DNA of 64,000 nt. Origin: Klenkia taihuensis. Lineage in GTDB: Bacteria > Actinomycetota > Actinomycetes > Mycobacteriales > Geodermatophilaceae. This document shows, piece by piece, positions 1 to 64,000 of the stretch; position 1 is the first letter of the stretch, and every line of letters begins with the position of its first letter. The stretch spans positions 496,001 through 560,000 of the forward strand of contig NZ_FOMD01000004.1 in assembly GCF_900112525.1 (NCBI RefSeq), given 5' to 3'. A model generated the notes under the pieces. It saw nothing but the letters and a program-made list of their open reading frames with translations, did not search any database and was not told the DNA's origin. A program made the translations under genes and the position numbers.

Positions 1-757
1 CTTCTCCCAGACCGACGCGCAGACGCTGGCCAACCAGCTGGAGTACGGCGCCCTGCCGCTCACCTTCACCCAGGCCACCGCGCAGACCATCACCACCGAG
101 CTCGGCGCCGAGCAGCTCGAGGCAGGGCTCATCGCCGGTGCCATCGGCATCGCGCTGGTCTTCCTCTACGCGCTGCTCTACTACCGCCTGCTCGGCCTGG
201 TGATGATCGCCAGCCTGGTGCTGTCGGCGGTCGTGGTCTACGCCAGCCTGGTGCTGCTGGGCCGGGAGATCGGCTTCACCCTGAGCCTGGCGGGCATCGC
301 CGGGTTCATCGTCAGCATCGGCATCACGGCCGACTCCTTCGTCGTGTACTTCGAACGGCTCAAGGACGAGATCCGCGAGGGCCGCACGCTGCGCAGCGCC
401 GTCCCGCGGGCGTGGGTGCGGGCCCGCCGCACGATCCTGTCGGCCGACGCGGTCAGCTTCCTGGCCGCGGCCATCCTCTACGTGCTGGCGATCGGCGACG
501 TGAAGGGCTTCGCGTTCACCCTGGGCCTGTCCACGGTGCTGGACCTGATCGTCGTCTTCCTCTTCACCCACCCGCTGATGGCGGTGCTCAGCCGGTTCAA
601 GGGCTTCGGCTCCAGCCGGTTCTCCGGGCTCGGCGCCGTCGACGTCACCCGCCGGCCCGCCGCGGCGCCGCGGCCCGGGCAGCGCCCGACCGCGACGGCG
701 GGCGCGACCAGCGCGTCGTCCAGCGGCGCGACCAGCAGCGACAGGAGCGACCGATGA
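1..757 (+). CDS. secD: Protein translocase subunit SecD, C-terminal part (5' end outside window)
   Basis: Membrane subunit of the Sec export machinery that, with SecF, uses the proton gradient to help pull secreted proteins out of the SecYEG channel. The window opens inside the gene; the first full codon is at base 2. Visible are the end of the periplasmic part, then an RND-type membrane domain with several hydrophobic helices and the conserved SecD signature [22 protein letters not shown] followed by the ERLKDE loop (split here: [15 protein letters not shown], then [11 protein letters not shown]). The cytoplasmic tail is rich in Ala, Ser, Arg and Pro and looks disordered. The stop overlaps the secF start by ATGA, so the two are translationally coupled. 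Confidence 0.95.
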
Positions 758-2082
758 CCGGCACCCCCCGCGAGGGCCGCACCGACGACGAGCTGCTCGA
801 CGAGACCGACGCCGAGGTCCGTGCCGACGCCGCGGCCGACGCCGACGACGACGCCCTCGCCGAGGCCGGCCTGCCCACCGAGGACGGCGACCAGCCCGCC
901 CCGCGGAGGAAGGCCTCGCTGGCGCACCGGCTCTACAACGGCGAGGCCGGTCTGGACGTCGTCGGCCGCAGCCGCTTCTGGTACAAGGTCACCGCCGTGG
1001 TGATGCTGATCTGCATCGCCTCGATGGTGTTCCGCGGGTTCAACTTCGGCATCGACTTCGAGGGCGGCAACAGCTTCCGGCTGCCCGGTGGCACCGAGCA
1101 GCTGGCCGGCATCCGCGAGGCGGCCGAGTCCGCCGGCGCCGACGTCTCCACCGTGCAGGTGGTCGGCGGCGACACCGTGCTGCTGCGCACCGGCGCGCTG
1201 GACAACGCCGGCGAGACCGCCGTCGTCTCCGCCATCGCCGACGCCGCCGGGGTGGACGCCACCCAGGTGAGCCCGGAGGCGGTCAGCGCCGACTGGGGCC
1301 GGGACATCACCGACCAGGCGCTCATCGCCCTGGTGGTCTTCCTGGCCGCGGTCGTGGTGTTCCTGGCCATCCGGTTCCAGCCCAAGATGGCGGTGGGCGC
1401 GATCGCCGCGCTGGTGCACGACATCGTGCTCACCGCCGGCATCTACTCCCTGGTCGGCTTCGAGGTCACCCCCTCGACCGTCATCGGCTTCCTCACCATC
1501 CTCGGCTTCAGCCTCTACGACACCGTCGTCGTCTTCGACAAGGTCGACGAGAACGTCAAGGACCTGGAGAAGGGCGCCCGGATGACCTGGGGCGAGGCGG
1601 CCAACCTCGCGGTCAACCAGACCCTCATGCGCTCGATCAACACCTCGGTCATCGCGCTGCTGCCGGTCCTCGGCCTGCTCGTCGTCGGCGTCGGCCTGCT
1701 CGGCGTCGGCACGCTGCAGGACCTCGCGCTGGTGCTCACCGTCGGCCTGGCCGCGGGCACCTACAGCTCGATCTTCCTGGCCACCCCGATCCTCGCCGAC
1801 CTCAAGGCCCGCGAGCCCGGCGTCCAGGCCCTGGCCAAGCGCGTGCAGGCCCGCCGGGCCGCCGAGGCCCGGGCGGCCCGCGCCGGCGTCCCCGCCGGCC
1901 CGGTGGCCAGCGCCCGCCGGGCCCGCCGCGCGCCTTCCCCGGTCGCGGTCGCCGAGCACGACGAGCTGCCCGAGCGCCCCGAGGCGGTCGAGCAGGTCGA
2001 GTCCCCGGCGTCGGTCACCCGCACGGTGGCCGCCCCCAAGCCGGGCGCGCGTCCCCAGCGGCCGCGCGGCAGGCGACGGTGA
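754..2082 (+). CDS. secF: Protein translocase subunit SecF
   Basis: Partner of SecD in the Sec accessory complex (442 aa). The ATG at 754 overlaps the secD stop, which fixes the start. Residues 1-50 form an acidic Asp/Glu/Ala-rich cytoplasmic extension, longer than in most bacteria but common in actinobacteria. The first membrane helix is near residues 77-93, followed by the family motif [10 protein letters not shown]. The membrane domain carries the SecF signature [17 protein letters not shown]. The last 80 residues are a basic, Ala/Pro/Arg-rich tail. The stop overlaps the apt start by GTGA. Confidence 0.96.
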
Positions 2083-2651
2083 CCGAGCCGCCGCTGGACG
2101 AGCTGATCGCCTCCATCGCGGTCGACGTCCCCGACTTCCCCGAGCCGGGGGTGGTCTTCCGCGACCTCACCCCGGTGTTCGCCGACGCCGGTGCCTTCCG
2201 CCGGGTGGTCGACGGCCTGGCCGCGCCGGTGCTGACCGACCCCCGCGTGGCCGCGCTGCGCACCGGGGACGGCGACCCGGGCTTCGACGTCGTCGTCGGC
2301 GTCGAGGCCCGGGGGTTCCTGCTGGCCGCCGCGGTCGCGCTGGCCGCGGGCACCGGCGTCGTCCCGGTGCGCAAGGCCGGCAAGCTGCCCCGGGAGCGGA
2401 TCAGCGCCGAGTACGCCCTGGAGTACGGGACGGCCACCCTCGAGCTGCACACCGACTCCCTCACCGCCGGCCAGCGCGTCCTCGTGGTCGACGACGTGCT
2501 GGCCACCGGCGGCACGCTGGAGGCGGCGGTCGGCCTGGTGGAGCGGCTGGGCGCCGTGGTGAGCGCGGTGGCCGTGGTCGTCGAGCTCCCCGCCCTGGGC
2601 GGCCGGCAGAAGCTCGCCCCGCACAGCGTGCACGCGCTGTGGACCACCTGA
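2079..2651 (+). CDS. apt: Adenine phosphoribosyltransferase
   Basis: Purine salvage enzyme in the cytoplasm: adenine + PRPP gives AMP + pyrophosphate. 190 aa, normal for the family. The GTG start overlaps the secF stop. Near the N-terminus the motif PDFPEPGVVFRDLTPV is typical of Apt, and the PRPP-binding motif VLVVDDVLATGGT is present near residues 131-143. Placement between secF and the (p)ppGpp synthetase gene is the conserved actinobacterial order. Confidence 0.95.
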   Translation: MTEPPLDELIASIAVDVPDFPEPGVVFRDLTPVFADAGAFRRVVDGLAAPVLTDPRVAALRTGDGDPGFDVVVGVEARGFLLAAAVALAAGTGVVPVRKAGKLPRERISAEYALEYGTATLELHTDSLTAGQRVLVVDDVLATGGTLEAAVGLVERLGAVVSAVAVVVELPALGGRQKLAPHSVHALWTT

Positions 2652-2695
2652 CGCAGCTCACCCTCCCGAGCGGTCCACCCGCCCCGGTCCGTGGC

Positions 2696-2701
2696 TAGCA
2701 T
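2696..2701 (+). promoter_or_regulatory. Probable -10 element for rel
   Basis: The hexamer TAGCAT lies in the 87-bp gap between apt and rel and fits the actinobacterial TANNNT pattern. Transcription from it would start near 2708 and give a leader of about 30 bases that contains the AGGAG at 2729-2733. No clear -35 box was recognised. Confidence 0.4.
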
Positions 2702-2738
2702 GGTCGGGGTCCCGACCGGTCGGACGACAGGAGTGGCC

Positions 2739-5177
2739 ATGGCATCCGAGGTGGTGGCCCGACGCGCTGCCGAGCAGCCGCCTGCCGCCCCGGACGCCGA
2801 CACCCCCCGGGCAGCGCTCCCCGAGCGGCCCGCCCTGCAGACGCCCGACGCCCGACCGGGCACCTCCCCGGCCGGCGCAGACCCCGGTGAGGACGCCGGC
2901 GGCCCGGCGCTGGAGTCGGTGCGCCGCCGCCGCGTCGTCGACCGGCTGGCCCGCCGGATCGTCGCCGGGCAGCGCTCCACCGTCGTCCGGCCGGTGCTCG
3001 AGCCGCTGGCGGCGCTGCACCGGCAGAGCCACGCCAAGGCCGACCTCACCCTGCTGCAGCGGGCCTACGACGTCGCCGAGGCCGCGCACTCGGCGCAGAA
3101 GCGCAAGTCCGGCGACCCCTACATCACCCACCCGCTCGCCGTCGCCACCGTGCTCGCCGGGCTGGGGATGGACACCACCACGCTGGTCGCGGCGCTGCTG
3201 CACGACACCGTGGAGGACACCGGCGTCACGCTGGAGTCCATCGTCGCCGACTTCGGCCCCGAGGTCGCGCACCTCGTCGACGGCGTCACCAAGATCGACA
3301 AGGTCTCGTTCGGGGACGGCGCCCAGGCCGAGACCATCCGCAAGATGATCGTCGCGATGGCCCGCGACCCCCGGGTGCTGGTCATCAAGCTCGCCGACCG
3401 GCTGCACAACATGCGCACCCTGCGTTTCCTCCCGCCGGAGAAGCAGGAGAAGAAGGCCCGCGAGACCCTCGAGATCCTCGCCCCGCTGGCCCACCGGCTG
3501 GGCATGAACACCATCAAGTGGGAGCTCGAGGACCTCGCCTTCGCCACGCTGTACCCCAAGCGGTACGACGAGATCGTCCGGCTGGTGGCCGAGCGCGCGC
3601 CCTCCCGCGACTCCTACCTGGCCGAGGTCACCACCGCCGTCAGCGAGCAGCTCAAGGGCGCCAAGGTCGAGGCCACCGTCACCGGCCGGCCCAAGCACTA
3701 CTACTCGATCTACCAGAAGATGATCGTCCGCGGCCGCGACTTCACCGACATCTGGGACCTCGTCGGCATCCGGATCCTGGTCGACACGGTGCGCGACTGC
3801 TACGCCGCGCTGGGCATCATGCACGCGCACTGGCAGCCGGTGCCCGGCCGCTTCAAGGACTTCGTGGCGATGCCGAAGTTCAACATGTACCAGTCGCTGC
3901 ACACCACGGTCATCGGCCCGCAGGGCAAGCCCGTCGAGCTGCAGATCCGCACCCACGACATGCACCGCACCGCCGAGTACGGCATCGCGGCGCACTGGAA
4001 GTACAAGGAGAAGGCACGCGGCGGCGGCGCCGTCACGCCGATGGGGCCCGGCTCCAGCGGCGACGAGATGCTCTGGCTGCGCCAGCTGCTGGACTGGCAG
4101 CGCGAGGCGCAGGAGCCCGGGGAGTTCCTGGAGACGCTGCGCTACGACCTCGGTCCGCAGGAGGTCTTCGTCTTCACGCCCAAGGGCGACGTGATGAGCC
4201 TGCCGGACAACTCCACCCCGGTCGACTTCGCCTTCGCCGTGCACACCGAGGTCGGCTACCGCTGCATCGGCGCCCGGGTCAACGGCTCGCTGGTCTCCCT
4301 GGACTCCAAGCTCTCCAACGGCGACACCGTCGAGGTGTTCACCTCCAAGTCCCCGACCGCCGGGCCCAGCCGCGACTGGCTGGAGTTCGTCGGCTCCTCC
4401 CGCGCCCGCACCAAGATCCGCCAGTGGTTCACCAAGGAGCGCCGCGAGGACGCCGTCGAGGCCGGCAAGGACGCCCTCACCAAGGCGATGCGCAAGGCCG
4501 GGCTGCCCCTGCAGCGGCTGATGGGCGGCGAGGCACTGGCCACCCTCGCGGCCGACCTGCACCACCCCGACGTCAGCGCGCTCTACGCCGCGGTGGGGGA
4601 GAACCGGGTGTCGGCCTCCTCGGTCGTGGAGAAGCTGCTGGTCGCCCTCGGCGGCTCCGAGGGCGCCACCGAGGACATCGCCGAGACCGCCATCCCGGCC
4701 CGCCGCTCCGTCGCCCGCACCGCCAGCGGCGACCCCGGCATCGTCGTCACCGACATGACCGACGTCTGGGCCAAGCTCGCCAAGTGCTGCACCCCGGTGC
4801 CCGGCGACGACATCCTCGGCTTCGTCACCCGCGGCGGCGGGGTCAGCGTGCACCGCACCGACTGCACCAACGCCGCGGACCTGCAGCGCAAGCCCGAGCG
4901 GTTGGTCGAGGTGGCCTGGGCCGCCCAGCCCGGCGCGGTCTTCCTCGTCGCCATCCAGGTCGAGGCGCTGGACCGGCACCGGCTGCTCTCCGACGTCACC
5001 AAGGCCCTCGCCGACGAGCGGGTCAACATCCTCTCCGCCTCGGTGCAGACCAGCCGCGACCGCGTCGCGGTCAGCCGGTTCACCTTCGAGCTGGCCGACC
5101 CGGCCCACCTGGGTGCGGTGCTGCAGACCGTCCGCAACGTCGACGGCGTCTTCGACGTGGAACGGGTGACGGCGTAG
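2739..5177 (+). CDS. rel: Bifunctional (p)ppGpp synthetase/hydrolase, Rel
   Basis: Makes and degrades the stringent-response alarmones ppGpp/pppGpp. The ATG at 2739 is chosen because AGGAG lies 5 bases upstream; earlier in-frame GTG 2691 and ATG 2700 lack a ribosome site and would lie over the probable promoter (812 aa from 2739). Domains in order: a disordered Ala/Pro-rich N-terminus of about 75 aa, an HD hydrolase domain with HDTVED near residue 155, a synthetase domain with RFKD near residue 371, a TGS domain from about residue 475, and a C-terminal zinc-finger/ACT region ([14 protein letters not shown]). The RxKD motif marks a bifunctional Rel rather than a synthetase-only RelA. Confidence 0.95.
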
Positions 5178-5185
5178 CGGCACCT

Positions 5186-5255
5186 CCCCGCTGGATGTGA
5201 GTCGTTGCGGGGTCGGGGGCCCGGCATGCCGCTGGATGTGGCATCCAGCGGCATC
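5186..5255. terminator. Two adjacent hairpins between convergent rel and ppi
   Basis: In the 83-bp gap between two convergent genes there is a perfect 13-bp inverted repeat, ATGCCGCTGGATG at 5226-5238 and its complement at 5242-5254, with a TGG loop. Just before it, CCCCGC (5186-5191) can pair with GCGGGG (5207-5212), and the loop of that stem repeats CTGGATGTG from the main hairpin. No T-tract follows, so a bidirectional terminator is inferred from structure and position only. Confidence 0.6.
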
Positions 5256-5260
5256 AACGG

Positions 5261-6094
5261 CTAGGCGGCCGGGGTGACCGCGGTGATGGTGACCGGGGTG
5301 GCCGGGGCGCCGTCCTGGCTGCCGTCGACGACGCCGGCGGCGGCGATGGTGTCCAGCACGCCCAGGCCCGCGTCGCCCACCGTGCCGAAGACGGTGTAGC
5401 TCGGGGGCAACTGGCTGTCGCCGTAGACCAGGAAGAACTGGCTGCCGTCGGTGCCCTGGCCGCTGTTGGCCATCGCCAGCACGCCGCGGCCGTAGGTCTC
5501 GCTGCCCGACGTCGCGGTCGGGAAGGTGTAGCCCGGCCCGCCCGAGCCGGTGCCCGACGGGTCACCGCACTGCAGCACCTTCAGGCCGTCCGAGGTGGTC
5601 AGCCGGTGGCAGGGGGTGCCGTCGAAGTAGCCCTGCGAGGCCAGCGACACGAAGCTCTCGGCCGCGCAGGCGCCCGGGCCGGAGAAGTCCAGGGTGACCG
5701 GGACGTCGCCGGCGCTGGTGGCGATGGTCTCGGCCTGCTGCCCGGTGGGCAGGTCGCCCGAGGGCGCGTCGACGGCCGAGGGTCCGGCGCTGCCCTGCGC
5801 GTCGTAGGTGTAGGTGCACGACCCGGCGGTGGTGGTCTGCCCGGCCCGCTCGGCGCCCGGGCCCGCGGTGGGGGCGGCGGCCGAGCTGGTCGAGGTCGCG
5901 TCGGCGGCGGTGGCGTCGTCGTCCCCGCCGATTCCCGTGATCAGCAGCGCGGCGCCCACGACGACCACGACGGCGGCCACGGTGACGCCGATGAGCAGGT
6001 TGCGGCGGCGCTTGCGCTGCTGCGCGGCCCGCCGCTCGAGCTGCCGCTGCAGGTGACGCTGGGCGGACTGACGACGCTGCTTGTTGCTGACCAC
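5261..6094 (-). CDS. Membrane-anchored cyclophilin-type peptidyl-prolyl cis-trans isomerase
   Basis: Catalyses proline cis-trans isomerisation, probably outside the cell membrane. The GTG at 6094-6092 is chosen because the hexamer TAGACT lies 8 bases upstream (leaderless design); longer in-frame starts would run through this promoter (277 aa). A very basic first stretch (QRRQSAQRHLQRQLERR) is followed by a hydrophobic helix LLIGVTVAAVVVVVGAALLI near residues 36-55, then a Thr/Ala/Gly-rich linker and the cyclophilin domain with FDGTPCHRL, MANSGQGTDGSQFFLVYGD and YTVFGTV. Its place next to rel matches the ppi gene of mycobacteria. Confidence 0.9.
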   Translation of the reverse strand: MVSNKQRRQSAQRHLQRQLERRAAQQRKRRRNLLIGVTVAAVVVVVGAALLITGIGGDDDATAADATSTSSAAAPTAGPGAERAGQTTTAGSCTYTYDAQGSAGPSAVDAPSGDLPTGQQAETIATSAGDVPVTLDFSGPGACAAESFVSLASQGYFDGTPCHRLTTSDGLKVLQCGDPSGTGSGGPGYTFPTATSGSETYGRGVLAMANSGQGTDGSQFFLVYGDSQLPPSYTVFGTVGDAGLGVLDTIAAAGVVDGSQDGAPATPVTITAVTPAA

Positions 6095-6102
6095 GGGTGC
6101 GG

Positions 6103-6108
6103 AGTCTA
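6103..6108 (-). promoter_or_regulatory. Probable -10 element (TAGACT) for the cyclophilin gene
   Basis: Read on the minus strand the hexamer is TAGACT, 8 bases before the GTG start. This is the same arrangement as at def, rpe and several other genes in the window, and suggests a leaderless mRNA. Confidence 0.5.
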
Positions 6109-6161
6109 GGCAAGCGACCCCGGCCACCTGCTGGGACGCCGGTCGTGTCGGCGGTGCCACG

Positions 6162-6167
6162 TACCCT
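6162..6167 (+). promoter_or_regulatory. Probable -10 element (TACCCT) for the metallo-hydrolase/hisS run
   Basis: TACCCT ends 6 bases before the GTG start at 6174, so transcription would begin at or next to the start codon. No Shine-Dalgarno sequence fits in the remaining space. It is divergent from the cyclophilin promoter, about 55 bp away. Confidence 0.5.
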
Positions 6168-6173
6168 GCTCGG

Positions 6174-6869
6174 GTGCTCATCCGCTCGTTCCCCGCCGGC
6201 GCGTTCGGCACCAACTGCTACGCGGTGGCCACCGGTCCGCGCGCCGAGTGCGTCGTCGTCGACCCCGGCATGGACGCCGTCGAGCCCCTCGCGCGGATGC
6301 TCGCCGACGACGGCCTCAAGCCCGTCGCCGTCGTCCTCACCCACGGGCACCTGGACCACACCTTCTCCGTGCTGCCGGTCTGCGACGGCTACGACATCCC
6401 CGCCTACCTGCACCCGGCCGACTCCGGGATGCTCTCGGACCCGGTCCGCTGGCACGGCCCGCAGCTCGCCCCGCTGATCACCGGCGTCGCGCTGCCCGAC
6501 CCGGCCGACGTGCTGACCCTGGACGACGGCGCCACCCTCTCGCTGGCCGGCGTCGACCTCACCGTGCGGCACGCCCCCGGCCACACCCAGGGGTCGGTCA
6601 TGTTCTCCCTCGACCTCGGCCCCGAGCACGACATGGCCCCGGGCCTGCTGGCCGGCGACGTGCTGTTCGCCGGGTCGGTCGGCCGGGTCGACCTGCCCGG
6701 CGGGTCCTGGGAGGCGATGCTCGGCTCGCTGCGCGACGTCGTCCTGCCGCTGGACGACGCCACCGTCGTCCTGCCCGGCCACGGCCCGGCCACCACCGTC
6801 GGGCGGGAGCGCGCCAGCAACCCCTACCTGGCCGAGGCCGCCGCCGCACCGAAGGGACGCGGGCTGTGA
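6174..6869 (+). CDS. MBL-fold metallo-hydrolase, glyoxalase II-like
   Basis: A metallo-beta-lactamase-fold hydrolase of the hydroxyacylglutathione hydrolase-like group (231 aa), cytoplasmic and most likely a thioester hydrolase. The metal motif THGHLDHT (HxHxDH) lies near residues 57-64, further ligands are seen in HAPGHTQGS and in LLAGDVLF, and LPGHGPATT is near the C-terminus. The GTG at 6174 follows a -10-like hexamer directly. The stop overlaps hisS by GTGA. The exact substrate cannot be told; in actinobacteria this gene regularly precedes hisS. Confidence 0.85.
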
Positions 6870-8125
6870 GCGACATCCAGCGCGCCCCCAAGGGCACCTT
6901 CGACCGGCTGCCCCCGGACTCCGCGGCCTACCTCGCCGCCCGCGACGCCCTGGTCGCCCCGCTGCTGACCGCCGGCTACGGCTACGTCGAGACCCCCGTG
7001 TTCGAGGAGACCGCGGTCTTCTCCCGGGGCGTGGGCGAGTCCACCGACGTCGTGTCGAAGGAGATGTACACCTTCGCCGACCGCGGCGGCCGGTCGCTGA
7101 CCCTGCGGCCGGAGTTCACCGCCGGCGTCATGCGGGCCTTCATCGAGCACCGGCTCTACGCCGGTGCACTGCCCGCGAAGCTCTGGACCGTCGGGTCGGC
7201 GTTCCGCTACGAGCGGCCCCAGGCCGGCCGCTACCGGCACTTCACCCAGGTCAGCGTCGAGGCCCTCGGCGTCGACGACCCCGCCCTGGACGCCGAGCTG
7301 GTCGCCCTGGCCGACGCTGGCTTCCGCGGGCTCGGGCTCACCGACTACGACCTGCAGCTGACCTCGCTGGGCGACGCCACCTGCCGGCCGCAGTACCGCG
7401 ACCTGCTGGTGGCGTTCCTCGCCGGCCTCGACCTCGACGAGGACACCCGGCAGCGGGCCGCGATCAACCCGCTGCGGGTGCTCGACGACAAGCGGCCCGA
7501 GGTGCAGGCCCAGCTCGCCGACGCCCCGCTGATGGTCGACCACCTCTCCGACACCACGAAGGCGCACTACGACGCCGTCCGGCAGCACCTGTCCGACCTC
7601 GGGGTCACCTGGGTGGAGGCGCCCCGGCTGGTCCGCGGGCTGGACTACTACACGAAGACCACCTTCGAGTTCGTGCACCGCGGCCTCGGCGCGCAGGCCA
7701 GCATCGGCGGCGGCGGGCGCTACGACGGTCTGTCGGCCGCGCTCGGCGGCCCCGACCTGTCCGGCATCGGCTACGCCGTCGGGGTCGACCGCACGATCCT
7801 CGCCGCGCAGGCCGAGGGCCTGGACATCCCGGTCACCGGCGGCACCGAGGTGTTCGTCGTCCACCTGGGCGAGGAGGCCAAGCGGTTCGCCGTCCGGCTG
7901 GTGGGGCAGCTGCGCGCCGCCGGCGTCGCCGCGGACACCGTCTACGGCGGCCGGGGGCTCAAGGGCGCCATGAAGGCCGCCGACCGCTCCGGCGCCGCGC
8001 GCGTGGTCGTGGTGGGGGACCGCGACCTGGCCGAGGGCGTCGCCCAGGTGAAGACGATGGCCACCGGCGAGCAGGTCGCCGTCCCCCTCGGTGAGCTGGC
8101 CGAGTCGCTGCGTGCGAGCGTGTGA
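6866..8125 (+). CDS. hisS: Histidyl-tRNA synthetase
   Basis: Class II aminoacyl-tRNA synthetase that charges tRNA-His (419 aa). The start GTG overlaps the upstream stop. Seen are the N-terminal [11 protein letters not shown], motif 2 region [16 protein letters not shown], the histidine-binding motif [15 protein letters not shown] near residues 256-270, motif 3 GGGGRYDGL and [10 protein letters not shown], and a C-terminal anticodon-binding domain. The stop overlaps the next gene by 4 bases. Confidence 0.95.
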
Positions 8126-9111
8126 GCATGGAATCCCGCTCCCTCGGCCGCACCGGCGCCTCCGTCTCCGTCGTCGGCCTCGGCACCTGGCAGCTCGGCG
8201 CCGACTGGGGTGACGTCGACGACGCCACCGCCCGGCAGGTCCTCGACACCGCCCTGGACGCCGGGGTCACCCTGCTCGACACCGCCGACGTCTACGGCGA
8301 CGGCCGCTCCGAGCAGCGCATCGCCGCCGCCCTGGCCGACCGCGGCGGGCAGCGGCCGTTCGTGGCCACCAAGGCCGGACGGCGGGCCGACCCCTTCGTC
8401 GCCGAGACCTACACGCCGGAGAACCTGCGGGCCTGGGTCGACCGGTCCCGCCGCAACCTGGCCGTCGACACCCTGGACCTGGTGCAGCTGCACTGCCCGC
8501 CGCCGGCCGTCTACTCCGACCAGCGGGTCTACGACACCCTCGACGGGTTCGTCGCCGACGGCTCGATCGCGGCCTACGGCGTCTCGGTGGAGACCGTGGC
8601 CGAGGGCCTGACCGCGCTGGAGCACGAGGGCGTGCAGTCCATCCAGGTCATCCTCAACGTGTTCCGCCGCAAGCCGCTGGAGGAGCTGCTGCCCGCCGCC
8701 GCGGCCGCGCAGGTCGGCATCCTGGCCCGGGTGCCGCTGGCCTCGGGCCTGCTCACCGGCCGGTTCACCGAGGACACCACCTTCGGCGCCGACGACCACC
8801 GGCAGTTCAACCGCAACGGCGAGGCCTTCGACGTCGGCGAGACCTTCGCCGGCGTGCCCTACGAGGTCGGCGTGGCCGCGGCCCGCGAGTTCGTCGAGCT
8901 CTGCGGCGACCGCACCCCCGCCCAGGTCGCGCTGCGCTGGATCATCCAGCAGCCGGGCGTCACCTCGGTCATCCCCGGCGCCAGCAGCGTCCGGCAGGCG
9001 GAGTCCAACGCGGCGGCCGCCGAGCTGCCGCCGCTCACCGACGCCGAGCTGGCCGACCTCGAGCGCCTCTACGACGAGCGCATCCGCACCCACGTGCACT
9101 CCCGCTGGTAA
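8122..9111 (+). CDS. Aldo/keto reductase
   Basis: NAD(P)H-dependent aldehyde/ketone reductase of the AKR family (329 aa), soluble. The catalytic tetrad is visible: Asp and Tyr in [11 protein letters not shown], Lys in FVATKAGRR and His in LVQLHCPP. The C-terminal cofactor loop is [15 protein letters not shown]. The GTG at 8122 overlaps the hisS stop; an ATG two codons later (8128) is an equally possible start. It sits in a tRNA synthetase run, which says nothing about its substrate. The closest functional label would be the general-stress or IolS/YghZ-like AKR group, but this is not certain. Confidence 0.85.
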
Positions 9112-9136
9112 ACCGAACCCCCCGAAAGGCACTCCC

Positions 9137-10870
9137 TTGTTGCGCACCCACGACGCCGGCACCCTGCGGGCGTCCGACGCCGGCACCACCGTCACCCTCG
9201 CCGGCTGGATCGCCCGCCGGCGCGACCACGGCGGCGTGGTCTTCCTCGACGTCCGCGACGGCTCGGGCTACGCCCAGGTCGTCGTCCGCGAGGAGGAGGC
9301 GCACGCGCTGCGCAACGAGTTCTGCGTGCTGGTGACCGGGGAGGTGCAGCGCCGGCCCGAGGGCAACGAGAACCCGGAGCTGCCCTCGGGCGAGATCGAG
9401 GTGGTCGCCTCGACGCTGCAGGTGCTCTCGGCCTCGGCCCCGCTGCCCTTCCCGATCGAGACCGCGCAGGCCGCCGGGGACGACGTCCGCTACGCCCACC
9501 GCTACCTCGACCTGCGCCGGCAGGGCCCGGCGAAGGTCATGAAGCTGCGCAGCGAGGTCAACCGGGTGGCCCGCGGCGTCATGGCCGACCTGGGCTTCAC
9601 CGAGGTCGAGACGCCCTCGCTGACCCGCTCCACCCCCGAGGGCGCGCGCGACTTCGTCGTCCCCGTCCGGCTGCAGCCCGGCTCCTGGTACGCCCTGCCG
9701 CAGTCGCCGCAGCTGTTCAAGCAGCTGCTGATGATCGGCGGGCTCGAGCGGTACTACCAGATCGCCCGCTGCTTCCGGGACGAGGACTTCCGCGCCGACC
9801 GGCAGCCGGAGTTCACCCAGCTGGACTTCGAGATGAGCTTCGTCGACCGGGACGACGTCCTCGACGTCGCCTCCGCCGTGGTCACCGCGCTGTGGCGCGA
9901 GCTGGCCGACCACGAGGTCGGCGAGATCCCGCGGATGACCTACCGCGAGGCGATGGACCGGTTCGGCTCCGACAAGCCCGACACCCGCTTCGGCGTCGAG
10001 CTCGTCGAGCTGACCGAGTACTTCGCCGACACCCCGTTCCGGGTGTTCCAGTCGCCCTACGTCGGTGCGGTGGTCATGCCCGGCGGCGGGTCGCAGCCCC
10101 GGCGCACCTTCGACGCCTGGCAGGACTGGGCCCGCTCGCGCGGCGCCAAGGGCCTGGCCTACGTCACCGTCGCCGAGGACGGCACGCTCGGCGGCCCGGT
10201 CACCAAGAACATCTCCGACGCCGAGCGCGAGGGCCTGGTCGCCGCGGTCGGGGCGCAGCCCGGTGACTGCATCTTCTTCGCCGCCGGCCCGCGCCGGTCG
10301 GCCCAGGAGCTGCTGGGCGCGGCCCGCAACGAGATCGCCAAGCGCCTCGAGCTGGTCCCCGAGGGCTCGTGGGCGTTCCTGTTCGTCGTGGACTTCCCGA
10401 TGTTCGAGGAGACCGAGGACGGCGGCTGGACCTTCATGCACCACCCCTTCACCTCGCCCACCCCCGAGTGGCGGGAGCGCTTCGCCGAGGACAAGGGGGC
10501 GGCGCTCTCCGACGCCTACGACCTGGTCATCAACGGCAACGAGTGCATGTCCGGGTCGGTCCGCATCCACGACGCCGGCCTGCAGGAGCGGGTCTTCGAG
10601 ACCCTCGGCATGTCCACCGAGGAGGCCCGCGACCGGTTCGGGTTCTTCCTGGAGGCCTTCGCCTACGGCCCGCCGCCGCACGCCGGCGCCGCGCTGGGCT
10701 GGGACCGCCTGGTCGCGCTGCTGGCCGGGGTCGACTCCATCCGCGAGGTCATCGCCTTCCCGAAGACCGGCGCCGGCTACGACCCGCTGACCGGCGCCCC
10801 CACGCCGATCAGCGCAGCCCAGCGCAAGGAGGCCGGCATCGACGCGGAGCCGGTGCAGCCCGAGGCCTGA
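9137..10870 (+). CDS. aspS: Aspartyl-tRNA synthetase
   Basis: Charges tRNA-Asp (577 aa, the usual bacterial length). Start is TTG at 9137, preceded by GAAAGG. Domains: N-terminal OB-fold anticodon-binding domain ([21 protein letters not shown] split as [13 protein letters not shown]), class II catalytic core with motif 2 [12 protein letters not shown] near residue 208, the bacterial GAD insertion in the middle, and motif 3 [15 protein letters not shown] near residue 518. Bacterial AspRS may charge tRNA-Asn as well where asnS is absent; the window cannot decide this. Confidence 0.94.
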
Positions 10871-10899
10871 CGGGGGTCGGGGCGCGCAGCGGCCGTGGG

Positions 10900-10905
10900 T
10901 AACCT
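10900..10905 (+). promoter_or_regulatory. Probable -10 element (TAACCT) of the aminotransferase gene
   Basis: TAACCT ends 7 bases before the ATG at 10913, again a leaderless layout. An in-frame GTG at 10895 exists but lies upstream of this hexamer and is not favoured. Confidence 0.5.
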
Positions 10906-10912
10906 GCGGCAC

Positions 10913-11998
10913 ATGCTGCGCGCCCGCACCCTGCTCGGACCCGGCCCCTGCAACCCCTACCCGGAGGCGACGGTCGCCCTCGGGCAGCCGCTGCTGGGGC
11001 ACCTCGACCCGCTGTTCCTGCAGGTCCTCGACGAGACCTCCGACCGGCTGCGCACCGTCTTCGGGACCGGCAACCGGCGCACCCTGCCGCTGTCGGCGAC
11101 CGGGTCGGCCGGCATGGAGGCCGCCTTCGTCAACACGCTGGGGCCCGGCGACGTCGCCGTGGTCGCGGTCAACGGCCTGTTCGGCCAGCGGATGGTCGAC
11201 GTCGCCTCGCGCACCGGCGCGGAGGTCGTCGCCGTCGAGCACGAGTGGGGCCAGCCGGTCGACGCCGACCGCGTGCTGTCCGCGCACCCCTCGCCCAAGG
11301 TCATCGCCGCCGTGCACGCCGAGACCTCCACCGGCGTGGAGTCCGACATGGCCGCGCTCGGTGCCGGCAAGGGTGACGCGCTGCTGATCGCCGACTGCGT
11401 GACCTCCCTGGGCGGCATCCCGGTCGAGTTGGACGCCTGGGGCGTGGACATCGCCTACTCCGGGTCGCAGAAGTGCCTCGGCGTCGCCCCCGGCCTGGCC
11501 CCGTTCACCATCTCCGACCGGGCGTGGGAGCGCCGGATCGAGAAGCCGCAGTCGTGGTACCTCGACCTCGGCATGCTGGGCGGCTACGCCGGCGAGGCCG
11601 CGGGCTCCGGAGGCCGCACCTACCACCACACCGCGCCCACCGGCATGGTCGTCTCGCTGCACGCTGGCCTGGGGCGGGTCCTGGAGGAGGGCCTGCCCGC
11701 CGTGCACGCCCGGCACGCCGCCGCCGGCGGTGCCCTGCAGGCCGGTCTGGCAGAGCGCGGCATGCGGCTGTTCGCCGCCGAGGGCCACCGGCTGCCCGAG
11801 CTCACCACCGTGTGGGTGCCCGAGGGCGTGGACTCCGCCGCGGTGCGCAAGCGGCTGCTGGAGGAGTACTCCATCGAGATCGGCGGCGGCGTGGGCGAGT
11901 TCGCCGCGACCGTCTGGCGGATCGGGATGATGGGCCACAACGCGAGGCCCGACACCGTCGCCACGGTGCTGGCCGCCCTGGACGCCGTCCTCGCCTGA
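10913..11998 (+). CDS. Class V PLP-dependent aminotransferase (alanine-glyoxylate/serine-pyruvate type)
   Basis: Fold-type I aminotransferase of the serine-glyoxylate/alanine-glyoxylate family (361 aa). The N-terminal GPGPCNPYPEA is typical of the family, TGSAGMEAAFVN binds the cofactor phosphate, and the PLP lysine is in YSGSQKCLGVAPGLAPF near residues 182-198. Possible physiological reactions are glyoxylate + alanine or serine transamination, photorespiration-like or purine-derived glyoxylate disposal; the sequence alone does not fix the donor. It ends 14 bp before a palindromic repeat that separates it from a convergent gene. Confidence 0.85.
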   Translation: MLRARTLLGPGPCNPYPEATVALGQPLLGHLDPLFLQVLDETSDRLRTVFGTGNRRTLPLSATGSAGMEAAFVNTLGPGDVAVVAVNGLFGQRMVDVASRTGAEVVAVEHEWGQPVDADRVLSAHPSPKVIAAVHAETSTGVESDMAALGAGKGDALLIADCVTSLGGIPVELDAWGVDIAYSGSQKCLGVAPGLAPFTISDRAWERRIEKPQSWYLDLGMLGGYAGEAAGSGGRTYHHTAPTGMVVSLHAGLGRVLEEGLPAVHARHAAAGGALQAGLAERGMRLFAAEGHRLPELTTVWVPEGVDSAAVRKRLLEEYSIEIGGGVGEFAATVWRIGMMGHNARPDTVATVLAALDAVLA

Positions 11999-12012
11999 CG
12001 TGACCTCCTCCA

Positions 12013-12085
12013 GTTGATCATCGTCGTCCGCAGCTCGGACACGCCGGCAGCCGGCGTGTCCGACGTGCGGATGACGATGATCAAC
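12013..12085. repeat. 73-bp palindromic repeat, copy A
   Basis: A nearly perfect inverted repeat: arms of about 35 bases begin GTTGATCATCGT and meet at GGACACGCCGG / CCGGCGTGTCC around a 2-base centre, with only three mismatched or wobble positions. It lies between two convergent genes and contains the stop codon of the AbiEi/DUF559-like gene. A second element of identical length and architecture lies at 13079-13151. It could act as a transcription terminator, a REP-like element, or both. Confidence 0.8.
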
Positions 12086-12956
12086 GCGGGCGGGGCGGCG
12101 GCTGCCAGCCGCGGCTGGTGAGTGCGCGGCGGCAGCGGTCGACCACCGTCCACCGGTTGCGGTGGCGGTTGGCGAACCGGAGCACCAGCCAGCCGCCCGC
12201 GGCCATCAGCGAGTAGCGGTCGATGTCGGAGTCGAAGCGGTCGGCCTCGGCGTGCTGGCGGCCTTCGTACTCGCCCAGCAGCTTCCACGTCTCCCAGCCC
12301 AGGTCCCCGTGCGCGACGACGTCGCCCCGCGCGTCGCGGACTGGTACCTGCAGCTCCACCGGCGGCAGGTCGCTGTCGATCAACCACCACCGCATCTGGC
12401 TCTCGGGGCGGGACATCGCCCGGCCGTCCAGGTGCGGAGCGACCGCGCGGGCCCGGACGACGCCCCGGGTGCGGTCCGCGCGGGCCAGTCGTGCGGTCAG
12501 CTCGGCCGGGTCCAGGGTGCCCGCCCGGAGCAGGGCGTCGCCGACCGCGCAGAGCTCGTCGGCGGACAGGGCGGCGGCGCAGTCCAGGAACGTCTGCGGA
12601 CCGCTGGTCACCCGGAGACCGTCGCGGACAACGACGTCGTCCTCGGCCAGCGCGCGGATGCGGGTGACCACCTCGGCGCGCTGCGGCAGCACCCGGCGCG
12701 GGGTGAGCGCGATGGCCGGTCGGGCCGGCAGGTCGACGTGCGCCCCGAGCAGGTGGGCGGCGGCGAGGTGGCTGAACGCCGCGTCCGGCGGCAGGCCCTG
12801 CGCGAGCAGGGCGAGGCGGCCGCGCCCGTCGACCGCGTCGGGCAGCTGCACCCAGCGGTCGTGCGCCAGGTGCAGCCAGTCGGCGCCCTGGCGACGGCCG
12901 CGTCCGGCGCCCAGCCCAGTGGCCTGCGCGGCGGTGACGACGTGGGGTGTCTGCAC
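12081..12956 (-). CDS. AbiEi/DUF559-like protein with nuclease-like C-terminus
   Basis: A 291-aa protein of the actinobacterial family usually labelled as having an AbiEi-type antitoxin domain and a DUF559/Vsr-like C-terminus. The GTG at 12956-12954 is chosen because the upstream extension would read through palindrome copy B. The N-terminal part looks like a winged-helix module (VTAAQATGLGAGRGRRQGAD); the C-terminal part carries GEYEGRQHAE, DSDIDRYSLMAAGGWLVLRF, a pattern seen in very-short-patch-repair-like endonucleases (acidic residue, E-x-E/Q core). Function is unknown: defence, toxin-antitoxin control or DNA repair are all possible. No partner toxin gene adjoins it. Flanking palindromes suggest a small cassette. 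Confidence 0.65.
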   Translation of the reverse strand: MQTPHVVTAAQATGLGAGRGRRQGADWLHLAHDRWVQLPDAVDGRGRLALLAQGLPPDAAFSHLAAAHLLGAHVDLPARPAIALTPRRVLPQRAEVVTRIRALAEDDVVVRDGLRVTSGPQTFLDCAAALSADELCAVGDALLRAGTLDPAELTARLARADRTRGVVRARAVAPHLDGRAMSRPESQMRWWLIDSDLPPVELQVPVRDARGDVVAHGDLGWETWKLLGEYEGRQHAEADRFDSDIDRYSLMAAGGWLVLRFANRHRNRWTVVDRCRRALTSRGWQPPPRPR

Positions 12957-13187
12957 ACGTCGACCGTGGCGCCGGGAGCGGGTGCCCGGCCGCCGTCCGC
13001 CCCATCTGTGGACGGGGCCGGCCGATGTGGACGTCGGCCGGCCGGTCGCGCGCCCCTCTGCTACGGGCTCCCACCGCTGTTGATCATCGTGCGGTGCAGG
13101 TGGGACACGCCGGTGATCGGCGTGTCCCACCTGCCGATGACGATGATCAACCGCGCGGGGGGTGGGGCAGGGGTGGGGGAGGAGGGG
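12957..13187. other. 231-bp intergenic region holding palindrome copy B
   Basis: Between the divergent-in-order but co-oriented minus-strand genes at 12081-12956 and 13188-14060. Apart from the 73-bp palindrome it is G-rich next to 13150-13190 and shows no convincing reading frame. The promoter of the DUF559-like gene should lie at about 12957-13075, but no clear TANNNT/-35 pair was recognised. Confidence 0.5.
13079..13151. repeat. 73-bp palindromic repeat, copy B
   Basis: Same length, outer arms (GTTGATCATCGT and its complement) and inner core (GGACACGCCG / CGGCGTGTCC) as copy A, but with different bases in between. At arm position 24/50 copy A has a C-G pair and copy B a G-C pair, a compensatory change that argues for a selected hairpin. 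It lies 36 bp past the stop of the minus-strand aldo/keto reductase. Confidence 0.8.
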
Positions 13188-14060
13188 TCAGGCGGTGGTG
13201 TTCAGGCGGGCGAGCTGCTCGTCCGTCAGCTGGACGTGGGTGGCGGCCGCTGAGTCCTGGATGGACCTCGGCTTGCTGGCGCCCGGGATCGGGATCACCA
13301 CGTCGGCCTGGGCCAGGTGCCAGGCCAGCGTCACCTGGTAGACCGAGACGCCGAGTTCCTCGGCCACCGCGGCGAACTCGGCCGCGGTCGAGGCCAGCGA
13401 GCCCGCACCGGACATGCCGCCGAACGGGCTCCACGGCAGCCAGGCCAGCCCGGTGGCTGCGCAGTGCGCCAGCTCCCCGGCCGAGGAGCGGTAGCCGGGG
13501 GAGAACTGGTTCTGCACGCTGACCAGCGCGTCCCCGAGGATGGCCCGGGCGGCGTCGATCTGCTCGACGTCGGCGTTGGAGATGCCGACCATCCGCACCT
13601 TGCCGGCGTCGTACAGCTCCTTCATGCCGCCCATCGACTCCTCCCACGGCGTCCCCGGGTCCGGGCGGTGGAACTGGTAGAGCCCGATCGCGTCGGTGCC
13701 CAGCGCCCGCAGCGACGCCTCGCAGGCCCGGCGGAGGTACGCGGGCGACCCGTCCAGGCCCCACTCGGTGCCCTCCCGCGTGTGCCCGCCCTTGGTGGCG
13801 ACCAGGACGTCGGCCGACCCGCCCCACGACCGGATCGCCGCGGCGACGGTGCGCTCGTTGTGGCCCACCTCGGACTCGTCGAGGCAGTAGGCGTCGGCGG
13901 TGTCCACCAGCGTCACGCCGGCGTCCAGCGCGGCGTGCACGGTCCTCTCGGCGTCCTCGGGGCAAGGCCGGTCGCCCACGGACAGGGGCATCGCGCCCAG
14001 GCCGATGGCCGACACGGTCACCCGGCCGACGGTGTCGTTGCCGATGGTGCGGTGCTGCAC
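13188..14060 (-). CDS. Aldo/keto reductase
   Basis: A second aldo/keto reductase, not closely similar to the one at 8122 (290 aa). Catalytic residues: Asp/Tyr in [14 protein letters not shown], Lys in [10 protein letters not shown] and His in [12 protein letters not shown]; the cofactor-binding segment is [15 protein letters not shown]. The GTG at 14060 has AGAGGA about 10 bases upstream; a longer frame reaches 14201 but would overlap the divergent rarA promoter. Monocistronic, divergent from rarA. Substrate unknown. Confidence 0.82.
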
Positions 14061-14114
14061 GGGAGGGGTCCTCTCGTCGATGCGGGACGGGCCGGGGTTG
14101 TCTGCCCCCGGCGG

Positions 14115-14120
14115 TAGCGT
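14115..14120 (+). promoter_or_regulatory. Probable -10 element (TAGCGT) for rarA
   Basis: TAGCGT is followed by 7 bases and then the GTG start at 14128, so rarA is probably transcribed without a leader. Confidence 0.5.
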
Positions 14121-14127
14121 CGTACGC

Positions 14128-15459
14128 GTGAGCACCCTGTTCGACCCGGAGCCGTCGGCGGACCCCGGTGCCGACCCCGGTGCCCCCCTCGCCGTGCGCA
14201 TGCGCCCGCGCGCCCTCGACGAGGTGGTCGGCCAGCAGCACCTGCTCGGCCCGCGGGCCCCGCTGCGGCGCCTGGTCGAGGCCGACGAACCGATGTCCCT
14301 GGTGCTCTACGGCCCGCCCGGCACCGGCAAGACCACCCTCGCGCACGTCATCTCGCTGGCCACCAAGCGCCGGTTCGTGCAGCTCTCGGCGCTGGACGCA
14401 GGCGTCAAGGAGGTGCGCGCGGTCATCGCGGGGGCGAAGAACGAGCTGGTGCACGGCAACCGGCGCACCGTGCTGTTCATCGACGAGGTGCACCGGTTCT
14501 CCAAGACCCAGCAGGACTCCCTGCTGTCCGCGGTCGAGGACCGGGTGGTCAGCCTGATCGCGGCCACCACCGAGAACCCGTTCTTCTCCGTGGTCTCACC
14601 GCTGCTGTCCCGCTCGCTGGTGCTCGCCCTGCAGTCGCTCTCGGACCACGACGTGCGCGCCGTGCTGCACCGGGCGATCGCCTCCGAGCGCGGGCTGGCC
14701 GGTGCGGTCACCCTGACCGAGGAGGCCGAGGAGCACCTGGTGCGGGTGGCCGGCGGCGACGCCCGCAAGGCGCTCACCGCCCTGGAGTCCGGCGCCGGGG
14801 CGGCCGCCGCCGCGGGCACCTCGACCCTCGACCTCGCCACCCTGGAGACCGCCGTCGCGCAGGCCGCGGTGCGCTACGACCGGGCCGGCGACCAGCACTA
14901 CGACATCGCCAGTGCGCTGATCAAGAGCATCCGCGGCTCCGACGTCGACGCCGCCATGCACTACCTGGCCCGGATGGTCGAGGCCGGCGAGGACCCGCGC
15001 TTCATCGCCCGCCGGCTGGTCATCAGCGCCAGCGAGGACATCGGCCTGGCCGACCCCACCGCGCTGCCGGTGGCCGTCGCCGCGGCCGAGGCGGTGGCCT
15101 TCATCGGCATGCCCGAGGGCCACTTCGCCCTCGCCCAGGCCACCGCGCACCTGGCCACCGCGCCGAAGTCCAACGCGCTGACCGTGGCCATCTCCGAGTC
15201 CGTCGCCGACGTCCGGGCGGGGCTGGGCGGGCCGGTGCCGCCGGGGCTGCGCGACGCGCACTACGCCGGGGCGAAGAAGCTCGGCCACGGGGCCACCTAC
15301 GCCTACCCGCACGACCACCCCGACGGCGTGCTGGCCCAGCAGTACCCACCCGACGCCCTCGTCGGCCGCGACTACTACCGGCCCACCAGCCGGGGCGCCG
15401 AGGCGGCGATCGGGGCGCGGCTGGCCAAGCTCCGGGCGATCGTGCGCCGCCGGCGCTGA
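14128..15459 (+). CDS. rarA: Replication-associated recombination protein RarA (MgsA), AAA+ ATPase
   Basis: AAA+ ATPase related to the clamp loader that acts at stalled replication forks (443 aa). N-terminal [17 protein letters not shown], Walker [11 protein letters not shown] near residues 62-71, Walker [11 protein letters not shown] near residues 115-124, sensor 1 AATTENPFF, then the C-terminal tetramerisation part with [11 protein letters not shown] and a conserved end [18 protein letters not shown]. First gene of the run towards alaS. Confidence 0.93.
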
Positions 15460-15489
15460 ACTCCGGCGAGGACCGTCCGACCCCGCGGC

Positions 15490-15495
15490 TAGGGT
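15490..15495 (+). promoter_or_regulatory. Probable -10 element (TAGGGT) upstream of the DUF948 gene
   Basis: TAGGGT lies 64 bases before the GTG at 15560; it would give a leader of roughly 57 bases that contains AAGGGGAGA at 15544-15553 as the ribosome site. Confidence 0.4.
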
Positions 15496-15559
15496 GGCCC
15501 CCGACCTGGAGACAGCCGGGGCCGCCGTTGAAGGATCCACGAGCAAGGGGAGACACCAC

Positions 15560-15985
15560 GTGTCCGCAGGAGAGATCGCCGGGCTCATCGCCGCCGGTGC
15601 ACTGGTGCTGCTGGTGGTGCTGCTCGCCGTGCCGCTGCTCAAGCTCGGCCGCACCCTCGACGAGACCACGCTGACCATCCGCCAGGTCCGCGAGCAGAGC
15701 CAGCCGATCCTGAGCCAGGCCTCCACCACGGTCACCCACGTGAACGCCAACCTCGAGCGGGTCGACGACATCACCGGCAACGCCGCCAACGTCTCCAGCA
15801 ACGTGGCCGCCCTGACCAGCGTCTTCGCCGCCACCCTCGGCAGCCCGCTGATCAAGGCCGCCGCCTTCAGCTACGGCGTGCGCAGCGCGGTCGGCAAGAA
15901 GCGCGAGGGGCAGGCCCTGGCCGCCGCCCAGCGCGACCAGAAGGCCGAGCGCCGCGCGCGCCGGGCCGCGCGGCGGGCCGCCTGA
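15560..15985 (+). CDS. DUF948 domain-containing membrane protein
   Basis: 141-aa protein with one N-terminal membrane helix (LIAAGALVLLVVLLAVPLL, residues 8-26), then an amphipathic heptad-like segment (TLDETTLTIRQVREQSQPIL) typical of DUF948 and a very basic C-terminus ([11 protein letters not shown]). The GTG at 15560 has AAGGGGAGA 7 bases upstream. Function is not known; the family is often found before alaS in actinobacteria. The next gene overlaps its stop (TGATG), so the two are probably made together. Confidence 0.8.
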   Translation: MSAGEIAGLIAAGALVLLVVLLAVPLLKLGRTLDETTLTIRQVREQSQPILSQASTTVTHVNANLERVDDITGNAANVSSNVAALTSVFAATLGSPLIKAAAFSYGVRSAVGKKREGQALAAAQRDQKAERRARRAARRAA

Positions 15986-16290
15986 TGCGCCGGGTGTTCT
16001 GGCTGGCCATGGGCGTCACCATCGGTGTGCTCGTCGTCCGCAAGATGTCCGCCGCCGCCGAGCGGCTCACCCCGCAGTCGGTCGCCGGTCAGCTCGCCGA
16101 GGGCCTGCGCGACCTCGGCGACGCCATCGCCGACTTCGGCGCCGACGTCCGGGCCGCCGCGGCCTCCCGCGAGGAGGAGCTGCGCGAGGGCACCGGCCTG
16201 GACGCCCCGCTGCCCACCCGCGACCAGGCCACCGCCGGCGGCCAGGCCGCCCTGCAGGCCCGCCGCGGCGCGCACGCCGCCGATTCCTGA
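15985..16290 (+). CDS. Small conserved actinobacterial protein (DUF6167-like)
   Basis: 101 aa. One hydrophobic N-terminal segment (FWLAMGVTIGVLVVRKM), then a mostly helical charged region (RDLGDAIADFGADVRAAAASREEEL). The start overlaps the preceding stop as TGATG. This type of small protein lies between the DUF948 gene and alaS in many actinobacteria; its role is unknown. Confidence 0.75.
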   Translation: MRRVFWLAMGVTIGVLVVRKMSAAAERLTPQSVAGQLAEGLRDLGDAIADFGADVRAAAASREEELREGTGLDAPLPTRDQATAGGQAALQARRGAHAADS

Positions 16291-16344
16291 CCCGCACCGC
16301 ACCACCCACCGGGCGCCCGCCGCCCACCCGAGGACGAAGTCGAG

Positions 16345-19001
<2,657 letters not shown>

Positions 19002-19005
<4 letters not shown>

Positions 19006-19457
19006 GCAGCCCCGGGGACTGGGTCCCCGGCCGCCGGCTGGGGGTGGACGTCGGCACCGTGCGGGTGGGCGTCGCGCTCTCCGACGCCACCGGCTTCCTG
19101 GCCTCGCCGCTGGAGACGCTGCGGCGGGCCAAGGACGGGTCCGACCTCGACCGGTTGGCCGCGCTCGTGGTGGAACACGAGGTGGTGGAGGTGGTGGTGG
19201 GGGAGCCGAGGCACCTGTCGGGTGCGTCCGGGGCTTCCGCCGCCGATGCGGGCGCATACGCTGGTTCACTGGCCACGCGGATCGGGGACGTCCCGGTGCG
19301 TCTCGTCGACGAAAGGCTCTCCACCGTGACCGCTGCCAGCTCCCTCCGGGCCCGCGGCGTCGACGCCCGCCGGCAGCGCGCGGTCATCGACCAGGAGGCC
19401 GCCCGGGTGATCCTGCAGAGCTGGCTGGACCGCCGCCGGCCCACGGGTGGAGCGTGA
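19002..19457 (+). CDS. ruvX: Putative Holliday junction resolvase RuvX/YqgF
   Basis: RNase H-fold protein of the YqgF family (151 aa), implicated in pre-16S rRNA 5' end processing and formerly called a Holliday junction resolvase. Motifs: [18 protein letters not shown] near residues 11-28 (catalytic Asp), [14 protein letters not shown] in the middle and [11 protein letters not shown] (catalytic Glu). It lies between alaS and mltG, the classical order, with 4-bp and 11-bp overlaps. Confidence 0.9.
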
Positions 19458-19461
19458 GCGC

Positions 19462-21192
19462 GTGAGCGACGACCGCAGCGGCCGACGCGCCCGCCACGAC
19501 GGCGAGGGCCGCCCCGCCTCCGAGTTCCTCGCCGAGTGGCACACCGGTGAGTTCGCCGCCATCAGCGACGAGCCCACCGGCCCGGTGACCAGCGGCCGCC
19601 GCGCCCGCCGCCGGGCACTCGAGGAGCAGGAGGCCCGCCGCGCCGCGGCCGCCGACCCGTTCGTCCCCGAGGACGACGCCACCGTGCGCACCCCGCTGGT
19701 GCCCAGCGCCCCCGGCGCCCCGCCCGCGCGCGGCCCCGTGCCCCGCCCGCCGGTCTCGGCGCTGAACGGTCTGGTCCTGGGCTCGACCGGCGAGCGGCCC
19801 GCCGTCCGCGCCGACGACGACACCGACCGGCACCCCCGGCAGCCCGCCGCCCACGATCACCCCGCCACCCGGGCGCAGTACGCCGTCGCCGCCGACCAGG
19901 CCGCCGAGGACCGGTACGGCCACGACGACCACGGCCACCACGGCCACCACGGCCACCACGGCGACGACCACCACCACGACGAGCACCACGACCACGACGA
20001 GCACCACGACGACCTGCACGACGAGCACCCGCCGGCCACCGGCGAGCACCCCGTCTGGGACCAGACCGGCGGCCTCGAGGTCATCGGCGCCGACGACGAC
20101 GACCACCACGGCCGCCGTGGCCGCCGGGACAGGAGCCGCGCCCGTGGCCCGCGCCGCAAGCGGCGCCCCGTCACCATCCTGCTCTCGCTGCTGGTGCTCG
20201 CCGGCCTCGTCGTCGGCATCGTCTTCGGCGGCCAGTGGCTGTACCAGAAGATCAACCCGGTCGCGGCCGACTACAGCGGCTCCGGCAGCGGCGAGGTCGA
20301 CATCCGGGTGCAGAGCGGCGACTCGCTGACCGCCATCGCCCGCACCCTGCAGGGCGCCGACGTCATCGCCTCCACCGGCCCGTTCGTCGACGCCGCCTCG
20401 GCCAACCCGGCCGCGGCCAACATCCAGCCCGGCGTCTACTCGATGGCCCTGCAGATGAGCGGCCAGGCCGCGCTGGACCGGCTGCTGGACCCGGCGGCCC
20501 GGCTGTTCTCCCGCGTCACCCTCCCCGAGGGCCTGCGGGTCGACGCCGCGCTGCAGCGGATCGCCGACAGCTCCGAGATCCCGCTCGCCGACCTGCAGGC
20601 CGCCGCGGCCGACCCCGCCGCGCTGGGCCTGCCGGCCTGGGCGAACGGGATGCTCGAGGGCCACCTGTTCCCGGCGACCTACGACATCGAGCCCGGCCAG
20701 ACCGCCGTCGACGTGCTGTCGGCGATCGTCGCCCGCGGCGAGCAGACCTACGACTCGCTGGGCATCCCCGAGGCCGACCGGCTGCGGGTGCTCACCGAGG
20801 CCAGCCTGGTGCAGGCCGAGGCCGCCACCACCGAGGACATGGCCAAGGTGGCCACCGTGATCGACAACCGCATCGCCATCGGGATGCCGCTGCAGTTCGA
20901 CACCACGGTCAACTACGCCACCGGCAAGACCGGCATCACCACCACCGCCGAGGACCGGGCCACCGACTCCCCGTACAACACCTACCGCTACCCGGGCCTG
21001 CCGCCGGGGGCCATCGACAGCCCCGGCGAGGAGGCGCTGCAGGCGGTGCTCAACCCCACCCCGGGCGACTGGCTGTACTTCGTCGTGGTCAACCCCGACA
21101 CCGGCGACACCCGGTTCGCCGCCACCGCCGAGGAGCACGCGGCCAACGTCGCGCTCTTCCAGCAGTGGCTGCGCGAGAACCCGGGTGACTGA
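19462..21192 (+). CDS. mltG: Endolytic murein transglycosylase MltG (YceG-like)
   Basis: Membrane-anchored enzyme that cuts nascent peptidoglycan glycan strands. GTG at 19462 has GGTGGAG upstream; GTG at 19447 is an alternative adding 5 residues (576 aa from 19462). The cytoplasmic N-terminus of about 230 aa is long and disordered, with an extreme His/Asp-rich stretch at residues 152-190. The membrane helix is ILLSLLVLAGLVVGIVFGG near residues 238-256, then a LysM-like part and the YceG domain: LTEASLVQAEAATTEDMAKV, LQFDTTVNYATGK and YNTYRYPGLPPGAIDSPG. In the usual motif AS-x-V-E-x-E the first Glu is Gln here, the second is kept. Overlaps aroE by 8 bp. Confidence 0.9.
   Translation: MSDDRSGRRARHDGEGRPASEFLAEWHTGEFAAISDEPTGPVTSGRRARRRALEEQEARRAAAADPFVPEDDATVRTPLVPSAPGAPPARGPVPRPPVSALNGLVLGSTGERPAVRADDDTDRHPRQPAAHDHPATRAQYAVAADQAAEDRYGHDDHGHHGHHGHHGDDHHHDEHHDHDEHHDDLHDEHPPATGEHPVWDQTGGLEVIGADDDDHHGRRGRRDRSRARGPRRKRRPVTILLSLLVLAGLVVGIVFGGQWLYQKINPVAADYSGSGSGEVDIRVQSGDSLTAIARTLQGADVIASTGPFVDAASANPAAANIQPGVYSMALQMSGQAALDRLLDPAARLFSRVTLPEGLRVDAALQRIADSSEIPLADLQAAAADPAALGLPAWANGMLEGHLFPATYDIEPGQTAVDVLSAIVARGEQTYDSLGIPEADRLRVLTEASLVQAEAATTEDMAKVATVIDNRIAIGMPLQFDTTVNYATGKTGITTTAEDRATDSPYNTYRYPGLPPGAIDSPGEEALQAVLNPTPGDWLYFVVVNPDTGDTRFAATAEEHAANVALFQQWLRENPGD
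19921..20036 (+). repeat. In-frame His/Asp-rich low-complexity tract in mltG
   Basis: Short imperfect tandem repeats of CACGGCCAC and CACGACGAG encode about 38 residues that are nearly all His, Asp, Glu and Gly (HGHHGHHGHHGDDHHHDEHH within it). The reading frame is unbroken. The predicted topology puts it in the cytoplasm, ahead of the membrane helix. Confidence 0.85.
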
Positions 21193-21994
21193 GCGGGCCG
21201 CCGTCCTCGGCCGCCCGATCACGCACTCGCTGTCCCCGGTCCTGCACCGGGCCGCCTACGCAGCGCTCGGGCTCACCGACTGGACCTACGAGGCCCTCGA
21301 CCTCGGCGCCGACGAGCTGCCGGTGCTGCTCGACGGCCTGTCGGAGGAGTGGCGCGGCTTCTCGGTGACCATGCCGTGCAAGCAGGCCGCGGCCGCCTAC
21401 GCCACCGAGTCCGACCCGCTGCCCCGGCTGCTGGGCGCGGCCAACACCCTGGTCCGGGTGCCCGGCGGCTGGCGGGCGGAGAACACCGACGTCACCGGCG
21501 TGGGCATGGCCCTGCAGCTCGCCGGGGTCGAGCAGGTCGGGCACGCCGCGATCCTCGGCGCCGGGGGGACGGCGAGCGCCGCAGCCGTCGCGCTGGCCAG
21601 CCTCGGCGCGCACACCGTCGACGTCGTGGTCCGCGACCCGGCGCGCGCGGCCGGCGTGGTCGAGGTGCTGGACGCCCTCGAGGTCACCGCCACGGTCGCC
21701 AGCTTCGCCGAGACGCCCGAGGTGGCCGCGCCCGTCGTGGTCAGCACCGTGCCCGCCGACGGCCAGACCACCGTGGCCGGCCTGCACTGGCAGCGCGGCC
21801 AGACGGTGCTCGACGTGCTCTACGCCGGCTGGCCCACCCCGCTGGCCGCGGCGGTCGAGGCCGCGGGCGGGCAGCCGGTGCACGGCCTGGACGTGCTGTT
21901 CTGGCAGGCCACCGTGCAGGTCGAGCTGATCACCGGCCGGCCGGCGCCGATCGAGGCCATGCGCACGGCGCTGGACGCCGCCGTCCCGCGCTGA
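21185..21994 (+). CDS. aroE: Shikimate dehydrogenase
   Basis: Reduces 3-dehydroshikimate to shikimate with NADPH, the fourth step of the chorismate pathway (269 aa). Substrate-binding GRPITHSLSPVLHRAAY near residues 9-25, TMPCKQAAA with the catalytic Lys, ENTDVTGV with the catalytic Asp, and the nucleotide-binding AILGAGGTASAAAVAL. The GTG start lies inside the end of mltG (8-bp overlap). First of the aro genes in this run. Confidence 0.93.
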   Translation: MTERAAVLGRPITHSLSPVLHRAAYAALGLTDWTYEALDLGADELPVLLDGLSEEWRGFSVTMPCKQAAAAYATESDPLPRLLGAANTLVRVPGGWRAENTDVTGVGMALQLAGVEQVGHAAILGAGGTASAAAVALASLGAHTVDVVVRDPARAAGVVEVLDALEVTATVASFAETPEVAAPVVVSTVPADGQTTVAGLHWQRGQTVLDVLYAGWPTPLAAAVEAAGGQPVHGLDVLFWQATVQVELITGRPAPIEAMRTALDAAVPR

Positions 21995-21997
21995 GGC

Positions 21998-22639
21998 GTG
22001 CTGCCCCTGGCGGCCGCGCTGCTCGGCCTGGCGCTCGGCCCCTGGCTGGCCCGCGCCACCGTGCGGCTGGCGCAGCGGGACGCCGCGGCGGTCCCCGCCC
22101 GCACCCGGGTGGCGCTGACCACGCTGCTCACCGGGGCGTCGCTGGCCGGCGCCGCCGCGCTGACCGGGGCCCGGCCGCTGCTCGCCGGGGTGCTGTGGCT
22201 CGCCGCCGCGGCGGTGGTCCTGGCCGGGGTGGACCTGGCGGTGCACCGGCTGCCCGACGTCGTCACCCTGCCCGCCCTCGCCGTGCTGACCGCCGCGGTC
22301 GCGGTGGACGCCCTCGTGGAGGGCACCGGCCGGCGCGCGCTGGCCGGCCTGCTCCTGGCCGCCGCGGCGTTCGCGGTGGGTGTGGTGCTGCGGCTGCTGG
22401 CACCGGCCGGGCTCGGCTTCGGCGACGTCAAGCTGCTCGCCCCGCTCGGCCTGCTGCTGGGCTGGTGGGGCGGCGGGCTGCTGCTGCTGACCGGCGTGCT
22501 CCTCGGCCTGCTCGCCGGCGCCGCCGGCAGCCTGGTGCTGCTGGCCACCCGGCGGGCCGGCTGGCGCACCGCCGTCCCCTTCGGCCCCCCGCTGCTGGTG
22601 GGCGCCGCGGTGGCGCTGGCGCTCGCCGGACCGCTCTGA
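21998..22639 (+). CDS. A24-family prepilin peptidase (peptidase domain only)
   Basis: Polytopic membrane aspartyl protease of 213 aa that cleaves type IV prepilin-like leader peptides in this family. The second catalytic motif GFGDVKLLAPLGLLLGWW (GxGD) is near residues 142-159, and the first Asp is probably in AGVDLAVHRLPDVV near residues 77-84. About seven hydrophobic segments. The N-terminal methylase domain of PilD is absent, as in TadV/CpaA-type enzymes. GTG start 3 bp after the aroE stop. Its pilin substrates are not in the window. Confidence 0.8.
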   Translation: MLPLAAALLGLALGPWLARATVRLAQRDAAAVPARTRVALTTLLTGASLAGAAALTGARPLLAGVLWLAAAAVVLAGVDLAVHRLPDVVTLPALAVLTAAVAVDALVEGTGRRALAGLLLAAAAFAVGVVLRLLAPAGLGFGDVKLLAPLGLLLGWWGGGLLLLTGVLLGLLAGAAGSLVLLATRRAGWRTAVPFGPPLLVGAAVALALAGPL

Positions 22640-22662
22640 GCAGGGCCGTCGGACCCGACTGG

Positions 22663-22668
22663 CAGACT
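22663..22668 (+). promoter_or_regulatory. Possible -10 element (CAGACT) before aroC
   Basis: CAGACT ends 7 bases before the aroC ATG. It resembles TAGACT elements at other leaderless genes here, and the 36-bp gap is the only one of any size in the aro run. Confidence 0.35.
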
Positions 22669-22675
22669 GCAGCCC

Positions 22676-23857
22676 ATGTTGCGCTGGCTGACCGCCGGTG
22701 AGTCGCACGGTCCGCAGCTCACCGCCATCCTCGAAGGGCTCCCCGCCGGGGTGGAGGTGCAGACCTCCGACATCGACGCCCAGCTCGCCCGCCGCCGGCT
22801 GGGCCACGGCCGCGGCGCCCGGATGGCCTTCGAGCAGGACGTCGTCACCCTCACCGGCGGCGTCCGGCACGGGGTGACCCAGGGCGGGCCGATCGCGGTC
22901 CAGGTCGGCAACACCGAGTGGCCCAAGTGGGAGACGGTCATGGCCGCCGACCCGGTCGACCCCGAGCTCATCGCGAACCGGGCCCGCAACGCACCGCTGA
23001 CCCGGCCCCGGCCCGGCCACGCCGACCTCGCCGGCATGCAGAAGTACGGGTTCGACGACGCCCGCCCGGTGCTGGAGCGGGCCAGCGCCCGCGAGACCGC
23101 CGCCCGGGTCGCCCTCGGCGCCGTCGCCGAGCAGTTCCTGCACCAGGTCCTGGGCGTGCGCGTGGTCAGCCACGTGGTCGGCATCGGCGCGGTCACCGCC
23201 CCCGACGGCGTGCTGCCCGGCCCCGACGACAACGACGCCCTGGACGCCGACCCGGTGCGCTGCGCCGACCCGGCCACCAGCACCCGCATGCAGGCCGAGA
23301 TCGACGACGCCCACGACAGCGGCGACACCCTCGGCGGGGTGATCGAGGTCGTCGTGCACGGCCTGCCGCCGGGCCTGGGCAGCCACGTGCACTGGGACCG
23401 CCGCCTGGACAGCCGGCTGGCCGGCGCGCTCATGGGCGTGCAGTCGGTCAAGGCGGTCGAGGTCGGCGACGGCCTGGAGACCGCCCGCCGCCGCGGCTCG
23501 GTCGCCCACGACGAGATCGACGTGACCGGCGCGGGCACCGTCGCCCGGCGCACCGACCGGGCCGGCGGCATCGAGGGCGGCATGACCAACGGTGAGGTGC
23601 TGCGCGTGCGCGCGGCCATGAAGCCGATCAGCACCGTGCCGCGTGCCCTGGCCACCGTCGACACCGCCACCGGCGAGGCCGCGGTGGCCATCCACCAGCG
23701 CAGCGACGCCTGCGCGGTACCCCGCGGGTCGGTCGTGATGGAGGCGATGGTCGCCCTCGTGCTCGCCGACGCGGTGCTGGAGAAGTTCGGCGGCGACTCG
23801 GTGGCCGAGACCCGCCGCAACGTCACCGGCTACCTCGACGGGCTGGTCTGGCGGTGA
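22676..23857 (+). CDS. aroC: Chorismate synthase
   Basis: Converts 5-enolpyruvylshikimate-3-phosphate to chorismate using reduced FMN (393 aa, full length). Family signatures are seen: [21 protein letters not shown] at the N-terminus (first part [11 protein letters not shown]), [27 protein letters not shown] and [11 protein letters not shown]. The ATG at 22676 follows a -10-like hexamer. The stop overlaps aroK by GTGA. Confidence 0.95.
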
Positions 23858-24396
23858 CCGGGCCGTCCGGCCCGCCGGTGGTGCTGGTCGGGCCGCCGGC
23901 CTCGGGCAAGACCACCGTCGGCACCCGGCTGGCGCGCGAACTGGGTGCCGCCTTCCGCGACACCGACCACGACGTCGAGGCCGAGGCCGGCACCTCGGTC
24001 GCCGACCTGTTCGTCACCCACGGCGAGCCGCACTTCCGCGCCATGGAGGAGCGCGCCGTCGCCCGCGCGCTCGCCGAGCACGACGGCGTCCTGGCCCTCG
24101 GCGGCGGCGCGGTCACCAGCGCGCACACCCGCGCCCTGCTGGTCGAGCACGGCCGCGCCGGCGGCACCGTCGTCTGGCTGGACGTCGACCTGCCGACCGC
24201 GGCCAAGCGCGTCGGGCTCTCCCGCGACCGGCCGATCCTCGGGGTGAACCCCCGGCAGATGCTGCGCCGCATGCTCGAGACCCGCGCGCCCCTGTACGGC
24301 GAGGTCGCCACCCTGCACCTGCAGACCGGCGACCGCAGCGTGGCCGCCGTGGTGGCCGACGTGCTCGCCGCCCTGACCGCCGGCAGCGCCCGGTGA
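23854..24396 (+). CDS. aroK: Shikimate kinase
   Basis: Phosphorylates shikimate at O3 with ATP (180 aa). Walker [17 protein letters not shown] near residues 10-25, shikimate-binding [18 protein letters not shown] with the glycine-rich substrate loop and the lid arginine in RDRPIL. Both ends overlap neighbours by 4 bp (aroC, aroB), so these three genes are surely cotranscribed. Confidence 0.94.
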
Positions 24397-25469
24397 GCGA
24401 CCTGCACCGGGTCACCGTCGCGGGCAGCGCGCCCTACGACGTCGTCGTGGGCCCCGGCGCCCGGCACGAGCTGGCGCTGCTGCCCGGCACCGTGCTCGCC
24501 GGCGCCACCCGCGCCGCCGTGGTGCACACCGAGGCCCTCGCCGGCCTGGCCGGCGAGGTGGTCGCCACGCTGCAGAGCGCGGGCCTGGCCGCCGAGGCAC
24601 TCGTCGTCCCCGACGGCGAGGCCGCCAAGACCGTCGAGGTCGCCGCCGGCCTGTGGACCGAGCTCGGCCGGCTGGGCCACACCCGCACCGACGTCGTCGT
24701 CGGCGTCGGCGGGGGAGCGGTCACCGACCTGGCCGGCTTCGTCGCCGCCACCTGGCTGCGCGGGGTCCGCGTGGTGCAGGTGCCCACCAGCCTGCTCGGC
24801 ATGGTCGACGCCGCAGTGGGCGGCAAGACCGGCATCAACACCGACGCCGGCAAGAACCTGGTCGGCGCCTTCCACCCGCCGGTCGCCGTCCTCGCCGACA
24901 CCGACGTCCTCGACGGCCTGCCCGAGGCCGAGTTCCGCGCGGGGCTGGCCGAGGTCGTCAAGTGCGGGTTCATCGCCGACGCCGCGATCCTGGACCTGCT
25001 CGGGGCCGACCCCACCGGCCGCGCCGCCACCACCGAGCTGATCACCCGCGCGGTGCAGGTCAAGGCCGACGCGGTCGGCGAGGACCTCTACGACACCGGC
25101 CGGCGGGAGTTCCTCAACTACGGCCACACCCTCGGCCACGCCATCGAGAAGGCCGAGTCCTACCGGTGGCGGCACGGCGAGGCCGTCGCCGTCGGCCTGG
25201 TCTTCGCCGCCGAGCTCGGCGCCGCCGCCGGGCGGCTGTCCCGCGCCGACGCCGACCGGCACCGGGAGCTGGTCGCCGCGATGGGCCTGCCCACCACCTA
25301 CGCCGGCGACCTCGACCAGCTGCGCCCGGCCATGGCGGTGGACAAGAAGGCCCGCGGCCGGTCGCTGCGGTTCGTCGTCCTCGACGGCCTCGGCGCCCCC
25401 GGCATCCTCACCGACCCCGACGACGCCTGGGTGCGCCAGGCCTGGTCCGCAGTGGAGGCGACCCCATGA
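24393..25469 (+). CDS. aroB: 3-dehydroquinate synthase
   Basis: NAD-dependent cyclisation of DAHP to 3-dehydroquinate (358 aa). Motifs: [20 protein letters not shown] (NAD binding), [20 protein letters not shown], metal ligands in [10 protein letters not shown] and [15 protein letters not shown] start overlaps aroK; its stop overlaps aroQ by ATGA. Confidence 0.95.
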
Positions 25470-25900
25470 GCATCGTCGTGCTGAACGGCGCGAACCTCGG
25501 CCGGCTGGGCACCCGTGAGCCCGAGAAGTACGGGACGACGACCTACCCCGACCTGGTCGCCCGCATCGAGGCCGTCGCCGCCGAGCTCGGCCAGGACGTG
25601 ACGGTGCGGCAGACCGACAGCGAGGCCGAGCTGCTCGGCTGGGTGCACGCCGCCGCCGACGCCGGCTCCGCCGTGGTGATCAACCCCGCGGGCTGGACGC
25701 ACACCTCCGTCGTGCTGCGCGACGCCCTGGCCCAGGTGCCGGCCCCCGTCGTCGAGGTGCACATCACCAACGTGCACGCCCGCGAGGACTTCCGGCACCA
25801 CTCCTACGTCTCGCCCGTCGCCACCGGCGTCGTCGCGGGGCTGGGGGTCTTCGGCTACGAGGCCGCGCTGCGCTTCCTGTCCGACGGGGGAGTGCGGTGA
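25466..25900 (+). CDS. aroQ: 3-dehydroquinate dehydratase, type II
   Basis: Small type II dehydroquinase, 144 aa, usually a dodecamer. The N-terminal motif is [17 protein letters not shown] (the consensus NGPNLNLLG is slightly changed), with the catalytic Tyr in EKYG, and the catalytic His in [27 protein letters not shown] near the C-terminus is typical. ATG overlaps aroB, and its stop overlaps the M24 peptidase gene. Confidence 0.93.
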
Positions 25901-26991
25901 CGCGGCACGACCACGCCGGACGGCGGGAGCGGCTCCGCGCCCTGGCGGCCGAGCGCGGGCTGGACGCCGTGCTGGTCACCGACCTGGTCAACGTCCGCTA
26001 CCTGACCGGGTTCACCGGCTCCAACGGCGCCCTCCTGCTGCGCACCGTGCCGACCCCGGGCGCCCCCGACCTGTTCGGCACCGACGGCCGGTACACCACC
26101 CAGGCCGGCACCCAGGTGCCCGACGTCGAGCTGGTCGTCGACCGGGCCACCGTCGCCGCCCTCGCCCGGGCGGCCGCGGGCACCGGCCGGCTGGGCTACG
26201 AGTCGCACGTGGTCACCGTCGACGGCCTGCGGGGCCTCGAGCGGGCCGTCGGCCCGACCGAGCTGGTCAGCGTGCGGCAGGCCGTGGAGCAGCTGCGCGC
26301 GGTCAAGGACGCCGACGAGGTCGAGGCGCTGCGCCGGGCGTGCACCGTCGCCGACCAGGCCCTCGCCGAGCTCGCCGCCGAGGGTGCGCTGCGGCCGGGC
26401 CGCACCGAGCTGGCCGTGGGCCGCGAGCTCGACGCGCGGATGCTGGCGCTGGGTGCCGAGGCGCCGTCGTTCGAGACCATCGTGGCCGCCGGCGCCAACT
26501 CCGCGATCCCGCACCACCGCCCCGACTCCACCGAGCTGCGCGGCGGCGACTTCCTCAAGCTCGACTTCGGCGCCACGGTCGACGGCTACCACTCCGACAT
26601 GACCCGCACGCTGGTGCTGGGCCACCCGGCCGACTGGCAGACCGAGGTCTACGCCCTGGTGCAGGAGTCCCAGGCGGCCGGCCGGGCGGCGCTCGCGGTG
26701 GGCGCCGACGTCACCGCGGTCGACGCCGCCTCCCGCGACGTCATCGCCGCGGCGGGGCACGCCGAGCACTTCACCCACGGCCTCGGGCACGGCGTGGGCC
26801 TGCAGATCCACGAGGCTCCGGGCATCTCGGCGCTGGGCGCGGGTACCCTGGCCGCCGGCATGGCCGTCACCGTGGAACCCGGGGTGTACCTCCCGGGGCA
26901 CGGCGGTGTCCGGATCGAGGACACGCTGATCGTGACCGATGGCGAGCCCGAGTTGTTGACCCTCACGAGCAAGGAACTGCTGGTCCTCTAG
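25897..26991 (+). CDS. M24-family Xaa-Pro aminopeptidase/dipeptidase
   Basis: Cytoplasmic metallopeptidase of the creatinase/prolidase fold (364 aa). N-terminal creatinase-like domain ([19 protein letters not shown]), C-terminal pita-bread domain with the five metal ligands in [17 protein letters not shown] (two Asp), [18 protein letters not shown] (His) and [18 protein letters not shown] (two Glu). It sits directly before efp, as in many Gram-positive bacteria. GTG start overlaps aroQ. Confidence 0.9.
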
Positions 26992-27552
26992 ATGGCTACC
27001 ACCAACGACCTCAAGAACGGCATCGTCCTCAACCTGGACGGTCAGCTGTGGACCGTCACCGACTTCCAGCACGTGAAGCCGGGCAAGGGCGGCGCCTTCG
27101 TGCGCACCACCCTGAAGAACGTCATGAGCGGCAAGGTCGTGGACAAGACCTTCAACGCCGGCATCAAGGTCGAGACGGCCACCGTCGACAAGCGCTCGAT
27201 GACCTACCTGTACCAGGACGGCGCCGACTACGTCTTCATGGACGGCGACACCTACGACCAGATCCCGGTCTCCGCGCAGACCCTCGGTGGCGGTGCCGAC
27301 TACCTGCTGGAGAACACCGAGGTCGTCGTCGCCGTGCACGAGGGCACCCCGCTCTACGTCGAGCTGCCGGTGACCATGGAGCTGGTCGTGCAGCACACCG
27401 ACCCGGGCCTGCAGGGCGACCGCTCCACCGGCGGCACCAAGCCCGCCACCCTGGAGACCGGCGCCGAGATCCAGGTCCCGCTGTTCATCACCACCGGCGA
27501 GAAGCTGAAGGTCGACACCCGCGACGGCCGCTACCTCGGCCGGGTCAGCTGA
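26992..27552 (+). CDS. efp: Translation elongation factor P
   Basis: Relieves ribosome stalling at polyproline stretches (186 aa). The ATG follows the upstream TAG without any gap. The tip loop reads [17 protein letters not shown] with a lysine at the modification position; the C-terminal signature [21 protein letters not shown] is present (first part [16 protein letters not shown]). Codon use is more biased than in the neighbours, as expected for an abundant protein. Confidence 0.96.
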
Positions 27553-27555
27553 CCG

Positions 27556-27963
27556 GTGGCCGCCCGCTCCAAGGCGCGCAAGCGCGCGGTCGACGTCCTC
27601 TACGAGGCCGACCTGCGCAGCCGTGACGTGCGCGAACTGCTCGCCGAGCGGATCGCCGACGGCCACCCCCCGATCAACGAGCACACCGTGCGGCTGGTCG
27701 AGGGCGCGGTCGACCACCGCGCCGACGTCGACCGGCTGATCTCCGAGCACGCCCAGGGCTGGTCGCTGGACCGGCTGCCCGACGTCGACCGCGCGATCCT
27801 GCGGATGGCCGTCGTCGAGCTCCTCTGGGTCGACGACGTCCCCGACGCCGTGGTCATCGACGAGGCGGTCGAGCTGGCCAAGAGCCTGTCCACCGACGAC
27901 TCGGCCGCCTACGTCAACGGCGTGCTCGCCGGGATCCTCAAGTCCCAGATCCCCACGGCCTGA
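27556..27963 (+). CDS. nusB: Transcription antitermination protein NusB
   Basis: Helical RNA-binding factor for rRNA antitermination (135 aa). N-terminal RSKARKRAVDVLYEADLR, then SLDRLPDVDRAILRMAVVEL, and C-terminal VIDEAVELAKSLSTDDSAAYVNGVL. GTG start 3 bp after efp. Last gene of the run; a strong hairpin follows the stop. Confidence 0.94.
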   Translation: MAARSKARKRAVDVLYEADLRSRDVRELLAERIADGHPPINEHTVRLVEGAVDHRADVDRLISEHAQGWSLDRLPDVDRAILRMAVVELLWVDDVPDAVVIDEAVELAKSLSTDDSAAYVNGVLAGILKSQIPTA

Positions 27964-27977
27964 CCCCCCGCACGACG

Positions 27978-28009
27978 AAGGCCCGCACCGGCGAACCGGT
28001 GCGGGCCTT
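27978..28009. terminator. Strong hairpin terminator between convergent nusB and bldD
   Basis: Perfect 14-bp stem AAGGCCCGCACCGG with a CGAA tetraloop, 15 bp after nusB and 17 bp before the bldD stop. The A and T rich stem ends read as short T runs in either direction (CTTCCTCGT), so it can serve both genes. Confidence 0.85.
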
Positions 28010-28026
28010 CCTCGTACGTGCTGCGG

Positions 28027-28563
28027 TCAGCGGGGGGAGCGGCGGCGGTCGCTCCAGCCGTCCTCGTCCTCGTCGGCGTAGATGCTGCCGTCGGCGCCGG
28101 GCGAGAGCACGCCCCACTCGATGAGCCGGGTGGTCAGCTCGTCGGGGCTCATGTCGTAGATGATCGCCAGCGACTTGAGGTCCTCGGTGCGGATCGACAG
28201 CACCTTGCCGTTGTAGTCGTGCCGCTGCGCCTGGATGGTCGAGGCGTAGCGGGCCAGCGGGCCGGCCTCGTCGGCGGGCAGGGAGCCCAGCGACTCCAGG
28301 TTCAGCACGATCTTGGTCGACTTGGTGATCGCCGAGCTCGGCCGCGGGTCGGGCAGCAGCTCGGCCACCGGGACGCCGTAGAACACCGCGAGCTCGGAGA
28401 GCCGCTGCACGGTCACCGCGCGGTCGCCGCGCTCGTAGGACCCCACCACGACGGCCTTCCAGCGGCCGTGCGACTTGTCCTCGACACCCTGCAGCGAGAG
28501 ACCCTGCTGGTTCCGGATCGCCCGGAGGCGAGCGCCCAGCGCTCGCGAGTAGTCGGTGCTCAT
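28027..28563 (-). CDS. bldD: Developmental master regulator BldD (c-di-GMP-binding repressor)
   Basis: XRE-type DNA-binding protein that in Streptomyces represses sporulation genes when bound to tetrameric c-di-GMP (178 aa). Residues 5-70 form the helix-turn-helix (ARLRAIRNQQGLSLQGVEDK). The C-terminal domain keeps the ligand motif RxD-x8-RxxD: R114, D116 in QAQRHDYNG and R125, D128 in SIRTEDLK, with the same spacing as in Streptomyces BldD. The C-terminal tail is acidic then basic. Monocistronic, between a terminator and the divergent pyr operon. Confidence 0.93.
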   Translation of the reverse strand: MSTDYSRALGARLRAIRNQQGLSLQGVEDKSHGRWKAVVVGSYERGDRAVTVQRLSELAVFYGVPVAELLPDPRPSSAITKSTKIVLNLESLGSLPADEAGPLARYASTIQAQRHDYNGKVLSIRTEDLKSLAIIYDMSPDELTTRLIEWGVLSPGADGSIYADEDEDGWSDRRRSPR

Positions 28564-28604
28564 CGTTCCTGCTCACTCAGTGTCGTCGGGCAAGGCGCTT
28601 GCTG

Positions 28605-28618
28605 GTGACGGAGAGTAC
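28605..28618. promoter_or_regulatory. Possible BldD operator upstream of bldD
   Basis: GTGACGGAGAGTAC, 42 bp upstream of the bldD start, resembles the paired GTNAC half sites of BldD boxes, though the second half is imperfect. BldD is autoregulated in Streptomyces, which makes the position sensible. Confidence 0.25.
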
Positions 28619-28700
28619 TCGATTTCGGTGGTGCACGGCGCGTCGAGCACCCCCGATCGGGTGAGGTCCGTGCCGACGCAGGTCACACCGCACCGTGCGC

Positions 28701-28706
28701 TAGCGT
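28701..28706 (+). promoter_or_regulatory. Probable -10 element (TAGCGT) of the pyr operon
   Basis: TAGCGT would start transcription near 28713 and give a leader of about 54 bases containing the PyrR-binding hairpin. Confidence 0.5.
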
Positions 28707-28724
28707 CGCACCCGGTCCTACCCG

Positions 28725-28761
28725 CTCCTTTAACGACCCGTCCCGTGAGGCGGGGAAGGAG
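28725..28761 (+). promoter_or_regulatory. PyrR-binding leader hairpin that covers the pyrR ribosome binding site
   Basis: The outer stem pairs CTCCTT (28725-28730) with AAGGAG (28756-28761), and AAGGAGG is the Shine-Dalgarno sequence of pyrR. The inner stem is CCCG (28737-28740) with CGGG (28751-28754). The loop region reads GTCCCGTGAGGC, matching the PyrR-binding consensus RUCCNGNGAGGY known from Bacillus and mycobacteria. PyrR bound to UMP should stabilise the hairpin and block translation. Confidence 0.8.
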
Positions 28762-28766
28762 GCCTG

Positions 28767-29348
28767 ATGGCCCAGCCATCGACCCCTGCGCCGGGCACGC
28801 CCGGCCTGTTGCTCACCGCCGACGACGTCACCCGCGTGGTCGACCGCATGGCCCACCAGCTCATCGAGCGCGCGGCCAGCTCCGGGGGTGAGGGCGACGG
28901 TCTCGCCGACCTCGTCCTGGTCGGCATCCCCACCCGCGGCGCCCCGCTGGCCCGCCGGCTCGCCGCCCGCATCGAGGCCTTCACCGGCACCCGCGTCGAC
29001 GTCGGCACCGTCGACATCACCCTCTACCGCGACGACCTGCGCACCCGCGGCGTCCGCGCGCTGGAGGACACCCGGCTGCCCGACGCCGGCATCGACGGCC
29101 GCCTCGTCGTCCTCGTCGACGACGTGCTGTTCTCCGGCCGCTCGGTGCGGGCCGCGCTGGACGGCCTGCGCGACGTCGGCCGGCCCCGCGCCGTCCAGCT
29201 CGCCGTGCTGGTCGACCGCGGCCACCGCGAGCTGCCGATCAAGGCCGACTTCGTGGGCAAGAACGTGCCCACCTCCCGCAGCCAGCAGGTCCGGGTGCGG
29301 CTGGCCGAGGTCGACGGCGAGGACGGGGTGGGCGTCACCGATGCGTGA
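28767..29348 (+). CDS. pyrR: Bifunctional pyr operon regulator PyrR / uracil phosphoribosyltransferase
   Basis: RNA-binding regulator with phosphoribosyltransferase fold (193 aa). PRPP motif [18 protein letters not shown] near residues 112-129; the PyrR-typical [14 protein letters not shown] and [10 protein letters not shown] are present; [20 protein letters not shown] is near the C-terminus. ATG at 28767 has AAGGAGG 4 bases upstream, inside the leader hairpin it should bind. Overlaps pyrB by 8 bp. It senses UMP/UTP and controls the whole operon. Confidence 0.95.
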
Positions 29349-30273
29349 GTCCCTGACCCACCGGCACCTGCTCGAGGCGTCCGACCTCGACCGCGACGAC
29401 GCCACCCTGGTCCTCGACACGGCCGCGCAGATCGAGTCCGCGCTGGCCGGCCGCGAGGTCAAGAAGCTGCCCACCCTGCGCGGGCGGACCGTGGTCAACC
29501 TGTTCTTCGAGGACTCCACCCGCACCCGGATCAGCTTCGAGCTGGCCGCCAAGCGGCTGTCCGCCGACGTCATCAACTTCTCCGCCAAGGGATCCAGCGT
29601 CTCCAAGGGCGAGGGCCTCAAGGACACGGCCCTGACCCTGGAGGCCATGGGCGCCGACGGCATCGTCGTCCGGCACTCCGCCTCCGGGGCCCCGCACCGG
29701 CTGGCCACCTGGGTGGCCGGCAGCGTGGTGAACGCCGGCGACGGCACCCACGAGCACCCCACCCAGGCGCTGCTGGACGCCTTCACCATCCGCAAGCGGC
29801 TGGGCCGGCTCGAGGGCGTCCGGGTGGTCATCACCGGCGACGTGCTGCACAGCCGGGTGGCCCGCTCCAACGTGCGGCTGCTGCACACCCTGGGCGCCGA
29901 GGTCACCCTGGTCGCCCCGCCGACGCTGCTGCCGGTGGGCGTGGAGAGCTGGCCGGTCACGGTGTCCTACGACCTGGACGCCGTCCTGCCCGGTGCCGAC
30001 GTGCTGATGATGCTGCGGGTCCAGGCCGAGCGGATGAACGCCTCGTTCTTCCCCTCGGCGCGGGAGTACAGCCGCCGGTACGGCCTGGACGCCGACCGGG
30101 TGGCCCGGCTGGGCGACGACGCGATCGTCATGCACCCCGGGCCGATGGTCCGCGGGATGGAGATCGCCGCCGACGTCGCGGACTCGCCCCGCTCCACCAT
30201 CGTCGAGCAGGTCGGCAACGGCGTCAGCGTGCGCATGGCCGTCCTCTACCTGTTGCTCGGAGGGAACGCGTGA
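29341..30273 (+). CDS. pyrB: Aspartate carbamoyltransferase, catalytic subunit
   Basis: Carbamoyl phosphate + aspartate gives carbamoyl aspartate (310 aa). Carbamoyl-phosphate motif [15 protein letters not shown] near residues 56-70, then [17 protein letters not shown] and [13 protein letters not shown] with the aspartate site. No pyrI regulatory subunit follows, so this is the stand-alone (class B/C) form. It overlaps pyrR and pyrC (4 bp). Confidence 0.95.
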
Positions 30274-31553
30274 CCATCCTCATCAAGGGCGCCAGGCCCT
30301 ACGGCGAGGACGCCGTCGACGTCCTGGTCTCCGACGGGGTCATCGCCGCGATCGGCGAGGACCTGTCCACCACCGCCGAGACGGTCGACGCGGGCGGGCT
30401 GGTGCTGCTGCCCGGCCTGGTCGACCTGCACACCCACCTGCGCGAGCCCGGCCGCGAGGACACCGAGACGGTGCTCACCGGGTCCCGGGCCGCGGCGCTG
30501 GGCGGCTACACCGCGGTGCACGCCATGGCCAACACCGACCCGGTCGCCGACACCGCCGGCGTCGTCGAGCAGGTCTGGCGGCTGGGCTCCGACGCCGGCC
30601 TGGTCGACGTCGTCCCGGTCGGCGCGGTCACCGTCGGGCTGGGCGGCGAGCGGCTGGCCGAGCTCGGCGCCATGGCCGACTCCGCCGCCCGGGTCCGGGT
30701 GTTCTCCGACGACGGCAAGTGCGTCGCCGACCCGGCGCTGATGCGCCGGGCGCTGGAGTACACCAAGGCCCTGGACGGCGTCGTCGCGCAGCACGCGGAG
30801 GAGCCCCGGCTGACCGTGGGCGCGCAGATGCACGAGGGCGAGCGGTCGGCCCGGCTGGGCCTGACCGGCTGGCCCGCGGTCGCCGAGGAGGCGATCATCG
30901 CCCGCGACGTGCTGCTGGCCGAGCACGTCGGCGCCCGGCTGCACGTCTGCCACGTCTCCACCGCGGGCTCGGTCGAGCTCATCCGGTGGGCCAAGTCGCG
31001 CGGGGTGCAGGTGACCGCCGAGGTGACCCCGCACCACCTGCTGCTCACCGACGCGCAGGCCGAGGGCTACGACGCCACCTTCAAGGTCAACCCGCCGCTG
31101 CGGACGGCCGAGGACGTCGCCGCGCTCCGCGGTGGGCTGGCCGACGGGACCATCGACGCGGTCGCCACCGACCACGCCCCGCACGCCGCGGAGGACAAGG
31201 AGTGCGAGTGGTCCGCGGCCCGGCCGGGGATGCTCGGGCTGGAGCAGGCCCTGTCGGTCGTCGTCGACACGATGGTCGACACCGGCCTCATGACCTGGCG
31301 GGAGGTCGCCGACCGGATGTCGGTGCGCCCCGCCGCGATCGGCCGGCTCGCCGGTCACGGCCGCCCGCTGGAGGTGGGGGAGCCGGCCAACCTGGTGCTG
31401 GTCGACCCCGGCGCCCGCGCGGTCGTCGACCCGGTCGCGCTGGCCAGCAAGAGCCGCAACAGCCCCTACGCCGGGCGGGAGCTGCCCGCCCGCGTGGTGC
31501 ACGTGCTGCTGCGCGGAGAACTGTCGGTACGGGACGGGAAGGTGCAGAAGTGA
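30270..31553 (+). CDS. pyrC: Dihydroorotase
   Basis: Amidohydrolase that closes carbamoyl aspartate to dihydroorotate (427 aa, the class I/type found beside pyrB). Metal motif [10 protein letters not shown] near residues 52-61; further ligands in [20 protein letters not shown] and [12 protein letters not shown] start overlaps pyrB and the stop overlaps carA. Confidence 0.94.
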
Positions 31554-32648
31554 GCGAAGCGGTGCTCGTGCTCGAGGACGGCCGGACCTTCCGCGGTGAG
31601 TCCTACGGGGCCACGGGGACGACGGTCGGCGAGGCGGTCTTCTCCACCGGCATGACCGGCTACCAGGAGACCCTCACCGACCCCAGCTACCACCGCCAGG
31701 TGGTGGTGATGACGGCCCCGCACATCGGCAACACCGGGGTCAACGAGGACGACGACGAGTCCCGCCGCATCTGGGTGGCCGGCTTCGTCGTCCGCGACCC
31801 GGCCCGCCGGCCGGCCAACTGGCGCGCCACCGGCACCCTCGACGACGAGCTCGTCGAGAACGGCGTCGTCGGCATCAGCGGGGTCGACACCCGGGCGCTG
31901 ACCCGGCACCTGCGCGACCGCGGCGCCATGCGGGTGGGCATCTCCACCGAGCTGGACGCCGACGAGCTGCTCGCCCGGGTGCAGGCCGCGCCGTCGATGT
32001 CCGGCGCCGACCTGGCGCCGGAGGTCACCACCCCGGAGGCCTACACGGTGCCGGCGGTGGGGGAGAAGAGGTACACGATCTCCGCCCTCGACCTCGGCAT
32101 CAAGGCCGCCACCCCCCGGCACCTGGCCGAGCTGGGCGTGGAGACCCGGGTGCTGCCGGCCACCGCCACCGCGCAGGAGCTGCTGGACGCCGGCCCCGAC
32201 GGCGTCTTCCTGTCCAACGGCCCCGGTGACCCCGCGGCCAGCGACTACGCCGTCGAGGCGGTGCGCGGCGTGCTCGACGCCGGCCGGCCGCTGTTCGGCA
32301 TCTGCTTCGGCAACCAGATCCTCGGCCGGGCGCTGGGCCTGGGCACCTACAAGCTGCCCTTCGGCCACCGCGGGCTCAACCAGCCGGTGCTCGACCGGGT
32401 CACCGACTCGGTCCGGGTGACCAGCCAGAACCACGGGTTCGCCGTCGACGCCCCGCTCGACCGGGCCACCGACACCCCCTACGGGCGTGTCGAGGTCAGC
32501 CACGTCGGGCTCAACGACCAGGTCGTCGAGGGTCTGCGCTGCCTCGACGTCCCCGCCTTCAGCGTGCAGTTCCACCCCGAGGCCGCCGCCGGTCCGCACG
32601 ACGCGGCCCCGCTCTTCCAGCGCTTCGTCGACCTGATGGAGGACACCC

Positions 32649-32662
<14 letters not shown>
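31550..32662 (+). CDS. carA: Carbamoyl-phosphate synthase, small (glutaminase) chain
   Basis: Supplies ammonia from glutamine to CarB (370 aa). The N-terminal domain has [21 protein letters not shown]; the class I glutaminase nucleophile Cys is in [11 protein letters not shown] near residue 252, and His/Glu in [13 protein letters not shown]. The GTG start overlaps pyrC; the last 14 bases overlap carB. Confidence 0.95.
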
Positions 32663-35950
<3,288 letters not shown>

Positions 35951-35954
<4 letters not shown>

Positions 35955-36937
35955 GCGAGGACGAAGAGGGCGGCACCCGGGTGGTGCAGCTGCCGTCGGG
36001 GGAGCGGCTGCTGCCCCCGGTGCCCGGCACCGCCCGCGCCCCCCTCGGGCAGCCCGCCCCGCCCGCGGCGCACCCGCCGGTGCAGGGCGTGGCGGTGGTC
36101 GTCGGGTCCCGGCCGGTCAGCGCCTACACGGAGCTGACCATCGAGGCGCCCGACATCGCCGAGACGGCCGCACCCGGCCAGTTCGTGGCCTTCGCGGTGG
36201 GCGGGCCGACCTCGTCGATGCTGCTGCGCCGCTCGATCGCCATCGCCGGGGTGGGGGAGGGCCGGTTCTCCGTCGTGGTCAGCGCCCGCGCCGAGGGCTC
36301 GACCTGGCTGGCCACGCGCCGTCCGGGGGACGAGGTGGACGTGGTCGGCCCGCTGGGCCGGCCCTTCCCGCTGCCGCCCGAGGGCACGCCCGCGCTGCTG
36401 GTCGGCGGGGGCTACGGCGCCGCGGCGCTGGTCGGCCTGGGCGGGCTGCTGCGCGCCCGCGGGCACGAGGTGGCCGCGGTCGTGGGCGCCGGCGACCAGG
36501 CCCGGCTGTGCTCGGTGGACGACCTGGCCGCGGTCGCCGCCCCCTTCGTGGTCACCACCGACGACGGCAGCACGGGCCGGGCCGGGCGGGTCACCGAGCC
36601 GGTGGCCGAGCTGGTGAGCGGCGCCGGGGTGGTCTACGCCTGCGGGCCGATGCCGATGCTCGCCGCCGTCGCCGGGCTCGCCACCGACCGCGGCGTGCCG
36701 TCGTGGGTGGCCGTCGAGGAGTCGATGGCCTGCGGCGTCGGGGTCTGCATGACCTGCGTGCTGCCGGTGGTGGGCGCCGACGGCCGGAGCCGGTTCGCTC
36801 GCTCCTGCACCGAGGGCCCGGTGTTCGCCGGCGACCGGGTGCGCTTCGCCGACGTCGGCACGCTGCCCCCGGACCTGGTGGGCGCCGACGCGATGCAGCT
36901 GGCCCACGCCGTGCCCGAGGAGGGTGAGACCCCGTGA
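35951..36937 (+). CDS. pyrK: Dihydroorotate dehydrogenase electron transfer subunit (PyrK-like)
   Basis: FAD and [2Fe-2S] protein that passes electrons from class 1B PyrD to NAD+ (328 aa, longer than the usual 250-280 because of an N-terminal Pro/Ala-rich extension of about 40 aa). FAD motif [17 protein letters not shown] region [17 protein letters not shown]; iron-sulfur cysteines in [16 protein letters not shown] and RSCTEGPVF near residues 260-298. Overlaps carB by GTGA and pyrD by GTGA. Confidence 0.85.
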
Positions 36938-37914
36938 CGACGCTCCCCGAGGTCCTCCCCAGCGTCGACATGCAGGCCTCCATCGGCGGGGTGCCGGTGG
37001 TCAGCCCGGTGCTCACCGCGTCGGGCTGCTCGTCCTTCGGCCGCGAGCTCGACCCGTTCTTCGACCTCACCGCCATCGGCGCGGTGGTCACCAAGTCGGT
37101 GCAGCTGCGGCCGCGGTCGGGCCGGGCCACGCCGCGGATGGCCGAGACGCCCAGCGGCATGATCAACTCGATCGGGCTGCAGGGCCCGGGCATCGACGGC
37201 CTGCTGGCCGACGAGCTGCCCTGGCTGGCCGAGCGCGGTGTGCGGTCCTTCGTGTCCATCGCCGGCGCCCGCACCGAGGACTTCGCCGAGCTCGCCGCCC
37301 GGCTGCGCGGTGCGCCCGGTGTGCTGGGCATCGAGGTCAACATCTCCTGCCCGAACGTGGAGAGCCGCGGCGAGGTGTTCGCCTGCAACCCCGACGCCTC
37401 CGCCGCGGTCGTCGCCGCCGTCCGGGAGGCCGCCGACCCGGCGCACCCGGTCTACGCCAAGCTCACCCCCGACGTCACCGACATCGTGTCCGTCGCCCGG
37501 GCGTGCGCCGACGCCGGCGCCAACGGCCTGTCCATGATCAACACGCTGCTGGGCCTGGTCATCGACCCCGACACCATGCGCCCGGTGCTCGGCGGGGTCA
37601 CCGGCGGGCTGTCCGGCCCGGCGATCCGCCCCGTGGCGCTGCGGTGCGTGTGGCAGGTGCACGCGGCGCTGCCCAACGTGCCGATCCTGGGCATGGGCGG
37701 CATCCGCACCGGCCTGGACGCCCTGCAGTTCGTCCTGGCCGGCGCCGGGGCGGTGTCGGTGGGCACCGCGGTGTTCAACGACCCGTCGGCCCCGGCCCGG
37801 ATCCACGACGAGCTCGCCGAGGCGCTGGGGGAGCGCGGCTTCGGTCGGCTGGCCGACGCGGTCGGCTACGCCCACCGCGCGCCCGACGAGGGCCCGCCCG
37901 GGCGGCACGCGTGA
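36934..37914 (+). CDS. pyrD: Dihydroorotate dehydrogenase, class 1B catalytic subunit
   Basis: FMN enzyme that oxidises dihydroorotate to orotate (326 aa). The catalytic-loop residue is Cys in VNISCPNV near residue 138, as in class 1 enzymes (class 2 has Ser). FMN contacts in YAKLTPDVTD, NTLLGLVID and GMGGIRTGLDAL. The adjoining pyrK-like gene supports the NAD-linked 1B type. Overlaps both neighbours by 4 bp. Confidence 0.92.
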   Translation: MTTLPEVLPSVDMQASIGGVPVVSPVLTASGCSSFGRELDPFFDLTAIGAVVTKSVQLRPRSGRATPRMAETPSGMINSIGLQGPGIDGLLADELPWLAERGVRSFVSIAGARTEDFAELAARLRGAPGVLGIEVNISCPNVESRGEVFACNPDASAAVVAAVREAADPAHPVYAKLTPDVTDIVSVARACADAGANGLSMINTLLGLVIDPDTMRPVLGGVTGGLSGPAIRPVALRCVWQVHAALPNVPILGMGGIRTGLDALQFVLAGAGAVSVGTAVFNDPSAPARIHDELAEALGERGFGRLADAVGYAHRAPDEGPPGRHA

Positions 37915-38765
37915 GCGGCGCAGGCGCCCCGTTCGGCGCCCGGCTGGCCGCCGCCGTCGCCGACCGCGGCCCGCTGTGCGTGGGCATCGACCCGCACCGC
38001 GAGCTGCTGGGGGCCTGGGGGCTGCCCGACGACGTCGAGGGCCTGCGCCGGTTCACCGACGCCGTCGTCGGGGCGCTGGCCGGCACGGTCGCCGTCCTCA
38101 AGCCCCAGTCGGCGTTCTACGAGCGGCACGGGTCGGGCGGGCTGGCCGTCCTGGAGACCGCCGTGGCCGCCGCCCGAGCCGCGGGCGCGCTGGTGCTGCT
38201 GGACGCCAAGCGCGGCGACATCGGCTCGACCATGGCCGGCTACGCCGACGTGCTCGCCCCCGGGCACCCCGCGCAGGTCGACGCGGTCACCGTGAGCCCC
38301 TACCTGGGCCCGGGGTCGCTGGAGCCGGCGGTGCGCACCGCCCGCGAGCACGGCGGCGGCCTGTTCGTGCTGGCGCGCACCTCCAACCCCGACGCCGCCA
38401 CCTTCCAGCACGCCCGGCTGGCCGACGGCCGCACGGTGGCCCAGGCCGTCGTGGACACGGTGGGCGGCTGGAACGCCGGCGGCGACCTCGGGTCCGAGGG
38501 CGTCTGGGGGCCGCGCACCGGGTCCTTCGGCGTCGTCGTGGGCGCCACGCTGGCCGACCTCGACGTCGACCTGGCCGGCCTGCGCGGGCCGGTGCTGGCA
38601 CCGGGGCTGGGCGCCCAGGGCGGCACCCCGGCGGACCTGCGGCGGCTGTTCGGCACCGGCGCGGCCGTCGTCCCCACGGTGTCCCGGGACGTGCTCGGGG
38701 CCGGGCCGGACCCGGCCGCGCTGCGCGCCGCGGCGGAGCGGTGGGCGGCGGAACTGGCGGGCTGA
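37911..38765 (+). CDS. pyrF: Orotidine 5'-phosphate decarboxylase
   Basis: Last step to UMP (284 aa). It is the longer, type 2 form usual in actinobacteria. CVGIDPHRELL near the N-terminus, the catalytic Lys-containing motif LLDAKRGDIGSTMAGYAD near residues 96-113, and VLAPGLGAQGGTPADL near the phosphate site. GTG overlaps pyrD. End of the pyr operon: all six UMP enzymes and the regulator are encoded together. Confidence 0.94.
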   Translation: MSGAGAPFGARLAAAVADRGPLCVGIDPHRELLGAWGLPDDVEGLRRFTDAVVGALAGTVAVLKPQSAFYERHGSGGLAVLETAVAAARAAGALVLLDAKRGDIGSTMAGYADVLAPGHPAQVDAVTVSPYLGPGSLEPAVRTAREHGGGLFVLARTSNPDAATFQHARLADGRTVAQAVVDTVGGWNAGGDLGSEGVWGPRTGSFGVVVGATLADLDVDLAGLRGPVLAPGLGAQGGTPADLRRLFGTGAAVVPTVSRDVLGAGPDPAALRAAAERWAAELAG

Positions 38766-39001
38766 CCTGGCGGACCACCGGTCGGGGGAGACGTCGGACG
38801 GTTGTACTGTGACGCCTGTTCGTGAGCCGGTCACACGATCCGGCCGATCCGGTGCCGGGGGTGCTGCCGCCCCGCCCGGGGGTGACTAGGTTGCTCCCCA
38901 AGGCTCCAGCCCGTGGGCCGCTGCCCACCTCGCACACCACCCCGCAGTCCGAACCGATCCGGCGGCGTTCCGTCCGCCACGACGATGATTGGGTAGTCCC
39001 C
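38766..39001 (+). promoter_or_regulatory. 236-bp leader/promoter region of mihF
   Basis: Contains a plausible -10 TAGGTT at 38887-38892 with transcription from about 38899 and a leader near 100 bases; a second candidate TACTGT lies in GGTTGTACTGTGACG near 38803. In the leader, GTGGGC (38913-38918) pairs with GCCCAC (38923-38928). A frame upstream of mihF stays open here, but its codon use and the family start argue against it being coding. No operator was recognised. Confidence 0.4.
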
Positions 39002-39328
39002 GTGCCTCTCCCCCAGCTGACCCCCGAACAGCGCGCTGCCGCCCTCGAGAAGGCCGCCGCGGCCCGCAAGGTCCGCGCCGAGCTCCGCGAGCGGCTCAAG
39101 AGCAAGGGCACCTCGGTCGGCGACGTCCTCAAGCAGGGCGAGACCGACGAGGTCATCGGCAAGATGCGCGTCTCCGCCGTCCTGGAGTCCCTGCCGGGTG
39201 TCGGCAAGGCCCGGGCCGCCAAGATCATGGAGCGCCTGGAGATCTCCCCGACCCGCCGCGTGCGCGGGCTGGGCGCCAACCAGCGGAAGGCGCTGGAGGC
39301 CGAGTTCGCCGGCGAGCAGTCCGCCTGA
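39002..39328 (+). CDS. mihF: Actinobacterial integration host factor mIHF
   Basis: Small nucleoid-associated DNA-binding protein (108 aa) of the mycobacterial/Streptomyces IHF family, unrelated in sequence to IHF alpha/beta. Starts [18 protein letters not shown] as in mycobacterial mIHF, which fixes the GTG at 39002; carries the helix-two-turns-helix motif [19 protein letters not shown] and C-terminal [19 protein letters not shown]. Placement after pyrF and before gmk is conserved. Confidence 0.94.
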
Positions 39329-39363
39329 GCCCCGCCCCCGCCCCCGCCCGAGGTCCGTCCGCC

Positions 39364-39933
39364 GTGGTCGCGACGCGTGCCCGCCTGACGGTGCTGTCCG
39401 GTCCCTCGGGCGTGGGGAAGGGGACCGTGGTCGCCGAGGTGCGCCGCCGGCACCCCGAGGTCTGGGTGTCGGTCTCGGTGACCACCCGCCGTCCCCGCCC
39501 CGGCGAGGTCGACGGCGAGCACTACCACTTCCTGGACGCCGAGGCCTTCGACCACCTCGTCGCCACCGACGGCCTGCTGGAGTGGGCCGAGTACGCCGGC
39601 AACCGGTACGGGACACCGCGGGCCCCGGTCGACGAGCAGCTCGCCCTCGGCCTGCCGGCGCTGCTGGAGATCGAGATGCAGGGCGCCCGGCAGGTGCGGG
39701 CCACCGCCCCCGACGCCCAGCTGGTCTTCCTCGCCCCGCCCTCCTTCGAGGAGCTGGCCTCCCGGCTGACCGGCCGCGGGTCGGAGCCGGCCGAGGTGAT
39801 CGAGCGCCGGCTGGCCATCGCCCGCGCCGAGATGGCGGCCGTCGGGGACTACGACGTGGTGGTGGTGAACGACGACCTCGCCCGCGCCGCGGACGAGTTG
39901 GTACTCTTGCTGACTGCGCCACCCGCAGGCTGA
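39364..39933 (+). CDS. gmk: Guanylate kinase
   Basis: Phosphorylates GMP to GDP (189 aa). P-loop [16 protein letters not shown] near residues 10-25, GMP-binding [19 protein letters not shown] and [12 protein letters not shown]. The GTG at 39364 has GAGG 12 bases upstream and follows mihF by 35 bp. Confidence 0.94.
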
Positions 39934-39980
39934 CGTCCCGCCTGCAGCGCCTGCCGTCCTACCGAGGAGCTCACCCGCCC

Positions 39981-40244
39981 GTGTCCGGAGTCGCACCTGC
40001 CCCCGAGGGCATCACCAACCCCCCGATCGACGAGCTGCTCGAGCGCACCAGCAGCAAGTACGGGCTGGTCATCTACGCCGCCAAGCGGGCCCGCCAGATC
40101 AACGCCTACTACAGCCAGCTCTCCGAGGGCCTGCTGGAGTACGTCGGCCCGCTGGTCGACACCGCCCCCCAGGAGAAGCCGCTCTCGATCGCGCTGCGCG
40201 AGATCAACGAGGGCCTGCTGACCCACACGGCCGGCGAGAACTAG
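39981..40244 (+). CDS. rpoZ: RNA polymerase omega subunit
   Basis: Small RNA polymerase assembly subunit (87 aa). Family pattern: [29 protein letters not shown] at the N-terminus (first part [18 protein letters not shown]), then [18 protein letters not shown] start preceded by GAGGAG. It follows gmk, the standard order. Confidence 0.93.
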
Positions 40245-40256
40245 ACCCCATCGGAT

Positions 40257-40286
40257 GAAGCCCCCGGCCCCGCGGCCGGGGGCTTC
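40257..40286 (+). terminator. Hairpin terminator after rpoZ
   Basis: Perfect 13-bp stem GAAGCCCCCGGCC with a CCGC loop, 12 bp after the rpoZ stop, followed by GTCGTGCC (weak T content). Ends the mihF-gmk-rpoZ unit. Confidence 0.8.
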
Positions 40287-40298
40287 GTCGTGCCCGGG

Positions 40299-40304
40299 CA
40301 GGAT
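40299..40304 (+). promoter_or_regulatory. Probable -10 element (CAGGAT) for coaBC
   Basis: CAGGAT ends 6 bases before the ATG at 40311, directly behind the rpoZ terminator; another leaderless layout. Confidence 0.4.
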
Positions 40305-40310
40305 GGGCGC

Positions 40311-41525
40311 ATGAGCCGGATCGTGCTGGGCGTCGGCGGCGGTGTGGCCGCCTACAAGTCCGCGCTGCTGCTGCGGGCGCTCACCGAGCGCGGCCACGAC
40401 GTCCGGGTGGTCCCGACCGCCTCCGCGCTGCGGTTCGTCGGCGCCGCCACCTTCGAGGCGCTGAGCGGCAACCCGGTCAGCACCGAGGTGTGGGACGACG
40501 TCCCCGAGGTCGCCCACGTGCGCATCGGCCAGACCGCCGACCTGGTCGTGGTCAACCCCGCCACCGCCGACCTGCTGGCCCGCGCCGCGGCCGGTCGCGC
40601 CGACGACCTGCTCACCGCCACCCTGCTCGCCACCGGGGCCCCCGTGGTCTTCGTGCCGGCGATGCACACCGAGATGTGGTTGCACCCGGCCACCCAGGAC
40701 AACGTGGCCACCCTCCGCCGCCGCGGCGCCGTCGTGCTGCCGCCCGCGGTGGGCCGGCTCACCGGCCCCGACTCCGGCCCCGGCCGGCTGCCCGAGCCCG
40801 CCGACGTCGCCGCGCTGCTCGACGTCGTCCTCGCCGGCGGCTCGCTGCACCAGGACCTCGCCGGGGCCCGCGTGGTGGTCAGCGCCGGCGGCACCCGCGA
40901 GCCGCTGGACCCGGTCCGGTTCCTCGGCAACCGGTCCTCGGGCCGGCAGGGGTGGGCCCTGGCCCGGGTCGCCGCCGCCCGCGGCGCGGAGGTCACCCTC
41001 GTCGCGGCCAACGTCGAGGACCCCGCACCGTTCGGCTGCGCGGTCGTCCCGGTGGGCACCGCGGCCGAGCTCGAGGCGGCCATGGGCGAGCACGCACCGG
41101 ACGCCGACGTGGTCGTGATGGCCGCCGCGGTCGCCGACTTCCGGCCCACCGAGGTCGCGGCCGCCAAGATGAAGAAGGGCGGGTCCAGCGAGCCGTCCGC
41201 GGTCGCGCTCACCCGCAACCCCGACGTGCTGGCCGGCCTGGTGGCCGCCCGGCCCGAGGGCCAGCTGGTGGTCGGCTTCGCCGCCGAGACCGGGGACGCC
41301 GACGACGACGTGCTGGGCCACGCCCGCGCCAAGCTGGCCCGCAAGGGCTGCGACCTGCTGGTGGTCAACGACGTCTCGGCCGGCCAGGTCTTCGGCCGGC
41401 CCGACAACGCCGTCACCGTGCTGGCCGCCGACGGCAGCGCCACCGTCGTCCCGGCCGGTCCCAAGGACCTCGTGGCGGCCGGCATCTGGGACTCCGTCGC
41501 GCCGCGGGTGACCACCCGCCGGTAA
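40311..41525 (+). CDS. coaBC: Bifunctional CoaBC (phosphopantothenoylcysteine synthetase/decarboxylase)
   Basis: Two coenzyme A steps in one 404-aa protein. The N-terminal flavin-dependent decarboxylase (CoaC) has [19 protein letters not shown] and the catalytic His in [20 protein letters not shown]; the FMN/substrate motif reads PAMHTEMW, where many bacteria have PAMNxxMW. The C-terminal synthetase (CoaB) begins near residue 185 with [20 protein letters not shown] and has the dimer/active-site lysine segment AAAKMKKGG. Confidence 0.93.
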
Positions 41526-41610
41526 CCTCGTCCGCCGGGCGTCCCCACGACGAACGCCGAGAGAGGGCCCGCCGTCGCGGGCCGGACCAGCAACCCCCAG
41601 GGAGCACCGA
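41523..41610 (+). promoter_or_regulatory. metK promoter and structured leader
   Basis: TAACCT at 41523-41528 starts inside the end of coaBC and predicts a leader from about 41535. The leader can fold into GGCGT/ACGCC (41538-41542 with 41554-41558) and a perfect 7-bp hairpin GGCCCGC/GCGGGCC (41566-41572 with 41577-41583), separated by GAGAGAG and followed by ACCAGCAACCCCC. AGAG and GCAACC also occur in the SAM-I/SAM-IV riboswitch cores, but I could not match a full consensus. Confidence 0.4.
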
Positions 41611-41611
41611 A

Positions 41612-42817
41612 GTGGCACGTCGCCTGTTCACGTCCGAGTCGGTCACCGAGGGCCACCCGGACAAGATCGCCGACCAGATCAGCGACGCGATCCTGGACGA
41701 GATGCTCACCCAGGACCCGCGCAGCCGGGTCGCCGTCGAGACCATGATCACCACTGGTCAGGTGCACATCGCCGGCGAGGTCACCACCGCGGGCTACGTG
41801 GACATCGCCAAGGTCGTCCGCGACACCATCCTCGGCATCGGCTACGACAGCTCCCGCAAGGGCTTCGACGGCGCCTCGTGCGGTGTCAGCGTCTCCCTCG
41901 GCGCGCAGTCGCCCGACATCGCGCAGGGCGTGGACCTCGGCTACGAGTCCCGCACCGGCGCCGCCGACCGCGCCGCGGCGGCCGAGGACCTCATCGCCAG
42001 CCAGGGCGCCGGCGACCAGGGCCTGATGTTCGGCTACGCCAGCGACGAGACCCCCGAGCTCATGCCGCTGCCGATCGCGCTGGCCCACCGGCTGTCCAAG
42101 CGGCTCTCGGCGGTGCGCAAGGACGGCTCGGTGCCCTACCTGCGACCCGACGGCAAGACCCAGGTCACCGTGGTCTACGAGGACGACCGGCCGGTCGGCG
42201 TGGACACCGTCGTGGTGTCCTCGCAGCACGCCGAGGACATCTCCATCGACACCCTGCTCACCCCCGACGTCGAGGAGCTCGTGGTGCAGCCCGAGCTCGC
42301 CGCGCTCGGCCTGCCCACCACCGGGCACCGGCTGCTGGTCAACCCGACCGGGAAGTTCGTCATCGGCGGCCCCATGGGTGACGCCGGCCTGACCGGCCGC
42401 AAGATCATCGTGGACACCTACGGGGGCATGGCCCGGCACGGCGGCGGCGCCTTCTCCGGCAAGGACCCCTCGAAGGTCGACCGCTCGGCGGCCTACGCCA
42501 TGCGCTGGGTGGCCAAGAACGTCGTCGCCGCGGGCCTGGCCCGCCGCTGCGAGGTGCAGGTCGCCTACGCCATCGGCGCGGCCAGCCCGGTCGGCCTTTT
42601 CGTGGAGACCTTCGGCACCGGCACCGTCCCGGACGACGTCCTGGAGAAGGCGATCACCGGCGTGTTCGACCTGCGCCCGGGCGCCATCGTCCGCGACCTG
42701 GACCTGCTGCGGCCCATCTACGGCCCGACCGCCGCCTACGGCCACTTCGGCCGCACCGACCTGGACCTGCCGTGGGAGCGCACCGACCGCGTCGACGCGC
42801 TGAAGGCCGCCGTCTGA
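41612..42817 (+). CDS. metK: S-adenosylmethionine synthetase
   Basis: Methionine + ATP gives SAM (401 aa). N-terminal [20 protein letters not shown] (catalytic His in GHPDK near residue 17), central [12 protein letters not shown], and the P-loop-like [22 protein letters not shown] at 41612 has AGGGAG 7 bases upstream, unlike the leaderless genes nearby. Confidence 0.95.
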
Positions 42818-42848
42818 TCTTGTCGGTGGCGCCCGGCACCATGGGGCC

Positions 42849-44801
42849 GTGCGCGTAGCCCGGGTCGTCGTCGACGTCCCGCTGGCGCACCTGGACCGGC
42901 CCTTCGACTACGCCGTCCCCGACGACCTCGGGGACGGCGTCGTCGCGGGCTGCCGGGTGCGCGTCCGGTTCGCCGGCCGGCTCGTCGACGGCGTCGTCGT
43001 CGAGGTCGGGACGACGACCGACCACACCGGGAAGCTCGCCCCGCTGGCCAAGCTCGTCTCCTCCGAGCCGGTGCTCACCCCCGAGGTGGCCGAGCTCGCC
43101 CGGGTGGTGGCCGACCGGTACGCCGGCACGCTGACCGACGTGCTGCGGCTGGCCCTGCCGCCGCGGCGGGGTGCGCCGGAGAAGCGCCCGGTCGCCGACC
43201 CGCCCCCGCCGCCGGAGCCGCCGGACCCGGCCGGCTTCGCCCGCTACCCGACCGGCGACGCCTTCCTGGAGGCGCTGGCCGCCGGCCGCCCGGTCCGCGC
43301 GGTGTGGACGGCGCTGCCCGGCGAGGACTGGCCGGCCCGGCTGGCCGAGCTGTGCCGCGCCACGCTGTCCGGCGGGCGGGGTGCCCTGGTGGTCGTCCCC
43401 GACGGCAAGGACCTCGACCGGCTGGCCGCCGCCGCGGCCGCGGTGCTGCCGAAGGAGGCGGTCGCGGTGCTGCGTGCCGACGCCGCCCCCGACACCCGCT
43501 ACGGCCGCTTCCTGTCCGTCTCCCGGGGCACCGCGCAGGTCGTGCTCGGCACCCGCGCCGCCATGTTCGCCCCGGTCCGCGACCTGGGCCTGGTGGTCGT
43601 GTGGGACGACGGCGACGACCTGCACGCCGAGCCGCGCGCGCCCTACCCGCACACCCGCGACGTGCTGGTGCAGCGCGCCCACCTGGCCGGCTGCTCGGCG
43701 GTGGTGGCCGCGACCGCGCGCACCGCGGAGGCCGCGCTGCTGGTGGAGTCGGGCTGGGCGCACGAGCTGGTCGCCGACCGCGCGGTGCTGCGCGCCGCTG
43801 CCCCCCGCGTGCAGGCCCTCGGCGCGGACTCCGAGCTGGCCCGCGACCCCGCCGCCCGCACCGCCCGGCTGCCGTCCCTGGCGTTCCGGGTCGCCCGCGA
43901 GGCGCTCGCCGCCGGGGCCCCGGTGCTGGTGCAGGTGCCGCGCGCCGGCTACGCGCCCGGGCTGGTCTGCGACCGCTGCCGGGCGCCCGCCCGGTGCGCG
44001 CACTGCGCCGGGCCGCTCGGCGTCGCCGCCGCGCCCGGCCCCGGTGGCCAGCGGGTCGCGGCCTGCCGGTGGTGCGCCCGCCCCGCCGCGGTCTTCGACT
44101 GCCCGCACTGCCACGGCACGAAGCTGCGCGCCTCGGTGGTGGGGTCCGCCCGCACCGCGGAGGAGCTCGGCCGTGCCTTCCCGGGTGCCGCGGTGCGGGT
44201 CAGCGGCCGGGGGTCGGTGCTGGCCGACGTCGAGGCCGGCCCGGCGATCGTGGTCGCCACCCCGGGTGCCGAGCCCGTGGTGCCCGGTGGCTACGGCGCC
44301 GCGCTGCTGCTCGACGGCTGGGCGCTGCTCGGCCGGCCCGACCTGCGCGCGGGCGAGGAGACGCTGCGCCGCTGGATGGGCGCCGCGGCCCTGGTCCGCC
44401 CGGCCGGCGAGGGCGGGCAGGTCGTGGTGGCCACCGACGCCGCGCACCCGGTCGCCCAGGCGCTGGTGCGCTGGGACCCGGCGGGGCTGGCCGCGCGCGA
44501 GCTCGCCGACCGGCGCGAGCTGGGCTTCCCGCCGGCCACCCGGATGGCGGCGCTGTCGGCGTCGCCGGCCGCGCTGGCGGAGTTCCTGGAGCTCCTGCGC
44601 CCGCCCGCGGGCGCCGACGTCCTCGGCCCGGTGCCCGAACCGGCCCGGCCGGGCCACGAGGCGGGGGAGCGGTACCTGGTCCGGGTGGCGCGCCCCGACG
44701 GGCTCGCGCTGGCCCGGGCGCTGAGCGAGGTGCAGGGCGTGCGGTCGGCGCGCAAGGCCGCCGAGCACGTCCGGGTGCAGCTGGACCCCGAGGCCCTCTA
44801 G
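42849..44801 (+). CDS. priA: Primosomal protein N' (PriA), helicase motifs degenerate
   Basis: Replication restart protein (650 aa). The N-terminal DNA-binding domain (VVVDVPLAHLDRPFDYAVPD) and the two zinc-binding Cys clusters (VCDRCRAPARCAHCAGP and ACRWCARPAAVFDCPHCHG, residues ~375-420) are kept. The helicase core is worn: the Walker A site reads TALPGEDW and the DEEH box WDDGDD. This is typical of actinobacterial PriA, which is thought not to be an active helicase. Preceded by CACCAT 6 bases before the GTG. Its stop shares CTAG with the convergent gene. Confidence 0.9.
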   Translation: MRVARVVVDVPLAHLDRPFDYAVPDDLGDGVVAGCRVRVRFAGRLVDGVVVEVGTTTDHTGKLAPLAKLVSSEPVLTPEVAELARVVADRYAGTLTDVLRLALPPRRGAPEKRPVADPPPPPEPPDPAGFARYPTGDAFLEALAAGRPVRAVWTALPGEDWPARLAELCRATLSGGRGALVVVPDGKDLDRLAAAAAAVLPKEAVAVLRADAAPDTRYGRFLSVSRGTAQVVLGTRAAMFAPVRDLGLVVVWDDGDDLHAEPRAPYPHTRDVLVQRAHLAGCSAVVAATARTAEAALLVESGWAHELVADRAVLRAAAPRVQALGADSELARDPAARTARLPSLAFRVAREALAAGAPVLVQVPRAGYAPGLVCDRCRAPARCAHCAGPLGVAAAPGPGGQRVAACRWCARPAAVFDCPHCHGTKLRASVVGSARTAEELGRAFPGAAVRVSGRGSVLADVEAGPAIVVATPGAEPVVPGGYGAALLLDGWALLGRPDLRAGEETLRRWMGAAALVRPAGEGGQVVVATDAAHPVAQALVRWDPAGLAARELADRRELGFPPATRMAALSASPAALAEFLELLRPPAGADVLGPVPEPARPGHEAGERYLVRVARPDGLALARALSEVQGVRSARKAAEHVRVQLDPEAL

Positions 44802-45301
44802 CGCTCGACCTCGGCGAGCTCGGCCTCCCAGGCGGCGACGTCGGCGTCCTCACGGGCCTGCCGCTCGTCGGCTGCGATGCGCAGCGTGGCCCGCCGCCAC
44901 CACAGCGGCAGCGTGGACACCGCGGTCACCACGCCCGCGGCCACGCCCAGCGCGCGGTGCGGCCGGGCCACCCCGCGGCGGGCCAGCACCCGGGCCAGCG
45001 GGCCGTCGGCCACGGTGGTCAGCAGGCCCCAGCCCACCGAGACCAACCCGGCGGCCATGCCCAGCTGCTGCTCGGGCGGGGAGACCGGGCGCGGCGGGCG
45101 GCCGGCCGCGATCGCGCGCACGGTGGGCACCTCCGAGAGGGCCGCGTCGGCGAGGACGGCGCCGGCCACCGCGGCGTAGGTGCGCCGCCGGGCGGGGGAG
45201 CGCTTGGGGTGGTCCAGGGCCGCTTCGCCTGTGCCGACCACGACGCCGTCCAGGACGCTGCTGACGAGGGCACGGGCACGGTGCCGGGTACCGGGAGCCA
45301 T
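44798..45301 (-). CDS. Conserved hypothetical membrane protein
   Basis: 167 aa from the ATG at 45301; the frame stays open further but that part overlaps the racemase. Three or four hydrophobic segments (RTYAAVAGAVLADAAL, LGMAAGLVSVGWGLLTTV, ALGVAAGVVTAVSTLPLWW) and a charged C-terminus (RQAREDADVAAWEAELAEVE). Not recognised. Convergent with priA: both stop codons lie in the tetranucleotide CTAG at 44798-44801. Confidence 0.65.
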   Translation of the reverse strand: MAPGTRHRARALVSSVLDGVVVGTGEAALDHPKRSPARRRTYAAVAGAVLADAALSEVPTVRAIAAGRPPRPVSPPEQQLGMAAGLVSVGWGLLTTVADGPLARVLARRGVARPHRALGVAAGVVTAVSTLPLWWRRATLRIAADERQAREDADVAAWEAELAEVER

Positions 45302-45334
45302 ACCGCACCGTACCGGGGATGGCACGGTGGGCGG

Positions 45335-46024
45335 GTGCGGACGATCGGGTTGCTGGGCGGGATGAGCTGGGAGAGCAGCGCGCTGTACTACCGGCTGCTC
45401 AACGAGGGCGTGCGCGACCGGCTCGGCGGGCTGCACAGCGCCCGGTGCGTGCTGCTGTCGGTCGACTTCGCCGGCGTCGAGGCGCTGCAGGTCGCCGGGG
45501 ACTGGGCCGGCGCGGGGGAGCTGCTGGCCGCCGACGCCGCCGCGGTGCAGGCGGCCGGGGCCGACCTCGTGCTGCTGTGCACCAACACGATGCACCGGGT
45601 GGCGCCGGCGCTGGAGGCGGTGCTCGACGTCCCGCTGCTGCACATCGCCGACGTCACCGCCCGGGCGGTCACCGCCGCCGGGCTCACCCGGGTGGGCCTG
45701 CTGGGCACGGCGTTCACCATGGAGCAGCCGTTCCTGCGCGACCGGCTGGCCGCCGGGGGCCTCGACGTCCTGGTGCCGGGGGCCGACGACCGGGCCGAGG
45801 TGCACCGGGTGGTCTACGAGGAGCTGTGCCGCGGCGTGGTCAGCGACGCCTCCCGCGCCCGGTTCGTCGAGGTGGTCGGGCGGCTGGCCGCCGACGGTGC
45901 GCAGGGCGTCGTGCTCGGCTGCACGGAGATCGAGCTGCTGCTCGGACCGGGGGACGTCGACGTCCCCGTCTTCGCCACCACGGCGCTGCACGTGCAGGCC
46001 GCCCTGGACGCCGCGCTCGCCTGA
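45335..46024 (+). CDS. Aspartate/glutamate racemase family protein
   Basis: PLP-independent amino acid racemase of the YgeA type (229 aa). N-terminal IGLLGGMSWESSALYYRLLN; the two catalytic cysteines are in LLCTNTMHRVAPAL near residue 83 and VLGCTEIELLL near residue 192. GTG at 45335 has CACGGT 6 bases upstream. Substrate could be aspartate or another amino acid. An insertion relative to the usual priA-def-fmt order. Confidence 0.85.
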   Translation: MRTIGLLGGMSWESSALYYRLLNEGVRDRLGGLHSARCVLLSVDFAGVEALQVAGDWAGAGELLAADAAAVQAAGADLVLLCTNTMHRVAPALEAVLDVPLLHIADVTARAVTAAGLTRVGLLGTAFTMEQPFLRDRLAAGGLDVLVPGADDRAEVHRVVYEELCRGVVSDASRARFVEVVGRLAADGAQGVVLGCTEIELLLGPGDVDVPVFATTALHVQAALDAALA

Positions 46025-46037
46025 CCCCCGCCCCGCC

Positions 46038-46043
46038 TAGACT
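46038..46043 (+). promoter_or_regulatory. Probable -10 element (TAGACT) for def
   Basis: TAGACT ends 6 bases before the GTG at 46050. One of the clearest leaderless promoters in the window. Confidence 0.55.
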
Positions 46044-46049
46044 CGCCTG

Positions 46050-46607
46050 GTGAGCGTCACCCCGATCCGGATCATGGGCGACCCGGTGCTGCGCACCCCG
46101 GCCGCCCCCGTCGTCGACTTCGACGCCGAGCTGCGCCGGCTGGTCACCGACCTGACCGAGACCATGCACGCCGCCGGCGGGGCCGGGCTGGCCGCGCCGC
46201 AGATCGGCGTCGGCCTGCGCGTGTTCACCTGGTACGTCGACGGCGAGGTCGGCCACCTGGTCAACCCCGACGTCGTCCCGGTCGGCGAGGAGACCGAGGA
46301 GGACGCCGAGGGCTGCCTGTCCATCCCCGGCTTCCGCTTCGACTGCCGCCGGCACCTCTACGTCGCGGCCAGCGGGTGGGACATGCACGGCGAGCCGATC
46401 CGGGTGGAGGGCTCGCACAAGCTGGCCCGCGCCATCCAGCACGAGACCGACCACCTGGACGGCGTGCTGTTCGTGGACCGGCTCGACGCGCAGGCCCGCG
46501 AGGCCGCGCTCTCGGTGCTGGCCGACGCCGAGTGGCAGGGCCACCAGGCGTGGCTGCCGCAGGGCGAGCCGGCCCCGGCGCCCGTGGTGAAGGTGAGCCC
46601 GCACTGA
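46050..46607 (+). CDS. def: Peptide deformylase
   Basis: Fe/Zn metallo-enzyme removing the N-formyl group from new proteins (185 aa). The three motifs are present: [15 protein letters not shown] (motif 1), EGCLSIPGF (motif 2, metal Cys) and [16 protein letters not shown] (HExxH, near residue 131). Its stop overlaps the start of fmt, which encodes the opposite reaction on initiator tRNA. Confidence 0.95.
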
Positions 46608-47533
46608 AGCTCCTGTTCGCCGGCACGCCGGCCCCCGCCGTCCCGGCGCTGCAGGCCCTGCTGGCCAGCGACCACGACGTCGTCGCCGTCCTCACCCGGC
46701 CCGACGCCCGGGCCGGGCGCGGCCGCCGCGAGGTGCGCTCGCCGGTCGCCCAGGCCGCCGACGCCGCCGGCATCCCGGTGCTGCAGCCGCCCACGCCCCG
46801 CGAGCCCGCCTTCCTCGAGCAGTTCGCCGCCCTGGGCGTCGACTGCGCGCCGGTGGTCGCCTACGGCGCGCTGGTGCCGCCGGCCGCGCTGGAGGTCCCG
46901 GCGCACGGCTGGGTCAACCTGCACTTCTCGCTGCTGCCCGCCTGGCGCGGCGCCGCCCCGGTGCAGCACGCCCTGATGGCCGGTGACGAGGTCACCGGGG
47001 CGTGCACCTTCCGGCTCGAGCAGGGCCTGGACACCGGCCCGGTCTACGGCGTCGTCACCGAGGAGGTCCGGCCCCGCGACACCGCCGGTGACCTGCTGGA
47101 GCGGCTCGCGGTCAGCGGTGCCGGCCTGCTGGTGGCCACCCTGGACGGCATCGCCGACGGCTCGCTCGCCCCGGTGCCCCAGCCCGCCGAGGGCGTCTCG
47201 CTGGCGCCCAAGGTGGAGACCGCCGACGCCCGGGTCGACTGGTCACTGCCCGCGCACGTGGTCGACCGCCGGGTCCGCGGGGTCACCCCGGCACCCGGCG
47301 CCTGGACGACGTGGCGCGGCGAGCGGTTGCGGCTGGGCCCGGTCGAGCCGTTGCCCACCTCGCTGGGCCTGGCGCCGGGCGAGGTGTCGGTCGGGGCCTC
47401 GGGCGTGCTGGTCGGCACCGGCCGCGGCAGCGTGCGGCTGGGCCAGGTGCAGCCGGCCGGCAAGAGGATGCTGCCGGCCCCCGACTGGGCGCGCGGCGCC
47501 CGGCCGGCCGCCGGGGAGGTGGTGGGCGCGTGA
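46604..47533 (+). CDS. fmt: Methionyl-tRNA formyltransferase, probable CTG start
   Basis: Formylates Met-tRNAi (309 aa). The protein clearly begins [19 protein letters not shown] as in other Fmt, but the codon before Lys is CTG at 46604, overlapping the def stop as CTGA. AAGGTGAG lies 7 bases upstream. The nearest in-frame ATG/GTG start is GTG 46532, which would add 24 unlike residues inside def. Motifs: [18 protein letters not shown] (SLLPxxRG) near residues 104-121 and LDTGPVYG. Confidence 0.88.
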
Positions 47534-48960
47534 CCCCCGCACCGCGGCGCCGCGGCCCCACCGGCCGCCCCGCCGGGCCGCGCAGCCGGCAGAACCGCCC
47601 CGAGAGCCGGTGGTCCCGCCCGGTGCTGGACGGCGCCCGGCTGACCGCCTACGACGTGCTGCACGGGGTGTCCTCCCGCGACGCCTACGCCAACCTGCTG
47701 CTGCCCCAGCTGCTGCGCGAGCGCGCCGCCGACCTCGGCCCGCGGGACGCCGCCTTCACCACCCAGCTCGCCTACGGCACGCTGCGCGCCACCGGCACGC
47801 TGGACGCCGTCCTCACCGGGCTCGTCTCCCGGCCGCTGGCCGAGCTGCAGCCCGAGCTGCTGGACCTGCTCCGGCTGGGCACCTACCAGCTGCTGGACCT
47901 GCGGGTGCCGGCGCACGCCGCGGTGGACACCACCGTCGCGCTCGCCCGGGCCATCGTCGGCACCGGCGGGTCCGGGGTGGTCAACGCCGTGCTGCGCAAG
48001 GTGGCCGCCGGCGGCACCCGCGAGCAGTGGGTGGAGGCCCTCGGGGCCACCGGGGACGAGCGGCTCTCGCTGCTCACCGACCACCCGCAGTGGGTCATCG
48101 ACGCCTGGCGCGACGCGCTCGGTCCCGAGGTCGCCGACGCGGAGCTCGAGGCCGCGCTGCTGGCCGACGACGAGGCCCCCGAGGTGCACCTGGTGGCCCG
48201 CGCGGTCGACCGGGCCACGCTCATCGCCGAGTCCGACGGCCTGCCCGGGCCGTGGTCGCCGTACGCGGTGCGCCTGGAGGGCGGGGACCCCGGCAAGCTG
48301 CCCTCGGTCCGGGCCGGCGCGGCCGGGGTGCAGGACGAGGGCTCGCAGGTGGCCGCGCTCGCCCTGGTGCGCGCGCCGCTGGAGGGCACCGACGCCCGCT
48401 GGCTGGACATGTGCGCCGGCCCCGGCGGGAAGGCCGCGCTGCTGGCCGCCGTCCGTCCCGAGGGGGTCGCGCTGACCGCGGCCGACCGCTCCGAGCACCG
48501 GGTCGGCCTGGTCGCCTCCGCGCTGCGCGACGCGGCCGACGTCGACCTGCACGTCACCGACGGCCGCACCGGCCCGTGGGAGCCGGGCAGCTTCGACCGG
48601 GTGCTGCTCGACGCCCCGTGCACCGGCCTGGGCGCGCTGCGCCGCCGTCCCGAGGTCCGCTGGCGTCGCACCCCCGAGGACGTCGAGCCCCTGGCCGACC
48701 TGCAGCGGGAGCTGCTGGCCGCCGCGCTGGACGCCGTCCGGCCCGGGGGCGTGGTGGCCTACGTGACCTGCTCCCCGCACACCGCCGAGACCGTGGACGT
48801 CGTCGCGTCGGTGACCGGCCGGGACGACGTCGAGGTGCTGCCGGTGGCGCCGCTGTTCCCCGGGGTGCCCGACGCGGCCCGGGGCGGGGCGCTGCAGCTG
48901 TGGCCGCACCGGCACGGCACCGACGCGATGTTCGTCGCCCTGCTGCGGCGCACCCGGTGA
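47530..48960 (+). CDS. rsmB: 16S rRNA (cytosine-967-C5)-methyltransferase RsmB
   Basis: SAM-dependent rRNA methylase (476 aa). Basic N-terminal tail of about 35 aa, a NusB-like RNA-binding domain ([20 protein letters not shown]), then the methyltransferase domain with [36 protein letters not shown] and the catalytic [13 protein letters not shown] overlaps fmt. Order def-fmt-rsmB is standard. Confidence 0.92.
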
Positions 48961-50894
48961 CGGACGCCCTGCCGCCGCCCCCGGCCTTCGCCGCGGTGGC
49001 CAACGTCCGGGCGGGGGTGCGGGAGCGCGCTGACGCCGACCCGCCGGCCTTCTGGGCCGAGCAGGCGGGCCGGCTGACCTGGGACCGGCCCTGGGACACC
49101 GCGCACGACGACCGGGACTGGCCCACCGCCCGCTGGTTCGACGGCGGGCGGCTCAACGTGGCCGTCAACTGCGTCGACCGGCACGTCGACGCCGGGCGCG
49201 GGGAGAAGGTCGCGCTGCACTGGGAGGGCGAGCCCGGCGACCGGCGCACCGTCACCTACGCCCAGCTGCACGAGCAGGTGCAGCGGCTGGCGAACGGGCT
49301 GACCGAGCTCGGCGTCGGGCCCGGCGACCGGGTGGTGCTGTACCTGCCGGTGCTGGTCGAGACCGTCGTCGCCACGATGGCCTGCGCCCGCATCGGGGCG
49401 GTGGTCAGCCTGGTCTTCGGCGGCTTCTCCGCCGACGCGCTGCGCTTCCGGGTCGCCGACACCGGCGCCACCGTGGTGGTGGCCAGCGACGGGCAGTTCC
49501 GCCGCGGCGCGGCCGTGCCGGTGAAGTCCGTCGTCGACGAGGCGGTCGCCGGGCTCGACCACGTCGCGCACGTGCTGGTGGTCCGCCGCACCGGCTCCGA
49601 CGACGTCCCCTGGACCCCGGGCCGGGACGTGTGGTGGCACGACCTGCTCGACCGCCAGCCCGCGGCGCACACCGCGCAGTCCTTCCCCGCCGAGCACCCG
49701 CTGTTCATCGTCTACACGTCGGGCACCACCGGCCGGCCCAAGGGCCTGGTGCACACCAGCGGCGGCTACCTGACCCAGGCCAGCTGGACGCACTGGGCGC
49801 TGTTCGACCTGCGGGACGACGACGTCTACTGGTGCCAGGCCGACCTGGCCTGGGTCACCGCGCACACCTACGTGCTCTACGGGCCGCTGTCCAACGGCGC
49901 CACCCAGGTCGTCTACGAGGGCAGCCCGCTCACCCCGCACCCGGGCCGGCACTTCGAGGTCATCGAGCGGTACGGCGTCACCACCTACTACACGGCGCCG
50001 ACGCTGGTCCGGACCTTCATGAAGCACGGGCCGCAGCTCCCGGCCGGCCACGACCTGAGCTCGCTGCGGCTGCTCGGCTCGGTGGGGGAGGCGATCAACC
50101 CCGAGGCGTGGCGGTGGCTGCACGAGCACGTCGGCGGCGGCCGGTGCCCGGTGGTGGACACCTGGTGGCAGTCCGAGACCGGGGCGGCGGTGATCGCGCC
50201 GCTGCCGGGCGTGACCCCGCTCAAGCCCGGGTCGGCGACCCTGGCGCTGCCCGGGATGGCCGTCGCCGTGGTCGACGACGACGGCCGTGAGACCCCGCCC
50301 GGGGTGGAGGGCAACCTGGTCATCACCCGGCCGGGGCCCGGCATGGCGCGCACCGTGTGGGGCGACCACGACCGGTTCGTCCGCTCGTACTGGGCGCCCT
50401 ACGCCGACCGCCGCTGGTACCTGGCCGGGGACTCCGCCTCCCGCGACGAGGACGGCTACGTCTGGATCGGCGGCCGCATCGACGACGTGCTCAACGTGTC
50501 CGGGCACCGCCTGAGCAGCATCGAGCTGGAGTCCGCCCTGGTCTCCCACCCGCGGGTCGCGGAGGCCGCGGTGGTCGGGGCACCCGACGACGTCACCGGC
50601 CAGCGCATCGTGGCCTTCGTGATCACCCGCGCCGGGGACGCCGACGACAGCGGGCTGGCCGAGGAGCTGCGCGCGCACGTGGCCACCCGGGTGGGCGCGG
50701 TGGCCAAGCCGCGCGAGGTCGTCGTCGTCACCGACCTGCCCAAGACCCGATCCGGGAAGATCATGCGCCGGTTGATGGCCGACATGACCGCCGGCCGCGG
50801 GGGCGGGGACACCACGTCGCTGACCGACCCCGCCGCGATGACCGCCGTCGAGTCCGCCTGGACCGACCACCGCCGCACGTCGCCGGGGGCCTGA
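48957..50894 (+). CDS. acs: Acetyl-CoA synthetase (AMP-forming)
   Basis: Activates acetate to acetyl-CoA through acetyl-AMP (645 aa, as usual for Acs). AMP-binding P-loop IVYTSGTTGRPKGLVHT near residues 252-268, WWQSETGAAVIAPLPG, YLAGDSASRDEDGYVWIGGR, and the C-terminal KTRSGKIMRRLM whose lysine is the acetylation site in known Acs. GTG overlaps rsmB by 4 bp, so it is cotranscribed with the translation genes. A related short-chain acyl substrate such as propionate is the alternative. Confidence 0.88.
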   Translation: MTDALPPPPAFAAVANVRAGVRERADADPPAFWAEQAGRLTWDRPWDTAHDDRDWPTARWFDGGRLNVAVNCVDRHVDAGRGEKVALHWEGEPGDRRTVTYAQLHEQVQRLANGLTELGVGPGDRVVLYLPVLVETVVATMACARIGAVVSLVFGGFSADALRFRVADTGATVVVASDGQFRRGAAVPVKSVVDEAVAGLDHVAHVLVVRRTGSDDVPWTPGRDVWWHDLLDRQPAAHTAQSFPAEHPLFIVYTSGTTGRPKGLVHTSGGYLTQASWTHWALFDLRDDDVYWCQADLAWVTAHTYVLYGPLSNGATQVVYEGSPLTPHPGRHFEVIERYGVTTYYTAPTLVRTFMKHGPQLPAGHDLSSLRLLGSVGEAINPEAWRWLHEHVGGGRCPVVDTWWQSETGAAVIAPLPGVTPLKPGSATLALPGMAVAVVDDDGRETPPGVEGNLVITRPGPGMARTVWGDHDRFVRSYWAPYADRRWYLAGDSASRDEDGYVWIGGRIDDVLNVSGHRLSSIELESALVSHPRVAEAAVVGAPDDVTGQRIVAFVITRAGDADDSGLAEELRAHVATRVGAVAKPREVVVVTDLPKTRSGKIMRRLMADMTAGRGGGDTTSLTDPAAMTAVESAWTDHRRTSPGA

Positions 50895-50933
50895 CCGCCC
50901 GGGTGGGAGGTGATCCCCCGCGGCGGGAGGCCG

Positions 50934-51533
50934 TCACGACGACCTCCGCCCGTCGGCGACCACCTCCGACCCGTGGGCAGCGAGCCACCGCCGCGCGGTC
51001 CGCCGGTCCCGCACGGCCTTGCCGGCCAGGACGACCGCCAGCACCACCCAGGTGACCCCGAGGACGGCACGCCAGCCGTCGTCGGCGGCCCGCAGGACCC
51101 AGAGGACGCCGAGGGCCAGGTAGAAGGGGGACAGCCACAGGCCGGCCCGGGCGTCCGACGCCTCCTTCTCCGCCTTCGCCAGCACGCGTGCCCGGGCACC
51201 GGGCGGCGCGGGCAGGCCGTGTCGCAGGGCGTGGTCGGCCCGGGCCTCGCCGGCGTCGTCGGCCAGGTCGGCAGCGGCGGCGGAGCCGTCCCGGCGGCCG
51301 GCGAGCAGGCGCCGCGGGCTCTCGCCGGCCTGCCGCTCCAGCCACCACCAGCCGGCCCCCACCGTGGCCAGGAGCAGCACCAGCAGACCGAGAGGGAGGA
51401 CGTCGGGCGGGCCGTCGGCGACCTGGGGGGCCAGCAGGAGGGCGGCGCCGGTGAGCGCACCGGCCACCCAGCCGGCGCGGCGGCGGAACCGTCGGCGCCG
51501 GCCCAGCCGCAGCCAGAGCTCGTCGTCGTCCAC
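50934..51533 (-). CDS. Hypothetical membrane protein
   Basis: 199 aa. Basic N-terminus (RLGRRRRFRRRAG), two hydrophobic helices (AGALTGAALLLAPQVA, LGLLVLLLATVGAGWWWL), a central acidic/Ala-rich cytoplasmic loop, two more helices (FYLALGVLWVLRAA, VLGVTWVVLAVVLAGKAV). No known family recognised. Convergent with acs, with a 39-bp gap. Confidence 0.6.
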   Translation of the reverse strand: MDDDELWLRLGRRRRFRRRAGWVAGALTGAALLLAPQVADGPPDVLPLGLLVLLLATVGAGWWWLERQAGESPRRLLAGRRDGSAAAADLADDAGEARADHALRHGLPAPPGARARVLAKAEKEASDARAGLWLSPFYLALGVLWVLRAADDGWRAVLGVTWVVLAVVLAGKAVRDRRTARRWLAAHGSEVVADGRRSS

Positions 51534-51713
51534 GCCACCTCCCGGGTCGGGTGATGATCATGGAGGGTTGCCGGACGTCGTGCACGGCGGCCGGCTGCCG
51601 ATCGCTGCGCAGACCGTCGCGGATGTGGGGCGACCCGGTTTCGGAGGGCGCTGCGCTGGCCATTCCCTCCGCACGCCCGAGCACCGCGGTGAGCGGCCGG
51701 GCGGAGGCGTGGT
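51534..51713. other. 180-bp divergent intergenic region
   Basis: Between the minus-strand membrane protein and the plus-strand STAS-like gene. It should hold both promoters. I see no clear TANNNT/-35 pair or repeat; GATGATCATGG near 51552 resembles the outer arm of the 73-bp palindromes but has no partner. Confidence 0.4.
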
Positions 51714-52166
51714 GTGGACGGCGTCGAGGTGGAGCTGCGGGACGGCGGCGCAGCCGCGGTGGTGACCGCCCGCGGCGAGGTGCGCCGGGAGGTGGACCTG
51801 CTGGCCGACCTGCTGGCCGGCGCCCTGGTGCGCACGGCGGACCGGCCGGCGGTGCTCGACGTCCGCGAGCTGTGGCTGTGCCGGCCCGCCGCGGTGGTCG
51901 TGCTGCGCGGCGCCGTGCTGGCCCGGCCCCCGGGTGCGGTGACCGTGGTGCTGGCCCGGACGGCGACCCGGCGCCGGCTGCGCGGGCTGTTCTGCGCCGA
52001 GGTGGCCTGGTACCCGGCGGAGCTGCGCACGCCCTGGCTGGGGGTCACCGCGGCGTTGGCGCACCGGCGGCACCAGCTGACCGCCGAGGACCGGTCGCAC
52101 CCGGTGGCCGACCCGCTGGCCGAGCTGCTGTGGGCGGCGGCACAGGAGTGCGCCGGCCACGGGTGA
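51714..52166 (+). CDS. Hypothetical protein, possibly STAS-like
   Basis: 150 aa from GTG 51714. The alternation of strands and helices (VELRDGGAAAVVTARGEV, then RPAVLDVRELWLCRPAAVVV) vaguely resembles anti-sigma factor antagonist (STAS) domains, but the phosphorylatable Ser motif is not seen. No kinase or sigma gene is adjacent. Function unknown. Confidence 0.5.
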   Translation: MDGVEVELRDGGAAAVVTARGEVRREVDLLADLLAGALVRTADRPAVLDVRELWLCRPAAVVVLRGAVLARPPGAVTVVLARTATRRRLRGLFCAEVAWYPAELRTPWLGVTAALAHRRHQLTAEDRSHPVADPLAELLWAAAQECAGHG

Positions 52167-52194
52167 CCCCGCCGCCCCGGCCCGGGGCGGCACC

Positions 52195-52200
52195 TAGGAT
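52195..52200 (+). promoter_or_regulatory. Probable -10 element (TAGGAT) for rpe and the rib operon
   Basis: TAGGAT is followed by CACCGG and then the GTG start at 52207, so the mRNA probably begins at the start codon and leaves no room for a leader riboswitch. Confidence 0.55.
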
Positions 52201-52206
52201 CACCGG

Positions 52207-52884
52207 GTGCCACGCCGCCCGATGATCGCGCCCAGCCTGCTCTCGGCGGACTTCGCCCGCCTGGCCGACGAGCTCGCCCGCATCGCCGACGCCGACTGGG
52301 CGCACGTGGACGTCATGGACGCCCACTTCGTGCCCAACCTGACCCTCGGCGAGCCGGTGGTGAAGGCCATCCAGGCGGTCAGCCCGGTGCCGCTGGACTG
52401 CCACCTGATGATCGAGGACCCCGAGCGGTGGGCCCCCGCCTACGCCGAGCTCGGCGCCCGCAACGTCACCGTGCACGCCGAGGCGTGCACTGGTGACCCC
52501 CGCGCCCTGGCCAAGGACCTCCGGGCCGCGGGCGCGCTGGCCGGCCTGGCGATCAAGCCGGGCACCCCGCTCGAGGGGTACACCGAGGTGCTGCGCGACT
52601 TCGACACCCTGCTGGTGATGAGCGTGGAGCCCGGCTTCGGCGGCCAGTCGTTCATGCCCGAGGTGCTGGACAAGGTCCGCGAGGCCCGCCGGCTGGTCGA
52701 CACCGGCCACCTGACCCTGCTGGTCGAGATCGACGGCGGCATCAACGCCGACACGGTGGAGGCTGCCGCCGAGGCCGGGGTGGACATGTTCGTCGCCGGG
52801 TCGGCCGTCTACGGGGCCGACGACCCGTCCGCGGCGATCGCGTCGCTGCGCGCGCAGGCCGCCCGTTCCTTCCCCGGCCAGTGA
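52207..52884 (+). CDS. rpe: Ribulose-phosphate 3-epimerase
   Basis: Pentose phosphate enzyme interconverting ribulose-5-P and xylulose-5-P (225 aa). Motifs: IAPSLLSADFARLADEL, HVDVMDAHFVPNLTLGEPVV (metal/catalytic Asp), DCHLMIEDPERW, MSVEPGFGGQSFMPE and EIDGGINADT. It leads the riboflavin genes, whose substrate ribulose-5-P it can balance. Overlaps ribD by GTGA. Confidence 0.95.
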   Translation: MPRRPMIAPSLLSADFARLADELARIADADWAHVDVMDAHFVPNLTLGEPVVKAIQAVSPVPLDCHLMIEDPERWAPAYAELGARNVTVHAEACTGDPRALAKDLRAAGALAGLAIKPGTPLEGYTEVLRDFDTLLVMSVEPGFGGQSFMPEVLDKVREARRLVDTGHLTLLVEIDGGINADTVEAAAEAGVDMFVAGSAVYGADDPSAAIASLRAQAARSFPGQ

Positions 52885-53942
52885 CCGACCCGGTCACCGC
52901 CGCCGCGATGGCCCGGGCCCGGGAGCTCGGGTGGACGGCGCTGGGCCGCACGAGCCCGAACCCGGCCGTGGGCGCGGTCGTCCTGGACGCGGCCGGCCGG
53001 GTGGTCGGCGAGGGCGCCACCGCGCCCCCCGGCGGCCCGCACGCCGAGGTCGCCGCGCTGGCGCAGGCGGGGGAGCGGGCCCGGGGCGGCACCGCCGTCG
53101 TCACCCTGGAGCCCTGCGACCACACCGGCCGCACCGGCCCGTGCAGCGAGGCGCTGCTGGCCGCCGGCGTCGCCCGGGTGGTCGTCGCCGTCCCCGAGCC
53201 GACCGGGCTGGCCGCCGGCGGGGCGCAGCGGCTCCGTGCGGCGGGGGTGGACGTCGTCACCGGCGTCGAGCAGGACGCCGCCGAGGACGGCGCGCTGGCG
53301 CCCTGGCTGCTCGGCGTCCGGGAGCAGCGGCCCCAGGTGGTCTGGAAGGTCGCCACCACCCTCGACGGCCGCGTCGCCGCGGCCGACGGCACCAGCCGCT
53401 GGATCACCGGCCCGGTCGCCCGCGCGCAGGTGCACCGGCTGCGCGCCACCTGCGACGCCGTCCTCGTCGGGTCGGGCACCGTGCTCACCGACGACCCGCA
53501 GCTCACCGTCCGCGACGCCGACGGGGCCGACGCCGACCGCCAGCCGCTGCGGGTGGTGCTCGACCGCCGCGGCCGGGTGCCCGCCGGCGCCCGGGTGCAC
53601 GACGGCGCCGCCCGCACCCACGTCTCCACCGCCCCCGACCCGGGCGCGCTGCTGGGCGAGCTGTGGGACCTCGACGTCCGGCGGGTGCTGCTGGAGGGCG
53701 GGCCGACGCTGGCCGCGGCGTTCCTGTCCGCGGGCCTGGTCGACGAGGTGGTGGCGCACCTGGCGCCCCAGTTGCTGGGCGCGGGTCCCGCGCTCGTGGG
53801 GGACCTGGGAATCAGCACGATGGCCGCCGCGCTGCAGCTCACACCCGTGGACGTCACCCCGCTGGGGAGGGACGTGCAGCTGCGCTTCCGTCCCACCCGG
53901 CACACTGGTGGCGTCATGACACCCGAGGAGACGACCGACTGA
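52881..53942 (+). CDS. ribD: Bifunctional riboflavin biosynthesis deaminase/reductase RibD
   Basis: Deaminates and reduces the first pyrimidine intermediate of riboflavin (353 aa). Deaminase half: zinc site HAEVAAL and PCDHTGRTGPC near residues 55-93. Reductase half from about residue 150: VVWKVATTLDGRVAAADGTS, WITGPVARAQVHRLRA and LLEGGPTLAAAFL. GTG overlaps rpe; its TGA overlaps the ribE ATG. Confidence 0.93.
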   Translation: MTDPVTAAAMARARELGWTALGRTSPNPAVGAVVLDAAGRVVGEGATAPPGGPHAEVAALAQAGERARGGTAVVTLEPCDHTGRTGPCSEALLAAGVARVVVAVPEPTGLAAGGAQRLRAAGVDVVTGVEQDAAEDGALAPWLLGVREQRPQVVWKVATTLDGRVAAADGTSRWITGPVARAQVHRLRATCDAVLVGSGTVLTDDPQLTVRDADGADADRQPLRVVLDRRGRVPAGARVHDGAARTHVSTAPDPGALLGELWDLDVRRVLLEGGPTLAAAFLSAGLVDEVVAHLAPQLLGAGPALVGDLGISTMAAALQLTPVDVTPLGRDVQLRFRPTRHTGGVMTPEETTD

Positions 53943-54546
53943 TGTTCACCGGCATCGTGGAGGAGGTCGGCACCCTCGTCGTCCGCGACGACCAGGGCGA
54001 CTCCGCCCGCCTGCAGCTGCGCGGCGCCAAGACCCTCGAGGGCGTGGCCCTCGGCGACTCCATCGCGGTCAACGGCGTCTGCCTGACCGTGACGGCGGTC
54101 GAGGACGGCGTGTGGTCCACCGACGTCATGGCCGAGACGCTGCGCCGCAGCAGCCTCGGCGCGCTGACCACCGGCGACCCGGTCAACCTGGAGCGCGCGG
54201 TCACCGCCGGCACCCGGCTGGGCGGGCACATCGTGCAGGGCCACGTCGACGGCGTGGGCACCGTCGTCTCCCTCAGCCCCAGCGAGCACTGGACCGTGGT
54301 GCGCGTCGGCCTGCCCGACGGCATCGCCCGCTACGTGGTGGAGAAGGGCTCGATCACCGTCGACGGCGTGTCCCTCACCGTCAGCGCCTGCTCCGCCGCC
54401 GACGACCCGCAGCCCTGGCTCGAGGTCTCCCTCATCCCCACCACGCTGCGCGAGACCACCCTGGGCACCCGCGCCGCCGGTGACCCGGTCAACCTGGAGG
54501 TGGACGTCATCGCCAAGTACGTCGAGCGACTGCTGGGGGCACGCGC

Positions 54547-54550
<4 letters not shown>
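53942..54550 (+). CDS. ribE: Riboflavin synthase, alpha subunit
   Basis: Dismutates two lumazines to riboflavin (202 aa). N-terminal [13 protein letters not shown], then two similar lumazine-binding halves, each with a (V)NGVCLTV / VDGVSLTV motif and [10 protein letters not shown] ([11 protein letters not shown]). ATG start overlaps ribD; stop overlaps ribBA. Confidence 0.94.
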
Positions 54551-56634
<2,084 letters not shown>

Positions 56635-56644
56635 CCGAGAACCG

Positions 56645-57526
56645 ATGACCAGGAGCCACCCCGTGCTGCGCGTCGCCGTCCCCAACAAGGGCGTCCTGTC
56701 CGAACCCGCGGCCGAGATGCTGACCGAGAGCGGCTACCGGCAGCGCCGCAGCACCAAGGACCTCGCGGTCTACGACCCCGACTCCGACACCGAGTTCTTC
56801 TACCTCCGGCCCCGCGACATCGCCGTCTACGTGGCCGCCGGGACCCTCGACGTCGGCATCACCGGCCGGGACATGCTGCAGGAGACCACCCCGCCGGACA
56901 CCGAGTCGCCGGCCGAGGAGGTCATGGCGTTGGGCTTCGGCCGGTCCTCCTTCCGGTTCGCCAGCCCCACCGGCTCGGGCATCGAGTCCGTCGCCGACCT
57001 GGCCGGCCGCCGGATCGCGACCGCCTACCCGGTGCTGCTGGAGAAGTTCCTCGCCGAGTCCGGCATCGACGCCGCCGTGGTCAAGCTGGACGGCGCGGTC
57101 GAGACCGCCTGCCGCCTGGGCGTGGCCGACGCCGTCTGCGACGTGGTGGAGACCGGGACGACGCTGCGCCAGGCCGGCCTGCACGTCATCGGCGACCCGG
57201 TGCTGACCAGCGAGGCCATCCTGGTCCGCCGGGCAGGCGCCGCGGAGAACCCGGCGGTGGCTCAGCTGCAGCGCCGGCTGCGCGGCGTCCTCGTCGCCCG
57301 GCAGTACGTGATGCTCGACTACGACTGCCCCGACGACCTGCTGGAGGAGGCCACCGCGATCACCCCGGGCCTCGAGGGCCCGACGGTGAGCCGGCTGCAG
57401 ACCCCGGGCTGGTCGGCGGTGCGGGCGATGGTGCCGCAGAGCGACACCAACCGGCTGATGGACGAGCTCTGGGAGCTCGGTGCCCGCGCCATCCTGGTCA
57501 CCTCCATCCACGCCTGCCGCATCTGA
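56645..57526 (+). CDS. hisG: ATP phosphoribosyltransferase, long form
   Basis: First and feedback-controlled step of histidine synthesis (293 aa, long form with C-terminal histidine-binding ACT-like domain). RVAVPNKGVLSEPAAEMLTE, DVGITGRDMLQE, RIATAYPVLLEKFLAE and DAVCDVVETGTTLRQAGL (PRPP site). C-terminal domain from about residue 215 with GLEGPTVSRL. ATG follows hisE by 10 bp. A hairpin follows. Confidence 0.95.
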   Translation: MTRSHPVLRVAVPNKGVLSEPAAEMLTESGYRQRRSTKDLAVYDPDSDTEFFYLRPRDIAVYVAAGTLDVGITGRDMLQETTPPDTESPAEEVMALGFGRSSFRFASPTGSGIESVADLAGRRIATAYPVLLEKFLAESGIDAAVVKLDGAVETACRLGVADAVCDVVETGTTLRQAGLHVIGDPVLTSEAILVRRAGAAENPAVAQLQRRLRGVLVARQYVMLDYDCPDDLLEEATAITPGLEGPTVSRLQTPGWSAVRAMVPQSDTNRLMDELWELGARAILVTSIHACRI

Positions 57527-57533
57527 GCGACGC

Positions 57534-57600
57534 GGACCCCGGTGTCGGGGACACCGGGGTCCACTGGCTGGTGCAGGGCCCGGGTTCCCCGACACCGGGG
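57534..57600. terminator. Hairpin with an alternative pairing between convergent hisG and the MFS gene
   Basis: Perfect 13-bp inverted repeat GGACCCCGGTGTC / GACACCGGGGTCC (57534-57546 and 57550-57562) with a GGG loop, 7 bp after hisG. A further copy of the right arm, CCCCGACACCGGGG at 57587-57600, can pair instead with CCCCGGTGTCGGGG starting at 57537, so two mutually exclusive folds exist. Bidirectional terminator is inferred. Confidence 0.65.
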
Positions 57601-57616
57601 CCGGCGGTGGTGCGGG

Positions 57617-58837
57617 TCAGGCCAGGCGGAGCTGCTTGACCACCACCGCGACGAGCACCGAGACGCCGCCGACCACGGCGACCGCAGCGGCGATGCCCGA
57701 CAGTGCACCGGAGAGGGCGATGACCAGCAGCGGGCAGAGGAACTCGCCCAGGAACAGCGCGGCGGTCCACCGGCCGGTGCCGCGGCCGCGCTCCTCCAGC
57801 GCCAGGCCGGAGACCACCCAGGTCAGCAGGCTGGGCAGCATGATCCCGGTGCCGGCGCTGGCCAGCACCGCACCGGCGACGGCGACCGGCACGGCCGGCG
57901 CCAGCCCCATCACGACCAGGCCGAGGCCGGCCAGGCCGAAGGCCAGCGGCAGCAGGAAGGCCGGGCCGCGCCGGACGATCCGCGGGAAGGACGCCGCCCC
58001 CGCGGCGGTGGCCAGCGAGGCCAGCGCCGCGATGCCGCCGATGGCCGCGGTCTCCGTGACGCCCAGCCCGTCGAGCACGTAGGCCAGCTCCACGATCGGG
58101 GTGTAGAAGACGACACCGCCCACCAGGCTGACCGCCAGCGGCACCAGCATCCGGCGCCACGGCAGCGGCGGGAGGGCGGCGGTGCTGCGGGGCGGGACGG
58201 CGGGCGACCACACCAGGACGGCGGCCAGCGCGGCCAGCGGCAGGCCGACCAGGTACAGCCAGAACGGGGTGCGCCAGTCGCTGCTGCCCAGCGCGCCGCC
58301 GAGCCCGAAGAAGACGGTGGCCGCCAGCGTGGTGACGATGGTCTGCAGGCCGAACAGCTTGGCCCGGCGGGCGCCGGCGGAGTAGTCGGCGATCAGGGTG
58401 GTGCAGCAGGTCATGATCGCGGCCTCGGTGATGCCGACGCCGACCCGGGTGGCCAGCACCGCGGGCAGCGAGTCCAGCAGCACCGGCGCGGTTCCGAGCA
58501 CGGCGTAGACGGCCAGCGAGCCCACCAGCAGCCGCTTGCGGCCCACCGCGTCGACGATCCGGCCGGCCACCGGGGCCAGCAGCGCGATCATCAGCGCGGG
58601 GGCGGTGAGCACCAGCGGGGCCAGCGCGTCCACCCCGGGGGTGCCGGCGAAGGCCCGCTGCAGGGTGGGCAGCACGGGGGACAGCAGCACCGCGCCGAGG
58701 ATCGGCATGCAGCTGGCCGCCATGAGGACGGCGATCTCCCGGCGGCCGGCGGGCCGGCCGGTGACCGGGTGCAGCGCCCCGGTGTCGAGCGCGGCCGCGG
58801 CCGCGCCGGGGACGGGACCGTCGAGGGTCTGGGACAC
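57617..58837 (-). CDS. MFS transporter
   Basis: 406-aa major facilitator with about 12 hydrophobic segments. The MFS loop motif between helices 2 and 3 reads GRIVDAVGRKRLLVGSLAVY, near residues 90-109. GTG at 58837 is chosen because AGGAG lies 7 bases upstream; the frame reaches 58882. Family resemblance is to drug/aromatic-acid type exporters or importers, not resolved. Its upstream region holds a copy of the operator found at the divergent catabolic promoter, so it probably carries a substrate or product of that pathway. Confidence 0.85.
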   Translation of the reverse strand: MSQTLDGPVPGAAAAALDTGALHPVTGRPAGRREIAVLMAASCMPILGAVLLSPVLPTLQRAFAGTPGVDALAPLVLTAPALMIALLAPVAGRIVDAVGRKRLLVGSLAVYAVLGTAPVLLDSLPAVLATRVGVGITEAAIMTCCTTLIADYSAGARRAKLFGLQTIVTTLAATVFFGLGGALGSSDWRTPFWLYLVGLPLAALAAVLVWSPAVPPRSTAALPPLPWRRMLVPLAVSLVGGVVFYTPIVELAYVLDGLGVTETAAIGGIAALASLATAAGAASFPRIVRRGPAFLLPLAFGLAGLGLVVMGLAPAVPVAVAGAVLASAGTGIMLPSLLTWVVSGLALEERGRGTGRWTAALFLGEFLCPLLVIALSGALSGIAAAVAVVGGVSVLVAVVVKQLRLA

Positions 58838-58939
58838 GGGTGCTCCTGGGCTCGGGTGCCGGACCTCGGTGACCGGCATCACTGAGCGCGGAGTGTGGGG
58901 ACCGGCGCGACCCGCCGTCCAATAGATCCCTCGGCCGCA

Positions 58940-58960
58940 CCCATCAGCGCGGTGGATGCC
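58940..58960. promoter_or_regulatory. Predicted LysR operator copy upstream of the MFS gene
   Basis: CATCAGCGCGGTGGATG at 58942-58958 differs in one base from CATCACCGCGGTGGATG, which is the minus-strand reading of the operator at 59888-59907. It lies between the LysR stop and the transporter, about 100 bp before the transporter start. Confidence 0.6.
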
Positions 58961-59893
58961 TCAGCCGACCGGCGTCGTCGCCTGCCGGGCCGCGCGCAGC
59001 ACCAGGTCGCGCAGGAACACGTGGTCGGGGTCGCGCTCGTACACCGGGTGCCACCACATCGCCTCGACCAGGCCGCCGACGTCGATCGGGCTGGGCAGCG
59101 TGCGCACGCCGCTGCCCAGCGGCAGCAGGTCGACCAGCCGGCGCTGCAGCAGCGAGATCCGCCGGGAGCCCGCCACCAGGCCCGGCACGGTCAGGAAGTT
59201 CTCGGTCACCACCTGCACCCGGGGCTCGATGCCGCGCTGGCGGAGCACCCGCGCGGCCGGCGTCGAGGCGCTCGGGCCGTGGTAGACCGCCACCCACGGC
59301 AGGGTGCGCAGCTGGTCGACGGTGACCGCGTCGTCGATCTCGGGGTGGTCGGCCGAGCACACCACCACCCACTCGTCGGCGTAGAGCTCCGCGTGCGGCA
59401 GGTCGGCGAGGAACCCCATCGGCAGCAGCATCAGGTCCACCGCCAGCAGTGCCTGGTCGGCGCGGTCGACCAGCTCGGGGGTGTGCGGGGCCAGCCGCAG
59501 CCGGGCGTGCGGGGCGACCTCGTCCAGCAGCGCGGCCAGGGTGTCGCCGAGGACGGTCACCCCGTAGTCGCTCAGCAGCAGGCTGAACTCCCGGGTGGAG
59601 ACCGCCGGGTCGAAGGTGGGCTGGGCGGTGAAGACCCGGTGGACCGACTCCAGCGCCAGCCGGGCCTGCAGCTGCAGCTGGCCGGCCAGCGGGGTGAGCC
59701 GGTACTCGTTGCCGACCCGGGTGAGCAGCTCGTCGCCGAAGTGCCGGCGCAGCCGGGCCAGCGAGGCCGACAGCGCCGGCTGGGACAGGCCCAGCTGCCG
59801 GGCCGCCTTCGTCACGCTGCGCTGGCCGAGGAGCGCGTCCAACGAGACCAGCAGGTTGAGGTCCAAGTTGGCCACGTTCACGCCCGGCATCAT
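58961..59893 (-). CDS. LysR-family transcriptional regulator
   Basis: 310 aa from ATG 59893; ATG 59890 or GTG 59881 are possible shorter starts. N-terminal winged helix: DLNLLVSLDALLGQRSVTKA then ARQLGLSQPALSASLARLRR. C-terminal periplasmic-binding-protein-like effector domain. Architecture resembles the NodD/LinR/PcpR-type regulators of aromatic degradation. It is divergent from the catabolic operon and its start region overlaps the operator array, so autoregulation is likely. Confidence 0.88.
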   Translation of the reverse strand: MMPGVNVANLDLNLLVSLDALLGQRSVTKAARQLGLSQPALSASLARLRRHFGDELLTRVGNEYRLTPLAGQLQLQARLALESVHRVFTAQPTFDPAVSTREFSLLLSDYGVTVLGDTLAALLDEVAPHARLRLAPHTPELVDRADQALLAVDLMLLPMGFLADLPHAELYADEWVVVCSADHPEIDDAVTVDQLRTLPWVAVYHGPSASTPAARVLRQRGIEPRVQVVTENFLTVPGLVAGSRRISLLQRRLVDLLPLGSGVRTLPSPIDVGGLVEAMWWHPVYERDPDHVFLRDLVLRAARQATTPVG

Positions 59894-59940
59894 CCACCGC
59901 GGTGATGCCCGGCATCAAGGATCGGGGCTTCCCTGATGCC
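59886..59940. promoter_or_regulatory. LysR operator array in the divergent promoter
   Basis: Four half sites: GGCATCA at 59886-59892, TGATGCC at 59903-59909, GGCATCA at 59911-59917, TGATGCC at 59934-59940. The middle two form the palindrome TGATGCCCGGCATCA (59903-59917), the first two flank CCACCGCGG. Density and symmetry are typical of a LysR recognition/activation site pair. Confidence 0.7.
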
Positions 59941-59986
59941 CCGTGCGAGCGGAGAGTGGGCCGCGTCACCGACGACAGGAGCCCCC

Positions 59987-60964
59987 GTGTTCGACCCGCA
60001 GGACCCCGAAGCCACCATCGCCGCCGCGGCGGAGCGGGTCTCCAACTGGGGCCGCTGGGGCGACGACGACGTGCTCGGCACGCTCAACCTGCTCACCCCC
60101 GAGAAGCGGGTGCAGGGCGCGGCCCTGGTGCGCACCGGGGCCAGCTTCGACCTGACCCAGCACTTCAACACCGACGGCCCGCAGAAGGGCTGGCTGCGCC
60201 GGGTCAACCCGGTGCACGCCATGCTCGGCACCGGCCTGGACGCCGAGGCCGGCATCCCCGCCTTCCCGCACGGCATCGGCGGCGCGGACGACATGGTCAC
60301 CATGCCGCTGCAGGCCTCCACCCAGTGGGACGGCCTGGGCCACATCTTCGACCACGGCCGGGCCTACAACGGCCGCCGTGCGGGCGCGGTCGTGACCAGC
60401 GAGGGCGACAACACCACCGGCATCGAGACCACCGCCGGCCGCTTCGTCGGCCGGGGCGTCCTGCTGGACGTCGGCCGCTCCCACGGCACCGACGGCGAGC
60501 TGCCCGACGGGTTCGCCATCACCCCCGAGCACCTGGACGCCTGCGCCGCGGCCGCCGGTGTCGAGGTCACCAGCGGCGACCTGCTGCTGGTGCGCACCGG
60601 CCGGCTCGCCCGCGCCCGCCGCTCGATCGCCGCCGGCACCGGCTGGGGCGACTACGCCGGCGGGGAGTCGCCGGGCCTGTCGTTCACCAGCCTGGACTGG
60701 CTGCGCAGCCACGACGTCGCCGCCGTCGCCACCGACACGTGGGGCGTGGAGGTGCGGCCCAGCGAGTTCGCCGTCCCCACCTTCCAGCCCTTCCACCAGG
60801 TCGCCATCCCGCACCTGGGCCTGTTCCTCGGCGAGATGTGGGACCTCGAGGCGCTCGCCGACGACTGCGCGGCCGACGGCGTCCACGAGTTCCTGCTCGC
60901 CGCCCCGCCCCTGCCCGTCACCGGTGCCGTCGGCGCGCCGGTCGCCCCGATCGCCGTGAAGTAG
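59987..60964 (+). CDS. Cyclase-family (kynurenine formamidase-like) hydrolase
   Basis: 325 aa, PF04199-type cyclase fold, related to isatin hydrolase and kynurenine formamidase. GTG at 59987 has AGGAG 5 bases upstream. The usual metal motif HxGTHxDxPxH appears as QASTQWDGLGH near residues 108-118: the first two His are Gln, the Asp and last His remain. Further family segments: DDVLGTLNLLTPEKR, GRGVLLDVGRSHGTDGELP and DLLLVRTGRLARARR. Probably hydrolyses a ring-derived amide or lactam. First gene of the catabolic operon. Confidence 0.8.
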   Translation: MFDPQDPEATIAAAAERVSNWGRWGDDDVLGTLNLLTPEKRVQGAALVRTGASFDLTQHFNTDGPQKGWLRRVNPVHAMLGTGLDAEAGIPAFPHGIGGADDMVTMPLQASTQWDGLGHIFDHGRAYNGRRAGAVVTSEGDNTTGIETTAGRFVGRGVLLDVGRSHGTDGELPDGFAITPEHLDACAAAAGVEVTSGDLLLVRTGRLARARRSIAAGTGWGDYAGGESPGLSFTSLDWLRSHDVAAVATDTWGVEVRPSEFAVPTFQPFHQVAIPHLGLFLGEMWDLEALADDCAADGVHEFLLAAPPLPVTGAVGAPVAPIAVK

Positions 60965-60974
60965 GAGACCTCCG

Positions 60975-62105
60975 ATGAGCGCTGTGCAGAACGTCCTCGT
61001 GGTCGGCGGCGGCCTGGCCGGCGCCGGCGTCGCGGTCCGGCTGGCCCGGGCCGGCGTCGCCGTCGACCTGGTCGAGGTCAAGCCGGACGTCCACGCCCTC
61101 GGGTCGGGCATCACGCTGCAGGGCAACGCCCTGCGCGAGCTCGACGGCCTCGGCGTCTGGGAGGCCGCCCGCGAGCGCGGGTACGCCTTCGACGTCACCG
61201 GCTTCCGCGCCCCCGACCCGGTCGGCACCGAGCTGTTCGCCGTCCCCGACGCCAGGACCGGCGGCCCGGACTACCCGGCCGTCATGGGCATGTCCCGCCC
61301 CGAGCTCGCCCAGCTGCTGCACGACCGCGCCGCCGAGGTGGGGGTCAAGCTGCGGTACGCGACGACGACCACCGACCTGGCCCAGGACGCCGACGGCGTC
61401 GACGTCACCTTCTCCGACGGGTCGTCGGGCCGCTACGACCTGGTCGTCGGCGCGGACGGCGTGCGGTCCTGGACCCGCCGGATGCTCGGCATCGAGCTGG
61501 AGACGAGGTCCACCGGCATGGGCATCTGGCGCTCCTTCGGCCCGCGGCCGGCCAGCGTCACCCGCACCGACCTCTACTACGGCGGCCCCTGCTACATCGC
61601 CGGCTACTGCCCGACCGGCGAGGACTCGCTCTACGCCTACCTCGTCGAGGACGCCCAGGACCGCTCCACGCTGGGCCCCGAGGAGCAGCTGGCCACCATG
61701 CGAGAGCTGTCCCAGGCCTACCACGGGCCGTGGGACGAGATCCGCGAGACGCTCACCGACCCCTCGAAGGTCAACTACACCTGGTTCGAGACCCACGTGC
61801 TGCCCGCGCCGTGGAACCGCGGCCGGGTCGTGCTCATCGGCGACGCCGCGCACACCTGCCCGCCCACCATCGCCCAGGGCGGCGCCCAGGCTCTCGAGGA
61901 CGCCGCCGTCCTCGGCCAGCTGCTCGTCGAGCGCGACGCGCTCGACGCCGACCTCTGGGACGCCTTCCACGACCGCCGCGTCGAGCGGGCCCGCACCGTC
62001 GTGGAGGCCTCCAACCAGCTCGCCCAGTGGCAGCTGGACCACGTGCAGGGCGACATCCCCTCGCTCATGCGCACCGTCGCCCAGCTCGTCAGCCAGCCCG
62101 CCTGA
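60975..62105 (+). CDS. FAD-dependent aromatic monooxygenase
   Basis: Class A flavoprotein hydroxylase (376 aa), salicylate/hydroxybenzoate hydroxylase type. FAD Rossmann motif [21 protein letters not shown] near residues 7-27 (first part [17 protein letters not shown]), the DG motif YDLVVGADGVRSWTRR near residues 156-171, and the second FAD motif VVLIGDAAHTCPPTIAQGG near residues 285-303. ATG has GGAG 8 bases upstream, 10 bp after the cyclase gene. Likely adds a hydroxyl group to prepare the ring for cleavage. Confidence 0.88.
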   Translation: MSAVQNVLVVGGGLAGAGVAVRLARAGVAVDLVEVKPDVHALGSGITLQGNALRELDGLGVWEAARERGYAFDVTGFRAPDPVGTELFAVPDARTGGPDYPAVMGMSRPELAQLLHDRAAEVGVKLRYATTTTDLAQDADGVDVTFSDGSSGRYDLVVGADGVRSWTRRMLGIELETRSTGMGIWRSFGPRPASVTRTDLYYGGPCYIAGYCPTGEDSLYAYLVEDAQDRSTLGPEEQLATMRELSQAYHGPWDEIRETLTDPSKVNYTWFETHVLPAPWNRGRVVLIGDAAHTCPPTIAQGGAQALEDAAVLGQLLVERDALDADLWDAFHDRRVERARTVVEASNQLAQWQLDHVQGDIPSLMRTVAQLVSQPA

Positions 62106-62117
62106 CAGGAGAAGACA

Positions 62118-63056
62118 GTGACCGAACGCCTCATCACCCACCTGCGGCACATCGACCTGGCCGTGCCCGACCTCGCCAAGCAGCGGGAGTTCTTCACCGG
62201 CACCTGGGGCCTGAAGGAGGAGACGACCGACAGCGGCCTGTCCTTCCTCGCGGCCGAGGGGAGCCCCGAGCAGTACGTCGTCCGGCTCCGCGAGGCCACC
62301 GACAAGCGGATCGACCTGGTCTCCTTCGGCGCCGCGGACCGCGCCGACGTCGACACCCTGGCCGGCCGGATGGCGTCGGCCGGCGTCCAGCTCGTGCACG
62401 AGCCCACCGACCTGCAGACCCCCGGCGGCGGCTACGGCTTCCGGTTCTTCGACAACGAGGGCCGCACGGTCGAGGTGTCCGCCGACGTCGCCGTGCGCGA
62501 GCACCGCCGCATCGAGGAGGGCGAGTCGATCCCGGTGCGGCTGTCCCACGTCGTGCTGAACTCGGCCGAGCCCGAGAAGACCGTGGCCTTCTACGAGCAG
62601 CACTTCGGCTTCGCGCTGTCGGACACCCTCATGCACCCGCGGATGGGCAACATGATGTGGTTCCTGCGCACCAACGCCTGGCACCACAGCATGGCCGTCG
62701 CCCGCGGCCCGCACGCCTCGCTGCACCACGCCTCGTTCGAGCTGCGCGGCATCGACGAGTACATGCGCGGCACCGGCCGGGCGCTGCGCGCGGGCGTGGA
62801 GAAGATCTGGGGCCCGGGGCGCCACATGGCCGGCAACAACACCTTCTCCTACTTCCTGGACCCGCACGGCAACACCGTGGAGTACACGACCGAGCTCGAC
62901 CTGGTCGACGAGGACACCTGGCACCCCTCGCTCTACGACTTCACCCAGCCCGAGGTCAGCGACCAGTGGGGCACCGCGAACGCGATGAACGAGTTCGTCG
63001 CGCAGAAGTCGTTCAACGACCCCGACAAGGGTCTCTTCGTGGCACCCCCGGTCTGA
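62118..63056 (+). CDS. VOC-family extradiol-type ring-cleavage dioxygenase
   Basis: 312 aa, two glyoxalase/VOC domains as in type I extradiol dioxygenases. The first domain starts HLRHIDLAVPDLAKQREFF. The second holds the iron ligands: His in RLSHVVLNSAEP near residue 142, His in SLHHASFELRG and Glu in NTVEYTTELDL near residue 258; LDPHGNTVEYT is the family signature. GTG start with AGGAG upstream, 12 bp after the monooxygenase. Most likely opens a dihydroxylated ring next to its hydroxyls. Confidence 0.85.
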   Translation: MTERLITHLRHIDLAVPDLAKQREFFTGTWGLKEETTDSGLSFLAAEGSPEQYVVRLREATDKRIDLVSFGAADRADVDTLAGRMASAGVQLVHEPTDLQTPGGGYGFRFFDNEGRTVEVSADVAVREHRRIEEGESIPVRLSHVVLNSAEPEKTVAFYEQHFGFALSDTLMHPRMGNMMWFLRTNAWHHSMAVARGPHASLHHASFELRGIDEYMRGTGRALRAGVEKIWGPGRHMAGNNTFSYFLDPHGNTVEYTTELDLVDEDTWHPSLYDFTQPEVSDQWGTANAMNEFVAQKSFNDPDKGLFVAPPV

Positions 63057-64000
63057 TGCGGTTCGCGACCTGGGAGCACCAGGGCGAGGTGTCCGCCGGT
63101 GTCGTCTCCGACGCCGGCGTGCACGGCATCCCCGGGACGACGGTGCTCGAGCTGGTGCGCTCGGGCCTGGCCACCGCGGTCGCCGCGGGGGAGCAGGCGC
63201 TGGAGGCACCGGCGGTGCCGCTGGCCGACGTCCGGCTGCTGCCGCCGCTGCAGCCGCCGACCGTGCGCGACTTCGTCACCTTCGAGGAGCACGTCGAGGG
63301 CGTGCGCAAGAGCATCGACGGCGCCGCCGGGGTGCCGGAGCGGTGGTACGCAGCACCGACCTTCTACTTCACCCACCCCTACGCCCTGGTCGGCGCGCAC
63401 GACGACGTCGCCGTCCCGCCGGGCTGCCGGCGGTTCGACTTCGAGCTCGAGGTGGCGGCGGTCGTCGCCGAGGACCTGACCTCGCCCAGCCCCGACCAGG
63501 CCGCGGTCTTCGGCTACACGGTGCTCAACGACTGGTCGGCGCGGGACCTGCAGGCCGCCGAGATGCAGGTCAGCCTCGGCCCGGCCAAGGGCAAGGACTC
63601 GGCCACGACGCTGGGCCCGTGGCTGGTCACCGCCGACGAGCTCGAGCCCTACCGCGACGCCGAGGGGTTCCTCGCGCTGGAGATGACGGTGTCGGTCAAC
63701 GGCACCCGCATCGGCCACGACCTGCTGTCCAACATGGGCTGGCCGTTCGAGGAGCTGGTGGCCTACGCCGGCCGCGGCACCCGGCTGCTGGCCGGCGACG
63801 TGCTGGGGTCGGGCACCTGCGGCAACGGTGGCTGCCTGGCCGAGCTGTGGGGCCGGGACGGGGCGTCCGCCCCGCCGCCGCTGCAGCCCGGCGACGTCGT
63901 GGAGATGACCGTCGAGGGCATCGGCACCATCCGCAACCGCGTCGTGGCCGGCGCCGAGCTGCCGCCGGTGGCCCCCGCGCGCACCCGCACCCGCGCCCGC
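63056..64000 (+). CDS. Fumarylacetoacetate hydrolase family protein (runs off the window)
   Basis: 315 codons visible, no stop before the end. ATG overlaps the upstream stop as TGATG. FAH fold with metal/active-site segments RDFVTFEEHVEG, FDFELEVAAVVAEDL, VLNDWSARDLQ, GPAKGKDSATTLGPWLV and GDVLGSGTCGNG. In catabolic clusters such proteins hydrate or hydrolyse C-C bonds of ring-cleavage products. The C-terminus visible here is basic (RTRTRAR), so the gene probably ends within a few codons of the edge. Confidence 0.85.
   Translation, partial: MRFATWEHQGEVSAGVVSDAGVHGIPGTTVLELVRSGLATAVAAGEQALEAPAVPLADVRLLPPLQPPTVRDFVTFEEHVEGVRKSIDGAAGVPERWYAAPTFYFTHPYALVGAHDDVAVPPGCRRFDFELEVAAVVAEDLTSPSPDQAAVFGYTVLNDWSARDLQAAEMQVSLGPAKGKDSATTLGPWLVTADELEPYRDAEGFLALEMTVSVNGTRIGHDLLSNMGWPFEELVAYAGRGTRLLAGDVLGSGTCGNGGCLAELWGRDGASAPPPLQPGDVVEMTVEGIGTIRNRVVAGAELPPVAPARTRTRAR

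Follow-up and report, generated by a model that had tools for sequence, protein, structure and literature searches.

The locus examined here raises the question of why a single nuclease-like gene should stand between two palindromes of the same design, and of whether the protein and the palindromes belong together. It lies in a stretch of 64,000 nucleotides from Klenkia taihuensis (hereafter the window), to which all coordinates given without a contig refer. Palindrome copy A (12013-12085) lies a short way beyond the stop codon of a convergent class-V aminotransferase gene (10895-11998, plus strand, start according to the ORF tool), which served as a locus marker in relatives. Copy B (13079-13151) lies 36 bp beyond the stop of an aldo-keto reductase gene (13188-14060, minus strand, start according to the gene caller), the upstream neighbour and a marker of the locus throughout the family. 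The only gene between the two is a minus-strand gene of the DUF559 family (12081-12956), denoted type A and encoding about 291 amino acids from a likely GTG start, inferred by alignment, that is placed about 120 bp downstream of copy B. Both copies are assigned to a palindrome type denoted S1; they share the outer arms GTTGATCATCGT and the core GGACACGCCG, and over 36 arm pairs the self-complementarity amounts to 92% for copy A and 83% for copy B. Folding of the plus-strand RNA yielded -65.7 kcal/mol for A and -57.4 kcal/mol for B, as against means of about -26 kcal/mol for shuffled sequences (z -12.5 and -10.5), and an Rfam search of the window returned no match at gathering scores. The initial annotation had reported two 73-bp palindromes with common arms and core on either side of the gene, and both coordinates and length were confirmed; its remark that copy A holds the stop codon of the gene is equally correct, the TGA at 12081-12083 on the minus strand being located inside that copy.

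The window protein scores 21.1 bits against PF04480, just above the cut-off of 20.6, and DUF559 is its only Pfam match at an E-value of 0.001; the AbiEi profiles of PADLOC match it as well. Five residues (E185, D218, E229, H235 and D244) are kept in 98-100% of 110 family proteins. By our own assignment they appear to follow the E-D-x-H-D order of the Vsr and I-Bth0305I nucleases, for which the family name EDxHD is used in the accessible part of PMC6083498. An AlphaFold2 model was obtained with a pLDDT of 84.8 and a pTM of 0.82. Residues 41-178 of the model resemble the AbiEi antitoxin 6y8q (Z 8.5); residues 179-285 resemble NGO0050 (3hrl, Z 7.4) and the catalytic domain of I-Bth0305I (3r3p, Z 6.6), values below 8 that may reflect common structural arrangements. 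The top ranks of a Foldseek search were taken by AbiEi and Rv2827c at E-values of 0.001-0.002, 3hrl and 3r3p both exceeding 0.4, and mitoribosome chains are also found among the structural neighbours. On the strength of the model and the conserved residues, the protein appears to combine an AbiEi-like part with a nuclease of the EDxHD type, similar to Vsr and to homing endonucleases. The Caulobacter DUF559 protein VsrA is needed for the DNA-damage response in cells devoid of a cytosine methyltransferase, according to the available text of PMC12907096, which by analogy suggests that proteins of this type may be able to damage DNA in cells. Several DUF559 copies of relatives (L174-L179, L181 and L182) are split by stops or frameshifts, and the flanking palindromes persist at most of them.

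The association between gene and palindromes was then considered for all members of the protein family in the same genome. PF04480 matches nine sequences in it, eight of them above the cut-off. An alignment of six palindrome-flanked proteins, used as the query, added a ninth intact gene, C5:174536-175378; a 72-bp palindrome (C5:174460-174531, covariance model E 0.155) lies four bases from it. The upstream region of each of nine genes was compared with the downstream region of every one of them, and the similarity scores were arranged as a matrix. For eight clear genes the matching pairs scored 72, 32, 40, 36, 42, 50, 44 and 54, as against a median of 19.5, a 95th percentile of 26 and a maximum of 29 for the mismatched pairs among them, so that each matching pair is the maximum of both its row and its column. 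Among the 40,320 possible pairings of these eight genes, the true one alone reached the observed sum; with the full nine-gene matrix, one of 200,000 random pairings did so. The ninth gene, L025, obtained a matrix score of 27 that arises outside the palindromes (15 in the six-gene comparison); its upstream palindrome is present, and at its stop codon a 13-base arm is repeated without any change. The 180-residue match below the cut-off (L030) has a pairing score of 13. Judged by sequence similarity, eight of the nine intact DUF559 genes that were detected here thus appear clearly bracketed on both sides by a palindrome type of their own. The REPtron-like arrangement proposed in the initial annotation gains support here, since paralogues with palindrome pairs of their own type tie the palindromes to the DUF559 protein family, and copies are also dispersed.

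This dispersion was assessed at several levels of sensitivity. A pattern search with a free gap of 42-72 retrieved six copies from the genome, all of 73 bp. A covariance model, for which 14 copies were taken on both strands, identified 22 places at E < 0.001, 19 of them 73 bp and three 72 bp long, and matches to the model are found in 75 of the 112 genomes of the family. At least two subfamilies are distinguishable within the genome, S1 (CATCGTC...GCAG) and S2 (CATGCAGAAC...GCAACG). All 18 own copies examined with their flanks are intergenic according to our gene calls, some with an overlap of 5 bp at a stop codon, and 16 of them adjoin the 3' end of a gene; inspection of the 18 by eye disclosed no target-site duplication. 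The window itself contains a further palindrome of another type between two convergent genes (57531-57606). Its best match, with a score of 41, is the downstream palindrome of L027, another DUF559 gene of the same genome, and it scores at most 17 against the flanks of the other eight; by this similarity it would be a dispersed copy of a second gene-palindrome pair, and thus represent a second dispersed family within the window. Dispersed copies are mostly without a DUF559 gene as neighbour, as might be expected of palindromes spread over gene ends with no link to the protein, the outcome that had been named as adverse to the association; the link itself holds nonetheless, cognate pairing tying the copies to the family.

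A C-G to G-C change at positions 24 and 50 had been put forward as a sign that the hairpin is under selection. The change is real between copies A and B, but it cannot serve as evidence for selection on a base pair: over 11 same-type copies of the genome, these positions are complementary in five (GC in three, CG in two), the remainder being CC in three and GG in three. In the covariation counts every copy entered once per strand, and what they show is largely the presence of two subfamilies. Stem mismatches of S1 recur at the fixed positions 15-17/57-59, 22/52 and 24/50; positions 15/59 and 16/58, for example, display G-A and G-G in six of 11 copies, adjacent to an invariant GCA. Such fixed mismatches may constitute a recognition bulge. 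Two side observations concern palindromes outside the pairs described above. A strong palindrome of the window (50900-50973) does not match the flanks of the nine own DUF559 genes (best score 16). A further repeated family of the genome, with GTTGATC ends and an AGATCT centre, occurs at C5:750653, C7:658528, C7:697599, C10:22427, C10:364417, C10:466152 and C10:601037; its arm motif was not found in the window, nor was a DUF559 partner for the family.

The analysis was extended to the family, where 109 of 112 genomes have protein matches at an E-value of 1e-20. Loci were selected by protein score, and palindromes scoring at least 15 were regarded as strong. Strong palindromes occur upstream of 82 of 100 clade loci as against 8 of 107 background genes from the same stretches, downstream of 85 of 99 loci as against 12 of 98 background genes, and on both sides of 73 of 99 loci. 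A more distant group of 11 loci (L183-L193), intended as controls, proved to be bracketed too: palindromes of other types stand upstream in 10 of them and downstream in all 11. The median distance from the end of the upstream copy to the profile match is 115 bp, mostly about 90-150 bp, and that from the end of the match to the downstream copy is 4 bp. The two sides of each locus were compared for 114 loci, of which the family search supplied 110, the remaining four being other own genes (L101, at a contig end, was left out). Their similarity reaches at least 25 in 102 cases; the same value is attained by 90 of 456 mismatched pairs, among them relatives sharing one palindrome type, and by 4 of 34 neighbour genes. 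At the level of the class, a search at an E-value of 1e-12 found a relative in 185 of 296 genomes. The class sample comprised 29 loci, the best-scoring of their genomes, with the truncated L202 left out; 22 of the 28 testable loci score at least 32, where mismatched pairs have a 95th percentile of 26 and a maximum of 188. The respective threshold was missed by 12 of the 114 loci and by six of the 28 class loci. At an E-value of 1e-5, relatives were found in two of 72,556 plasmid records, both megaplasmids of one Arthrobacter with scores of 40 and 42, and in none of 50,697 phage records. The two megaplasmids carry a common palindrome type (L288 4326-4395 and L289 2625-2690), located beside the DUF559 match on one and about 1.7 kb away on the other.

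Protein identity and palindrome similarity are correlated over 105 loci (rho 0.71; none of 300 permutations reached this value, the best giving 0.15). With respect to the nearest relative, the flanking pair is more alike than the orthologous copies in 20 of 52 loci (p 0.31, not significant). Flanking copies being no more alike than orthologous ones, the co-divergence is partly a matter of shared descent at one locus, which would account for much of the correlation. Concerted evolution of the two flanking copies was considered and set aside for the same lack of overall significance; split by distance, the flanking pair surpasses the orthologous copies in similarity in 12 of the 15 loci with a nearest relative at 60-75% identity and in 8 of the 37 with a closer one.

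Nine Klenkia genomes allowed the locus to be followed at closer range: the window's own (G000) and G076-G083, of which G082 is 73% complete. The interval between the reductase and aminotransferase genes holds a palindrome, gene A and a second palindrome in G000, G081, G083 and G078. A broken gene stands between palindromes in G080. The DUF559 gene of G079 is a different one, with 55% identity in the part that could be matched, and is flanked left and right by palindromes of another type; G082 has a gene similar to that of G079, for which the downstream palindrome alone was detected. Palindromes left at this locus in genomes devoid of the gene had been anticipated as an argument against the association; the interval in G076 and G077 contains neither a DUF559 gene nor S1, and each of them displays one palindrome of another type. 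Of 109 family loci, 65 have the aldo-keto reductase gene close to the DUF559 gene. This conserved neighbourhood and the state of the locus in relatives indicate that the gene is mainly inherited in place, and they lend no support to the suggestion of a small mobile cassette: the gene mostly keeps its position, and it is lone palindromes that are scattered instead.

The distribution of S1 follows that of gene A. Half-sites with at most one mismatch, counted by hand, are present at 10, 13, 10 and 4 places in G000, G081, G083 and G078 respectively, all of which possess gene A; one such half-site is found in G080, which has the broken A-like gene, and none in G076, G077, G079 and the 73% complete G082, all without gene A. 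Where gene A is missing, the matches with two mismatches seem fortuitous, and one of them corresponds to a sequence common to seven of the nine genomes. Among these nine genomes, S1 is thus observed only alongside gene A or its remnant. The closest relative of the window's genome in the stretch compared, G076 (93% over 6.7 kb, compared with 90% for G081), has neither, which makes a joint loss of gene and palindromes probable in that lineage. S2 behaves more loosely. Its half-sites on the two strands number 16+22 and 14+16 in G077 and G081, both of which carry a second gene type, denoted B, and 8+8, 4+6, 3+3 and 2+2 in G000, G076, G078 and G083, four S2-bearing genomes in which no gene-B ortholog appeared; G079, G080 and G082 have one half-site each, in the same shared sequence. 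As S2 persists without an ortholog of gene B, palindromes can outlive or escape their partner, and the copies of G000, G076, G078 and G083 are tentatively read as relics.

Mobility of individual copies was checked at two S1 sites and at a third place in a 9.7-kb stretch, the same sites being read in relatives. At the first site, S1 is present in G000; no palindrome was seen in G076, G077, G078, G079 and G083, and palindromes of another type, resembling that of the own gene L133, occupy it in G081 and G082, a third type being found in G080. At the second, G000 and G081 have S1 together with about 1 kb, which the five other genomes read there (G076, G077, G080, G082 and G083) lack. At the third place, an S2 palindrome is found in G077 alone of the eight genomes read, with further types in G078 and G080. 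The junctions are not clean enough for a target duplication to be defined. The notion that two close palindromes form a moving cassette by themselves was also rejected, the genes they enclose in relatives being ordinary ones: a glyoxalase gene (L065), a glyoxalase gene with an AraC-type regulator gene (L066) and the aminotransferase gene (L070).

The explanation that we regard as probable is a two-component system in which a chromosomal nuclease gene accompanies a population of short extragenic palindromes, in a manner similar to REPIN-RAYT with an unrelated enzyme. Its operation may be envisaged as follows. The AbiEi-like part would bind the cognate palindrome, either as a double strand, as a cruciform or as a hairpin on the lagging strand. 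The EDxHD-type nuclease would cut at or beside the bound palindrome, and host repair would copy it into new intergenic sites. The gene would in this way sustain its palindrome population while itself staying put by vertical descent. We infer that the DUF559 protein is responsible for the mobilisation of the palindromes. A broader proposition, also favoured although held with less assurance, is that the DUF559/AbiEi-like nucleases of actinomycetes represent a second, independently evolved class of palindrome-maintaining enzymes, with several orthogonal pairs per genome, palindromes that move to the 3' ends of genes under their own nuclease and a specificity that diverges by co-evolution.

Three other explanations were weighed. 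The protein could be an autoregulator with the palindromes as its operators; at the ends of genes these would also work as hairpin terminators, and a different agent would have spread them. The upstream copy located shortly before the gene in most loci, the 3' gene ends beside 16 of the 18 own copies and the ability of AbiEi to bind inverted repeats and repress its own operon, as stated in the accessible portion of PMC7319586, are all in keeping with such a role, which we nevertheless consider unlikely: an operator leaves unexplained the matching copy at the stop codon, the dispersed copies at unrelated genes and the pattern of presence and absence, and repression does not require the conserved nuclease site. 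Markedly less probable still is an action of the nuclease on RNA, by which the enzyme would act on the palindromes as hairpins at mRNA 3' ends and tune the ends or the stability of transcripts, the spread of the palindromes in DNA being incidental. The location of the copies at gene ends and their very stable RNA folds would suit this function, a Vsr-like protein acting on mRNA is known from the available part of PMC11879112, and mitoribosome chains occur among the structural neighbours. The gain and loss of lone copies at DNA sites weighs against it. The same holds for the homing endonuclease among these neighbours, an enzyme that acts on DNA. Finally, ordinary bidirectional terminators with a coincidental bracketing of the gene, already mentioned in the initial annotation as the plain alternative, would agree with the many copies that lie between convergent genes or at their ends, and with a palindrome end that often supplies the stop codon, but have almost no plausibility left in view of the near-fixed length of 73 bp with common arms, the locus-specific matching of the two flanking copies, the dependence of S1 on gene A and the position of one copy on the promoter side of the DUF559 gene in most loci.

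A two-component system of nuclease gene and palindromes would offer a testable function for a nuclease family that is still named a domain of unknown function, and gene-palindrome pairs would account for a class of intergenic palindromes of actinomycetes. If it is true, unrelated enzymes have on more than one occasion given rise to the strategy of REPIN-RAYT, in which a domesticated enzyme maintains short hairpins as a population within the genome. The matched protein-palindrome pairs, several per genome and dozens in the family, also constitute a natural data set for the study of sequence recognition by nucleases. No link between DUF559 proteins and palindromes was found in the titles and opening lines of abstracts of the open-access literature, and no paper on RAYT in Actinobacteria was found there either, the coverage of preprints and subscription journals being poor in both cases.

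The system described here shares features with several known ones. The conserved E-D-x-H-D residues, together with a predicted fold that may be similar, bring it close to the homing endonuclease I-Bth0305I and to Vsr. The present protein differs from these in its fusion to an AbiEi-like part and in the absence of any visible intron or intein context, and there is no indication of homing into an uncut allele or of mismatch repair. The resemblance to AbiEi, a component of type IV toxin-antitoxin systems, rests on residues 41-178 (Z 8.5) and on the PADLOC AbiEi profiles, and extends to the palindromes in that inverted repeats are bound by AbiEi, a repressor of its own operon (PMC7319586, from the portion available). 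Unlike in AbiE, the neighbours are an aminotransferase and an aldo-keto reductase gene instead of an AbiEii toxin gene, and a nuclease-like domain is present. An integron attC cassette is not suggested either, the constant layout of a gene with two copies at one locus arguing otherwise. The closest parallel is REPIN-RAYT, which, as far as the accessible parts of the reports extend, likewise combines a single chromosomal enzyme gene with cognate flanking palindromes (RAYT: PMC3116915, PMC8049555), dispersed extragenic copies able to form hairpins, several independent pairs per genome and an enzyme that is vertically inherited and rare on plasmids. REPIN-RAYT also has fewer copies where the gene is missing, a trait that S1 displays among the nine Klenkia genomes and S2 only in part. 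The elements themselves differ: REPs measure 20-40 bp according to the available text of PMC3733652, whereas the present palindromes are of about 55-90 bp, with GATCAT-like arms in S1 and S2, and S1 reaches some 4-13 copies compared with the hundreds given for REPIN-RAYT in the portions of those sources at hand. The partner differs as well, being a DUF559 nuclease-like protein with an AbiEi-like part instead of a Y1/HUH tyrosine transposase. Since this defining transposase is absent from the bracketed gene, the system is not a member of REPIN-RAYT; by analogy, it would work like one.
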